Part shown: positions 1 through 64,000 of the stretch, piece by piece
Layout of the letters: each line of letters starts with the position of its first letter
Numbering within the stretch: the stretch's first letter is position 1
Made by a program: the position numbers and the translations under genes
The notes under the pieces: generated by a model
The model's database searches: none
What the model saw: only the letters and a program-made list of their open reading frames with translations
Told to the model about the DNA's origin: nothing
From: Ceratorhiza oryzae-sativae
Lineage: Eukaryota > Basidiomycota > Agaricomycetes > Cantharellales > Ceratobasidiaceae
Reading direction: 5' to 3'
Assembly: GCA_030998015.1 (NCBI GenBank)
Contig: JARWMV010000010.1
Span: 1 to 64,000, forward strand
Length of the DNA: 64,000 nucleotides

Positions 1-1137
1 TTGTCTAATGTCTGTTTCTGCATCTGCAGGGTGCACAGATGAGATTTTGCTACAAACTAGTATTGAAATCAAATGTGTATTACAAAGGGTAGAGAGTAGA
101 TTGACCAAAGAGCATGAATGTTTGAGTAAATTGATGGGGATGAGTGGCTTGCGATGCCCTGATTTTTACACTACAATATATGATTCTAGTCTATTTGACA
201 TATCACTATACAAGTATTCTATGGGGTGTATCCACCATCTGCACATGCTATTTAGTACATTTATTGCTACCCCTCAAGGGTTTGATGCTGTGTAAATTGG
301 TAGATATAATATTTGGTGTGTTATTAGCCATGCTAGGTTCAGGTAAGGGGCTCTAGTTTGGTGATTGTGGGATCTCAGGTGGGTTCTGTTTTTGTTTCCA
401 ATGGTTCTGAGTGTCAGTCAGGGATCACTCATAACTGGCTGAAACTAAATGTATATAGAAAAATATTGGAGTGGATGTACAAAAGAGAATGAATATTTGA
501 GTGAATTAATGTGGACAAGGGGCTTCCAGAGCAATTATTTTATATCCTGTGATTAGGATGATTCATGCTGACCAGCGCCGCACATGTACCATGAATATGC
601 CCTTGACCTGATTATTGAATTGATTTTCTTGTAAATTCTACAGTCACTGTTAATACTCTGTGCCTGATGCACATTGATCACCCCCTATATGTTGTAGAAC
701 CATTGCCTCATGTAAACCATGCTGTGTGTAAATGCAGTGTTACATCAAATAACCTACCCCTAAGAGAAGCAGTGTAAGATGTACATGAGCTTTTGATGTG
801 GTGCTTCTGCAGTGGTCACACATGTGTGATGCTGCATGTGATTGAAAGTGCATGTTTTCTTGGAGTTGGCCACAATTGCAGCCCTGCAATACAGTTGGGT
901 GCTAACCAAACAGGTGGAGTGTGGAGCAAGGCCCATCTGAAATTCACAGACCACTTAATCTGAGGGTATGAGAATGCAGTTGCAAAATTTTAGGTACTTT
1001 CTCTCATGGATGACATTTATGTTATGCCACTGATTTAAATGATTTAAAATTGGCATTTTTGTTAAATATTCAAATTTGGTCAATCTGCTTGACTGAAGGT
1101 GATGCAGGACAGAGATAGTACATAACATTAAATTTGA

Positions 1138-1497
1138 CAGGTCATTGTTCCACTTCATTGCTGGTACCTTGAGCCTTTCTGATGAGGACTGTAGAGGAAT
1201 AGTCTTCAATGGCTAGGACAGTGGAAACCAAAATATTTTATGATATGTATGCTATAGTATATAGCATGTTCATGGTATGAATGGCTTCATACATGAGATG
1301 ACAAGTGAGCAAAAACATATGCTGGGGTATGAAATGTACTGATCAATTTCTTTGGCACCTTCTGTTTACATACTAGGTAATGACTGATAGACACAAATGG
1401 ACTAATTATATTGATGCATGCTGGATTTGAGTATATTATGGGGCTCAGGATAACCATGATGTCTCATTTTTAAGGAGTTGGGCCTCATTTGATGTTA
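1138..1497 (+). repeat. Diverged direct repeat, copy 1 (mate about 2,146-2,505)
   Basis: This stretch and 2,146-2,505 can be followed side by side in the same orientation. Shared landmarks are gtaccttgagcctttctg / gcaccttgaacccttctg, the run gacacaaatggac, a run containing gatattgatg or tatattgatg, and a closing atggggctc followed by an AT-rich tail. Identity is moderate with indels. It is an old segmental duplication or two copies of one element, and the 46-bp tandem array lies between the copies. Confidence 0.6.
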
Positions 1498-1805
1498 TGG
1501 TTAGTGACTACATGATATAATATATGCTGGATGTAACTCTGGTATCTCAGATTAATTTGATGCTTGCAAAAGTGACATCTGCTCACAAGTGATATTGTGC
1601 TTGTACAGGTGGCTGATTATTGCACAGCAATTGTGAGTGTGTGTGACTACTCTGTGATAGCAGTTATCACAAAGGAGGGTGTTAAGGTACCTCAGGAGAC
1701 CCCCAGCTGTTGCTGATTTTGCCAAGAATGAAAATTCAATGAGGGAGATATTTTAACAAACTGCATTTTTGAGTTCCTAAGCAAAAGAAAATTTGGGGGT
1801 GCTTT

Positions 1806-2081
1806 GGTCTTGTGGCTGTGCAGAGTGGATGCAAAATTTCAGGTCTGCTGTGGCCTTGTAGTTGTCCAAGGTGGACGCGAAATTTTGGGTCCACTGTGGA
1901 CTTGTGGCTGTGCAGAGTGGACATGAAATTTCAAGTCTGCTGTGGTCTTGAAATTGTCCAAGGTGGACACAATATTTCAGGTCTGCTGTGGCCTTGTGGC
2001 TGTGCAGAGTGGATGCGAAATTTCGGGTCTGCTGTGGTCCTGTGGTTTTCCAAGGTGCATGCAAAATTTTGGGTCTGTCAG
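1806..2081 (+). repeat. 46-bp tandem repeat, six units (92-bp higher-order)
   Basis: Six consecutive 46-nt units each begin ggNcttg or a close variant and end in ctgctgt or a close variant. Odd units carry ggctgtgcagagtgga; even units carry a tgtccaaggtgga-type core. The true period is therefore a 92-bp dimer of two related monomers. The array keeps a few CpGs (gacgcgaaat, gcgaaatttcggg) in an otherwise CpG-poor region. No coding role is evident. Confidence 0.9.
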
Positions 2082-2145
2082 CCCAACTGAAGGCCATGCA
2101 GTATAGCCATAGTCCTTGAAGTTAGAGTTGAGAGGCCCTTGCTCC

Positions 2146-2505
2146 ACTGCATTTTTGGCACCTTGAACCCTTCTGTTGAGGAAAGTGAAGTAGGGGTCTT
2201 CAATAGTACAAACCAAACTTTTTGACTACATGTAGGTAAGAAGACTTATCACATATTCAAGCTATGAGTGATGGGATTTTCTAATACAACACTTCAGTAT
2301 ATGGCCTGGTACATGAGATGATATGTGAGGTGACACATGGACTAGGTAATGGAATGTACTAGTTGATATCTTCAGTACCTTCCTTTTAAATACCAGGTAC
2401 TGCCCAATGGACACAAATGGACCCATGATATTGATGTGTGCTAGAATTGACCACATACATGGGGCTCTGAATACTCATGACGCCTGATTTCTATGGAGTA
2501 AGTGG
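2146..2505 (+). repeat. Diverged direct repeat, copy 2 (mate about 1,138-1,497)
   Basis: Second copy of the duplication described at 1,138. It keeps the same order of landmarks but has several short indels. Confidence 0.6.
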
Positions 2506-2731
2506 GTGGGCACCTACTGACATCATGGTTCCTCAAAACTTCAATCCAACACTAGACAGTTCTTGTGGAGCTGATTGCAATGCTGTTCTGGCTGTGGAGC
2601 CTTGGTGCCAACCATGAATTTTTGTATTACACTCAGGCCCTTTTCAATATAGGCAACCCTAATTCTGCTCAATTTTTGAAAAGTTGGAGATTGCAGTGCC
2701 ATAGAGGGGTTTGTCTATTTGCTTTTCATTG

Positions 2732-2858
2732 CTAAAGATGGACACAAAATTTCAGGAGTGCTTTGGTGCTTTAGCTGTGCAGAGTGGACTTGAAATTTTG
2801 GGTGTGCTGTGGCCATCTGGATGTTGAAGGTGGATGGAAAATTCTGTGTCTGCACTGT
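2732..2858 (+). repeat. Degenerate outlying units of the 46-bp repeat
   Basis: 2,765-2,810 is a clear 46-nt unit (ggtgctttagctgtgcag ... gtgctgt). It is followed by a 48-nt unit and preceded by a partial one. They lie about 650 bp past the main array and are more diverged. Confidence 0.7.
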
Positions 2859-3260
2859 GGTGATGTATCACTTGGTATTTCTGTTGTGCAGGAGCTGTCT
2901 GATGGGTAATTATTCCCATTCATTCATGTAACAATATGTGTGTTTCTACTCTTCATATTGTTATTGACCCAATGCAACTGATGTCCACTGAAGCAGGCAT
3001 AGTGTAGTCCAACAACTCAACCCTCTGTTCAGGCCAGATCACCCTAAGCCTATGACCAAGAGTAAGCAAAGGCCTAGTCTAAGTAATCATTCTTCCTCTG
3101 CAGTACACCTTGGCATTCCTGGACCTGTATTGTACCATTTTATTCTGTCTTGTACAATGGCACCAGCATTACTACCATGATGTGCATTCATAGCAATGGA
3201 TATTGCTCACACTGTTGTAGCATGAGTCACAGAGGATATGACTTGTAGAGGAGAGATAGG

Positions 3261-3916
3261 ATGGGTCCATGGTGTCTCTAACATTAGAAGCACAAGCTTC
3301 TAAGATATCCACTTTTATGCATTCAACCATATATACCTAGCTCTATGCCACTTGCCATTTGCATAACATGTCAGTGGCATTATAAAGTTGTCAGACCTCA
3401 TATAAGGGTCAGCTGCCCAACCAATTGCAGTGCCACTAGTCTGTGTAAGTCCAACCATAAATCAGGTCATACAGTGTCACAGCAGACTTGTCCATGAGGG
3501 ACCTTTGAGTGAGAACTGCTTGAGCACTTTGTCGTACTCCTGCTCCCAGTGGTTAGCATGGGACTTAGGCAACCTAAGTATGGTAGTTTGATTAAGATTG
3601 ATACTCCCACTATCTTTTTGCTGTTGATGCCTTGCCAGCATGCTGGCAAGACATCTGTACTTTTTGATTATTAAGAGTGTGTTTGGTATCATGATTGTGA
3701 CAGCAAGAGTTATGAGAATGGAAAGTTTCCTGCAGGAAAATTGAATGAGAGAGGTATTTTCACACCTTGGACTTTGGATTTTCTGACCTATTTTATTTTA
3801 TTTTCAGAGCTAAGATCCCTGAATTTGAAATGAAATCAGGGTCCTTTTAGGGGAAACCAGGGTTCATTTAGGGGTTTTTTCATACCCAGCATGATAACCC
3901 AGCCTATTTACAGGAC
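3261..3916 (+). repeat. 656-bp duplicated segment, copy 1
   Basis: The segment matches 61,024-61,679 base for base at a constant offset of 57,763, with no indel and only five substitutions that I could find. Homology begins at atgggtccatgg and stops after tttacaggac. The ends are not inverted repeats of each other, and I see no target duplication. A minus-strand frame of about 70 codons is open in both copies but resembles no family I know. Confidence 0.9.
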
Positions 3917-4330
3917 GACGAACCAATGTCATCAGTGAGTATTGCTTATCCTGCCCCACGTATCATACCCCCGCTGATCCGTTTCCACGTTCGTCTGGCC
4001 CTCGAGTATCCTGTGGCCATGAAAAACACATATCCTAGTCATCGAGTTGATCGTGGTCAGATTTATATGTATATCATCAATAGTTGGAATTCTGTGCATT
4101 ATCTATGTATATGTATTGTTTATGAATATGTGACTCATTTGTTGCCAGCACCTCAAACTACCCAGTGCCAAATATATTGCCCTGGATCCCAAAGAGTATG
4201 CAATCGTGCTGGACATCTTGGGGGCAGAATGTTGATGTCCCTTAAGAACATAGAGTTTTGAGAGGAAAAATATGATGAAAAAGCTGCATACTCATTGGCA
4301 CTCAATATATGCTGTTTCAGCAACTGCTGA

Positions 4331-7300
4331 TTGTTTGAATATGTCCTCTTCTTCACTTGGATTCCTCCGTTTGCAAAGATTTCACTATTCCAAGCCAAAA
4401 CTCTGGGACAGCCCTGTATTTCAAATCAACCAAACTCTGACCTGAACCACCATCCCCTGCCCAACAACCAGCTCAAATTTCAAATTGATCACGTGATGTC
4501 GCACTGGCAAGATGATGAAGAACTTGATTGGGGTACTGATGAGGAGACACAACTAGAAAATGTGAGATTTGTTGTAGCCACTAACTTGCCATGTAAATCA
4601 AATATATTATTAGCCTCAGGCACCTACCCTGGCTTCCTCTGGGGCACTAGATAATCAAACCTCTAAAGTCAATGCAGTCAGTATATATCTAAACTGCCTC
4701 TAATATAATACTCACTGCAATGCCCATAAAGCCTGCTCACTGTGATGTTCCTGAGGAGCAAGTGCCACAACCAGTCAACCAACAGTTCTTGGTTTTACAG
4801 GGACTGCAGGGTGCCACTTATCCCAATCTTCAAGCACGTGACAAATTCCTGTTGGAGGCTCACAAACACTGCCTTGGCTATGCTGTGGTTGCATTTGCTG
4901 GCCCATTCCAATTCTTGAGTCTGGTACAACTTACTCGTCTCAATGACTGAATTCTGAACACCACACAAATTCAACAAATGTCAGAAATGTACAGTGATGC
5001 CCGAAAATTGGATTGGCGACACCCAATAATGCTCCAAATAAGGAGGGCTGATTTACCTCCAGAGCAGTTGGCACACATGCGGCAGGTCAATCCCAGTTTG
5101 GCCAACTCCCCAGAACCACGCCTAGTGAAGCTTCACTCCCATGAGCAGATTATTCAAGTACTCTATGAGATCTGCTTGTGCCTTTCCCAGGATGGAAAAG
5201 AGCTAAGCAACACAGAAGTAGCTGATCGGAAGGCTCTAGTTGACCAATGGATGCACAATGCCCCACCTGTTGCTATGATCCAGGGTGCTCACCGTATTGC
5301 AGGGTTCAAGCCACTTGCTCACAAGGTTGAGCAGTCTTTCCAAACTCTTGTTCAGTGTCACCAGGCAGGCAACAAGGATCAAGCTGACAAGATCATGGAG
5401 GAAATAAGTGGAATGATCAAAAGTTCTACTTTCCTGACTGCCTTCTATCCTGGTCTGTTCCAATTAAAACCAATGAAATACAGCTAATTATTTAATTCTA
5501 CAGATGACATGCCAAAGGACCTAGCTCAGATTCTTTCAGAGAATGAACAGGTCACTCCAAGGACTGGAGCCTCATTTGGAGAGGAGTGTTCACAACTGTA
5601 TAACCTTGCACAAACCTTGCCAGATATCTCATTTGGCCCATGGACTTATTCTAATACATTGAAAGTCCTCAAAGCATTGAAGGGTCGAGGCCAACACTTG
5701 GGAGACCTGAGCCTTTCTGCTCGCAAACTTGCCCAACACCCACTTGGCCTCCAGATGGTTTGCCAGCACCGTGTTTTGATGAATACATGGACACAGGAGA
5801 TTGCAGATATCATAGGATCTATCAATGGTGATGGATGTGGAATTGTTTTGGCACATGCTTGGGTGTCAATGGAGTTGCTATATGTGGTAAGGATCCTTGT
5901 TTGATTTGCTTTGATTTCATGCTTATTGTTTGGCACCAGCTACTCAGTAAATTCTCATTTAATCAATCTCAACTCCGGCTACTAGTTGATGGAGTGCATC
6001 AGGATAAAGGGCCCACTAGGTATCATAATGCAGCCATGCACTTGTGGCAAACATCCTGCACTCACACTCCCCAGGCAGTCCATCATTCTAGTGTGCTGTA
6101 CACACCCCAGGTAGTCAACATCTATCAGGAGTTGTGGGACACTGTCTCTGCTCTCATCTATCATGGTCGTTCACCTCAAGCACCTATCCAATGGCATGAT
6201 GCAAAAATTGTAGATCAGTCTCGTAATGTGCTTTGGGGCCTAGGAAGATGGATGAGGCGCTGTGGTCCAGAATGGCAGGATTTTTCAGATGCACTAATTG
6301 TGTATTCTTTGTTACCGGTGTCCAATACTGGTGATGTCTCTCAGGGGTTCTGCCCCCAGGTGCACCTCCCATCTCAGAAGATCCTCAAGGGTTTGGCAGG
6401 GCATTACACATGGATGAGGAGCCCCTTGCTTCTCACAACTGTAAGTTGAACAATGATGTTTTCTATCATTTATTCTGATTGACTTTGGATGTAGCTTGGA
6501 TTGTCTATGTCACCTGCATACCTGGTGTGGCACACATATCCAGACTCAGTCCCAGAGATGAGCACAGGTACCAGTGCAGATGCAACATCAAGTGTTGTTT
6601 ATCACCAATTACTTCAAGTGTCTGAATCTTGTTCCATATCCCAGTGTTTAACCAAGGTAAGCTTTTAATGGTAACTCAGAAAATGTGGTTCTGACAGAAA
6701 CCAAGGCCATTGGGATTTTGAATAACCAAACCATCTACAATCTATTTTTGGCATCAATGCTACCTGGCTTTGAAGCTCCATTGACTCTGCAAGTCAGTGA
6801 AACCCTGACAGGTCATCTGGAAACAATCTTGCCCCATATGGGGCTCACCAAGAATTTGGCACTCAAGGGAAAAGGTGCTCGGAACAAAGACTGGATCTTT
6901 GCACAACTTGAGCAGTTGTCAGGTCTTGCCACTACTCCTGCTGGTGTGGAACATGAATACAGCACTGCACGGACAGCAATCAGGATCTGGCTCCAAGGGA
7001 CAGAGTACCAAAATAAAGGTCAAGGTGAACTGTTGGCTACCAAAGCTCCCAAGGTCAAGGCATTGCTACCACCCTACTGGGATCTGTTGAATATTAAAGG
7101 CTTATCAACACATTTCACTTGGGGCAACAATTCAAAAAATATAGCTGAACTTGTTGTCAACTGCAGTCTCTATACTCGCTTCTGGCTTGAACACATCGTT
7201 AAACCTCTCTTGAAAAGTTGTCCACCTGCACGTTCCCTGTTTGCTCTGGGAGCAGATGCCCTGGGGGAGCCTACCTGGTGGCAAGATGACTTGGTCTATC

Positions 7301-9168
7301 TGGAGCTCATGACACCTGCTCCAATTCCTGAGGAGCCACTTATGGTAGATACATCAGCTGGGCATACTCCTGTGGTTGAACCTGGGATGCTTGAGGTTGA
7401 AAAATTGGATGTGGTTGATGTATCCCCAGCCCCTCCCCCTTTGGATCTTCCTGAGGTACTTGAATCTGCCCTGCTGGATGTAACTGTGGTTGTGGTACCA
7501 GCATCTCTGCCAAACCCCCAACCAGCTACATCTGAGGTTCTACTAGCACCACACATTCCCAGGCCTTGTAATCTGCTGGTTCTCCCATCCCAGTCCCAAA
7601 AAGCAACCTCCTCTGCTGCCCAGCCAGGTTCCCTGAAGGATCTCATTAACCCAGAACCACAGGATGTTCAAGTCTCAATCCACAAGGTGGGACTTTTTGA
7701 AGAGTCATATGAGGCAGTTACCCAGCCTATATGTCCCCCTTCACCAGTCAATAGTGACATTGTTGACACTGACCTCTCGGATGATGAGCCTGCTGCTGGT
7801 CAGCAACAATTCTCCAACCAGGTTGAGGCTTCCACCACTGCCAAAGGCAAGCAGCGTGAACAGGTCCAGGAAGCACCAGTCCCTCACTGGATCCAAGCCT
7901 CTGTCCCTGACAAGCAGCCTGTCAAAACAGTCAAGGGTGTCATGGCAGCCATCCAAACTGGTGGCATCCCAACATTAGATGTGTTGCCATGCACACTCCA
8001 AAACCTATATGCCATGCAGCTTGCAGCTCGTGATCAAACTCACATGATGGGTGTGATGGACCCAAAACCAGAAGAGATCCTGTCTGCAGCCAAAAATACA
8101 AGTGCATACTTGGCTGAAGTTGTCCACTACCAGGATGCTGACCTCTGTGACCTCATTGATGCATGCAAAATCTGCATGCGATCTGGGGCTAGTGGGATTC
8201 TTGCTGGGCTTGGTGCCTGTGCTGATATGATTTTGGTAAGGCCCTTTGATTCTTAGCCTGTTTATAGGCTGACATTTTATTCATATAGACACAACATCAG
8301 CTGAACCTTGCTAGCTCCCTGATGGCCTGCATTGATGGTACATCAGAGGATATGGCTCTCAATGAGGTGAAGTGATACATGAAAAGCAATGGCATGTTGG
8401 ACCAAAAACTGGTGGACTGGGACTGGCCAGGTGATGGAGCAGTCAAGGTTAACTTGGAGCCTTGGGTGAACAAGGGCATGTGGAAGTGCTATGGTGAGTG
8501 CAGTAAGGGTCAATTGATCTTGGCTGACTGTATTCTGTTTAGACGTTCAGAAGTATCTTGTTCTTGGCCATGTCATTGTGCCAAAGAACAGGTTGTTCAT
8601 GTTGGGAATGGCCCATCGCCTTAGGACTGTATATGGCTCTGGTGCTCATCAAGAAGCCTCAGCAGAAGTTGTCAAGGATGCAGTGGCCCACAACTTACCA
8701 CGCTTGCAACCTGGTGTCTCTTCAATGCCAATTGTGATCTCTTACCCAGTTGATGCAGAGGGAAAGGTCATGACAGTGGGACGGGCAGTGAGGAGGCCAC
8801 CCTCTTATCAGTCTCAGTGGTATGATGGGTCTGATGAATCTGCCTTGAGCTCTGGGCAATGGGGCATCAAGCCTAGCTTACCCAAGCGTGCTGGGATGGA
8901 CTTGGATTACAGTACACTCAACAAACAGGTTCAAGCAGCACATGAGCAGGTTGAGCATGCCTGGGCTACAGCACAAGACAAGCGGTTGGCACAAATCAAG
9001 GCTGTCATCCAGGATTCTGGTGCTACTGTAGCTCAAGAGGATGTGGGGGATACTGTTGGAGCTGGGGGATCCAGGAAACGTGTGGCTACAACTGAGGGGT
9101 CAGAAGCCAAACACCAGAGGTTGGATGAGTCTGATGATGATGAGATGTCAGAGGATGAAGACATGTAG
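4331..9168 (+). pseudogene. Large multi-exon gene of unknown function, CpG-decayed
   Basis: Long open segments in related frames are joined by introns I can place: 5,453-5,503, 5,887-5,939, 6,441-6,494, 8,236-8,288 and 8,494-8,542, all about 50 nt with GT...AG ends. Another probably starts at 6,657. The N-terminal part has an acidic stretch (QDDEELDWGTDEE). At about 4,990-5,310, two motifs (RRADLPPEQLAHMRQVNP, then AMIQGAHRIAGF) loosely recall ParB/sulfiredoxin-fold domains; this is a weak guess. A central globular region leads to a long Pro/Val/Ser-rich linker (about 7,310-7,930), another globular region and an acidic tail (DESDDDEMSEDEDM) preceded by a basic patch. Two in-frame TGA codons (4,948-4,950; 8,373-8,375) are what CGA-to-TGA mutation would give. 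The true start and first exons are unresolved. It could be a host gene family member or element cargo. Confidence 0.55.
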
Positions 9169-9790
9169 ATTTCCTGTTTAGTTGTGATATTGGCTGCAAA
9201 TGTATTCTAGGTTTTGGACTTGAGTAAATACTAGTTGGTGTTTGAGATTTTTTGGAATGAGAGAAGGAAGAATTATAAGTTGGTGAGGAGGTCAAATATC
9301 TGGTGAAATCAAATTAGTATCATATTTGTATATAACATCACAGAATACAAGAGGGTGATAAACAAGTTTGATTACATTAGAAGATGGTGTCAACAAGGCT
9401 TAGAGAGCATCCTTTGCCACCTTAAAAATTAAACCAAGTCAAAAATAATTGGCAGTGCACCTATCTACACTAGAGTTGATTACTGACTTGTTGTTCTGGC
9501 ACTTTGTATTATGCACAAGAACTTTCTATGATATGACCTAGATTGAAATTTGGTTGTGTGCAGCACATGAGCTTCAGGCTTTTCTTGGGTATAGGTGGCA
9601 AATTTTTGGTACATTTGTGTTTCCAAACAGTGTGTTCTGTAGCAATGTTGAGCAACTCAACTGATACATCCAAAGGTGGCATTGCAATGGGGTGGACCTC
9701 AGCAACACAGTGGGCTGAGTTATGGGAGAATTGGTGAAGAAACTTTTCAGAGACACTCTGAAAATGCGACATAACTCTAGGTCATTCTGA
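9169..9790. other. Intergenic, nothing recognised
   Basis: AT-rich, CpG-poor sequence between the unknown gene and the start of the CpG-normal block near 9,800. I see no gene or repeat structure in it. Confidence 0.5.
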
Positions 9791-9944
9791 AATATTGAAC
9801 AATCTACAAGGACTTTGACACTCTCGAGCGCTCCTCAAAATAATCCTATGTATATAATGCATGAATGTACAAATGTAAGATCTAGTACCAATAAACAGAG
9901 AATTTCTGGACCTCTCTGACGCTTGGTTCACTTGACAACGCTGG

Positions 9945-11378
9945 CTACGGCAGACGGCTCTCCAAAACTGATTGCCACAAGGATGCTGGCTGCTTTTCGA
10001 TTGGTTTATGATATTTTTTCTTATTATTTCGCGTGCCATTATATGAATCAAGCTTATTCCATTGCAGATTTACATGTAGCCACAGCGACGAAACCATCCC
10101 TCTGCCATCTGAAGTGTGGTGCTGTACACTAGATCCCGGAGTATAATGTGCATGTCCTGCGTTACCCGGTTGATTCATCGCATAAAATACTTCGTTTCGT
10201 CGGCGAGCAATACGAGCCTTGATTGAGGAGAACATGTGTTCAATGGGATTTAGATCAGGTGAATAGGGGGGAAGATAAATAAGTCGACAGCCTCTGTGAT
10301 GATATATGAGCGCATGAGCTAAATACTAGTGTGTTTTACATACTTTGCTCTAACCATCTCTTCGAGTTCAGGTGAGTGGTGAATAGATGCGTTATCCAGG
10401 ACAAGCACGTAGTTTGGTGCCGGCCACGGGTTCATGACTCGAAGTAACCCTCGAACGAACCCTCGAAACATCTCCCCCATAATGGCACAGGGGAATATCT
10501 TCAGGTGCATCACACCATCAAGCGAGAGCGCAGGAAGCAAAGTCGCCCTGTGATTCTCGTAGCTCGCATACACTGAATAAAACACATACAAAAGCAAGGA
10601 TAACCCACCGTTTACCACGCCCAAATGGCTCTCACATCTCAACTCTGGATCCAGTCACCGACCATGCTTCGGTACGACGTGTATTGCATTGGCTTGTCAA
10701 ACTCGAGGTAGCGGGCAGGCTACATGGTGGTAAGGTGAAAACTCTCTCTCATGTAAAATTTTCTACTACGATGCCTAAATACACTGATACGAATCACATG
10801 ACTCAATGCGTGCAGCCACGTGTGACATCCAACATGGCTTACGGCGGACTCGTCTACCATCACAAAATGCTCGGGCGAGTAAGCAGGATCGCCCACCGTC
10901 GCAATAAAGCGGGCTCTTGCTAACAGGGATGCTTCAGAAGCAGCTCGAGTGATCTAGGGGGAATTAGCGAAGTCTTTCTGCGACGATGTTCACCCTGTCT
11001 CACCAACTTAAGGCTGTATTTTTGCTGGTTAAGTGTGCGAGATACGGTTGTCCTAGAAACAAATACCCCGCGAGCATTCTGAAGCGTTTCGCAGAGCTCA
11101 TCCAGCATTAAATCAGGGGTAGCATCGAGTACACTTAGAAGATACTGGAAATAACCTATAAGATGATCAGGAACCTGAGCATTGGACAAACTCACATCAA
11201 TATCCTGACGATCCAATTCGCGCCGTCGACCGGCGAGCGGGTTGTACCGAACAACGTCGCCGGTAAGGAACTTCAGCCGCCGCACCCGCCGCACTGTGCG
11301 TTCGCTGACACGCGTGGAGACAGCGACTTCAGAGGTTGAAAGGTGCTCCGCAAGCGCGACTACAGGCTCTTCTTTTCT
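9945..11378 (-). pseudogene. IS630/Tc1-type (DDE_3) transposase relic
   Basis: Read on the minus strand, the order is an N-terminal helix-turn-helix (LSTSEVAVSTRVSERTVRRV, about 11,290-11,350), a second HTH-like part (FVSRTTVSRTLNQQKYS), the first catalytic Asp in HFVMVDESA (about 10,850), LLPALSLDG, the second Asp in LVLDNASIHHS (about 10,380) and the final DDE block YLPPYSPDLNPIEHMFSSIK (about 10,220-10,290). Introns fit at 10,548-10,608 (61 nt) and 10,294-10,343 (50 nt), and both restore frame. It is broken: a frameshift lies in the G-run near 10,955, and a TGA at 10,632-10,634 stands where the family has Arg before EPF. C-terminal end and element termini are not resolved. CpG content is normal, so the decay is not of the CpG type seen next door. 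Confidence 0.85.
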
Positions 11379-11399
11379 CTAGAAATAAATCGACGGTTA

Positions 11400-12430
11400 C
11401 CGATGCATTCCACCTCGAAATTTACGGAGATTCGAGTTCACGCCCACATTCTATTATATCGAGCTATCTCATTAGTTCTTGAGCTCAGTACCTCACAGCG
11501 ACGAGTTAGGAATAGTATTGTGTAACACAAAACAGAGCGGCGACTGGCCCCCGATCATGCGCCACACCAATCATGGCATGCTAGCCAAATGCATTCGATG
11601 CCTGCATCCGAAACTCAAACATCCCGTAGCTGATAGATGCGATCCGAATGGCGAGCATTCTCCGCAGCGGTCTATTGGAATGCAACGTGCTGTAACAAAT
11701 CCTGCCATTGCGCATAGGGTTGGTGGGGAGACGGAGATTTCTCCCGGAGACGGTGCCTCCCCCCCGCTTCTCTTACGTGAACAAGAAGGTCTCTTCTCCG
11801 AAGAAGGTGCTTCGGAGACAGGGTTCAGCCTACGGAGAAATTACCGTACTGGGTGGCTGAGTAACAAGCGGAGCGCCCCATTCCCAAAGCAATCCCACTG
11901 TCCCGTCACGCCCTATAAGCTAGAGTATTTATACATCGCTACGTGCTCGGCGTCAGTACTCTTCGGTGTGATTCATCCTACCATGTACGTAGCGTTCTCG
12001 TCGAATTAACCACGGCTTGCTCGTTTTTCCTACTGAATGATTGCTGTGAACGATGGAACTCCGTGAATACTATTTAAGAGAGAACTTGAGACTTATATTT
12101 CCAAGGCTCGCTCATCACTAGCGCACACAGTGGCCAAGGCGCTCAACTTGTGGATTCAATATGGTGGATCAGTCAGACCTGGTCGTCGATCGCACAAGAA
12201 GCTATGAAACAGCATATCAGTATCTTTACTGCTGTGCTATCGGTCTAAAACTTACCATTTTGAGTATGGCTTGATTTCTGAAGTAGCAATGCGAACGCCT
12301 CATCTTAGGCTTGGGGCAGATAGCAACGAGTTTAACAGAGGATTCAGCCTACACTCAAACAAGGGCTATCCTTCGTTCCTAACTTCTAGTGTAGCCGCCC
12401 GTCCCGCCTCCGTACTCATTCCAGCACCAA
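11400..12430. other. CpG-normal intergenic with CGGAGA repeat copy 1
   Basis: No gene is recognised. From about 11,720 to 11,850 there is a cluster of ggagacgg, tctccggagac, ctccgaagaagg and cttcggagacaggg motifs that recurs near 13,060 and 14,005. Confidence 0.5.
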
Positions 12431-12436
12431 GTTTAG

Positions 12437-12868
12437 ATGAAATTGTCCTTTTGCTTCCTACCAGTGTCTCCCGCTGACGCTCCTGTCGTCCCGGATCCTG
12501 CCGACGCCGCCTATACGTGCTGGGCCGTCTACCGGCCACTGAACAACACCATATTCGAGTTTGAGCACCACAAGATCATCAAGGAACTAGTAGCTCGAGA
12601 TAATCTCATGAAGAAATTGAGCGCTCTAGACTACTGGCTGGTAAGTGCTCCATTGATTATTTTCTCCTAATTCTAATGGCCGACTTTAAATCAGCTCTAA
12701 CCCGTCCCTTTTGGCCCTTTCCACCAGGCTCACCCACTCAAGCACCTTCTTTATCGTCTAAGCAGGTGTTTTCCTCTCGCAAGATGAGTTGCACTGAATT
12801 TCGAAACCGGAACTGCGACTCCAGCGTCGGGTCACTGCGGGTGTTTAGGCACTCGCTTCCACCCGATT
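12437..12868 (+). pseudogene. hAT transposase C-terminal relic 1
   Basis: An open stretch ends LMKKLSALDYWL at a gtaagt donor (about 12,640). After an AG near 12,728, the reading resumes with SSKQVFSSRKMSCTEFRNR. The VFSS.KM.CT..RN pattern is the signature of the hAT C-terminal dimerisation domain in basidiomycete elements. Only this end of the protein is present, the downstream frame soon ends at 12,868, and no hAT termini are visible nearby. The surrounding DNA has normal CpG content. It is related to, but not identical with, the fragment at 13,664. Confidence 0.7.
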
Positions 12869-13059
12869 GAGAAAGGGCGTTAGACAACTAAAATGCTGGA
12901 CTTTGTGAAACACTATGACAACGGTTTAGCGTGTCATTTTCAGGCTGCCGACTAAAAAATCTCTGCGATCTAGTTTTAATCTCAGTAAATACATGTATGC
13001 GTTCAATTGTCCGCGAGCTTCCCAGCATGCCGGGTACTGCTTATGAATCAAGGCTGTGT

Positions 13060-13300
13060 CATGCCGGAGACAGGGTCTGCCGAGCTTCCTCTGCTTCGGA
13101 GACGCTCGGTAATGCTGATATAAGGCAAACGGAGATTTTCTCCTTCTCTCTCCCCACCAACTAGGGTTGGCAAGGAGAAGGAGAATCTCCTCGGAGAAGG
13201 TTTCTCCCCCTTGCTTCTATCACGTGGGAGAAAGGGTTCGTCCTCCGAACCAGCCCTTCGGAGACAGGGAACGACATTCGGAGAAATTGCCATACTGGGA
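13060..13300 (+). repeat. CGGAGA-rich hairpin repeat, copy 2
   Basis: The centre is an imperfect hairpin at 13,131-13,190. The arm ggagattttctccttctc pairs with gagaaggagaatctcc, with an inner ccaac/gttgg stem. Flanks carry cttcggagac, tcggagaagg and attcggagaaatt. Related copies lie at about 11,720-11,850 and 14,006-14,130. It looks like a small non-autonomous element or its remains. Confidence 0.65.
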
Positions 13301-13663
13301 TGGTGAGTCACATGTACTCATCGCTTAGACCTCCCGTACCGCCCAAAGCAATCCCGCCCTCGCATTGCGCCATCAACTGACTCACACCCCACCCTACATG
13401 CGGTGTCGGTTTGAAGTGCGTCCGAGCTCATTTCCATATATGTAATATCCCCGAATGCACCATTCTTTGCTCGAGTGATTTTATTTGGCCAATGCTCTGG
13501 TGTGTTGGCATTTCGTGGGTATATAAAAGGTACAATTTGCGGGGGCCACCAGAACTTTTATCGGCCTATTTTATTACTCGACATTTACTGAGGCTTCCGT
13601 TTTCAGTCAAAGTCGTCTCGGTTACCGTTAATCTACAAGCTCGCACTCGACCTTCTACCATCT

Positions 13664-13891
13664 CAAGCATCCTCGGTATCTTCTGAGCATGTCTTTTCAT
13701 CCAGCAAAATGACTTGTACACATTTCCGGAATATGATATCGGCAGCAAATGACTAGGCATTGTAGATGCTAAAGCACGCTCTTCGGTCCAACCCCGATGC
13801 GTCGCTAGACCACGAGGAGTGTACACTCGAGCTCATGGCCCAACATGATGAAGAGTTTTCTGGGCATAGTATCATATCCATTGTCGAATAA
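13664..13891 (+). pseudogene. hAT transposase C-terminal relic 2
   Basis: The frame reads ASSVSSEHVFSSSKMTCTHF, then after two in-frame TAG codons MLKHALRSNPDASLDHEEC and a final segment MAQHDEEFSG, with TAA at 13,889-13,891. This is the hAT dimerisation region and C-terminus. The preceding cagtcaaagtcgtctcg probably includes the acceptor of the last intron. The rest of the transposase is missing. Base composition is CpG-normal. Confidence 0.75.
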
Positions 13892-14005
13892 AATCCTTTT
13901 GTGTATATATTCCATCCTAAATCTGTCATGTACATCATCGCTTCGCACTCTATGGATGGCTCCAGTCTTTCGGGGGTGTATCATCTGACCAATCGTGGCC
14001 GTGTT

Positions 14006-14130
14006 ATTCGGAGACAGGGTCTCCCGAACTTCGGCGACTTCGGAGAATCTTGGTAAGCGGAGGAGAAGGAGAAGGAGAATTTACCCTTCTCTCTCCTCAC
14101 CAACCCTATCGCCAACCCTGCCCCCAGTAT
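14006..14130 (+). repeat. CGGAGA-rich repeat, copy 3
   Basis: It contains ttcggagacagggtctcccg, cttcggagaatct, aggagaaggagaaggaga and ctctctcctcaccaaccc. These are the same ordered blocks as the copies near 11,720 and 13,060, but truncated after the CCAACC block. Confidence 0.6.
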
Positions 14131-15477
14131 TATTACACATTATTGAACACAATTACATCACCCAGTTTTTGCAGAGTGTCACACCCTACCTTTCTGTAAG
14201 CGACGCTCCACTCTTGCCGGCACAGTATATGTATTTCATCACGTGCCTGATGAGGGCGTGTCTCTGACAACCACCTTACAATCTGTGCACGCAGCTAGCT
14301 ATGGGCAAACCGAGCGACGTACTTATCTCCCAGAAAACCGCAAATACACTTTCTAATCAGTATCTGGTAAGTTTTCCCGCCATACCATTGAGGTTTCCCG
14401 ACTAGTGGCCTATATGGCAGGTGCAGTTGAAGGAACACCATGATCTGGGAACTCACCTGGCCTGGTTGCATGACCAGATGTCCCAACGTCGTGTAGGGCC
14501 ATCTGTATGTGGCGTCCTGCATGAATATGAGTGCAAGTACCCACTATATATAAAATCCGCTTGTGCTGACGTGTCACGGTTTGCCTGACAGGGCTCAACG
14601 GTTACGCCGCAAAGCTCACCAAACCCATTGTTGACGACTTAGGGAGACGTGATGAGGTCGAATCTGTCACTCCAGATCGCCAGGCCACTTATTGAGCAAC
14701 TCGTTTGATGCAGCCGAAGCATGTATAGCGTTCATCACTCGGGAGCGATTCTAATCGCCCAATGGATCACAATATTACTAAACCTGAGCAAACGATTGAT
14801 TTGACTCACGCTCCACATGAAAGTGCTAAAGCAGGTGTAACCACACTGCTAGACAAAGGTAGATGGATCGTGAGAAATTTAGCCGAGGATCGTCGGCGAC
14901 CTCCTACCGGCCGCTGCGAACTACCTGTTGATGCTTTGTCATATACCCGGTCAGCTCTGCGTACGCTTGAAAGCTGTGAATAAATTCCAGCCATGAGTTA
15001 GGGTAGTTTGTATAAGTCTCCCCGTATCAATTTTTTTCCAGGGCCCGGATACACTAACATGTATTCAGCGTGTACCACGGGCTACGCGAATCGTATCAAA
15101 ATATATTTGTACGGTCAGATTGGGGCCGCCGTGTTGAGTGACGGGGTCACTGGAGAATATCTCTGTACAATCGGTGATCCTTCGGGACCACAGCATCCGG
15201 GAGGATCTACCGTGGCGGATATATCCATTTCGAGTTTGCTTTTTCATTCTTCTTTCGGGCCGATTCTATCGGCCTTTTTTCTTCTTCGTTTGTCTCAGGA
15301 GTATGGCCGTATATATATACGCCACCTCTCATTCATTCGTCCTCAGCTCGACTCCCTTCGTGCTGAGATCTTCGTTGCTTGTTCTTTAGATCTCGCCCGA
15401 TTCGCTACGCTCATCACGCCGAGGCGCACTGTTGGAATTCAGTTCATGTGGGCGCTTACGGCGCTTATACGCATACT
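14131..15477. other. CpG-normal intergenic, nothing recognised
   Basis: The open frames here (for example 15,008-15,493) show no domain I know. The stretch 15,240-15,480 is pyrimidine-rich with a tatatata near 15,310, and could be a promoter or old LTR sequence, but I cannot support either. Confidence 0.4.
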
Positions 15478-15479
15478 TA

Positions 15480-17118
15480 CACTGGCTTACTAAACTCTTG
15501 CAGCACGTGAGGTTTCTCACATTGTTTCGACATGAAGCGGCTGCGTCGTGCGAACGGCTCAGCCTGCCGCCAAGAGTTATTACTGTAGCATGTAGTCAGA
15601 TATCTAATGTATACGTGTGCGAAAATCTAGACGATCTGAATTGCTGGAAAATGAGCAATGAGAAAACTCCCATGGAGGTAGGCTGCAAGACTAATGTAGT
15701 TCACAAGTGCCAAACACAAGCATGGTTGTTCTGACATCCGTAATTACACAAAACTCTAGTAGACATGTGGAAGAATATGATCTGGAGCATTCAGTATCTA
15801 GTATTACCCCCCTTTGCATCAGTTACACTTTGAATTCAAGAAGGAATCAACACATATAGCTGATCAATAAAATCTTGAGGAATACAGTGCCACTCCTCCT
15901 GTAAAGCCAGCCACAATTCCTCCCTATTATGTGGGAGATGCTCCCAAGCATGAACTTTATGGTCCAAGTAGTTCCATATGTGCTCAATGATATTTAGGTC
16001 AGAGCTAGAGGCCAGCCAGGGGAGTAATTCAATTGAGCAGTTGGACAACCAATTCCAGGCAACTTCTGAAGTGTGTTTAGGATCATTATCCTGCTGAAAA
16101 AATATCTGATTTCTCTTCAGCTTATAGTCCTTGATTGTACCAAGGAGTGCCTCCTGAAGAATTTCAGTGTAAAACAAGCTGGTTAGGATTTTGTCAATGT
16201 GGAAGAGGTGTCCAACACCTTGGGAAGTAACACACCCCCATACTATAACATTTCCTCCACCATGCTTCACAACTTTTGAGGTATAAAAAGGGTCTAGGGA
16301 CTTGCCCAGGTGATGCCAACTGTAAGTCTTCCCATCTGAGCCAAATATGTTGAATCTACTCTAGTCAGAGTAAATCCCTTTGCACCACTTTGCCACTGTC
16401 CAGTCTGCATGTTCCTTGGCCCAATCAAATCAAATGCCCTTGTTGCAGAAGTTAATAAACAGGACCTTTTGGTGCACATATGCATGAAGGCCAGTGTCTC
16501 TGAGAGCACAACAAAAGGTCTGAGGGTGAACTGAGGGAAAGAACTTGTGCTGCAAGTCAACAGCAGTAAAATTCCAAGTTTGAGCAAGTGAAAGAGCTGC
16601 AAATCAACCATCAGCTGGGGTGAGCTTATGAGGACAACCAATTTTAGGCTTTTTTGAGAGGGAACTGCAAGGTTTCCAAGTGCATTTAGCAATCCTGCTA
16701 ACAGTAGTGGGGCCAATATGAAAAGCAGCTCCAATTTTGTAAGTGGTAAGCCCCCAAGCCTGCATGTTAGCAATAAGAGCTCTAGTAGGAGTGTTGACAC
16801 ATTTGCCTGGCATAAGTACAAGAATTGAGGGAATACAGCAATTGTAGAGCCAGAAAATGGCCTGTATTTATTGTATGCATACCCAAGTGGTGCACAAATT
16901 ACCTAAGTCTTGCAGCCTACCTCCATGGGAGTTTTCTCATTGCTCATTTTCCAGCAATTCAGATTGTCTAGATTTTTGCACACATATACATTAGATATCT
17001 GACTACATGCTACAGTAATAACTCTTGGTGGCAGGCTGAGCTGTTTGCACAATGCAGCTGCTTCATGTCAAAACAATGTGAGAAACCTCACATGCTGCAA
17101 GAATTTAGTAAGCCAGTG
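15480..17118 (-). mobile_element. Tc1/mariner element Tc1-A, TA target duplication
   Basis: The element starts CACTGGCTTACTAAA and ends with the inverse. TA dinucleotides flank it at 15,478-15,479 and 17,119-17,120. The terminal inverted repeats are 210 bp (15,480-15,689 and 16,909-17,118). Total length is 1,639 bp with a Tc1-type transposase on the minus strand between the repeats. Each TIR holds an outer tcttgcagc and an inner inverted gctgcaaga. The left TIR keeps 11 CpGs; the right TIR and the interior have almost none. Confidence 0.92.
15836..16813 (-). pseudogene. Tc1-A transposase, inactivated
   Basis: On the minus strand the N-terminal helix-turn-helix region (ANMQAWGLTTYKIGAAFHIG) starts at 16,813. 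A frame-shifted middle follows, then a region with GIYSD-stop-SRFNIFGSDG (near 16,355), HGGGNVIVWGC, the second catalytic Asp in FFQQDNDPKHTSEVAWNWL, and LPWLASSSDLNIIEHIWNYL with the third acidic residue. The C-terminus ends LYVLIPS at 15,836. A TAG replaces the Glu that normally follows the first catalytic Asp (SDES), and at least two frame changes lie between 16,604 and 16,270. No functional protein is possible. Confidence 0.88.
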
Positions 17119-17120
17119 TA

Positions 17121-17525
17121 TACTGTGTTTTTCACCTGTGTTTTTAGCTTGCTCTCATTTGTTTTATTCACTTGCTTACCCAGTTTTCTGGCAGACTTGC
17201 AAAACACACACAATGACATGGGTATCTCTTTAAGAGCTAGACAAGGAAATGGGTGGTTTACCTGAATGGGTTGCCCAGGTTGAGTAGCTGAATAAGCCTA
17301 CCCAGGTAAGGCCCAGCAGCTGCATGGGGCAGTGCAGGTATAACCCAGGCAGGTTGTGCCAAATGAAATACCAGTATGAGCCACATATAGACAATTGTGC
17401 AGGTATTGTTCAGTGCATAGCCTGAGGATATGATCATGTATAGTAACAGAAAAAAATTTATACTGTTGGTGTGGTACTTCCTTCTGAAGTTGAACCCCTG
17501 TGGGGTTTTTACAATCTTGATGGCT
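17121..17525. other. CpG-poor spacer between Tc1-A and copia-1
   Basis: No gene is recognised. The stretch is CpG-free and continuous in composition with copia-1. Confidence 0.5.
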
Positions 17526-17530
17526 GAACC

Positions 17531-17824
17531 TGTTGAATTTACAATCATATGCATGTATGTATGCACATATTTGTTTCTGTTTCCTATCCCCCTCTCTCTG
17601 ATATCATGTGCAAGTTTGCAGGGAACCCCTTTTCTCCTTCCTTAGTTCTCTACCTTTGTAGTTGAGCTAAGGTATTGTATTTTCTTTCTCTCCTCATGTA
17701 TTCTATTCACACTGTACTCTGTAGTATGATTTGTATCTTAGGTACAGTATATATAGTTCTCTACCTTCACAGTCAAGCTAAGTACAATTTGTATCTTAGC
17801 CATGAGAAACCTCCCTGTGTGAGA
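17531..17824 (+). repeat. copia-1 5' LTR
   Basis: 294 bp from TGTTGAATTTACAATC to ccctgtgtgaga. It contains tatatag near 17,750 as a possible TATA element. It has no CpG at all, whereas the 3' LTR has 12. A probable primer-binding site, ggttatgagccc, follows at once. Confidence 0.9.
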
Positions 17825-17828
17825 GGTT

Positions 17829-18997
17829 ATGAGCCCTGCAGCCTCTACTAGTATGAAACCAGAGAGCCCTGTTGGCCCAGTAACAGTCCTGCTCCCAATG
17901 TCATTGAGCAAACCAAGCTACCTCAGCAAGAAATTGTTCAACATCCCTGCTCTGAAGAGCAATGGATTGAACTACACAGCATGGAAGTTCTGTCAGCAAA
18001 TGGTCCTATGCCTACAAGGCTTAGAGGACATTGTTCTTGGAGTTGAGAAACCCCTGACTGAACTCACCAATGCTGATGCCAAGACAAAGCCAAGGCCAGC
18101 AAATATACCAAATCCCTGGCCAAGTGGCTGAAGCAAGACCACAAAGCATTTGCCCAGATCTTGTTGGCAATGGAAGATGAAGTGCTGGCCAATGTAGTTG
18201 AAGCAACATTGTCCCAGGATGCATGGATGCAGGTTGTTGAGTGGTGGGAAGGGAAAGGAGCCCAGTCAATATCCTTCCTGTACCACCAACTAGTCAATAC
18301 AAAGATTGAGGAGGATCATGACATTACCACAGGTATAAATTCCCTCCATACAATTGCTTCAAAGATGAAACTGCTAGGGGAACTAGTCAGCAACTCTATG
18401 CTTGCACAAGTCATGATGAATGCATTAGCTCTGTTGTATGCTGTTGTCAGCATGGTCATTCAGACATCAAACCAATTGGGTTCAATTATCTCCAACTTAG
18501 TTATAAAGGCTGCATTAGCCAAGGAAGAGCATTGCAAGAAGGGTCTTGGACTCACCACAATGTTCACAAGCATTGCCAAGCACAAAGCTACAATGTTGAA
18601 GGCAAAGGAGCAGCCCTCAAGACAGAGTGCTAAGACCTGCTCCAATTGCAGCAAGCCTAGACACTTAAGGGCTAAATGCTGGGTGAAAGGAGGTGGTGCA
18701 GAGGGCCAAGGTCCATTTCAAAAGTGGCGGTTGCTGAAGGACAAGGGCAAGGGAAAAGACAAGGACAAGGACAAGTCCAGCAATACAAAGCCAAAAGCCA
18801 AGTCAGCACAGATTGTGATGACATTTGTAGCTATGGACAACATACCAGTTATGCCAACACTATATGCACTACCTGTAGTTGATGAAGAGACAGCTGCACA
18901 CTATTGGCTGATCAACTCAGAGGCATCTTGTCACATGACCCCTCAGCACAAATGGTTTTTGACTTACCAGTCCCTTGTGCCTCCAGTCCTGGTTTGA
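17829..18997 (+). pseudogene. copia-1 gag and protease start
   Basis: Starts ATG at 17,829, just after the LTR. Gag includes LKSNGLNYTAWKFCQQM, then shifts frame near 18,085 and continues as KWLKQDHKAFAQILLAMEDE and onward. A CCHC zinc knuckle follows at about 18,640 (CSNCSKPRHLRAKC). The retropepsin start reads HYWLINSEASCHMTP (about 18,900) where the family has a D-S/T-G triad; Asp has become Asn and Gly has become Glu, both G-to-A changes. The frame stops at 18,997. Confidence 0.85.
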
Positions 18998-19087
18998 GTC
19001 AGCAACAGAACCAAGATATATGCAGTTGGCATTGGCCAAATCTTAGTCACACTTTGTAATTGCAAGGGTCATGAGACCAACACATAC

Positions 19088-21530
19088 ATGGAATCAGTGC
19101 TGCACATACCCAATCTAAATGCAAACCTGATGTTGGTGACCCAACTCAACAAGAAGTGGACAAATGTCCTGTTCCAGAGAGGCATTGGTGTGATTATGAT
19201 TAGTCAGGATGGTCAAGGCAATGATATAGGATGGGCAAAGCAGTCAGGGCAACTCTACAAGGTTCAAGCAAAAATTACACACACCAATTCTACCATGCAT
19301 ACAGCCTTTGTAGAGCCAGACAGCAAAAATAACAATAGCAATTTACAGGCCCAAGACTTTGTTGCATATACCACGAGTACAGTTGCATGAGCAGACCTAC
19401 CTACCTGCCACCACCAATTTGGTCACCTAAACTATGAATAGATGCTAGATATGGTGAGGAAAGGTGCAGTTGAAGGGATGGACATAGTGGGAAACCGCTC
19501 ACCTCCCAAGTTGAAATGTGGCCTGTGCCTCCAAGGGAAGCATACACATGCGCCCTTTCCACCATCCCAATCTTGTACCTCTGAGGTACTCAAGCTTATG
19601 CACAGCAATCTACATGGCCCCTTACCTGTTCAAGCAATTGGAGGATTCCAATATTTTTCTGTAATGATTGATGATAAGTCCTGCAAGATATTTGTGCATT
19701 TATTGTGCAACAAGAGCAATTATGCAGGTCAATTCAAGGACCTCAAAGCATCAATTGAGAATATCATGGGAAGGCAAATTAAACACTTACAGACAGATGG
19801 TGGTGGCAAGTATGGGTCAAACACCTTTGAGGCTTTCTTGCAAGTGGAAGGGATCCAGCAGCAAAAGACCAAAGCAGATTCATCAGCCAGTAATGGCATT
19901 GCCAAGCAAGCAATATGTACCCTAAACAACTGTCAGTGTGCAATGCAATTTGATGCACATTTACCCAAGAAATATTGGGGTTACACAATCTTACATGTGG
20001 CTCACCTGTGGAACATAACACTGAAGAAATGCCTAGATGGCCAAATGCCAAGCAAAGCATTTAGTGGCAAGATCCCAAATGCATTGGGATTACATATGTT
20101 TGGATGCAAGGCCTGTGCTCACATGCCAGACAATATGCACATGAAACTCCAAGCACACTCAATCAAGTGCATATACCTTGGATTTGCTCCTAATAGGAAG
20201 GTGCATGTGCTTGCTCAGTGCAGTACCAGTTGCATAATCACCTCATGTGATGTAGTCTTTGACAAAGGGCTGGACAATTGGCAGTGCATGGTTATCAAGG
20301 ATCATGATGAGGGTCCTACTGATGATGATGAGGGTAAATTGGATGAATTACCACCCATTCAGATAGAAATTCACTCACCCAAATCATCTGATAAACCACT
20401 CAAATTGTCAGAACCTGCACATATACCCAATGAACCAGAAGCCTTACCATCTGAGAGCCTGGACTTGGAGTCTGAAGACCAAGAAATAGTTGTTTTACAG
20501 CCAGATCTGCTGCCAGTGCATCAATCTACATGCAAACAAAGAGTGCCCATACAATATGGAGCACAAGTGGGCAATTTAGCACATACAGATGGATTAGGAG
20601 ATGAAGAGGCACTTACTGAAATAATTGAATTGCCACCCCAGACCTTTGAGGAAGCCATGTGTCACCCAGATGCAAATCTGTGGCTTGAAGCAATGACAGA
20701 AGAGCTGAAATTGATCAAGCAGCACAAAGTATGGATGCTCATGAGCTGTCCTATTGACAAAAATGTTGTTAAATGCCAATGGGTTTTTGACTACAAGCAT
20801 GGAGCTGATGGCAAGATTGTTTGCTACAAGGCTCAATTAGTTGCAAAGGGCTTTTCTCAGCACCCTGGAGTCAACTTTGTTGAAATTTCATCACCTGTTG
20901 CTGCTGCCAATTCCTTACAGACACTCTTAGGCATTGTAGCTGCTCTAGACCTCAAGCTTCTCCAAATCAATGTTAAAACAGCCTTTTTACATGGGGATCT
21001 TGACAAGGAGATTTATATGGAGCAACCTCCAGGCTTTGTTGAAGGCCTGGAATCTGTCTGGAAGCTCAACAAGGTGATTTATGGTCTCAAACAGGCAGTG
21101 CAAGCCTTCTATATGCATCTCAAGAAAATCCTTGAAGATATAGGATTTAAACAATGTGATACAGATCACTCTGTATTCTGGCTATGCAATGGTGAAAAAG
21201 TAGCAATTATACTTAGCCATGTGGACAATATGCTACTTGCTGGATCATCTACAGAAATCCTCAATAAGGTTAAGGCTAAAATCACTGAATCACTAGAAAT
21301 CATTGATCTAGGCAAGGCCAAAATGTTTGTAGGCATTGAAATTGAGTGCAATCACAGTGCAGGCACTCTCAAGATCTCTCAGCACTGCTATATCAATGAT
21401 ATTCTTGCTTGCTTCAATATGTCCAACTGTAAATCATGCAAAACTCCAATGGCTGAATCTCCCAATCTACCAAAGCTTGAAGCGCCATTGATCAATTGGA
21501 ACTGCTACCAGCAGCTCATTGGGTCTGTTA
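19088..21530 (+). pseudogene. copia-1 protease end, integrase and reverse transcriptase
   Basis: After a short protease remnant (MESVLHIPNLNANLMLVTQL), the integrase zinc region (CGLCLQGKHTHAPF) and catalytic core are visible. The first catalytic Asp is Asn (LMHSNLHGP) and the second lies in LQTDGGGKYGS. The RT reads WVFDYKHGADGKIVCYKAQL, AFLHGDLDKEIYMEQPPGF, VIYGLKQAVQAFYMHL and HVDNMLLAGSS, where the YVDD active site has become HVDN. The frame ends where Tc1-C enters at 21,531 and resumes at 24,452. Confidence 0.88.
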
Positions 21531-21706
21531 CAGTGGTCATCAAATCAAATGGTACATGTGACTTGCTCAACTTTAAGCTGCTGCAACAGGCCATGTAGGC
21601 TAAAAGATACTGATGTAGAATAATGGAAGTTGCACAAATAAGTGACGTCTCTTACACTGCCAAGTCTCATGTAAATTGAGAATGACATTGGGAGAAATAG
21701 GGGGAA

Positions 21707-23005
21707 TGTTATGGATTGCTAACATTTTATTTCATTATAGTCTGCCCTGCCAACTGTAATGCAATCCAATTGTGAATTTACTATAAATGAATGAATTTGT
21801 ATGTGTTCAATTTGTACTATTTTGTATATCATAAAATAGTATAAATTCTCATCTTTCCAACGCATATTTTATCGTGATTTTATCTTAAGAATTCATTGAG
21901 ATATGAAGGTTGCGATATTTCCACCTTCAAAGTGATTTTGATCACCGGATCGCATCGCTTATATCTCGGCAACCGCTTACGCTACAACGGTGATCAAGTA
22001 CTCATTCGATAGCTAAGATTCGGGCACATCTTCTGACCGAAGATCGTTGCGATCGAAGCGATCTACAGCCCGACGCAGCCCGAACATCGTCGGGATCTGA
22101 TTGGATCATCAAACAAGATCCACTGGCTCAAGTGAGTCAGGAGAACCACCCTAATTGATCTAGGTGCTTCCTTGACTCACCTTATGACTCACTGAGATGT
22201 TAGCTCGCTTCTTTATATGTATATACTATGATTAATATATGAAACAGCCAATAGCATGTCTTCAATTGCATGCTGCCATTGATCCACTCCCACTCTTTAA
22301 ACCACTCTTCCTATACTGGGAAATGGGAGTCCCCCTGGTATAGCAGTACCCTCTTTGATGATCAACTTGGCATGCATGCAGTTATTTGGCTCTGGAGTGC
22401 CCTCTGAAGGGCATAAAAGGACCCCCTCTGAGGCCCTTCCAGAACCCCTCCTCTTACACACTCACACAGACTTGTTTTTGGTTTCCTTTTCTCTTTTCTC
22501 TTTCTGTGTGATTCTTTGTAACTAGTCTGAACCAAAGTTGTATCAGATATAGTTATATTCTGTGTGATTCATAAGTATCTTATATACAGAGATATATAAG
22601 GATACTTTCTTGCCTGATCAAGCGTGACTTGAGTACCAATCAATAGAACTATAAGTATCTATTAAGATTGTGGTACAGTACACGCATTAGGCAGTACACC
22701 ATTAATTCCATAAGCAACAGCTTAATCTAGAATTAAGATTAGTATCAGTTAGTCCAAGTGGCTAGGGCTGAACTACATTTAAAGCTATCTAAGGGAACCT
22801 GACCATAGTAGTCTTGCTCTTTATAACTATAAATTAGTCAGTTTATACTGTGAACGATTAAGACTATATTAAGTGTTACTTGATCGCATTGAACTACATT
22901 TAGCCTTCTTACTCAAGTCTAAGAAGTATTGAGTATGATTAGGGCATACTAACCTATCTTATCTTCTTAAGGTATAGAAATCTAGGTGTACCCTGACCCG
23001 TAACA
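21707..23005 (+). repeat. Solo LTR 1 of a 1.3-kb gypsy-type LTR family
   Basis: 1,299 bp, TGTTATGGATT ... GACCCGTAACA, with GGGAA on both sides (21,702-21,706; 23,006-23,010). About 200 bp near 21,860-22,095 are dense in CpG. Three TGACTCA-type sites follow (22,133-22,139; 22,173-22,179; 22,185-22,191), and a TATA-like cataaaagg lies near 22,411. Antisense relatives are at 39,429-42,320 and 50,805-52,094. No internal region accompanies it, so it is an LTR-LTR recombination product. Confidence 0.92.
22133..22191. promoter_or_regulatory. Cluster of TGACTCA (Gcn4/AP-1-type) sites in solo LTR 1
   Basis: Three exact TGACTCA or TGAGTCA heptamers occur within 59 bp, about 220 bp upstream of the likely TATA box. 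This is the binding site of fungal bZIP factors of the Gcn4/CpcA class. The cluster is conserved in the two other copies of the LTR. A role in transcription is inference. Confidence 0.5.
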
Positions 23006-23136
23006 GGGAATGAACGTTTTTATTGTTCCATTTGATATGTGGCTGGGCAAATATTTGCTACTCTCCTATCCTCAGCCACCTCAATGCTGCATTTAAGGTG
23101 CAGTAAAATGCCCATGCTCCCCAGACTCATTCAAAC

Positions 23137-24165
23137 ATGCCTTCTTGTTGTCCACAACACTCTCCTGAGGTTTGTACTCAGATTCTGGCTCTTCATGAGA
23201 CTGGCTTAACTATTTGTCTTATTGCAGCCAAACTTGGTGTTCCTGTGACCACTGTTCAGTGTACATGCATGAATTACAAGAAAACCCATAGCTACTACTC
23301 AAATCATGCTTGCTCAGGCCACCCTTGCAAGCTGCACCTTGCCAATGCAAAATTTGCTGCACTTTCTCTGTCATGCAATCAATTGGCCACCACAGAGCAG
23401 CTCCATTGTGACTATTTTCCACATATCTCAGCCAAGACTGTCCACTGTTGCCTCTGCAAGCTTGGTATCAAGAACTACACCTGTTGGTGTGTTCCTTTGC
23501 TTACCAAGCAGCACCTCAAGGCCTTCCATGATTGGGTGCAAGACCATGCAACATGGTTGGCTGGTGATTGGCGCTGCATAGTGTTTTCAGACAAGTCAAA
23601 ATTCAACATATTTGGTAGCAACGGCCCTCTCCATTGCTAGAGACGACCAGGTTTGGTGCTTGACCCATGCTATACTCAAAAGACAGTCAAACACAGTGGG
23701 GGGAGCATTATGGTTTGGGGCTGCATCACAGCAGATGGGGTGGGCTGACTGCATCATATAGATGGGCACCTTACAGCAGTATGGTACACTGAAATCTTGC
23801 ACAGTGAGCTCATGGGAACCCTGCACAATCATTCCCTTACTCCTTGTCACACAATCTTCCAACATGACAATGATCCAAAGCATACAGCCATGCACACATG
23901 TGAGTGGATCACCAACCATTGTCTCTCCCTCCTTCCCTGGCCAGCCAACAGCCCTGATATGAACCTGATCAAGAATGTTTGGGACTACTTGGAGCATCAG
24001 GTTTGTATGCATTCTCCTTTGCCACAGAATGCAGATGATTTGTGGAGGATTCTTCAGGAGGAGTGGGTGTGCATTCCCCAGTCTTATATTGATAAATTGT
24101 ATGATTCAATGATGCATCACATTGAAGAACTTCTTGCTTGGAAGGGCAGAAATACTTGCTACTAG
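23137..24165 (+). pseudogene. Tc1-C transposase, inactivated
   Basis: Begins MPSCCPQHSPEVCTQILALH with an HTH (GLTICLIAAKLGVPVTTVQ). The catalytic core reads VFSDKSKFNIFGSNG (about 23,590), where the usual SDES has Glu-to-Lys. A TAG at 23,638-23,640 replaces Trp and a TGA lies near 23,746. FQHDNDPKHTA carries the second Asp, and PANSPDMNLIKNVWDYL has Lys where the third acidic residue should be. The protein ends at 24,165. Most lesions are G-to-A or C-to-T. Confidence 0.9.
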
Positions 24166-24451
24166 TATTTTTCTGTGTTGTCTTAATGTAATGTTCTATT
24201 CTGCCTTTGAATGCAGGTGCACACACATTTGAGCTTTGTCAGCCTCATATCAAATGGAACAAACAAAACCATTGTTTAGAGCCTACAATGTTGCAGACTT
24301 CACATAAAGCTATAAGAATTGACACAGCTTATACTATAATGATTCTAAACAACTTTTATTACTGCTTGTAGGTGCAAATCAGCCTATGTGGCCCATTGCA
24401 GCAGCATTAAGTCAAGCAAGTCACATGTACCATTTGATTTGATGACCACTG

Positions 24452-25206
24452 TATGTATGCTATGATTTCTACCCAACCCAACATTGCATATGCTACTGGT
24501 ATACTTGCACAACACACAATGAATCCTGGCAAAGAACACTGGAACTCCAGCAAATGAGTTCTCTGCTATCTTAGGGATGCTGTGCCAGAATGAATTCTAA
24601 AGTCTGGCAGGTGCAGGAATATAACAAATTGTAATTGCAGGAATGAAGACTATTACAAAAATCTATTCTGGCACAGCATCTCTACACTATCTCAAAGGTA
24701 CTATGGACTTAGGCATTGTCTATAATTGCTTTTGCAATTTAAATCTGCTTGGATATGTCAATGCTGATTATGCTGGCAATAAGCATACAAGCCATTTGAC
24801 TACTGGCTGGGCTTTCCTACATGCCAGTGGCATAATTGCTTACTCATCTTGGAAACAGCTGACTATTTCCCTATCAAGTACCAAAGCCAAATATGTTGTC
24901 AATGCTAGTGCTGGACACAAACTTTTATGGATTTGTTGATTTTTATCCAAACTTGGTTTTCTCTCTGAGGGTGCTACTCCCTTATTCTCAGACAATCAGT
25001 CTGCTATGGCCCTAGCTAAGAATCCTGTCAATCATCAGACAATGAAGCATATATGCGTCAAGTATCATTTTATTCACAAAGTGATTGCTCTGAAAGAACT
25101 CAACCTGCAATATATACCTACAGAGAAACAGCTCGCAGATGCGCATACTAAGCCCCTAGGACACCTCAAGTTTACTTGCTTTGTGTCTGCGATGGGAATG
25201 GCGTGA
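24452..25206 (+). pseudogene. copia-1 RT end and RNase H
   Basis: Directly after Tc1-C the copia frame continues (STQPNIAY-like, LAQHTMNPGKEHWNSS). It is then cut by the 109-bp MITE and resumes with LHYLKGTMDLGIVY, the RNase H block GYVNADYAGNKHTS and ISLSSTKAKYVVNASAG, where the family has D and E. It closes with NHQTMKHICVKYHFI and QLADAHTKPLGHLKF. A TGA splits 24,939 from 25,006. A purine-rich stretch (ggattgagtggg) just before the 3' LTR is the likely polypurine tract. Confidence 0.85.
24574..24682. mobile_element. 109-bp MITE (T2), same termini as T1 and T3
   Basis: The termini are GGGATGCTGTGCCAGAAT and its near-inverse at the right (ATTCTGGCACAGCATCTC), with TA on both sides (24,572-24,573; 24,683-24,684). 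It interrupts the copia RNase H frame. It has no coding capacity and is the shortest member of the T family. Confidence 0.85.
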
Positions 25207-25258
25207 AATTCTTTTCTTTTCTTTTATCCGCACATTCACGCATAGGATTGAGTGGGCG

Positions 25259-25552
25259 TGTTGAATTTACAATCGTATGCGTGTATGTATGCGCATATTT
25301 GTTTCTGTTTCCTATCCCCCTCTCTCTGATATCATGCGCGAGTTTGCGAGAAACCCCTTTTCTCCTTCCTTAGTTCTCTAACTTTGTAGTTGAGCTAAAG
25401 TATTGTATTTTCTTTCTCTCCTCATGTATTCTATTCACGCTGTACTCTGTAGTACGATTTGTATCTTAGGTACAGTATATATAGTTCTCTACCTTCGTAG
25501 TTGAGCTAAGTACGATTTGTATCTTAGCCACGAGAAATCTCCCTGCGTGAGA
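25259..25552 (+). repeat. copia-1 3' LTR
   Basis: 294 bp, the mate of 17,531-17,824. It keeps 12 CpG sites, each of which is TpG or CpA in the 5' LTR. It marks the return to CpG-normal DNA. Confidence 0.92.
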
Positions 25553-25679
25553 GAACCTACCTTGTCGACGCCAACTGTACCGGGGCCATCCAGCCTAAAC
25601 GAGGCGCCCGATCATTACCTCAACAAGCTCTATTACGTGGGCGACGAAGAGGTTTGGCTAGTTCCACACACGCTCCTCA

Positions 25680-26288
25680 TTGGTACCTACCGCTTTGGCA
25701 TTCATGATGGACTCCAAGGGCACCGGCTTATTCTCCACATCTCGAACCTACCCAGCTGCCGCCCGACTGAAATGGCGGTCTTGCGCTTATGACCATTTCG
25801 TTATCAACCTCGAGAAGATCCCACTGATTGATTCGGCTACTGGCGTCCAGCTCCCCGGCACCATGATATTTACCTTTACGTGTCAGCACGACCCAACCCG
25901 TTGCAAGACGCAACGCCGGGAGCGCGAAGACACTTCGTCTGGTACCCATAACCTGGTACCGGCGATCGATCGATGCCACAGATGTCGTGGTATTGTGTCA
26001 ACCAACACGGCAGCGACTCTTGTCGAGTATTCGCAAGCTCATTTCCGCGCCTTGCTTGCGATGTGGTGTGCTGTGAAGCACGGGCCGTTTCACACTGTTT
26101 CCGATCCGCTTTTCGTCGATATCATACAGCTCCTCCGACCTGGAACTGACGTTCCAGATCCAAGAATTTTTTCGTCCGATTTGACTCACATTTACAACTG
26201 GCTCTCAAACATGTTCGGGAGTCATTCCAGGCGCGGTTTCGATTGTTTAATCACACTTCACACTCGTAGCAAACTGACGGTTAAATAG
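25680..26288 (+). pseudogene. hAT transposase N-terminal relic, CpG-normal
   Basis: The frame shows a zinc-finger-like region (FTFTCQHDPTRC, then THNLVPAIDRCHRC). It is followed by FRALLAMWCAVKHGPFHTV, FVDIIQLLRPGTDVPDP and SSDLTHIYNWLSNMF, the conserved start of hAT transposases (W...RPF...V.D..F...LRPG). The frame runs from about 25,680 to TAG at 26,286-26,288, and nothing of the catalytic core follows. It could belong to the family whose C-terminal pieces lie at 12,437 and 13,664. Confidence 0.65.
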
Positions 26289-26860
26289 AATATTTACAGC
26301 GCTATGCATCTTGCGATTGATAGATGGCCTAGTCCACTCGCGTCGTCGCTCCGTGGAGTTATTGTGTTTTGGCGCGAGAATGGGTGAATGTGGAATTCAA
26401 TCTTGGATTTCATACAGTAAATCGCAGATATGCTACATAAATGCGCAAGAATTTCTAAGATATGACTGTTTTAGTCTCACCAAGAGTCACACTGCGGCGT
26501 ATTTGGCAGAGCGGACACTCGCATGCTTAGAACGTTTGGGCGTCAAACACTAAGTATGTACTGGATGACTGCCCATAACGCGATTTCTATCCAGTTTCTA
26601 ATCTATCCTAATCTATCCAGGTCTATCGATGCGTAAATCATCGGATCGGCATTCCTGGCCAGGATCGGCCGATCCTGAAATCACTTTACAAGGATGGCGT
26701 TTGGGATGACGACTGTTGTTTGGCGTCTTGAGACTGATGCGGCCTCATTTTGCATCGGAGAAAATGGGAATAAATTGCAGCAAAAAAACGGCACAAAAGC
26801 ATCCCCCTCCTTTTCCTCTGTGTTTGACCCAACTGTATCCCTAAGCCCGCAGAGTACTCC

Positions 26861-27563
26861 ATGGCTCCCCAAAAGTCCAAGAGGGCTCGTGGCAGAGCTC
26901 GCGCTCGCCATACCCCATCCCCAACCCCTCCCACTCTTACTCCGCCCTTGACTACCCGTCGTCGTCGCCTCCCAGGTGGTGGAACATATATACCCTCTGA
27001 GCTACGCCGCTTGTTACGGCTTGTTCGAGAGGTCCAGCCGCGGACTGCAGGCCATTGGGCGCGAGTTGAGCACCTGTACAACAAGTCTATGCCTGCCGAT
27101 CGGCGGCGTCGAGCTGACAGCCTTAAGCAACAGTTCAAAAGGGTACGAAGCTGCTTTATTTGGGTTGATTGGGTGCTTACGATTCTCACAGATGACAAAG
27201 ATTCCGAAGAAAACCGGTGATCCTGAGGCGAACCAGTTTCACGAAGAGGCCCTCCTTCTCGACAGCGAGCTTGAGGCACGGGAGGGGACGCATGTGATTG
27301 ACGACTCGCCTATACCTGACGATATCAGCAATGGGGTCATCGATCTGTCGACAACGGACTCAGATGTGGACAAATCGTACATACCTCATCCTCGCCCTCT
27401 AGCTCCGGCACCGGCACCGGCACCGGCACCAGCGCCAGCACCAGCACCAGCACCTGCACCTGTGGTCCATACAGTGGCCTCTGGCAAGCGCAAGGCTCAG
27501 CCATCACCTGCATTTCAGGCGATTGCTCGGAAAGTTGGTTCAAACGCTCGGCAAAATCCCTAA
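26861..27563 (+). CDS. Myb/SANT-like (DUF6818-type) protein
   Basis: Two exons, 26,861-27,142 and 27,192-27,563, are joined across a 49-nt intron (GTACGA...TCACAG) and give about 217 residues with no defect. A basic N-terminus rich in RARAR and a Pro/Thr stretch precede the domain: YIPSELRRLLRLVREVQP, GHWARVEHLYN and RRADSLKQQFKRMTKIPKKT with GDPEANQFHEEA. This pattern (start helix, W.RV...YN, R..DSLK..F) is what I know from DUF6818 Myb-like proteins, which are thought to bind DNA. After an acidic spacer comes a run of about ten Ala-Pro pairs and a basic end (KRKAQPSP). Start chosen at the ATG in ccATGG. It lies about 2.4 kb from the Tnp2 transposase gene and could be an accessory protein of that element; this is inference. 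Confidence 0.75.
27364..27480 (+). repeat. Hexanucleotide (Ala-Pro) repeat in the Myb-like gene
   Basis: A ccggca/ccagca-type hexamer is repeated about ten times near 27,405-27,460 and encodes alternating Ala-Pro. Such tracts are prone to length change. Confidence 0.7.
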
Positions 27564-27609
27564 AATTATACTAGCGCACGGGAGAATGCATTTGCACCGG
27601 AAGCCCGGA

Positions 27610-27725
27610 AGATAGTCCCCCCCATATATAGCACCCGGTAGCGCCATGATGATGCTACCTAGTGCTACTGAGACTGTGCTAACTAGCACTCGCTAGCACT
27701 GTGCTATAGAGTGCTAGTTATAGAC
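27610..27725. repeat. Cluster of AGTGCTA/TAGCACT motifs
   Basis: Within about 100 bp the motif gtgcta or its inverse tagcac occurs six or more times (agtgctact, tgtgctaact, tagcactcgc, tagcactgtg, tgtgctatag, agtgctagtt). Short motif clusters in both orientations are typical of CACTA-element subterminal regions. This fits the nearby Tnp2 gene but is not proof. Confidence 0.45.
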
Positions 27726-27779
27726 CAGATCAGGTCACCTCCCCCTCCTAAAGGCCGGAGAAGGGAAATATAGCAAACC

Positions 27780-29190
27780 ACATGTATCTAAACGTTGTTT
27801 TGAGACACGTATAATATTCAATCAACATTTATTGTCACGAATATGTATTGTACGGGAACAAAAACGGCAAAAATGAGGACAAGTAATTGTTGAGGCTCAA
27901 CGAGAAAGTGAGACATGAAAACCAAGAGAGCGCTGAAAGGTATGAGTGAACAGTTGTGAATTGGGCGACAACACACAAGCCAACCTACGGCTGAGATCGC
28001 TGGAGCAAAAGATTAAGCTCGAACCTAGAGCACCGAGCATGAACTAACGCTGGTGTTCGAGGCATGTTTATAGCGCTTCCGCAGTGCTTGAGACGGTCTT
28101 CGATTGGTCTGGGGTTTCGACTCTACGCTCGAGTGCCAAATATAGTGTTTAAAAGCCGAGGACGAATCCCGAGCGTCAGGTGCTAAATGTTGGATTTGAA
28201 CGCAAATACGCACGTAGAGAACAGGAGACCGTGAAGAGCGGGTGTTCGAGAACCGCAGAGGGGCGCTATAGCCACTATAGCGCCGAAGTTTGAGGGATCT
28301 AGAGAAAAGTGTTGTGGGTTAATCGTCGCAGATAAGAAGTAATTACCGAACTGGTGAGAGCTGAATGTTTCATAGGAAAGTCGAGGTAACACAAGAATCA
28401 AAAAGTGAACAAAAAGTCGGTAATAGCGCGGAAAAGTCGGTTGCAGGAACCAGACACTAAGATGAAAGCTAAATGTTGAAGATGAAGACAGGATCGGGTG
28501 TCGAAGACGGTTCAAGATGCTGAAACCAGACAAGACTCGGTGTCGAGTATCGAATATATGGATTGGAGTTTGGGAGCCGGGGGTTCGTGAGTAGGAAGTT
28601 ACAAACGGAGCTGAGAACCAAAAGTCGAGTCGAGTCGATGACGAGATCAGTCGGGCGCTCGAAGTCGAGCGCGTGAAAGGCACGTCAGGAAAAAACCCCA
28701 CAGCAAATTTGCCCCAGTAAGGCAAATCGGGTCGGTTTCATCTTGTAACCGGGCTGTGTAATCTAGCCGAATTTACCCGATTTACCGATGGTAAATTGGG
28801 TAAATCGGGGTAAATAACGGCCGGTTTCATAGGGGGGAAGGCAAACCGGGCAAATGGGCAAATTATAGGTAATTTGCCCAAATTTGCCCGGGGGTTTTTC
28901 CCTGATGCAATCGTAGCCAAACACGCAAACCAGACGTGCTTGAGTCGGGTGGATACACAATGTTCAGTTCGATTCAGTTCAAGCGACGTGTATACATCAA
29001 ATTGAGTTCAGGGTGCCAAAAAATACACCTGCGCACGTACACAGACGGGCAGCATAGCCACTTGCGCGCGTGCAAAGACGAGCAACATGGTTACCTACGC
29101 ACGTGCAAAACGGGCAGCATGGGATAAAAGCCGGAGGGGAAAAGAGAAATTCAGGGTTAAAACAAATGAGCACTCGGCAAGGGGATAGTG
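27780..29190. other. CpG-normal non-coding region with palindromes
   Basis: No gene is recognised. A perfect 10-bp palindrome with 3-nt loop (ggcgctatag cca ctatagcgcc) lies at 28,262-28,284. From about 28,690 to 28,895 there are many inverted and direct repeats of the type ttacccgatttacc / ggtaaattgggtaaatc and gcaaatttgcccggg. Confidence 0.5.
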
Positions 29191-29198
29191 AAATGAAA

Positions 29199-29507
29199 TC
29201 AATCAGCTCGGTCTTTACCTATCGAGTGGGCGGTTCGGTAGCCGTACTCGTTGTACTCGGCATCGGGTGAAGGAGAGCGGGATTCAGCATCCATCGGGGT
29301 GTCGACACGAGGATGCGCAAAGAATGGATTCGGTGAGCGAGTACGCTCGATTGGCACTTCGTAAGCAGGGGAGTACATGTGCTCCTCGCCGTCCTCTGGG
29401 AGCATCCGACTGCTCTTTGGTGCAAGTGCACGGAGGCTACCCCTATGTGACGACTCTGAGGGTGCTTCAGGGGGTGGCGTGTCTGGGCGAAACTCCGAGT
29501 GGAACAA
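29199..29507 (-). CDS. Possible small Ser/Pro-rich protein downstream of Tnp2
   Basis: An open minus-strand frame of 102 codons has a biased composition (PDTPPPEAPSES, RSPSPDAEYNEYG). It lies about 500 bp downstream of, and on the same strand as, the Tnp2 transposase gene. It matches no family I know and has no visible partner exon. It could be a second product of the same element or a chance frame. Confidence 0.25.
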   Translation of the reverse strand: MFHSEFRPDTPPPEAPSESSHRGSLRALAPKSSRMLPEDGEEHMYSPAYEVPIERTRSPNPFFAHPRVDTPMDAESRSPSPDAEYNEYGYRTAHSIGKDRAD

Positions 29508-30011
29508 AGCCTCTTCGCGGTTTTTGCTTTCGTCGACGAATGAAGCGCCACAGTAATCGCTGGATCATTAATTGGTCAAGAGTATAGTCAAATTAACACT
29601 GTGGGAAGTTGGGGCCGTAACCTGAGGTTCAGGGCCTTAACCTAAGTTTCGATAGGCCTTTGGCACTCTAAAAGTGTTCTAGAAGGCCGTAAAACAGGTT
29701 TCAAGGCCCCAGTGCTCCTACAAATGGCCCTTTTCCGGTGCTCGGGTCGGCAAACCCTGAGTTTGTTTGAGCACCGAGCAGGCCGCCGGGACCTGCGGCC
29801 TGTCATCAAGGTACCATGGACGCCACGCGGACCGATTTACACTGCCACCGATAAAAGGCTCCCTGGTCCCGAGTATCGTTGTTTATCAAGCAGGTGTATT
29901 CGTATACATCACACATAGGTGCTCGGTATCAAATCGGCAGTATTTGCAGCACAAACGAAGAGAATATGAACCGGGGCCGTGGAGACCAGAAAGCAAAAGG
30001 AAATGAGTGTA

Positions 30012-33000
30012 TTAATCGTCGTCGTCGTCGTTCGTGAACTGAGTTCGAGCACCATTTCTACTACAGTCGATGATGGCCCATCTGTGCCTAGAAACCTTGA
30101 TTCTCCCAACAACCGCCTCTATCGTCTTGACGTGGAAGATGTCTGAAGTCGATAAGCCACGGTATGTGACTTCTGGATTTTCCGGCAGCGCTGCATCAAG
30201 GAAGTTAGTTCCTTGGCACGACATGATGCGCGCGACAAGAAAGGGGTCTCGAGTATTAGCTCTTCGAGTGGTTCAGTAAATGAATAATGAACATTTGGGT
30301 TGATAGCACTCACTCGAGGTCTGTGATGAATTGAAAGTAGTATATACCAACTAACCGACCGTAGTTCACCTCCTCGTACGCAATGTCAGATCCGCTGTTA
30401 TCGACGTTGAGGTCCGGAAGAACAGTAAACTGCAAGAAAACACCTTCGAAGTGAGTTATAAATTACGCATAGATACACGATTCGTACCCTGACGAACGAG
30501 TTATCACGAACACTGCCGGTTGAGCTCTTCGTTGTCTCGACGGCACTGGCCGTACGAATACGATCCCCATCATCCACCATGCGAAAACGGCCGTAGCTGA
30601 CGACACTTTTAGAGTCGAGGCGCTGTCGAAGTTCAGCGCCCGTTGTGCACAGCCGACGATAAATTGGGCCCAAAAACTTTGTGAGCTCGTTCGTAAGCCG
30701 GTTATCGAGCGGAAAATTACGTTTGATTGGGATGCCGAGTATAACATCGGGAACTAGATTTATGCCTAATAGGTAAATGATCAACTGGATAGATTTGGCA
30801 CTCACATTCTGGATACCGGACTTCGCGCGTGGACATCTGTTCAGTGCCCTCATATGTCTATTTGACTGTTGATCTAGCCAAAGTGGGCAGGCCGTGCGTA
30901 TGGCACACGACCTTTAGCTGTGCGGACCGCATGATGTAGTTGTCGAGGTGTCGGTAGGGCTGGTAACGGTTCTTTACAGCTGGTAGGAGGTGGCCGCAGT
31001 ATCGCTCCATGACAAACGCCCATGAGGCCCAGAGTGGACCCGTCATTCGAATGTAGTAGGGAATGTGAAGTAGTGCGTGGATCGTGAGTGGACAAGCAGG
31101 GAGGCGATCGTAATCATATTGATAGTAGTATCTATCGGAATGGTGAATAAATAAACAGAAACTCAAGATTTTGCTTACCTTTCGTAGTCAATCACCCATC
31201 GGTTGACCATTGTTTCCAGTTCATCGACTTGTTCGGTTGTAATGTTAAGTTGGACGCTAAGAATAACGATGTCGCGCATCAGCAGAAAATGCCTGTGGAC
31301 AAAATAATTAAGGAAGCAACGAATAAGAAGAGCAGAATAGCAAACTTGCTTATAGTAAGGTTCTGGAAGCCTGTTTTTGAGTACGATGGGGGCGATGTAT
31401 TGGATCCAGAATGAGTACGCCTCTGCCTTATACGGAGTTTGGTCTTGAGCAATATTGGGTAGTGTACCAACGAACGCCGCGGGTATCGTGCATGTGGCCT
31501 CTGCGGTTAGTCCCCCAATCTCCTCCCACACGTTCTTATCCAATTCGTAGTTCCCCGTCCCTTGATCCAGCTTCTTGAACTTACCGGTCCAGTGCTTGAC
31601 CATGTTCGGCACGAGGTTTTCGAACAGTAAGTGCATAATGTCATAAGGGGCACACTTTGCTAGGTCGAACGACTTGAGGCGAGCGAAAATTGGTCGATCG
31701 TTGACGCCGTAATCCTGAGCGTACTTCTTGCGTCGTCCCGGGCGGTCAACTAGATTGTCGAGTGCATTGTAGTGTCGCACGAACCCATCGTGAGTACGCA
31801 TGATTAGCAGTTCTGGGGGAAATCCCTGTTCCTCCCCCGGGTACGTTAGCGGGACATAATAGACGGAGTTCTTTGGTAACTTGCATAATAGCCTTGAGCA
31901 TAACACGCACAGCAAGGCACCTTGGCGTTATGCCCCTTCAGAGATAGAAGTTTCGAGATAGCCGGTATATCTCCAAATATCATAATGATGAACGCGCGAA
32001 ATACAAACTCGACGGTGCGATCAGGGTTAGCCACCGTCGGCGCAGATTTAATCGAAACAACTCCGCGTTTGAGTAGCAGGAGTTCTTCAAGCACTGGGAC
32101 AAGGAACGAGTTCAGGTCCTTGCATTGCTTGGGACCAGGGATAACTCCTATGCAGATGACATTTTCAAGACGGACACGGTACCTAGGATGGAGGTTATAA
32201 TTGATAAATATAATTGGCCAAGCAGTAGAAAGCCCACGTCTGCATCGCTTGAATAGAGTGAATCCGTCTGTAGAGAGCCCGAGTGCGAGGTCTTCAGGAT
32301 TGCCGAGGATCCTGTATTCGTTGTTTGGATTGAGCTGCGTGTTTCGGAGTGTACGATAGTGTTCACCGTCGTAAACGTCTTCGAAAACACCAGGGTCAGA
32401 TGCATGCTCGACGAGGGACCGATACATCAGTTTTTCGAGCATTTCGGGGCTTCGGTACAGGGCCTGGAGCTGGGGGATAAGAGGGGTGTAGTAAAAGGAG
32501 CGTCTTGCACGGCCACTAGAGGTGTACCGGGGCTCTTTGCAAAACGAGCAGATCTGGTGCTCCTCGTATTTGCCGAGGAAACAACAGCACGAGTTGACGC
32601 AACAGTCGTATTTGCGTGTCTCGAAGCCAGCTGTGATACGTAGGTGCCGATATGCGACATACTCGCTCGGAATGCGGAGGGATCGGCACACGCCGTGGCG
32701 AAGCTCGTCGTAGGTCTGACGGGAGAAGTTGGTACGGAGGCGGGTGGCGATAAATTTGAACATTGTTTTGTCTGTTCCAGATAGAGCATCGTCATCTATT
32801 TAGCATTTTTTAGTGTTAGTACACTCTAACAAACTCGTAGTTCTGACTTACACAGCTTCAGCCATTCTTCCTCAGCTAAATCGCCAAGCTCACGCTCCAT
32901 GGCCACTTGTACGTCCTCATCCGTCATATCGGGTTCGTGAAGGGGATCCATGTTAGCATTACCCGGCTGATCGGGAATCTCCTCGAACGGGGGATCCCCG

Positions 33001-33628
33001 TCGTCGCCATCAACTGGCTCGTCACCAACAGAAGACCCGTCCGAACTGCGATCAAGGTCGAGGTCAGGATCAGGCTCGGGCCAGTCGTTTATTTGAACGG
33101 ATGGGTTGTTTCTTGGCTCATGAATGTGCTCGGGTTCTAAGCAGCAAAACTATCAGCTGAACTGTTGGGGTCGGATAGAAGTGTGACCTCGCTTACCAAC
33201 AAAGGGGGGGACGTGATGCTCAACGGCTTGCTCGATTGGATCAGGAAATACAACGCCCATATCAGCAAAGGCCTGAGCAATATCTAAGCTCGGAAGAAGG
33301 TAAGCACATATGCTCCGCTGCCATATTTGAACGCACCATTACCAAAATCCACCATTGCATTGCTCGCAGTATCATCAATCTCCATACCGTGGTCACCGGG
33401 GTCAGAGTCGTCTTGATCCACCTCTATTGCGCCCAGTTCGCCAGCTGCTTGGGCAGCGAGAATCTCTTCATCGAGCCATTCAAGAAACTTCCTGAGGTGC
33501 CGAGCAAGCTGTCGAGTACCGTATTTTCGGCCACAGCAGAAGCATCGTCGTTTTGGTTTTGGAGCAGGCTGAGGAGACTCGGGAGAGTGGGGGAGCTCAG
33601 GAGGGTGGGGGGGTTTGTCAACGTCCAT
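30012..33628 (-). pseudogene. Tnp2/Plavaka-type (CACTA) transposase, nearly intact
   Basis: Exon 1 (from 33,628) carries a zinc-finger-like CFCCGRKYGTRQLARHLRK. Introns fit at 33,137-33,196, 32,796-32,851 and 31,132-31,178, with others near 33,270-33,312, 30,800-30,860 and beyond. Exon 4 contains YDCCVNSCCCFLGKYEEHQIC, the Tnp2 catalytic block LALGLSTDGFTLFKR, FGDIPAISKLLSLKGHNAKV, then KCAPYDIMHLLFENLVPNMV. The next exon has WASWAFVMERYCGHLLPAVK. The end is SRNGARTQF and five Asp before TAA at 30,012. CpG content is normal. One lesion is visible: near 31,892 one base is missing, so PCCACYAQG and LLCKLPKNSVYYVP lie in different frames. If that is a sequencing error, the gene may be functional. 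Confidence 0.85.
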
Positions 33629-33639
33629 GGGGACTTGGC

Positions 33640-35731
33640 AGTTCTATCAGTGTGAGCCGCATTTTTATGGTCGAGGATGAGTCCATGGCCAGGATGGGTC
33701 ACGTGATTGGGACCGTATCTCAAGTCCCAGAAGGCCCTGTTGCAGATCCATCCACCACATCCCGACACCCCCAAGCTTGTCGCATCCCAAACGAACTCGA
33801 CGTACTTGTCAAGAACACATAACTGGAGCACACAAATTAAACCAAATCACCGCCATGGGGTAACAATGGACAGGAATTTGGTACGAATATGGACGAGTTA
33901 GGATGTCTGACCGGTGCTCGCCGTAGAGGTAAATCAAAGATGCCCTATGGGGTGATGATTGCACAAGTCGCTAACTTATATCTGATTTTTCTACAGGGAG
34001 TGGGTTCGACCCGGTTTATTCTTCATGCATTGTTGCTTTGGCTTTTTGGATATGTGTGAGTGCACGGTGTCCTATCCCCAGAAGCTGAGTTTTTCTGTTT
34101 TCGTGTATAATCAATCCAACAAACACTAACAGACAACTTGAGCCACACATGCTGAACATCTGTTCTTCCTACCCTGTGTTAACGCAGATTAATATTGTAG
34201 AAACAAGTTGGTACGTTGCCTTTGCTCCTCCTACCTGTTTGCACTCACCATCTCTCTATTGAATAGCTTAAAATTTTTGATATGGGTCCCTGCCCTGCAC
34301 GTTTTCCCCTTGACTTCTCTCCTCCTGCCTTGGCCTCCACCTCTCTGGACCCTCTCATATATACTTTGTGGAATTTTGTCACCAGTGAGTAACTCCACTC
34401 TGTTTTATTGGTCAAAGGTACTAGCCATGCTTGTTAAGAGCAATGGGTGGGAATTAGGGGTAGCCCTGCCATTGTGCCAACCCTTCCGCAACATGGATCC
34501 ACCTTGGGGAATCCTCCAACAGTTGCAAACCACAGGATTAATCAAACAGAAATAGGTACAAATCACTACAAGTGCATTTGATCAAATTAACACATGGTAT
34601 GCCATAGCATAGGTCAATTCAAAACAACTTCCACTTTACTTCCCACCCCCTAATCACCTCTATATCTTGCACCATATCTGTTCCATTTCAATGTATTTGT
34701 ATTTCCAAGAATGCAATCCATTTGCATATACACCCTGCATCACCTACATTCATATTTGTGACCCCCTTTGAGCCCTCTTTCCAACTGCACTCCTCTTTGG
34801 CCTGTCATCTGCCATGTGTTCATATCTTCACAGCAATGTTACCTCCATGCTCTAGCTCCAACAACCCAGTTTGAGTTGGTGTATACTGTGTTGCCTCAAG
34901 TTTGGTGTTCTGGTCTGCCTTGTACATCACATATTGACTTGGCTGAAATTGATGGCCCATCAACCAATAACTGAATGGACAACTTGTAGCACATGTATGG
35001 TACATAAAATCTGTACCTCGATTGGCAAAACTATACTAATGTTATTGAACCTAGATGCACCAATGACCTGACATGCACTGCCAGGGGAGTTCAACCCTGG
35101 TTTGGCATACCCAAAAGTGAGCATGTATCATGCATAATATGAACCCAATCTACTGAGCTTCCTGATAAATCTTTAGGTTACAAACGCTCTCACAGCATCA
35201 GAACATGCTGGCAATAATTGCACAGACCTTTACATGCAATTCATATGTATTTTATTTTGACCATCTGTCAACACCCCACAATCAAAGAGATTAAGTACTC
35301 AATCTCAGCCTTCCAGCAAAGTTTCTCAAGCCTGTAACCATGAGGCTCATCAGATAGCCTGGCAGCATGCTCTCAGTGGGTCTCAGACAACACTTCAAAT
35401 ACATATGAATTGAGTGAACTACCTGGCTTTAGGCTAACCAAATTGTTTTACACTCCAGATTTGTCTCTGTGCCACACAAAAATGTGACTCAAGCCTAACC
35501 CCATGCTCCTGATAACATTCCCCTTCACAACCATGCATTCAACATGTGGCTGCATAGTTTGACTATGTTTTGCCATGTTCATCCAGACAAGCAGTATACA
35601 AGACAATCAGGTACATCCTATAATCACAATCATTCCCTTTTGAACCCATGACCACTGATTCTACTCTTTGTTATGGGGCTACACAGGAGGGAGGAAATTG
35701 GACAAGCTGTGAATCCTGCAATCCTCTGGTT
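33640..35731. other. Border region, nothing recognised
   Basis: CpG-normal up to about 34,100, CpG-poor after. I see no gene or repeat I can name. The change of composition falls between the Tnp2 gene and the hAT-2 element. Confidence 0.45.
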
Positions 35732-38700
35732 GACAAGTGCAGTGTTGGTAATTGACATTAACACTGTTAAATTTACATACATGTTAGCCAAGTCAATGTC
35801 AACCACATGATGTCTGACATGGCAATGTCAATGTCAGTTGAAATTTGTGGACCTCTAGCTGAAGCCAAGACTTGATTAGTCATTCCAAATGTAAATAGAG
35901 GCCAAACACTTACAGTCAGACTCTGGCAGGATCACTAAGAGCTGAGCAAGCTACAGGTGTCTTTGGTGTGCTGGAACTGTCTAGAGCATTGCTCATGTGC
36001 ATATATAAGGCTCAGGGTGGTGATCTAATGCATTGTATTTCCTTCATACTTTTTTACCTCACCTCAGCCTTTCCCCTCCCAATCACTTCACTGAGCCATT
36101 CATAATACCCCCAAAACTATGGCACTGGGATTATTTCTCATCTTGGAGCCCTTCAAACAATGCCAAATCTGTGAAGGATTATCACAGCAAAAATGGTACC
36201 TTTCTCAACACTTGGTGTAATGCATGCTTGAACAAAAAAATTGATATTCTTCACCAAGAAGATGCTGCCAGGGAGAGCAGCTTGCTTGTATTGGTTTGTT
36301 CAGATGCCAAGCTGAAGGAATGGGGTACAGATAATTTTTGACCACCAGCTAAAATAGCCTACTGATCATATTTACTTTAGCCTGAACATTAGTCAAGCCT
36401 GTCTCAGGAAGACAAGAAGGCTTTGAGGCTCACATTAAGAGATGCAAGCTCATAGATCCACAAGCCAAAACACACCTAGAGAATGAAACCAGCTTGTGTA
36501 CACCAAGCTGTACCACATCCAACACCCCTCATGAAGCATCACAACCTGTGGACCACCAGATATCAGGTACACCTGGGTTGTGGGGCAGCCTATCAAAAGA
36601 GGACCAGAAGTGCTTTGAGTCTGACCTCTGTAGGCTTTGGGTGGCCAACAGATTCTTGTGGCATGCAATCAATCAACCTCAGACCCAACTATTCTTCTGG
36701 AACTGGGTTCCTGAAGCCAAGCTTCCTGATTAGCACAAGCTGTCTGGTGATGTATTATGCCAGGAGGTTGAGCTTGCCAATGCATCAATGCATGAAGCTG
36801 TAAAAGGGCATATAGCAACAGGCATGAGCAATGGCTGGAAGAATATTAAATGGAACTACTTGCTAGCATCAATGTTGTCAGTCAATTACAAGGTGAAGTT
36901 ATTTTTCTATAGTTTATTCTGATATGATACTCATTTGTGACCAGACTTATACTGTCAAGGTTCACAATATGTCAGCCCAATGCAAGACAGCAGAAAATCA
37001 CTTAAATGCTGTGCTCTCAGACGTTGACAAGGTGGAAAAGGACTATGGTGTATGTGTGATTGCATGGGTTTTGGATGCAGGAGGTAATTCCAGGGCAATG
37101 CAAGTTTGCTTGCATTGCATGCAGCCTCATATACTTGTTTTTGACTGCTGGGTGCATCAGGTAAGCAAAGAGGTGAATATATGTGATAGATTACTCTGAT
37201 TTGTGCTTTGATAGGTGAATCTGGTCATCAGGGATATTCTGCATCTCAAATCTGGGTTTGTGAGTGCTGGAGCAGATGCAATAGAGATAATCAAGTGGAT
37301 GTTAAATCACTCTTATTTACTTGGTCTCCTGCATGAAGAACAAGTTTGGGCAACTGGCAGGATGCATAGCTTCAGCCTACCATCAATTATGTGCTGGACC
37401 ACTCACTTTCTGTCCTTCTCCAGCTTGATTTCCAAGTCTTGTATGCTCTGCTCTCTGGTAATGCTTAAACCTGAGGCATTCCAAGATAGTGCTGGTTGAT
37501 CCTCAGAGAATAAGCAGCTAGTCAAAAAAATTATAAGGAATATAGAAGACCCAGGGTTTTGGTGTAAGCTCAGCAAGTGAATGGCTTTTGCTTCTTACAC
37601 ATCACTTTGGCTGACTGATGTATTCTTAAATAGGCTTAAACACTATCTTTAGCCCCTTGCCATTGCAGCAAATGTTTCTCAAGCACCCACAACCTGGCTT
37701 GATCACATATTGGTTGAACTTGGTCAACTTTATCACACATATTCAGTGCAAGGTCTTGATCCCAAAGTCCAACAATGTATTTTGGCCAGTCTTGAATGTC
37801 AATGGTCAAAAACCAATCAAGATCCCTTTATTCTGGCTGTTTTCCTAAATCCATTCATTTGAGCTTGACTCTTCAACCCCCAAAACATGTAGCTCAATTG
37901 ATTGTCTCTATATGGAGTAGCAAAGTGTGTATTCTGTTGCATGTTCCAGATGGAGAACAATCTGGAGTTGCACAAGGCATTCCTGGACTATTATGAGGGC
38001 TGTAATGAGTTTCATCCCAATAGATGGGACTACAAAGAGCTTTGACTATCCTATGAGTGTGCAGTAGGTTGTCTATTTCAAGATGCATAGATATACTGTT
38101 GATAACAATCTAAATACATTATAGGGCCAACCAATCAACCTTGTCAGCATCTGGTTGGGGCTACTTGCATACAAGATGCCAAACTCCAGCCACCACCAGC
38201 TAGCACACCTTGCTATCCATGTGCTGTCAATTGTAGCTAACTCTGCCAGATGCAAGAGGCTATTCAGTGAAATGGGTCACATTCACACAAAGCACCAAGC
38301 TCAACTTGCCTTTGATAAGGTGTTTGACATGGCAGTTGTACAAATGGACCTGAAGTGCAAGCATGCTGCTGAGGGACTAAATTGAGCCTGTCTACAACAC
38401 CAATTTGGCAGGTTATTTATTGACCCTACAAGTTCAGTTGCTCCTAGCCCAGAATTGAATACTGATCAGCATGACAAGACCAAAGAAGAAGTTGCCAATA
38501 CTGACATGATGGATGAAGATCCTGCATCTCATGAAATTGCTGTGCTTGCAGCAAGGCTCCAGCAAGATGTATTGGATGACAAGGATCTGCAAGATGAGGA
38601 GTTTGAGGCACCCATCAAGCCCAAACCTGGTACTACCTCTTGGCAATCATGAACCTTCTTCAGCACACAAATTGCTGTTATGCTGGCTGAAATATTTAAC

Positions 38701-39026
38701 TATAGCTATTCTGACTCCAAGGGGCAAGGTTTGGATGTCTTCATGAAAGGTGGACTTGTTAACTTACAGAAAGAGCTCAAGATATATGATTTAGCCACAC
38801 AAGAGACATTTTACCTGGTTGTATCTGACCAAACTCCTTGAGCAATGTCTTAAACTAATCAGTTGTGTGTATCTACTTGCTCTATGCTTTGCCTGTTGCC
38901 AGTCTCTTTGTGCATGTAATCATGTGGCTCTAACATATGACATTAACTTTGACATAACTTTGACTGATTACATAAGTAACATTGACTAACATGATAACAC
39001 ATGTTATTACCAACACTGGACAAGTG
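35732..39026 (+). mobile_element. Complete hAT element hAT-2 with 8-bp target duplication
   Basis: The element runs from 35,740 to 39,018 (3,279 bp). It begins CAGTGTTGGTAAT and ends with the exact inverse, ATTACCAACACTG. GACAAGTG stands directly on both sides (35,732-35,739 and 39,019-39,026), a perfect 8-bp duplication as expected for hAT. Subterminal regions are full of tgaca/tgtca motifs, probable transposase sites. A TATA-like atatataagg lies near 36,003, ahead of the first coding segments. Confidence 0.95.
36117..38385 (+). pseudogene. hAT-2 transposase, inactivated
   Basis: An N-terminal region has a zinc-finger-like WCNACLNKKI (about 36,210). Core pieces include FESDLCRLWVANRFLWHAIN, NGWKNIKWNYLL, DCWVHQ (about 37,148) joined over an intron (gtaagc ... 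gatag, about 37,160-37,214) to VNLVIRDI, and IIKWMLNHSYLLGLL. The C-terminal dimerisation domain is well preserved: WGLLAYKMPNSSHHQLAHLA, IHVLSIVANSARCKRLFSEM, GHIHTKHQAQLAF (38,150-38,385). Between them are many stops and frame changes, so the protein is dead. The hAT family and position of domains are clear; exon borders are not. Confidence 0.85.
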
Positions 39027-39838
39027 TGAGCCCCCTGGCTGGGCAAAGTCAAGGTAAGCCACTCATTTCCTTTTGTCCTTTCATATACTTATCTCAACCA
39101 ACTAATCTTAGTTCCTTGACCAGTATTCAACCTGGCATGCTGGTGAAAACTCATCTTACCCAGAAATGTAAGTATCATTGCATACATTCCAGAACCTGAA
39201 TTAACACTGCTGTTATAGTTGTGCTGGCACACATTATCACTTACTTGTTCACCTGCCTTGAATTCCCCCTTTTCACTCCATCCCCATCCTTAATGCCCCA
39301 TATTATACTCCTAACTGCTGATTCTCCATCTGACATGCACCTCAACCCAAATCCTCTCTTGAAGAATACTGGAAACACCTTGCACAAGCCATCAAACTGG
39401 TTCCTTGGGGTATCAAATAAGCAAAAGTTGTTACAGGTCAGGGTGCACTTAGATTTCTATACCTTAAGAATATAAGATAGATTAGTATTCCCTAATTGTA
39501 CTCAATACTTCTTAGACTTGAGTAAGAAGGTTCAATGTAGTTCAATGCAATCAAGTAACACTTAATATAGTCTTAATCATTCACAGTATAAACTGACTAA
39601 TTTATAGTTATAAAGAGCAAGACTACTATGGTCAGGTTCCCTTAGATAGCTTAAATGTAGTTCAGCCCTAGCTGCTGGGACTATCTGATACTAATCTTAA
39701 TTCTAGATTAAGCTGTTGCTTATGGAATTAATGATGTACTGCCTAATGCATGTACTGTACCACAATCCTAATAGATACCTATAGTTCTATTGATTGGTAC
39801 TCAAGTCACACTTGATCAGGCAAGAAAGTATCCTTATA

Positions 39839-41423
39839 CACTGCCATCCAAAATGATTGACCCACATGATGAAAAAGTGACATTTCACCACCACATCTCT
39901 AACAATTGTGATTCATGTACATACATGAGTGTGAATGCAATCTATACTACTGCAGAGTACAAGTGCAAAAATAAATAGAAAAATCGATAAGCAGAGTGTG
40001 GAGAAATAAAAGAAGTAAGTTGGGTGCTGGGTCAATCATTTTGGATCATGTAAGCAAAAGCCAACCTCTACTTCTCTCCTTGACCCCCAGTGAACTTATT
40101 CTCTCATATTCCTCAGGTTTTTCTGCTTCATGGTGGCTGCTATATCTCCCTCAAAACGCACATATATTGTTCATCTCAAACAAAAGGGTCTTTCTGACTG
40201 AGATGTAGCTAGTAGGTTGGCACCCATAGGTTACAGAACTGTCAGGCGTATCTGGTCTAGTTACCTTTGTGGCGATGATATATTTACTCCTGGGCATTCT
40301 ACTGGTTGGCCATGTAAAATGGATGAATTGGCAGGTCATTGGGCTGCACTTTTAATCTCTCGGGGTGTTGTCAAAACAGCTGCTGAGTTGCAATGTGACT
40401 TTTTCCCCAATCTTAGCATCAATACAGTGAGATGGCAGCTGATAGAGCTGGGATTTCATGTTTATTGCCAACACCAATGGCTGCTACTTGATTGGAAAAA
40501 GCACTGGCACTGCTTGCAGTGGGGATGTGACCATTTAACATGGGACAAAGTAGATTGGGCTAGGGTGACATTTTCTGATGAGTCAAAATTCTTTATTTTT
40601 GGTGCTGGAGGCCCAGATATATACTACAAGAAGGTTGGAGCTCCAGCAAAGCCAGAGCATGTGAAACCAGTGGTCAAATATGGTGGTGGCCATGTTATGG
40701 TCTGGGGGTACATAATTGCTGATGGCGTTGGGCAACTGCACATTATTGATGGTACACTGACTGCAATCAAATACACTGAAATACTGTCTACTGAGTTCCT
40801 TTGCCCCCTGATCAAATCCTGCACACCTGTCTTCCATTATCTTCCAGCATGACAACAATCTGAAGCACACTGCTTGGTTGACCAAGAAATGGCTGCTTGA
40901 TCATCATGTCAAAGTTCTTCCCTGGCCTGCTAGCAGCCTGGATATGAACCTGATTGAGCACATATGGGCATACCTTTATGTTGCTGTTTGTGCTACATCA
41001 CCACTTCCCGCAAATTGTGCTGGAGTGGCCAAGGTGCTGAAGAGGGAGTGGAGGAAGATACCCAAGAGCTACATCCAGAAACTCTATAGGTCAATGCCCC
41101 ACTGAGTAGCAGCAGTTGTAAAGGCAAAGGGGGTAACACTAGGTATTAGAACAACTCATGCCAGGTGAGTGTTTCTGCCATGCCTCGCAGGGGTGAAGTC
41201 TTGTTTGCTTACATGATCCAAAATGATTGACCCAGTGCCTGACTTACTTCTTTTATTTCTCCACACTCTGCTTATTGATTTTTCTATTTATTTTTGCACT
41301 TTTACTCTGCAGTAGTATAGATTGCATTAGCACTCATGTATGTACACAAATTGCAATTGTTAGAGACACAGCAGCAAAATGTCACTTTTTCGTCACATGG
41401 GTCAATCATTTTGGATGGCAGTG
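39839..41423 (+). mobile_element. Tc1/mariner element Tc1-B inside solo LTR 2
   Basis: The termini are CACTGCCATCCAAAATGATT inverted, with TA duplications at 39,837-39,838 and 41,424-41,425. TIRs are about 220 bp (39,839-40,059; 41,204-41,423). The 17-mer CCAAAATGATTGACCCA occurs four times without mismatch: outer 39,848-39,864, inner inverted 40,028-40,044, inner 41,218-41,234, outer inverted 41,398-41,414. Confidence 0.94.
40130..41105 (+). pseudogene. Tc1-B transposase, lightly damaged
   Basis: ATG at 40,130 opens MVAAISPSKRTYIVHLKQKG, then a TGA at 40,199-40,201 interrupts the HTH region (DVASRLAPIGYRTVRRIW follows). The core has VTFSDESKFFIFGAGG (first Asp), GGGHVMVWGYIIADGVGQL, and after a frameshift near 40,850 FQHDNNLKHTA (second Asp) and SLDMNLIEHIWAYL (third acidic residue present). 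The C-terminus is SYIQKLYRSMPH. All three catalytic positions survive, so it is the least decayed Tc1 gene here, with one stop and one frameshift visible. Confidence 0.9.
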
Positions 41424-42332
41424 TATATCTCTGTATATAAGATACTTATGAATCACACAGAAAATAACTATATCTGATACAACTTTGGTTCAGACTAGTT
41501 ACAAAGAATCACACAGAAAGATATAGAAGAGAAAAAGAAACCAATAGCAGTCTGGGTGGGTGTGAGTAGGAGAGGAGGTGCTCTGGAAGGGCCTCAGAGG
41601 AGGTCCTTTTATGCCCTGCAGAGGGCACTCCAGAGCCAAATAACTGCATGCATGCCAAGTTGATCATCAAAGAGGGTACTGCTATACCAGGGGGACTCCC
41701 ATTACCCAGTATAGGAAGAGTGGTTTAAAGAATGGGAGCTGATCAATGGCAGCATGCAATTGAAGACATGCTATTGGCTGTTTCATATATTGATCATAGT
41801 ATATACACATAAAGAAGCGAGCTAACATCTCAGTGAGTCATAAGGTGAGTCAAGGAAGCATCTAGATCAATTGGGGTGGTTCTCCTGACTCACTTGAGTC
41901 AGTGGATCTAGTTTGATGATCCAATCAGATCCCAACGATGTTCGGGCCGCGTCGGGCTGTAGATCGCTTCGATCGCCACGATCTTCGGTCAGAAGATGTG
42001 CCTGAATCTTGGCTATCGAATGAGTACTTGATCACCGTTGTAGTGTAAGCGGTTGCCGAGATATAAGCGATGCAATCTGGTGATCAAAATCACCTTGAAG
42101 GTGGAAATATTGCAACCTTCATATCTTACTGAATTCTTAAGATAAAATCATGATAAAATATGCGTTTGAAAGAGGATAATTTGTACTATTTTATAAACAC
42201 TAAAATAATACAATTAAAAATCATACAAATTCTTCATTTACAATTAAATTCAGATAAGGAATTGCAACATGGTTTGCAAGGGCAGATTATAATGAAATAA
42301 AATGTTAGTAATCCATAACAAAAAGTGATGAT

Positions 42333-43287
42333 ATGCTGTTTGCCAACCAAACACTAAACCCAACTGGGCTAGGGATGGGGGGATCCTGCTGGAGCCCCCC
42401 AAACAGGAACACTCAGGGAGGAAAGGGCCAAGGTGGAGCCTCACAGACCAAGACAGAAGGTAAACAAACCAATATAGTAAGGATTCCCAAAGAAGAGAAG
42501 GACTGGTGCTGCAAGGAAAAATTATGCATTAAGTGTGGGAAGGCTGGTAACATTCTAAAGGACTGCCAAGGGCAGTGGACATACAACAAGAGTAAGATCC
42601 AAGGTAAAACATGTCAAGACCCCTCTTGCTCTGGACTTGTCTCTCTATCTTAAGTAGTGGCTATGTGGATACAGTTGATATGTCTATCTATTATGTGTGC
42701 ATATTATTACAGTGTGTGCAAGTGAGGTCCTGGTGGTGGACAAGATAAAGCAAGCTGAGGTCTTCAGGCTTGCTACCCAGGGATTATATATCCCCCTAGA
42801 GGTTGAGTCATTAACTTCCACAGTCTGCAGCATGGCACTGATCACATGCCAGATGTCAATAAACCTCCCTGTACTGTAAGTGTTGTCATGTGACTTTGTT
42901 GTGATGATGTAAGTAGCACTTAGGTTGTTGCAGCTCCAAATCTTATAGAGCTGCACAAGGTCCAAGGGTCACATGACTTAAGCATCAGGGTTAGGTAAGT
43001 GCTTGGTGCTTATGTATTGATTAAGCACTGAATGCAAAACACATAGGAAAGTTGCTACTCACTACTCATCAATAAGGAGAGATTTATGAGTAGTGAGTTG
43101 GGTAAGCACCAAGGTAAGCATCCAAGTCATGTGACTTGTTTTTATAGTGTTTTGGTGTTGGGGAAAATGCTATAAATCTGTAATAAATGTTTCTGTTCTG
43201 TTGTGGCCAGTGTCTGGGTCATAACAAAACAGCCCAAGGGAAGGACAATGAAGCAGGGGACTGGGAAAGTGAGTTGGAAAACTAGAA
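42333..43287 (+). pseudogene. Gypsy-A gag C-terminal part, split by a solo LTR
   Basis: The frame 42,333-42,611 carries a zinc knuckle, LCIKCGKAGNILKDC, in which the His of CCHC is Asn. After the solo LTR (42,612-43,226, AAACA duplication) it resumes at 43,232 and ends at a TAG near 43,275, a few bases before pol. The gag N-terminus is absent; solo LTR 2 lies directly upstream. Confidence 0.8.
42612..43226 (-). repeat. Solo LTR of a 0.6-kb gypsy family, AAACA duplication
   Basis: 615 bp with TGTTATGACCC at its start (minus strand, 43,226) and GGGGTCTTGACA at its end. AAACA lies on both sides (42,607-42,611; 43,227-43,231). A TATA-like gatatataatcc occurs near 42,790. A hairpin with 13-bp arms (actcactactcat / atgagtagtgagt) is at 43,057-43,098. 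Its downstream half matches the LTR at 50,186-50,537. Confidence 0.9.
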
Positions 43288-43290
43288 GGG

Positions 43291-44466
43291 TTGACTGATT
43301 CCATGTCAGGAAACCCAGACCACACACCCCCAACTGATGTATATTACCTAAAGAAACCCAACAACCAATCCATAATATACACAACAGTTGAGGGAATCAT
43401 GGAACCAGTAAAGACACTCATAGACTCAGGGTCCTCCTGCAACTTCATTGACAAGGAATATGTCAAGAAAAGAACCATTGCCACATCAAAGCTGCCTAAC
43501 AAGAAGTCAGTAATCACCATCAATGGAGAAGAAATCAAGGATGCCATCTCAGAGAAAACTGAGCTATCAATTGAGGTAGAAGGGAAAACCATCAAGTGTA
43601 CCCTCTATGTTATGGGACTAGGGGATGTTGAAATCATCTTAGGACAAGATTGGTTGGAAGAGGCAGAACCAATCATCAAATGGAAGGACCTTACTATAAT
43701 ATACAATGAGCCATTGGTTGGAAAAGCAGGGACCCAGGCCCCTGACATACCCAAAGAGTTCAGTGACCCTGCCAACCTATTTGGAGAAGAAGGATTCAGA
43801 GAATTACCACCACACTGTGGGGAATTTGACTGTGCCATTGATCTAATTGAGGGAGCTGAATTACCAAAACCAGCTAAAACATACCCAATGACACCAGCTG
43901 AGTCTGAAGCACTTGAAAAGTACATAGAATAGGAACTAAAGGATGGGAAGATAAGTAGAAGTCATTCCAGCATATCATCACCATGTTTCTATGTCAACAA
44001 GGCAGATGGGGGACTCTGACTGGTGGTTGATTATAGGAAACTGAATGCCATCACCAAACCATACTGCTTCCCAATGCCCATCCAAACAGAACTAATTGAA
44101 CAACTCAGGGAGGCTAAGATATTCACAAAAATGGACATCCAGTGGGGATTCAACAATATCCAGATTAAAGAGGGTGATGAATGTAAGACAGCCTTTTGAA
44201 CCAAACTAGGCTTATATGAAAGCCTAGTAATGTCATTTGGAGTAATAAATGGACCAGCTTGTTGGCAGAGCTGGGCAAACTGGCTGTTCAAGGACTTAAT
44301 TGATGAAACCATGGTAATATACATGGATGACATTCTAGTGTATTCCAAAAACAGAGAAGAACACATAGGACATGTCAGAGAGGTGCTACAATGGCTAAGG
44401 AAGAACCACTTGTTCCTTAAACCACACAAATGCAACTTCTTCACAACAAGCCCAAGCTTCATTGTA
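43291..44466 (+). pseudogene. Gypsy-A protease and reverse transcriptase, truncated
   Basis: Starts MTDSMSGNPDH. The aspartic protease is clear (VKTLIDSGSSCNFIDKEYV, IILGQDWLEEAEP). The RT follows with a TAG at 43,930 after ALEKYIE, then SPCFYVNKADGGL, LVVDYRKLNAITKPYCFPMP, TKMDIQWGFNNIQIKEGDE and the active site VIYMDDILVYSKNREEH. Stops lie near 44,020 and 44,199. The frame breaks off at CNFFTTSPSFIV where element T1 begins; the rest of pol is not on the far side. Confidence 0.88.
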
Positions 44467-45895
44467 AGGGTGCTGTGCCAGGCTCCTGCAGACAGAATGC
44501 ACAGGAATTCTGTATGAAATTCCGGCATATTCCGGCGCTGCAGGAGACAAAGACAGTGCAGGAATCACCCCAGGGGTGCCGGAGTCCTTGGTGGAGTCCT
44601 GCAGCTCCTGCATTCCTGCATTCCTGCAGACTGGCATTCCTTCACCACTGCATGACCCCCACTTTTTCTTGCGCTCAAGTGCTCATTAAATGCGCAAAAT
44701 TCAGCGCATTCGAACGATATGCACATTATATTCCAAACCTCAAAACTGAGAGAGATCAACGCACTTTAGTGTGGAGAAAATAATCAGGGGAAGCACAACC
44801 ACCCATACTCCCCTAAACTAGTAGGAATTATGGACATACATATACCATTCGACTCGTCTCGCTGAGAGGAATCCAATGAGCATACCCACCTCCTGATCCG
44901 ACGCATTTCTGAGGAGATGTGAGCGATATACAGGGGATTAGCCCCTGAGCAGCGCCACAAGCGCTAGTGAAACGAGCCATGGGAATCTCGCTCCCCTGTA
45001 ATGAGTAGGTGCGAACCACGTTCAATATTAAGTATACCAAAAATCAGCATGATCAGAGCTGTATTAGTGGGTGAAATCCAGGGAACATGCCCCCCTGATG
45101 CTTAAAATCCCCCTAAATCACCTCTGCACAAGCGCACACTTGACTACAGACTCTCTGAGCATCATAGATGGATTCAGAGGCATTTATTACCCTATTCTAT
45201 ATGTCTGGTGTGCTCTAGAATAGTAATTTAACATATTTTTCCAACTATGTGCAACTATTCAGCTAGAATGTTACCACAACTCATGAACAGATACCAGTTC
45301 ATGGCAATCCAACCTATGTGTAAAAAAGATACAATGTTAGTGGGGGTTTTCAAGGTCCAGGAACACACCTAGCTTGTTGTTCTGGCCTTGAAATGCAATC
45401 TTTGGGCTGAAATAGGAGCTGCGCACTTGCAACAATATTTTTTAGGCATTTATCTTGTGCGATCTATATATAGATGAATTTTTTAAACAAAACAAAGTAC
45501 ATATTCAGAATCCCCTGAATTTTGTGCATTTTACAAGCTACCAATGAAGAGGATGTGGTGGGTTTCACGGTAACTGAAATATTGACCTTAAGACTCAAAA
45601 ACATAAAACTGCCTGCGATTCAACAGGTTTAATTTTCTATGAGACGCACTATATACCATTCGAAAGCCCTCAGTCGCACGCATCTAATGAGCTCTTACAC
45701 AACTGAATGTGACAACATTTGAACAAAATTAGTTGCAGGAGCCCCGGAATTCCGGCAAGCTCCTGCACCTGCCGGAATTCCGTACGGAGTCCGGCTCCTG
45801 GCCTGCCAGAGCCGGAGCCGGAGCCAGAATCAAAAAAAATGCAAGGAGTCCGCCTGCAGGAGGCGGACTCCTGCAAAATTCTGGCACAGCATCCC
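44467..45895 (-). mobile_element. Non-coding inverted-repeat element T1 (1,429 bp)
   Basis: Ends are AGGGTGCTGTGCCAG and CTGGCACAGCATCCC, with TA outside each (44,465-44,466; 45,896-45,897). The terminal 150-200 bp are packed with ctcctgcag, ccggaatt and tctggca motifs, including CCGGAATTCCGG (45,744-45,755) and a hairpin AGGAGTCCGCC / GGCGGACTCCT (45,844-45,872). The interior matches T3 in opposite orientation, for example gcgccacaagcgctagtgaaa (44,952 and the inverse near 60,510). No frame of note. CpG is retained. Confidence 0.85.
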
Positions 45896-45897
45896 TA

Positions 45898-48800
45898 GTT
45901 CATGCACTTGTTTGATAGGAAGAGGCACCACATCCATTTGTGTAGCTGGTCAATGGCATCAAATTCAATTTGAGGTCCTCAACTCAAAAGGCTACTACAA
46001 TCTGTTGCTCAGCAAACCCTGGCTATGCACTGCAGGAGCAATGCAGGTGTTTGCTGGGGATACACTTCAAATTGCTGGACCCAATGGCCCTATCAAGCTA
46101 CAAAATGGCCACCCACTTCCAGCCACAGCCACCAAACCAGCACTGCCACTGCTGACCAAGACTAACAACAAATTGCTTCTGCAATCAGCACCAACTCAGG
46201 ATGAACCACAAGCAGAACAAAAGAAGGACATACAAGATGAAGACAGAGGTGAACAGGCACCTGGTGAGTGCGTTCCACTCCAGCGTAGCAAGAGGCTGCA
46301 TAGAGAGCAACCTGAAGAGCATGATGAGTTGGATAACCCATTTTGGTTGAGTGAGTTGATGGTAGAGAGGCTAGAGAGCATGATTGGGATGGACACTGAG
46401 TGTGCGATAGAGGACACCCAGGAGGATCATATGTGCAACCCCTTATGGGGTGAGCCAGTGGAGGTGCAGAAAGTGGAAACAGAGTTGGAGGATGAGTTCC
46501 TTGAGTGAATGTGGAGGCTAGCATGGCAGGAGCAAGAGGAGCATACACAGAGGGAGATATTACTGACAGAACTCACTGAACAGGATGCAAAAACATACCA
46601 TTTGCAGGATGTCATTGACCAGGCCCTTCAGTCAATTGAACAAGCAAAAGGACCAATCAGCATCTTTGTGCTGGACAAAGAACCTGCAGAGCGCCACCCT
46701 ATGGCCCAGAAAAGAATACCAATGCCACCTACCCCCAACTTGGCACAATCAAAGATCCCATTTGGCGCCAACTGCATGACAGACAAACTTAACAAGGTCA
46801 CTGTGGGTGAAGATTTGACACCAGAGCAGTGTGATCAGGTTAGAGGTCTGATTAGTGAGTACACTGATATATTCGCCTGTTCTCTTTCAGAAGTGCTGCC
46901 AGTCAATTTTGCACAGATGAAATTGGACATATTGGAAGGGACCCACTTCCCTCACTGAGCAGGCCAGAAACAGCTAATGGAACCCCAACAAGAATGGCTG
47001 TACAAGACTCTGGACAACATGGAGCAGGCAAAGATCATAGCAAAAGTCCCACAAGACCAAGTGCTTGCAGTCTTGCCAACCAACATCATGCCAAAGCTGG
47101 GCAGAGCAGAACTGCCGAGCCTTGCTTCTCTCTGGAGGATGGTGAATGAGCAGTGCAGGCTCTATGACCTACCTGTTATGTGGCCAGACATTGAGGTGGA
47201 AGATCTGGAGAATGCACCAAGTAGAACTGAGACTAAGTACCACTTGGTCCATAATTTTGCTGCTGTTAACAAGGTCACCCAGCTGCACCCATTCCCAGTG
47301 GGTGACTTGCTGACCATGCACCACAAAATTGCTGGTCACCAATGGATCTTGGTCATGGACTTCCTGGCCAGGTTCAATGCCATACTGGTTGCCCCAGAGA
47401 GCATACCCTATACAGGGTTCCATGTTGATGGTCAAGGCTATTATGTGTACCTGCACATGCTGTTTGGTCTCACTGGTGCGCCCACCATGTTTTGCAAGAT
47501 GGTGTCTGCAGCATTCCACAACCTGATTGGGAGTGTGCTCAAGGTGTGGATGGATGATGTAGCCACCACTTGCAATGAGTTCAAAGTCAGAATAAACAAC
47601 CTACAAGCTATATTTGCTAAGTGTCACACACACGGCCTCTTGTTGTCTCCCACTAAAACCATTTTGTTCATGTCAGAGGCCCGTTTTGCAGGTGCAAGGT
47701 GTTCCTCAGAAGGCATTTGACCAGACCTCTCAAAGGTTTGGGCAATCCTTGAGTGGCCAGAGCCCAAAACAGCACTTGACATGCTCAGCTTCCTTGGGTG
47801 CATCAGTTCTTATTGATCCAAGATCAAAAACTATGCTTGTATTGCACAGCCGCTCTTGGACCTCACAAGAGATATTCAACCACCGCAAATCAACATGTCA
47901 AACAATAAACAGGAGTACAAACAAGCACTCAAAGACACATGAATCGCCCTCAGCAAAGAAGTCAAACAGGCCTTTGCAACCCTCAAGACAATTCTTATGA
48001 GCAACATGGTCATGTGATCCCCCATCTATGATGGTTGGCCCTTCATTGTGACAACAGATGGATCAAAATATGGCTTTGGAGCTGTCTTGTCACAAATGTT
48101 TGACATGACAGACAGTTCTGGAGTGACTTGCCAGGTGATGTACCCCATTGCATTTGTGTCTAAACAAACCTCATGCACAGAAGAAAGATACATCCTGTTC
48201 CTTCTAGAGTTTGCAGCTCTCAAGTTTGGATTGGACAAATTTGATAACATCATATTTGGTCAACCAATTGAGCTCAAGATGGACTGCAAGGCCCTAGCAG
48301 ACCTCCTTGGCAATGACAAGCTTAATTCAACTCATGAATGCTGGTGGGAGTCCATTATTGCAAGACACATAGTAGCAGTCTGGCATAAGCCAGGGACAGA
48401 GAACCAAGTGTGTGATGCGCTCTCTTGCATGTACAAGTCACACCCAGATGATGACACAGGTCCCAGTGCAAATGACATGGTTGATCTGGGGTGGGAGTCA
48501 GCTAAGGGACTTGTGAATGACATTTATCACCTCCTCCACAACTCTGAATCTGCCCTGTTACTCAAGCGCTTCCATGATGATCCATTCTTCACTGACATCC
48601 TGCTCTATCTCATGTTTGACATGGCAGAAGACAGCAAAACTGAATTGGCAGAAGAGGAGCAAGCAAGGAAGAGACAAGCACACTGAGCGCAGAACTACCT
48701 TGTTGAAGACAGGAAACTGTGGCTCTTGAAGGGCAAAACAGGGACAAAAGTTGAGTGCATACCATCCTCCAAGACTAAATCACTGGCATTGGCAGTTCAC

Positions 48801-50025
48801 TTGGCAGGAGGACATTTTGGGTGTGATATGACAATACTTGTGCTGCAGTCACATTATTTCTGGCCTGAGATGCAATGAGATGTAATCAAGACTGTCACAT
48901 CTTGCCCATGCTGCAAGAACTTTGGCCCACAACTGCTCTTGGCTCAAATGCAACCTATCATGTGATCTTGGCTGTTCAACCTACTAGTTGGGGATTATGT
49001 CTTGCTCCCAAGCAGACACAGCAGGTTCAAAACTGTGCTTGTACTCATAGACGTCTACAGCAGGTTTATGTTCACCTTCCCCCTCAAGGGCCCTGGAACT
49101 GGCAAATTCACTGTCAACATGCTGACCAAGATATCCAATGTCCTGCTCACCCCCCACTTGTTTATGGCTGAAGGTGGTTCCCACTTCAACTGCAACAAGG
49201 TTTGAGACTGGCCAAAGAGCTGCAAGGTGCAGCTGCTGAAGACTCCTCTGTATGCACCCTGGGCAAACAGTCTGGCTGAGGGCTCAATCAAACTCCTAAT
49301 TGGTCAACTGAAGGCCTTGTGTACCTCTACCATGGGAGAATCACCAGAGGAAGATGGCAACCTGTCAGGCATGCCAGCATCTTGGCTGAAGTACCTCTTG
49401 ATGGCCACCACCCAGCTCAATGACTGGGTACTCCTCTCATTCAGATACACACCACACGAGTTGCTCACCAGCCAACCCTGTGGTGAACACCAAACCCAGC
49501 TGAGTCACCCAACCTCTGACCCAACCAGCTCTGAAGTTGAGATCAACATGGCACTGATGTATGCTCTCAGGCAGGATGCATATGCTCAAGCCCTTGAGTA
49601 TGCAAACAGACACAAGTGCACATTTGACAAGAACATCCGACCAATTGAATTCAAGCCAGGCAATCTTGTACAACAATATGATGCTTGGTGGGACAAAATG
49701 CACAGCTCCACCTGCAAATTAGTGCCACATTGGTCTGGCCCACTTTGAGTCATCTCCTGCACCCTCAACTCCTACACCCTCAAGGACCTGCATGGTCAAC
49801 CATTTGCCACTGCTGCCCATACAAGACTCCTTCACCCATTTGTCACTTGTCTGGGGTCCACACTTGCAGCCTATGCAGTCAGACTTCACTGTGCCCACCT
49901 CCTTGACCCAACTGCCACCTGGCCCATCTCTCCTCCTTTGTTGTATGATCTGCCATCCACTCCTTGTCCCAAGTCCAAGTTCCCCCTCAAATGCAAAGAT
50001 GCAACTCAACCAAATAATTACTAGA
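45898..50025 (+). pseudogene. Gypsy-B pol, 5'-truncated and decayed
   Basis: The sequence enters within the protease (FEVLNSKGYYNLLLSKPWL) right after T1. It continues through an acidic linker, RT (HLVHNFAAVNKVTQLHPFPV, HMLFGLTGAPTMFCKMV, VWMDDVATTC), RNase H (VTTDGSKYGFGAVLSQ, MDCKALADLLGNDKLNSTH), the integrase zinc region (HLAGGHFGCDM, SCPCCKNFG), the integrase core (VLVLIDVYSRFMFTF; MAEGGSHFNCNKV, where the second Asp is Glu; NSLAEGSIKLLIGQLK) and a C-terminal tail (FKPGNLVQQYD). I count at least eight stops (46,506, 46,956, 47,718, 48,684, 49,203, 49,746 and others). Gag and the 5' LTR are missing. Confidence 0.88.
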
Positions 50026-50174
50026 CAATAACAAGCTAAGTCACACCCTTCATACCATGTCCATATATATCCAACCTGCACATACCTATTGCCTCATTTT
50101 ATCTATTCAAGCATACCTTGACTTCTTCTTCTATTCAGGTTTCCTCAACAGTCTGAGGACAGACTTTGCCATAT

Positions 50175-50185
50175 GGGGGGGGACC
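50175..50185 (+). other. Gypsy-B polypurine tract
   Basis: Eight consecutive G residues followed by ACC lie immediately before an LTR start TGTAGTAGG at 50,186. Position and composition are those of a plus-strand primer. Confidence 0.7.
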
Positions 50186-50537
50186 TGTAGTAGGGGCTGG
50201 AGACCAGGGTGTCTGGTGGAGCACTGGTGGTCATGTGATCTGTATCTAGTGTTGTGTCTACATCATCTTGTCCACCATCACCTGTGTGATTGCAGCGTGT
50301 CCACTGGTAAACACTGTGGGCTGCAGAACAGTCTGACTCCTACCTGGTAGGGTATATAATAAGGGTAAAGCAAGCCAGAAACCCTCAGCTTGCTTTATCT
50401 TGTCCACCACCAGGACTTCACTTGCACACACTGTAATAACACACACACATACACAATAGATAGACATATATAAACTGTACCAACATAACCACTACTTAAG
50501 ATAGACCAAAGGGCCAAGAGCAAGAGGGGTCTCAACA
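50186..50537 (+). repeat. Gypsy-B 3' LTR
   Basis: 352 bp from TGTAGTAGGGGCTGG to GGGGTCTCAACA, with a TATA-like gggtatataataagg near 50,350. The part downstream of the TATA box is closely related to the solo LTR at 42,612-43,226 (inverse orientation), but the upstream U3 part is mostly different and shorter. Confidence 0.8.
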
Positions 50538-50546
50538 CCAAGGCCC

Positions 50547-50804
50547 TTGTATGCTACAAGGGAGGTAGAGCAGCAGTCAAAAACCATAGTTGAATCATAC
50601 ACCAACAACAAAACAAAGCACCAACTCAAAGTGGAAGCAGAATTAACCTGCTATAAATGCAGGAAGAAGGGCCACATTGACCCTAACTGCCCCTCAAAAG
50701 GGGTTATTGCTGCTAAGGATGTTGAGCCAGTTATTGAGGAGGGAGAACCTCCTGATGATGATGCCATCAATATAGCAATAGCTTATGTGTTGACTGCTGA
50801 ATTG
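50547..50804 (+). pseudogene. Gypsy-C gag fragment with zinc knuckle
   Basis: The frame reads TCYKCRKKGHIDPNCPSKG (CCHC intact) and a following acidic segment (EEGEPPDDDAINIAIAYVL). It ends where solo LTR 3 begins. Upstream it is cut by the gypsy-B LTR. It therefore belongs to a further gypsy element of which nothing else is recognised nearby. Confidence 0.75.
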
Positions 50805-52094
50805 TGTTACAGGTCAGGGTACACTGAGGTTTCTGTATCTTAAGGATGTAAGATAGGTTAGTATTTGCTATTTGTGCTCAATACTTCTTAGACTTGAGTA
50901 AAAAGGCTCCATGTAGTTCAATGCAATCAAGTAACCCTTAAAATAGTCTTAATCATTCACAGTATAAACTGACTAATTTAGAGTTATAAAGAGCAAGACT
51001 ACTATGGTCAGGTTCCCTTAGATAGCTTAAATGTAGTTCAGCCCTAGCCACTTGGACTAACTGATACTAATCTTAATTCTAGTTTAAGCAGTTGTTTATG
51101 GAGTTAATGGTGTACTGCCTAATGCATGTACTGTACCTCAAATCCTAATAGATATTTATAGTTCTATTGATTAGTACTAAAGTCATGCTCAATCAGGCAA
51201 GAAAGTATCCTTGTATATCTTTGTATATAGGATACTTATCAATCACACAGAATATAACTATATTTGACACTACTTATGATTCAGACTAGTTACAAAGAAT
51301 CACACAGAAATATATAAAAGAGAAAAGAGAACCAATAGCTGTCTGGGTGAGTAGAGGGGGAGGAGGAGGTGCCTGGAAGGGCCTCAGAGGAGGTCCTTCA
51401 ATACCCTGCAGAGGGCATTCCAGAGCCAAATAGTTGCATGCATGACTATTTGATCATCAAAGGAGGGTAGTCCTATACAGGAGGACTCCAATTACCCCAT
51501 ATTGGAAAGAAGGTTAAGGATTGGGAGTAGATCAAAAGGCTGCATGCCAAGGAAGACATGCTATTGGCTGTTTCATATATTAGTTATAGTATATATATGC
51601 ATAGAAATGAGCTAACATCTCAGTGAGTCATAAAGTGAGCCAAGGAAGCATCTAGATCAATTGGAGTGGCTCTCCTGACTCACTTGAGTCAGTGGATCTT
51701 GTTTGATGATCCAATCAGGTCCTGACAATGTTTGGACTGCATCAAGCCAGAGATTGTTTCAATAGACAGGAGCTTTGGTCAGAAGATGTGCCCAAAACTT
51801 AGCTATCAAATGAGTACTTGATCACTGCTATAGCATAAGCAATTGCCAAGATATAAGCAATGCAATCCAGCAATTAAAATTACCTTGAAGGTGGAAATAT
51901 TCAACCTGCATACCTCACTGAATTCTTAAGATAAAATCATGATGAAATATGTGTTTGGAAGAGGAAGATTTATACTATTTTATGAAGTACAAAATAGTAC
52001 AAATTGAACACATACAAATTCATTCAGATTCAGGATTGCATTGGAGTTGGCAAGGGCAGACTATAATGAAATAAAATGTTAGTAATTCATAACA
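50805..52094 (-). repeat. LTR copy 3 of the 1.3-kb family (antisense)
   Basis: About 1,290 bp from TGTTACAGGTCAGGGT to TTAGTAATTCATAACA. The flanks (aattg / ttctg) do not match, so a simple insertion is not supported. The island that is CpG-rich in copies 1 and 2 (about 51,715-51,960 here) has lost essentially every CpG. TGACTCA sites remain at 51,624-51,630, 51,676-51,682 and 51,685-51,691. Confidence 0.9.
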
Positions 52095-54600
52095 TTCTGA
52101 GAGTGCCAACAACATGTCCACAGACAACTAAATCTGGAGCATTTTTTCAGTTGTTGCCAAAATGTCTCAGCATTCTTGTGGGCTCTTTTTTTCATCCAAT
52201 GATTTTCCTTTCATAGTGCCTCAATTTTGTGTGCACTTGTTGATGGACTACTAGTATAAAATCTCCTCATCTCTCCTGCCTTCTTCACCTGCTCTCTGTC
52301 TGTTGTCTCATCTTTTGTTGGCTTCTTTCCTCTGATGGCTTATGCTGTGTGCAGGTCCTCAGCCACCACTCTATTACTGTGTGCTTGTAATTTTCTTTTA
52401 CATCATCATATCCACTTCTTACCTAGGTTTTGCACAGATTAACTCCTGCCAGATGCAACTTTTTTAGCTCAACAATTAATCCCAAAGTGTTGATTGCTCT
52501 GTACTGTAATTAGCTAGCCACAATGAATCAAAACACCTCCTATCTCATATGTTTTTTCTGGTTTCCAGGTTCAGATCTGAGTATTTTGTTTTTCTACCAA
52601 TGATTTGATTGTGTTTGTGACCCCTGTTTTAAGAAATAATTAAGACCCCAATATCTGTTTGATGCACACCAAATCTCAATCAGCTAATCTGATCAGCCTT
52701 GTGAATCCTGTCTACATCTAATCTAATTTTCTATGGGCAATGTTTGGGTGGGTAATTCAATCTGTAATTCCACTTGGTAATCAAGCTTAATTGTACTTGT
52801 ATCTACCTTTTGTGATCAAAAGTAACTAGCCAACATAAATGATCTCTAAAGTCACAGATTGTAATCAGGTGTTATTACTCCATGTAATCATATTGCTTAA
52901 TTACACATGTAATTAAGAAAATAATACAAGGGGGTTTTGTTATGGTTTAACTGGTTTAATACCATTTATTAATTGTAATTTTACCTACGACTTTTTGCTG
53001 AGTTAGCGAGCACCTTGCTTTACTCTATTATATGTCTGCTGCTCTCACATCTACATTGTGTAAAAAGACTGGAGGTAGGCCGTAGTTTCATTATACTTTG
53101 GCCAGGACTATCAGTCTTCATGATATTATGATAGCATCCTGGTGCTACTTTCGAGCTTACCAGAGGATTTACAGTAGTTTCAGTCGATTACGAGTGGAAG
53201 GGGCTGTGGTATGGGATATCATAAGGCGATCCACTGGTGCTTGTGTATGTACATCATTCGACGCGCCGAAACACGCTGAATCCCACGGTGCCATTTTTGT
53301 CTTGGTACAAGGAGATTTGAGCAAGATATAGGCGAAATATATCTCCGGCCTGTTTTTTTTTTTGTCAACACCTCACCTAAGCGCCAGGTCCGGACCTGTT
53401 TGCAAAACGCAATAAACTCGCCTGCCATCTCGTCCCCAACTTCTCTTCCCCGTTAACACCGGTTATTTTGAACAGCTTCTGCAGGGCTGTTCTCCAGAAG
53501 TCATGTGTGCTCTTGAACAAATAGTACAACCATTCTACCTTTCTCCTCATGAAGCACTGGCGTCAGCTTCTCACCAACGAATGCAACCCCTGTTCCGCTT
53601 AGTTGATTTTCTCCCATATTTCCTGTCGTACTGTCAATTTTTTAACATATAATAGATTCCTCTGTTGGCTGCTGTAACGTGACCATTGACCATAACCTAT
53701 GGTGGATTGTATGCGCGATTTTATACGATTTTTAAGCTCGTGCAATTAGTTGCAATGAATGCCGGACTGTTCATTGTACACAGTGCAATTGGTGCATAAA
53801 ATGAACTGCTGCTGTGCTTACTGAAGGCATTCACTTGCCCCCGGTTTGGTTGCACCCACCATATTTCTAGAGCACCTTGTTCTGCGTACTAGTTGTTGAG
53901 TCTTGTGATTTTGAAGCCGAAAGTTCTCTAGTATTGTTTTTATGAATTTTTTTTCGCGTTTTGGTCCTCTAATTTCAGATCGCACAACTGGCTGATGTGT
54001 TTACATAGTAAAAGTGACACTGTTACATGGTTTGATCAGCGGTTAGATAAGGTTCCTTATATCTGTTGCGTATCTGCCTTACCTCACGAGCAATCCGCAT
54101 TGTGACGAAGCCGAAGAGTGGAGGTGCCTAGACAGGGGGTGGAAGGGAACAGCTTTAAGCTCCATCTGGGTCAGAGGCACCACGTTCGGCCGTATTGCAC
54201 ACACCTCTACCCCACGTTCCCACGCAGCAAATTCGGCTGATAAGAACTTATCGACGACTCCCATGATGTTCCAAAACAGAACTCAATACCTCTGCCCAAC
54301 CTCTGCCTTGGGCACTCCACAGCATTCATATCACACATCTTTGGTGAAATTTTACAATCTTTTGATTCAAGGGTTGACAACCGTGAGAGCGCGGCTGTAC
54401 ACGAGCCCGTCCAGTTGGGGCTACCAGATTGCGACTTTAACTTATCCCATCTGAACGGGGATGAGGTAGTAAAAGCGAAGGCATGTCCATAATGGGATTC
54501 TCGTGAGGCAGTCATCGGTTCACCTCACATGATACGCCCAGTGGTTTAACTGCATATGAAGAGCCCACACCCGTACTACAGATCTTTGTCTTCCACATAC
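52095..54600. other. Intergenic; CpG-poor to about 52,970, then CpG-normal
   Basis: No gene is recognised. Composition changes sharply near 52,970. The small frames from 53,098 on have no known motif. Confidence 0.45.
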
Positions 54601-54614
54601 TCCCCCTGCCCACC

Positions 54615-56068
54615 ATGAGCACACGGATTCCTATCACTTCATGCTCGGACGGAAGTAAAGTAATCGCTGACACCTATGTGGTGTGTAGTTCTAGCCCACC
54701 GCCTTATGCATCTGCTAATATAACTCATCTCAAGGTGAGCCTCAAACCAGGAAAAAAAGTAGAACAACATCTACGCAAAATATGCAAGGCACTACAGAAA
54801 TCTTCATGCGAGCAAGACATGCTGGTAATGCATGCATATGATTGCAAGTAGCGACACTCTTGCAGCAAGCATAATGCTCCTCACGCTCTATACGTACTGT
54901 TCCAGATATTGACGGGTACACGGCAAAGCTGTTCGGGAGCGCTCTCCATGAGGTGTGCTCCTCGGGAGATGTGGAGTCCATTACAGAAGACCGAGAAGCG
55001 ATATGGCGCTTCGGAGACGCATTGGAACCGCAGAGTAAGTGGAGATGAGTCAAACATGAGTGTGACAATGTAGATGAGGCCCGCGCAGTGACCGTCAGCC
55101 AGCACGTGCGTGAAGAGTATCATACGACTCAGCCAACTATCCAGAAGGTGCCTATAGCTACCTCAGCTCATGCTGGGGTTTCGCAGTATGTGTGGCCCGA
55201 ACACAATTCTTGAAATATTGACAATGTAAGTAGGGCAGCCCCTCCCAAATTCTTCGACACGCTTCAGGAGGTGGCCCGATCGGCCAAGGTTGAGAGTAAA
55301 AAGTATGATGGCACAGTGCACGCCTATGTACTAGATTTGGGTATTATGCTCGAGCATGAACAGTTTGAAAACCGTGCCATACAGTCCCGTTGGAGCTTCC
55401 TTCTAGGCGATCAGCTTGATACACACGGTCATGGTACCCACGTCGCTGGTATTCTCGGCGGCAAGGATTACGGAGTCGACAACTCGGTAACAATGATCTT
55501 GGTCAAGGTGTTGGGTCAGGGGGCTGGCGTTGACCCAGTTATAGCCGCAATCAAGTGGGTGACAGATCAGTACCTCCAATACAGGATACCAAGTATCATC
55601 AACATGAGTTTCATATTCCCTGGCGGGAGCATCACCCTGGTTGACAGAGCTGCCTCTCGTGCGGTGGAACAGGGGGTGCATGTCGTTGCTGCCGCCAGGA
55701 ACGATGGGGTGGATGCAGATAGTGTCAGCCCAGCGCGTGCGATGGGGGTCCTGACAGTTGGTGCTTCCGACGCCAACAGAAATATCTGGTCAGATAATGC
55801 TACTGGATGTACTTCGAACACCGGCTCGTGTATCAACGTATTTGCACCAGGGGAAAATATTTGGTCAGCAGCAATCACTGGAGCCAGTCACAAGCGCCAA
55901 AACAGCGGGACCTCGATGGCTGTGCCTCATGTCGCCGGAATTGTATCACAATTGATTCATAGAATGGGTCCACTTTCGCCGGATGTTGTGATCCAGTTCA
56001 TAGAGGCACTGGTGGAGCATTGGAGTGTCTCTTTCTCAGTTAATCATGAGTACCAGGGCACAACGTGA
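54615..56068 (+). CDS. Subtilisin-like serine protease (S8, proteinase K type)
   Basis: Exon 1 (54,615-54,680) joins across 54,681-54,734 to make DTYVVSLKPGKKVEQHLRKI, the I9 inhibitor propeptide. Exon 2 (54,735-54,843) is followed by a GC-AG intron (54,844-54,905), after which IDGYTAKLFG and EVCSSGDVESITEDREA complete the propeptide (to 55,034). One or two introns follow; the join up to 55,265 is unresolved and may be damaged. The catalytic domain then has all key residues: Asp in AYVLDLGIMLEHEQFENRA (about 55,335), His in DTHGHGTHVAGILGG, the oxyanion Asn in VVAAARNDG and Ser in NSGTSMAVPHVAGI. TGA at 56,066-56,068. I see no signal peptide at this start, so it may be intracellular or the start may be further upstream. 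It is the only clear host-type enzyme in the window. Confidence 0.75.
54844..54905 (+). other. GC-AG intron in the S8 protease gene
   Basis: The only join that keeps the propeptide in frame uses GCAAGT as donor and TTCCAG as acceptor (62 nt, phase 1), giving MHAYD-Y-IDGYTAKL. The donor is otherwise a perfect consensus with C instead of T. Confidence 0.65.
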
Positions 56069-57595
56069 GTGACCGTCGCATCACTGGTTCCCCGGAAGCC
56101 CTGACTTTCCAACACATAGAACTCGTTGGGTATCTAAAGCGTAGGGACAGTACGCATGCCGACTGCTGAAATATATGAATGAATGGTAGAAATGGATAAA
56201 TGATTGCATTGATCGACAGCCAATCTCACAAGGGTCGCAAGCGGGACAACTGCCAGTGACCGGTAGCCTACTCACCAAAGATGGATAACCTAGATCCTAT
56301 ATGCGGAATTTTCCGGTGGTGAGATCGAGCCCCTGGTCTACAAAGAAATGGTAACCCCTTCTCGAATATATGTCCATGATGTGTGATGTCATGAGTGCGT
56401 CTGTGCAACCCCGTTGCTCCAGAACACAGCAGTCGAGGTAATAATCCCCCCGAACCGGATCAGGCTGCATACATGTAAGTTACGACTAAATACAGATCCG
56501 AGACGCACGTGAAGATGCCCAATCAGGCGGCTCCGCCACCCGACAATCAACTATACATTAGAGCCTGTATACTGCAGCCTGTGGAGGTAAACAGACTAGT
56601 CTTAACCGCGATGCCCACGGCCCGAACCTGTAGGCGCTACACATCACATGGTCTTTGCCCGTGAGGACACACAGCCAACCACAACCGTTCGTGCGCTCTG
56701 GGTTTCGGTTTCTGCTTCGATCCACCCATTGAGATATCAGTGGCACTATCTGCTCTTGCATGTGCCACACAACAACTGCACGGTATTCCCGCAAAACCGG
56801 CCCCACTGTACGCCCATTTTGTGCGGAAAATCCACATCCCGTCCGGAAAATCCATATTCCCGACAATTTATTTTGATTTTCTGCATTCCGGGAAAGTTTC
56901 ATGTTGATGTCAGTTCACCAGAACAAGCAATTGGAGCAACTTTGCTCTCCAGCAACTCCCACCAAAATCAGGAATTTCCTGGTCATGTTGATGGCACCAA
57001 ATCAGATATCTCCATTGTAAAAATACCAGTAAATACTGGTTTAAATACCCATCATAGTCACAATTTGGTTGTCCTAATTTTCCACATTAAATGGGTTCCA
57101 AGTGCCGGTGCAACAACCCTGTGAACAGCATATACCATAGCCAACCCAGAAGATGGCCAAGGCTGGGAAACCAACCACTGGATGTTTTCTACCACATATC
57201 TTAATGGATTTGTAAAACTCCACACATACATGATCTCCTACATTTGAAGTATACATGCTCACAAATAGGTTCCAAACATGCAGCTACATTGATACATGCA
57301 GGTTTGGTGGGTTTGATGTCAACAGATGCTTTACACCCTTATAGACAAGCAACAACTGACAAAGAGAGTTGGCAACAAAATTAGAATGATATCTAGTTCT
57401 TCCTGGGCCTTAGTTACCCATTTGTTTGCCCTATAGCATACAGCTGCCTTCCCTAAACTGTAGGAGACTCATGTACTAGGCCTGTGCTTAAGTTTGGAAT
57501 ATTAACCACATGTTGGACTGCTATCCAACCATCCCACAAATCATGCCTGCTCACCATTGCTCAGCCAAAAGCTGAAAAACCAGCTTGTTGAATGT
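56069..57595. other. Intergenic, nothing recognised
   Basis: CpG-normal to about 56,900, CpG-poor afterwards. No gene or named repeat. Confidence 0.45.
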
Positions 57596-57866
57596 AGCAT
57601 AGTGCAGTGAAATAAAACACGTAAAATATGTATATGAGTGTATTCAAACAAGTGACTAGCTACTACATGAGAAACCAAGTATATATACATCTTGATCAGT
57701 AAGCATATACATAGCTGAGATATCACATAGAGAACAAGCAAAACAAGCAAAACAACAATGAGTAAGATGATGAGATAGAATGCATAAAAACAAGAGAGAT
57801 GAGTAAAGCATTTGCATTACAGTAATGTTACTTGCATAAGCACTGATGCACTTGTAATCTCCAACA
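57596..57866 (-). repeat. copia-2 3' LTR with polypurine tract
   Basis: On the minus strand it runs from TGTTGGAGATTACAAG (57,866) to CTACATTCAACA (57,596), 271 bp. The tract GAGGGGGAG (57,867-57,875) lies directly before it, as expected for a 3' LTR. The matching 5' LTR is not in the window. Confidence 0.85.
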
Positions 57867-57874
57867 CTCCCCCT

Positions 57875-59582
57875 CAAGTGCATTGTCCCATGACCTTGCC
57901 AGCAAGATACTCAAAACATGGTCAAGGTAATGCTTTAGTGAGAAGATCAGCAAGGTTCTCATCACCAGGAATATGAGACAGTTTGACTGTTTTACATGTG
58001 ATGTGTTTGCATAAGAAATGGTGTTGCATGTCAATGTGCTTTGAGCATGCATGAAACTGAGGGTTGTGCACCAAGGCAATTGCAGTGGTATTGTCAGTGT
58101 AAATAGACAGAGTTGACTTGAGTGGAAACCCAAGTTCTTCAAAGAACATTTTGATCCATTGTCCATGTTGAACAGCTAGTGACAAAGCCATGTATTTGCC
58201 TTCCATAGAAGAAAGAGCAACAGTTGGCTGTTTCTTAGAAATCCAGCATATAGCCACACCAGCAAGAGTAAATACAACACCAGAGATTGACTTTCAATCA
58301 AGAATGTTCTGAGCCCAGTCAGCATCTGAATAACCAACTGGTTGAGATGAAGTCTCAAGTCTGTTGTAAGTTAGACTGTAGTCAAGTGTACCCCTAAGGT
58401 AGTGGAATAATGACTTGAGACCAGCAATATGTTTTGGACCCAGGTTTGAGCTGAACTGAGATAGGTGTTGGTTGGCATATGCTGCATCTGGTCAAGTAAC
58501 AAGTGTCACATAAAGAATGCTGCCAATGTGGTGAGCATAGGGAAAGTTGACAGGAGGGCCAGTATAGTGTTCAAGCTGAGTACTGGCAGGTAGTGGGATA
58601 GTAGTCAGGTTGGCATCAGTTAGCCCAGCACAGTCAATCAGCTTCTTCACATAAGTGTCTTGGGTGATAGTAATTGTGTGCTTCACATGGTTGCAAGTGA
58701 CCTGATAACCTAGAAAATGTCCCAACTCCCCCATGTCCTGCATCTCAAAGAGAGCCATAAGCTCCTTCTTGACCTCAGACACATAACCTTTGGTTGCAAA
58801 CAGTGCAATGTCATCAACATAGACAGCTAGAATGCAGAGATCACCATTTTTGGATCAATGAATAAAGCACAAGGGTTCAGAAGCAATAGGTTCAATGCCA
58901 ATAGTTTTCACTGCTTTGCCAAATGTCAGCATCCAGATGCAAGGGGCTTGTTTCAACCCATAGAGAGATCCATTGATATGAAGAACACAACTTGTACCAT
59001 CTTCATATCCAGGTATCTGAAACATATAGATCTCCTCTTTGACTTGGCCATTGAGGAATGCTGAGATAACATTGAGCTGGTGTATATCCCAGTCATGGAT
59101 GGCTGCTAGCACAATGAGTATGCACCAAGAATCAGCATGTAAGACATGAGTGATGACTTTGTTAAAGTCAACCCCAAAACACTGTCCATATCCTTTGACT
59201 ACCAGACATGCTTGATAATGTGTAATCTCAAAGTCTGCATTCCATTTGATTGTATTGACCCAACCAGGCTTAAGAGGTTTAAAACCATCAGGTAAATCAA
59301 CTAATTTGAAAGTGCCCATCTGTTTGAATGTTGCTATTTCTTCATCTCAAGCAATAGACCACTTGTCCACATCCCAGTGTGACAATGTCTCTTCATAGGA
59401 TGGATGATCATCATCCTGTTTCCTAGAGATTGCTGCATATATGTACTCATGCAATTCATGTTCAAGCAAAGTATTGTTTTCATCCCCTGTATGTGCTACT
59501 CCAGTAGGCTTTCCATACTTTGGATATGATGTATTGTTGTCTGGCATAGGTTTACCAATGCTGTCTAAGTCCACATAATTTA
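57875..59582 (-). pseudogene. copia-2 reverse transcriptase and RNase H, truncated
   Basis: From 59,582 downwards on the minus strand: a pol linker (SIGKPMPDNNTSYPKYG), the RT start GTFKLVDLPDGFKPLKPGWV, WDIHQLNVISAFLNGQVKEEIYM and SLYGLKQAPCIWM. The RT end follows (LFEMQDMGELGHFLGYQV), then RNase H (ICWISKKQPTVALSSMEGKY, DNTTAIALVHNPQFHACSKH) and DENLADLLTKALP next to the polypurine tract. Several stops and frame changes separate them (near 58,855, 58,492 and 58,290). Everything upstream of the linker is lost at the edge of T3. Confidence 0.85.
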
Positions 59583-61019
59583 GAGAAGCTGTGCCAGAAT
59601 TTTGCAGGACTCCGGCACCTGCAGCAGGACTCCTGCGCTTTTTGGCCATTCTGGCACTGGCACTGGCACTGGCTCGCCAGTTGCCGGAGTCCGTGCCAGA
59701 ATTCTGGCAGGTGCAGGAGCATGCCAGAATCCCAGGACTCCTGCAACTGGCTATGGTCAGAACTCACCACATCAAGTTGTGTAATAGCTCATTAGATGCG
59801 CAGAAGAGAGAGCATTCCAATGATATAGAGCACGTTTCATACGAAATTCATTCTGGCAAATTTTACGCAGTTCTTTTGTTCGGGTCTTTGTGGCCAACAT
59901 TTCCAGGGCCATAAACCTCACCACAATCTCTCGCAAAGTAGCTCATTAAATGCGCAAAAATCAGGAGATCACAGATATGTCATTTGCTCCGCGCAAAAAA
60001 TTCGATAACGCATAGTTCGCTCCAAATTGATGCTCAGGAAATATTCTGGGAAATGCGCACATGCTATTTCACCACAAAGAAAGCTGTTTGAAGCTTATCC
60101 GACCAGCTAGCCTTTCTCCTGAGCTTGAAAAACCCCTACTGACATTATATCTAGTAAATACATTGACTGGATAACTATGAACCGGGGTGTGTGCAGGCAA
60201 CCTCACTGTCAACCCAGCAGAATCACTGCACATGGTCGGAAATTTATGTTATAAGCTTGTTCCAGATGTTTCAGGTACCTGAGATAGGGCAATAAGCATC
60301 CCTGAATCTGTCTGTGATACTAAGAAAGCCAGAATAGCACTGTGTGGGTGTCCATGGCGCATTTCAGGGGGTTTTCAGCATCAGGGGCGCTGTTCCCCCA
60401 GTTTCACCAGCTAAAACACCTTCAATCAGGCTGGTTTTTGGTATATAGAGTCCTTATGATAATGCGCATCGACTCCGCGCAAGGGAGCGAGGTTTGCACG
60501 GCTGGTTTCACTAGCGCTTGTGGCGCTGTTCAGGGGTTTCCCCCTTTATATCGCTGATAACTTTCGATAAAAGCGTTCGTTTATTATGAAAATATGTGCA
60601 TTCGATTCCTCTCAGTGAGACGAGTCGATTGGTATGTATATCGCCCCAATTAGAGCTCAGGATAGCGAGCTTGAACATCTGCGCATCCCCCTGAATATTT
60701 TTCTTAGACAATTCTGCGCCGATACTGCTCATTTCTTAACCGTTTGTAATCAAGTAAAGTACAATTTGATCCGCTGAATTTTGCGCATTTTATGAGTGCT
60801 TAATATATGCAATCCGTGGTGGTCGTGTACAGGTGACAATGTGCCAGTATTCAGGTATGCAGGTATGCAGGTATGCCAGTACTGCAGGACTCCGCCTAGG
60901 ACTCTGGCACCCTTGAGGCTATTCTGGCACCTGCACTGGCAACTGGCACGCTGGAATTTGCTGGAATTTTAGCCAGAATTCTGGCAAGTTCTGGCTGCAG
61001 GAGCCTGGCACAGCACCTC
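59583..61019 (+). mobile_element. Non-coding inverted-repeat element T3 (1,437 bp)
   Basis: The ends are GAGAAGCTGTGCCAGAAT and GCCTGGCACAGCACCTC, with TA outside (59,581-59,582; 61,020-61,021). Terminal regions are rich in ggactcc, cctgcag and ggaatt. The interior keeps many CpGs and matches T1 inverted. A motif agctcattaRatgcgca recurs at 59,787 and 59,941. No reading frame of interest. It sits between copia-2 and the 656-bp repeat. Confidence 0.85.
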
Positions 61020-61023
61020 TAGC

Positions 61024-61679
61024 ATGGGTCCATGGTGTCTCTAACATTAGAAGCACAAGCTTCTAAGATATCCACTTTTATGCATTCAACCATATATACC
61101 TAGCTCTATGCCACTTGCCATTTGCATAACATGTCAGTGGCATTATAAAGTTGTCAGACCTCATATAAGGGTCAGCTGCCCAACCAATTGCAGTGCCACT
61201 AGTCTGTGTAAGTCCAACCATAAATCAGGTCATACAGTGTCACAGCAGACTTGTCCATGAGGGACCTTTGAGTGAGAACTGCTTGAGCACTTTGTGGTAC
61301 TCCTGCTCCCAGTGGTTAGCATGGGACTTAGGCAACCTAAGTATGGTAGTTTGATTAAGATTGTTACTCCTGCTATCTTTTTGCTGTTGATGCCTTGCCA
61401 GCATGCTGGCAAGACATCTGTACTTTTTGATTATTAAGAGTGTGTTTGGTATCATGATTGTGACAGCAAGAGTTATGAGAATGGAAAGTTTCCTGCAGGA
61501 AAATTGAATGAGAGAGGTATTTTCACACCTTGGACTTTGGATTTTCTGACCTATTTTATTTTATTTTCAGAGCTAAGATCCCTGAATTTGAAATGAAATC
61601 AGGGTCCTTTTAGGGGAAACCAGGGTTCATTTAGGGGTTTTTTCATACCTAGCATGATAACCCAGCCTATTTACAGGAC
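61024..61679 (+). repeat. 656-bp duplicated segment, copy 2
   Basis: The mate of 3,261-3,916, with five substitutions and no indel. It starts 3 bp after the TA that flanks T3. Confidence 0.9.
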
Positions 61680-62335
61680 AGGGCTATATGCCAGGAAATT
61701 ACTAGTAACAGACTGGGAAACCGCACAGACCACCTTCCTGACAAAGCACATATATGGTGCCCACTGCCGCAACATATGCACAAAACTAAAGTTGGGAATC
61801 CTGCCAGGGTCACATGTGGAATTTCCTGGTCATATTCTTGTCCCTCTTTCAGAATGAATTGGCGCAAAAATCCTTGTGTCTTGGATTGTATTTACTGCAA
61901 CATACTATGATTCTGGTTACACTTAAATTCCCCATCAAACAGGTTTCAAGTGTACATAGATGTTAAGTGTGCATTCTCTTTTGCCGGTTCCCTAGTTTCC
62001 AAGCACTGTCATAACCTCTCCCTGCACACAATCCTAGCTACTTCCACCCTCTTCTCATACTTGAAGGCTGGTCTTGTTAAGCCTGGGAAATTGGCCCTGC
62101 CATTGTGTGGCAAGGAGACAGCAAAGGCAACAGGCTAAGTGGGGGTTTGCAGCTGCTGTTATACAATGCTCATGTTTGTTCTATGATTTCTTACAATGTA
62201 TTTGCTTGTGCCTAATGATGACCTGTGCTCTAAGCACATATCCTTCTCTGTGCATGAACTGCACAATCTAGTGTGTACCTCTTACCAAATGTCAACCTCT
62301 CCATACATTATTTTCCTCTGGTTTTGTGCCAAAAC

Positions 62336-62525
62336 TGCAGGAAGTTTGCCAGCAGTTTGCCGGAATTACCCCAGAACCAGAACTTCGCCAGAACAATGGC
62401 TCTTAATGGCAGGAGCCAGGAGCGGTAGAGTGATTCCAGCACTGCTGGCGCTGGCATAGCCAGAATATGCCGGAATTTTTGCTGCCAGAAGCCGGAATTC
62501 CGGGGTGCTGGATTCCGGCTTGACA
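62336..62525. repeat. GCCGGAATT-rich segment resembling T-element ends
   Basis: The segment contains tgccggaatt, gccagaa, ggcaggagccagg and the palindrome CCGGAATTCCGG (62,492-62,503), the same word set as the T1 and T3 termini. The GCTGTGCCAG terminus is not seen, so it is a diverged or different member. Confidence 0.5.
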
Positions 62526-62529
62526 TCTT

Positions 62530-64000
62530 TACCGCAAAGTATATAATTTACTCACAATTCTTTAAAATCAAAGGGACCATTACAGCCTATCTGCTTGCAG
62601 CTGTGAAAGAAAGCAATACAGACAGGTCAGATGCCATGCATCCCGACACACTGTTGTCATGTACGACAAGCTAGGGCTGATCAACCTGGTGCAAATAGAT
62701 ATGATCATTTCAGTATTTGGGCGCATTTAGCTGGGCCAGACATGGGCGATTGTCTACCAGAGTAGGGACAATGTGCGTCCTCAATTCAACGATGACTACA
62801 ACAACGGCAACGACAACGACGGTGAAAACTAGGACATGACCACTCCAATTTGTAATGGGAATATACAAATCCTGTTCAATAGTACAAATTCAGGTTGTGT
62901 GGCACCAAGATACCCTGGCCGTACCTCGCATAGTGCATCAAACTTAGCCAGAGTACCAATGGGCGGCATGGTTGCGAAAAAAAAGACGAAGTGCTGGAGA
63001 GTATGAGTCTGGCACCCTGGAGTTTCCTGACAGGACCAGGGCGTATGGCGTACTTAGGCTAAGTACCGGCGTTTGCCATAGTGCAAATGGAGTGGGGTCG
63101 GAGAATGTTCTAGTACGAAACAGTATCAATGCATTAGCGAGCATAGAAGGCTCAGCTACAGGCATGGCCTTACAATAGGCATGCTTTTTTTCCGTCTTGC
63201 ACACACCCCTCAGTAGTGTGAAATTCCCGATATATTGGTGCAGGTTTTATTGTCATTTGAAGAACCTTCGCCAAACTCTTGAGGCTCTCAATCTCAGGTT
63301 TTGACTCTCGGCAAATCTCCGGATACAGATTTCTGCTCAGTGCTGTCGAACCAACTTGGTCAAGCAACTCCTGTACCGGAAGGTTTGTGTGACACTGCAA
63401 TCTAAGAACTTGATATCGACAAAGGAAATCCCATATAAAGAACTTAGCGAAATTGTGGAGGCGTATAGTTTATAGTTTGCAAGCTAAATCCGAGCCTGCA
63501 GTGGACCATAGTTGGTCTGGGCACTAAGAGGCCATTTGCTCCTTTTGAAGTCAGCCAACCCCGCTGAAGGTTCAGACCTCTTCGGAGCTTCCAAAACATC
63601 CTACGGATCGAGATTGGTCACGAGGAACCCCGATACTAAGTTTTGATTCTGCGGACTGTCTGGTTCACTCCCGAACACTTAGAATTCCCAGCTGATTTGC
63701 TTGAGAAGCCTCTGTATCGTGGGGATGTAAAAACGAATCCCGTGTGTTCAAAGACTGGCAATCACTAACACGATCTCGCTGGACGGTTATATACCTGCTC
63801 CAAATATCTGACTGGACGCCTCGAATACGAGTAACGGTCGGAATGTCTCAAATGCGATTGAGCTTGATTGTAATGGATGAAGACTACTTTGGGCTGATGG
63901 TCAATAACCAGAGTCCTTTGATATCATGTCTGTTGAGGTCGTCGATTGAGGACCACCGAACCGTCTTGAGCCACTGATCGCGTCGATCTGATGATGTTTC
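62530..64000. other. CpG-normal region, no gene recognised
   Basis: Small open frames (for example 63,170-63,400 minus and 63,744-63,977 plus) show no domain I can name. Composition suggests single-copy host DNA continuing past the window edge. Confidence 0.4.

Follow-up and report, generated by a model that had tools for sequence, protein, structure and literature searches.

Nearly CpG-confined C-to-T change in a transposon block of Ceratorhiza oryzae-sativae, with borders inside the outermost elements

CpG-biased, methylation-linked mutation of transposons is already known from basidiomycetes. Rhizoctonia solani AG8, probably a member of the same fungal family as the fungus studied here, has a CpG-biased RIP-like hypermutation that is commoner near repeats (Hane et al., 2014, PMC4014442). 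According to the excerpted text, about 40% of its C/T SNPs lie at CpG; these SNPs are differences between nuclei, with genes included, and a TpCpG bias was not expected (PMC4014442). In basidiomycete transposons a CpG signature, obtained by comparing copies to a consensus, was tied to the Masc2-type Dnmt1, and methylation followed by deamination was proposed (Amselem et al., 2015, PMC4352252). Ganoderma, likewise an agaricomycete, has a CpG-preferring RIP that goes with 5mC, and almost all RIP-affected transposons were methylated according to the excerpt (PMC4457147). Microbotryum has a TpCpG RIP-like hypermutation (PMC5381629; Horns et al., 2012, as cited there), and in Zymoseptoria tritici a Dim2-dependent mitotic C-to-T mutator was shown by experiment (PMC8016269).

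The locus described here shares C-to-T change with a CpG bias with R. solani AG8, a CpG-only transposon signature with the elements of Amselem et al. (2015), and the CpG target and preference for T before C with Microbotryum. In Z. tritici C-to-T change in methylated repeats depends on a methyltransferase, but the target is CpA and not CpG. The bias in R. solani AG8 is moderate, whereas here the change was found to be nearly pure CpG, to lie in bordered transposon blocks and to prefer a pyrimidine before the C. TpCpG is the target in Microbotryum, whereas here every CpG context is affected and T is preferred about 2- to 3-fold over purines within the dyad. Methylation was measured in Ganoderma, while we infer it. 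The excerpt on Ganoderma describes no internal borders, that of Amselem et al. (2015) gives no paired arms, borders or strand choice, and borders between paired arms are not described in the excerpts of any of the five papers cited above; such descriptions may exist in print.

CpG loss from fungal transposons is usually read from copies compared to a consensus or from genome averages, in which age, selection and mutation are mixed. The two arms of a DNA transposon and the two LTRs of an LTR element are identical at insertion and form a before-and-after pair on one molecule. We analyzed such pairs in a stretch of 64,000 nucleotides, here called the window (positions 1-64,000 of contig C10), and in the assembly that contains it (48.8 Mb in 253 contigs). 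Features and LTR pairs are listed in Table 1.

Table 1. Features of the window and LTR pairs of the Copia family elsewhere in the assembly.
Feature	Position	Strand	Remarks
Tc1-A, Tc1/mariner transposon	15478..17120	-	TA at each end counted in; transposase broken, minus strand
Left terminal inverted repeat of Tc1-A	15480..15689	+	CpG-retaining, 11 CpG
Right terminal inverted repeat of Tc1-A	16909..17118	-	CpG-stripped, 0 CpG; 4 TpG and 7 CpA at the 11 sites
Interval with left border of CpG loss	15740..15831		last kept CpG 15,739; first interior TpG/CpA site 15,831
DNA between Tc1-A and Copia	17121..17530		410 bp, 0 CpG; no second copy found (40 of 275 candidates scored)
Copia LTR retrotransposon with nested insertions	17531..25552	+	target duplication GAACC at 17,526-17,530 and 25,553-25,557; LTR tips match
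5' LTR of window Copia	17531..17824	+	CpG-stripped, 0 CpG
3' LTR of window Copia	25259..25552	+	CpG-retaining, 12 CpG
Right border zone	25056..25182		kept and lost CpG sites interspersed; graded profile
Second Tc1-like element in window	39835-41427		2 CpG differences and 9 sites lost in both arms, vs 3 others
C7 LTR pair (loci L061/L065)			7 CpG changes, 0 others in 269 sites
C240 LTR pair (loci L062/L081)			8 CpG changes, 0 others in 264 sites
C232 LTR pair (loci L090/L074)			1 CpG change, 0 others
C33 LTR pair			0 CpG changes, 1 transversion
C244 and C234 LTR pairs			no differences

Repeat detection and alignment located an inverted repeat at 15,478-15,701 and 16,897-17,120, with TA at both ends. 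A minus-strand piece of the element, 15,836-16,360, matched DDE_3 (E 8e-7) and the Sleeping Beauty transposase 5cr4 (E 1.8e-33). With its TA target duplication, terminal inverted repeats and DDE_3 transposase, Tc1-A is a Tc1/mariner element. Its best second copy in the assembly was only 72% identical, and the next best arm about 71%.

The sequence-only reading had taken the 210-bp arms for copies of one sequence that differ at every CpG and nowhere else, apart from a single further difference (aaactc/aaattc), also C-to-T. Aligning 15,480-15,689 with the inverse of 16,909-17,118 gave 12 differences in 210 positions. All 11 CpGs of the left arm were found changed in the right arm, four by C-to-T and seven by G-to-A, in agreement with that reading; the twelfth difference is the further C-to-T it had noted, outside CpG, at 15,495. 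Outside CpG the arms were identical at 190 of 191 sites. No CpG had been hit on both strands, hence there was no TpA among the 11 sites. The left arm has 99 C/G positions, 22 of them in CpG; were the 12 changes scattered over these 99 by chance, at least 11 would fall on CpG positions with P = 6e-8. Three more differences, none at CpG, lie beyond the arm end (15,693, 15,695 and 15,699).

The interior of Tc1-A was compared to a relative at C251:717,623-719,259, which is 72% identical and contains a PF01498 match. Among 92 adjacent double mismatches between the two, 35 paired TpG with CpA, while the next commonest class numbered six. The interior was therefore not CpG-poor from the start. A border had been placed near 15,690. 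A border was indeed found, but 50-140 bp further in: the CpG-retaining zone extends past the arm to a CpG at 15,739, after which the next CpG stands only at 18,728, and the first interior site at which TpG faces CpA in the relative, or the reverse, is at 15,831. The left border therefore lies at 15,740-15,831, about 260-350 bp inside Tc1-A; the C251 relative is uninformative at some columns, and the edge may be nearer the low end of this interval. The claim that CpG-directed C-to-T change had acted on one arm and the interior and had spared the other arm was borne out by these alignments.

No empty insertion site of Tc1-A was found elsewhere in the genome, and matches to the left flank stopped by 15,416. 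Part of that flank, 13158-14109, recurs at 92-93% identity close to where contigs C170 and C11 begin, and also within C45; it is possibly a subtelomeric or contig-end repeat. On the right, 40 of 275 candidates were scored and none matched 17,121-17,523.

A two-state segmentation, with parameters set by hand, divided the window into 20 segments, ten CpG-rich (obs/exp 0.66-1.81) and ten poor (0.01-0.15). One block of about 9 kb has its left edge inside Tc1-A and ends near 25.1 kb inside the Copia element; the segmentation puts these two edges at the outermost dense CpGs, 15,632 and 25,134. The block is nearly without CpG except in a nested repeat, where CpGs cluster over 231 bp. The border in Tc1-A is thus not a property of this transposon alone, because it is one edge of a block that includes the Copia element and the intervening DNA. 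About 34 CpGs would be expected in that intervening DNA, and it was found to hold 75 TpG and CpA together; similar lengths directly outside the block hold 36 and 33 CpG and 43 and 51 TpG plus CpA. Insertion of Tc1-A into the Copia LTR, with the flanks joined, was ruled out, as the LTR begins at 17,531.

The Copia element encodes gag (PF14223), RVT_2 and other pol domains. Its LTR pair differed at 12 CpGs, and one more site was TpG in one LTR and CpA in the other, i.e., lost in both. In the 268 other sites there were six differences, five transitions and one transversion. Compared to locus L076, the nearest copy compared, 17,531-19,300 kept none of the intact L076 CpGs; 121 were lost, and 17 more sites were TpG/CpA. 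Of 1,481 other sites 152 differed (102 transitions and 50 transversions), which marks the window Copia as old or divergent and leaves its LTR pair as the one comparison that can date the changes. At the right border, kept CpGs occur from 25,056 on and the last lost sites are at about 25,177-25,182, varying with the copy compared. Inward from the right end, 5/6, 6/8, 4/9, 1/8, 0/17 and 0/14 CpGs were kept in bins ending at 150, 300, 450, 600, 800 and 1,000 bp.

Other repeats in the window were also recorded. One is present in three copies (21704-23005; 41422-42320 with 39429-39838; 50805-52097). The copy nested in the stripped Copia keeps 21 CpG at 21861-22091, and the copy at 50805-52097 has none; the nested copy is perhaps a young insertion with mutation still to come. 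A 660-bp direct repeat, 3257-3916 and 61020-61679, has two copies that are 99% identical, stand 57 kb apart and are nearly without CpG. Not all transposon DNA in the window is stripped, because a tnp2-type transposase frame (PF02992, 31846-32763) sits in a CpG-rich segment. For a subtilisin-like frame of the window the two best protein hits came from Ceratobasidium sp. 392 (56% identity) and Rhizoctonia solani 123E (45%), which makes the fungus probably one of the Ceratobasidiaceae.

The Copia LTR search, in which 40 of 275 candidates were scored, gave at least 41 matches, and 30 loci were retrieved, 28 of them outside the window. At 24 of these 28, at least 8 of the 12 LTR CpGs were kept and obs/exp was at least 0.67 in the surrounding 1.4 kb or so on both sides, which include the Copia interior itself where the copy is full-length. 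The remaining four kept 0-5 LTR CpGs and had an obs/exp of at most 0.50 on at least one side. Among the listed matches were six LTR pairs about 4.7 kb apart, all six with matching 5-bp target duplications; two further matches on one strand, C53 and C237, with a spacing of about 12 kb, fall outside this set. Summed over the six pairs there were 16 CpG changes, no other transition and one transversion. Partly mutated Copia copies on C7 and C240 span C7:95,487-100,473 and C240:174,176-179,142. The changes in the Copia pairs thus arose in situ, and the CpG-only difference is not peculiar to Tc1-A, because Copia LTR pairs elsewhere show the same. The arms of the C251 Tc1 element had eight CpG differences and three sites lost in both, against four other differences. 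The second Tc1-like element of the window has lost CpGs from both of its arms, in many cases on opposite strands, with nine TpG/CpA pairs and one CpG left per arm. The generality of the pattern extends to one Copia family, three Tc1-type inverted repeat pairs and this window.

Selectivity was measured on a young Copia set of nine loci from seven insertions (C240 and C244 with two loci each). These had lost 373 of 1,229 CpG copy-sites. Outside CpG only 22 of 2,980 columns were variable, and the 22 singletons were six C-to-T, five T-to-C and 11 transversions. Per base, C-to-T at CpG was about 117-146 times other C-to-T, by the exposure assumed (Poisson range 54-398). The ratio assumes that sites are independent and takes no account of saturation; allowing for saturation would make it higher. 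In one comparison L062 had lost 95 CpGs relative to L076, with one transition and three transversions in 1,490 other sites. Losses by 5' base in the young loci were A 59/454, C 76/408, G 48/618 and T 190/978. All 5' contexts were therefore affected and T was merely preferred, unlike the TpCpG-only target of the Pucciniomycotina type. A CpA preference as in Neurospora-type RIP was not seen either, non-CpG C-to-T being without excess over T-to-C among the singletons. The C-to-T excess was confined to CpG in transposons, as in the basidiomycete CpG-type signature.

The strand on which a CpG was hit followed the preceding base. Where the two strands of a CpG offered unlike contexts, the C after a pyrimidine was changed in 314 cases and the other in 127; within the dyad T was preferred over G by 137:41 and over A by 106:47, all of these counts including some sites repeatedly across copies. 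When each site of the young loci was counted only once, the pyrimidine preference was 58:23 with 16 ties (P = 1e-4). By region of the young loci it was strong in the 5' region (69:24), while the middle (30:20) and the 3' region (10:7) were each not significant alone. In Tc1-A the preference was 6:1. Strands were mixed along the copies in 20 of 20 runs tests (|z| <1.9), lightly mutated copies included, with none of the same-strand stretches that bursts on one strand would leave. CpG-to-TpA was found three times, once in L061 and twice in the window Copia. If maintenance methylation marks both cytosines equally, the strand choice would therefore arise at deamination or repair.

The ends of elements were spared. 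At the 3' ends of six partly mutated Copia loci, the last 300 bp kept 81 of 84 CpGs and the zone at 600-1,000 bp 121 of 186 (P = 2e-9); these counts omit the window copy, L082, which served as reference (14/14 and 26/31), and L067, which kept 0 of 62 and has depleted surroundings. Two loci showed sparing at the 5' end as well, with 26/28 kept in the first 300 bp compared to 77/108 beyond 1,000 bp. The much depleted 5' ends of C7 and C240 showed weak sparing (13/28 kept vs 23/108). In all four Copia pairs with CpG differences the 5' LTR loses more (C7 6:1, C240 8:0, C232 1:0, window 12:0). For the six LTR pairs outside the window this amounts to 15 losses in 5' LTRs and one in 3' LTRs, contributed by three elements. 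The arms of the C251 Tc1 kept four and ten CpGs, and its 1.5-kb flanks hold about seven and one CpG; a simple rule that CpG-rich neighbours protect does not predict these arms.

Genes for CpG methyltransferases, as expected with the basidiomycete CpG-type signature, are present as DNMT1-like and DNMT5-like exons. Pfam DNA_methylase (PF00145) had three matches at two loci in the assembly. The DNMT1-like locus matched DNMT1 structures with E 2.8e-10, and a second exon with E 0.0066. The DNMT5-like locus matched 7r76 (table name Rad8; E 3.6e-40), which we take to be Cryptococcus DNMT5. Pfam gave no family in the DNMT1-type exon at 3-464 of L084, nor in L086 at 901-1266 and 2181-3266. The only TET/JBP match was under the family cut-off, one UDG match was above its cut-off, and nothing in the window reached an Rfam gathering score. 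Because two DNMT genes are present, a methylation edge near the left border is plausible.

Altogether, these observations suggest a methylation-linked, CpG-type RIP-like mutation of transposon blocks, a reading from sequence to which we give a probability of roughly 0.75. Transposon blocks would undergo C-to-T change nearly only at CpG, on either strand and with one hit per site, until CpG is almost gone. In the most likely chain, CpG methylation would be upheld by the DNMT1-type and DNMT5-type enzymes, and 5-methylcytosine would then be deaminated, in a step that may be enzyme-assisted or badly repaired, because the change outpaces other mutation by a wide margin and favours a C that a pyrimidine precedes. 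The region 15.74-25.1 kb would be one such domain, and where it adjoins CpG-rich DNA it reaches its limit a few hundred bases into the outermost transposon. This would be why Tc1-A was stripped of CpG in its interior and inner arm but not in its outer arm, and the same would hold for the Copia with its LTRs. Possible, and put forward tentatively, is the more specific reading of a methylation-coupled, enzyme-driven CpG mutator in an agaricomycete, in which the base before the C would choose the strand (T over A or G, C over G), transposon bodies would be saturated before other mutations accumulate, and borders would be drawn inside the outermost transposon without outward leak, leaving element ends unmutated.

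The main rival is passive decay, in which the block would have carried methylation for a very long time and its methylated CpGs would have deaminated spontaneously, no faster than usual. It would account for the graded and partial states, the mixed strands with hits that look independent, the two DNMT genes, and the rarity of CpG-to-TpA, which is expected when a single hit destroys the site. In mammals CpG C-to-T is roughly 10-20 times other C-to-T, and the ratio found here is too high for such a rate. Symmetric methylation alone also leaves the dependence of the strand on the preceding base without explanation, and we regard passive decay as unlikely. Classical premeiotic RIP, in which pairing of repeated DNA sets off C-to-T bursts in duplicated sequence, shares with our data the concentration of C-to-T in repeats and its speed relative to other mutation, and the CpG loss in the DNA that separates the two elements is reminiscent of RIP leakage. 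However, the target is CpG and not CpA, Tc1-A was changed even though its best second copy in the assembly is no more than 72% identical, and the ends are spared while the adjoining outside DNA is still CpG-rich. Bursts of Neurospora RIP fall on one strand, and even lightly mutated copies showed no one-strand runs here. Classical RIP is therefore quite improbable.

Two further explanations concern the switch itself, and we find both of them scarcely credible. If recombination or gene conversion had swapped the left part of Tc1-A with an unmutated copy, the border would be the crossover point; the CpG state does switch across a short interval, and the TA target site is unable to reveal such a switch. 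A donor is absent from the assembly, however, where the closest sequences are those named above, and the non-CpG sites of the arms agree almost completely. The right border moreover lies inside a Copia with a matching target duplication, and of the six other insertions with matching duplications three show CpG differences only. Misassembly or a base-calling error at the inverted repeat could be invoked since inverted repeats are frequent misjoin sites, but the switch lies beyond the repeat, and other insertions whose target duplications match show the pattern too. Nor is a choice of TpG or CpA made copy by copy, with a context preference, what one would expect from miscalling.

Compared to the systems described so far, as excerpted above, what is new here is the control given by paired arms, the measure of how selective the change is, the context-dependent strand preference and the borders inside elements. 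The strand preference is that of a probable agaricomycete; the excerpt on R. solani AG8 had expected no TpCpG bias (PMC4014442). One element was found to record both the selectivity of the mutating process and its stopping point. Paired arms make it testable whether CpG decay is passive or enzymatic, from the ratio and the strand choice, and they do the same for the reach of a silencing domain into and out of a transposon and for the protection of element ends.
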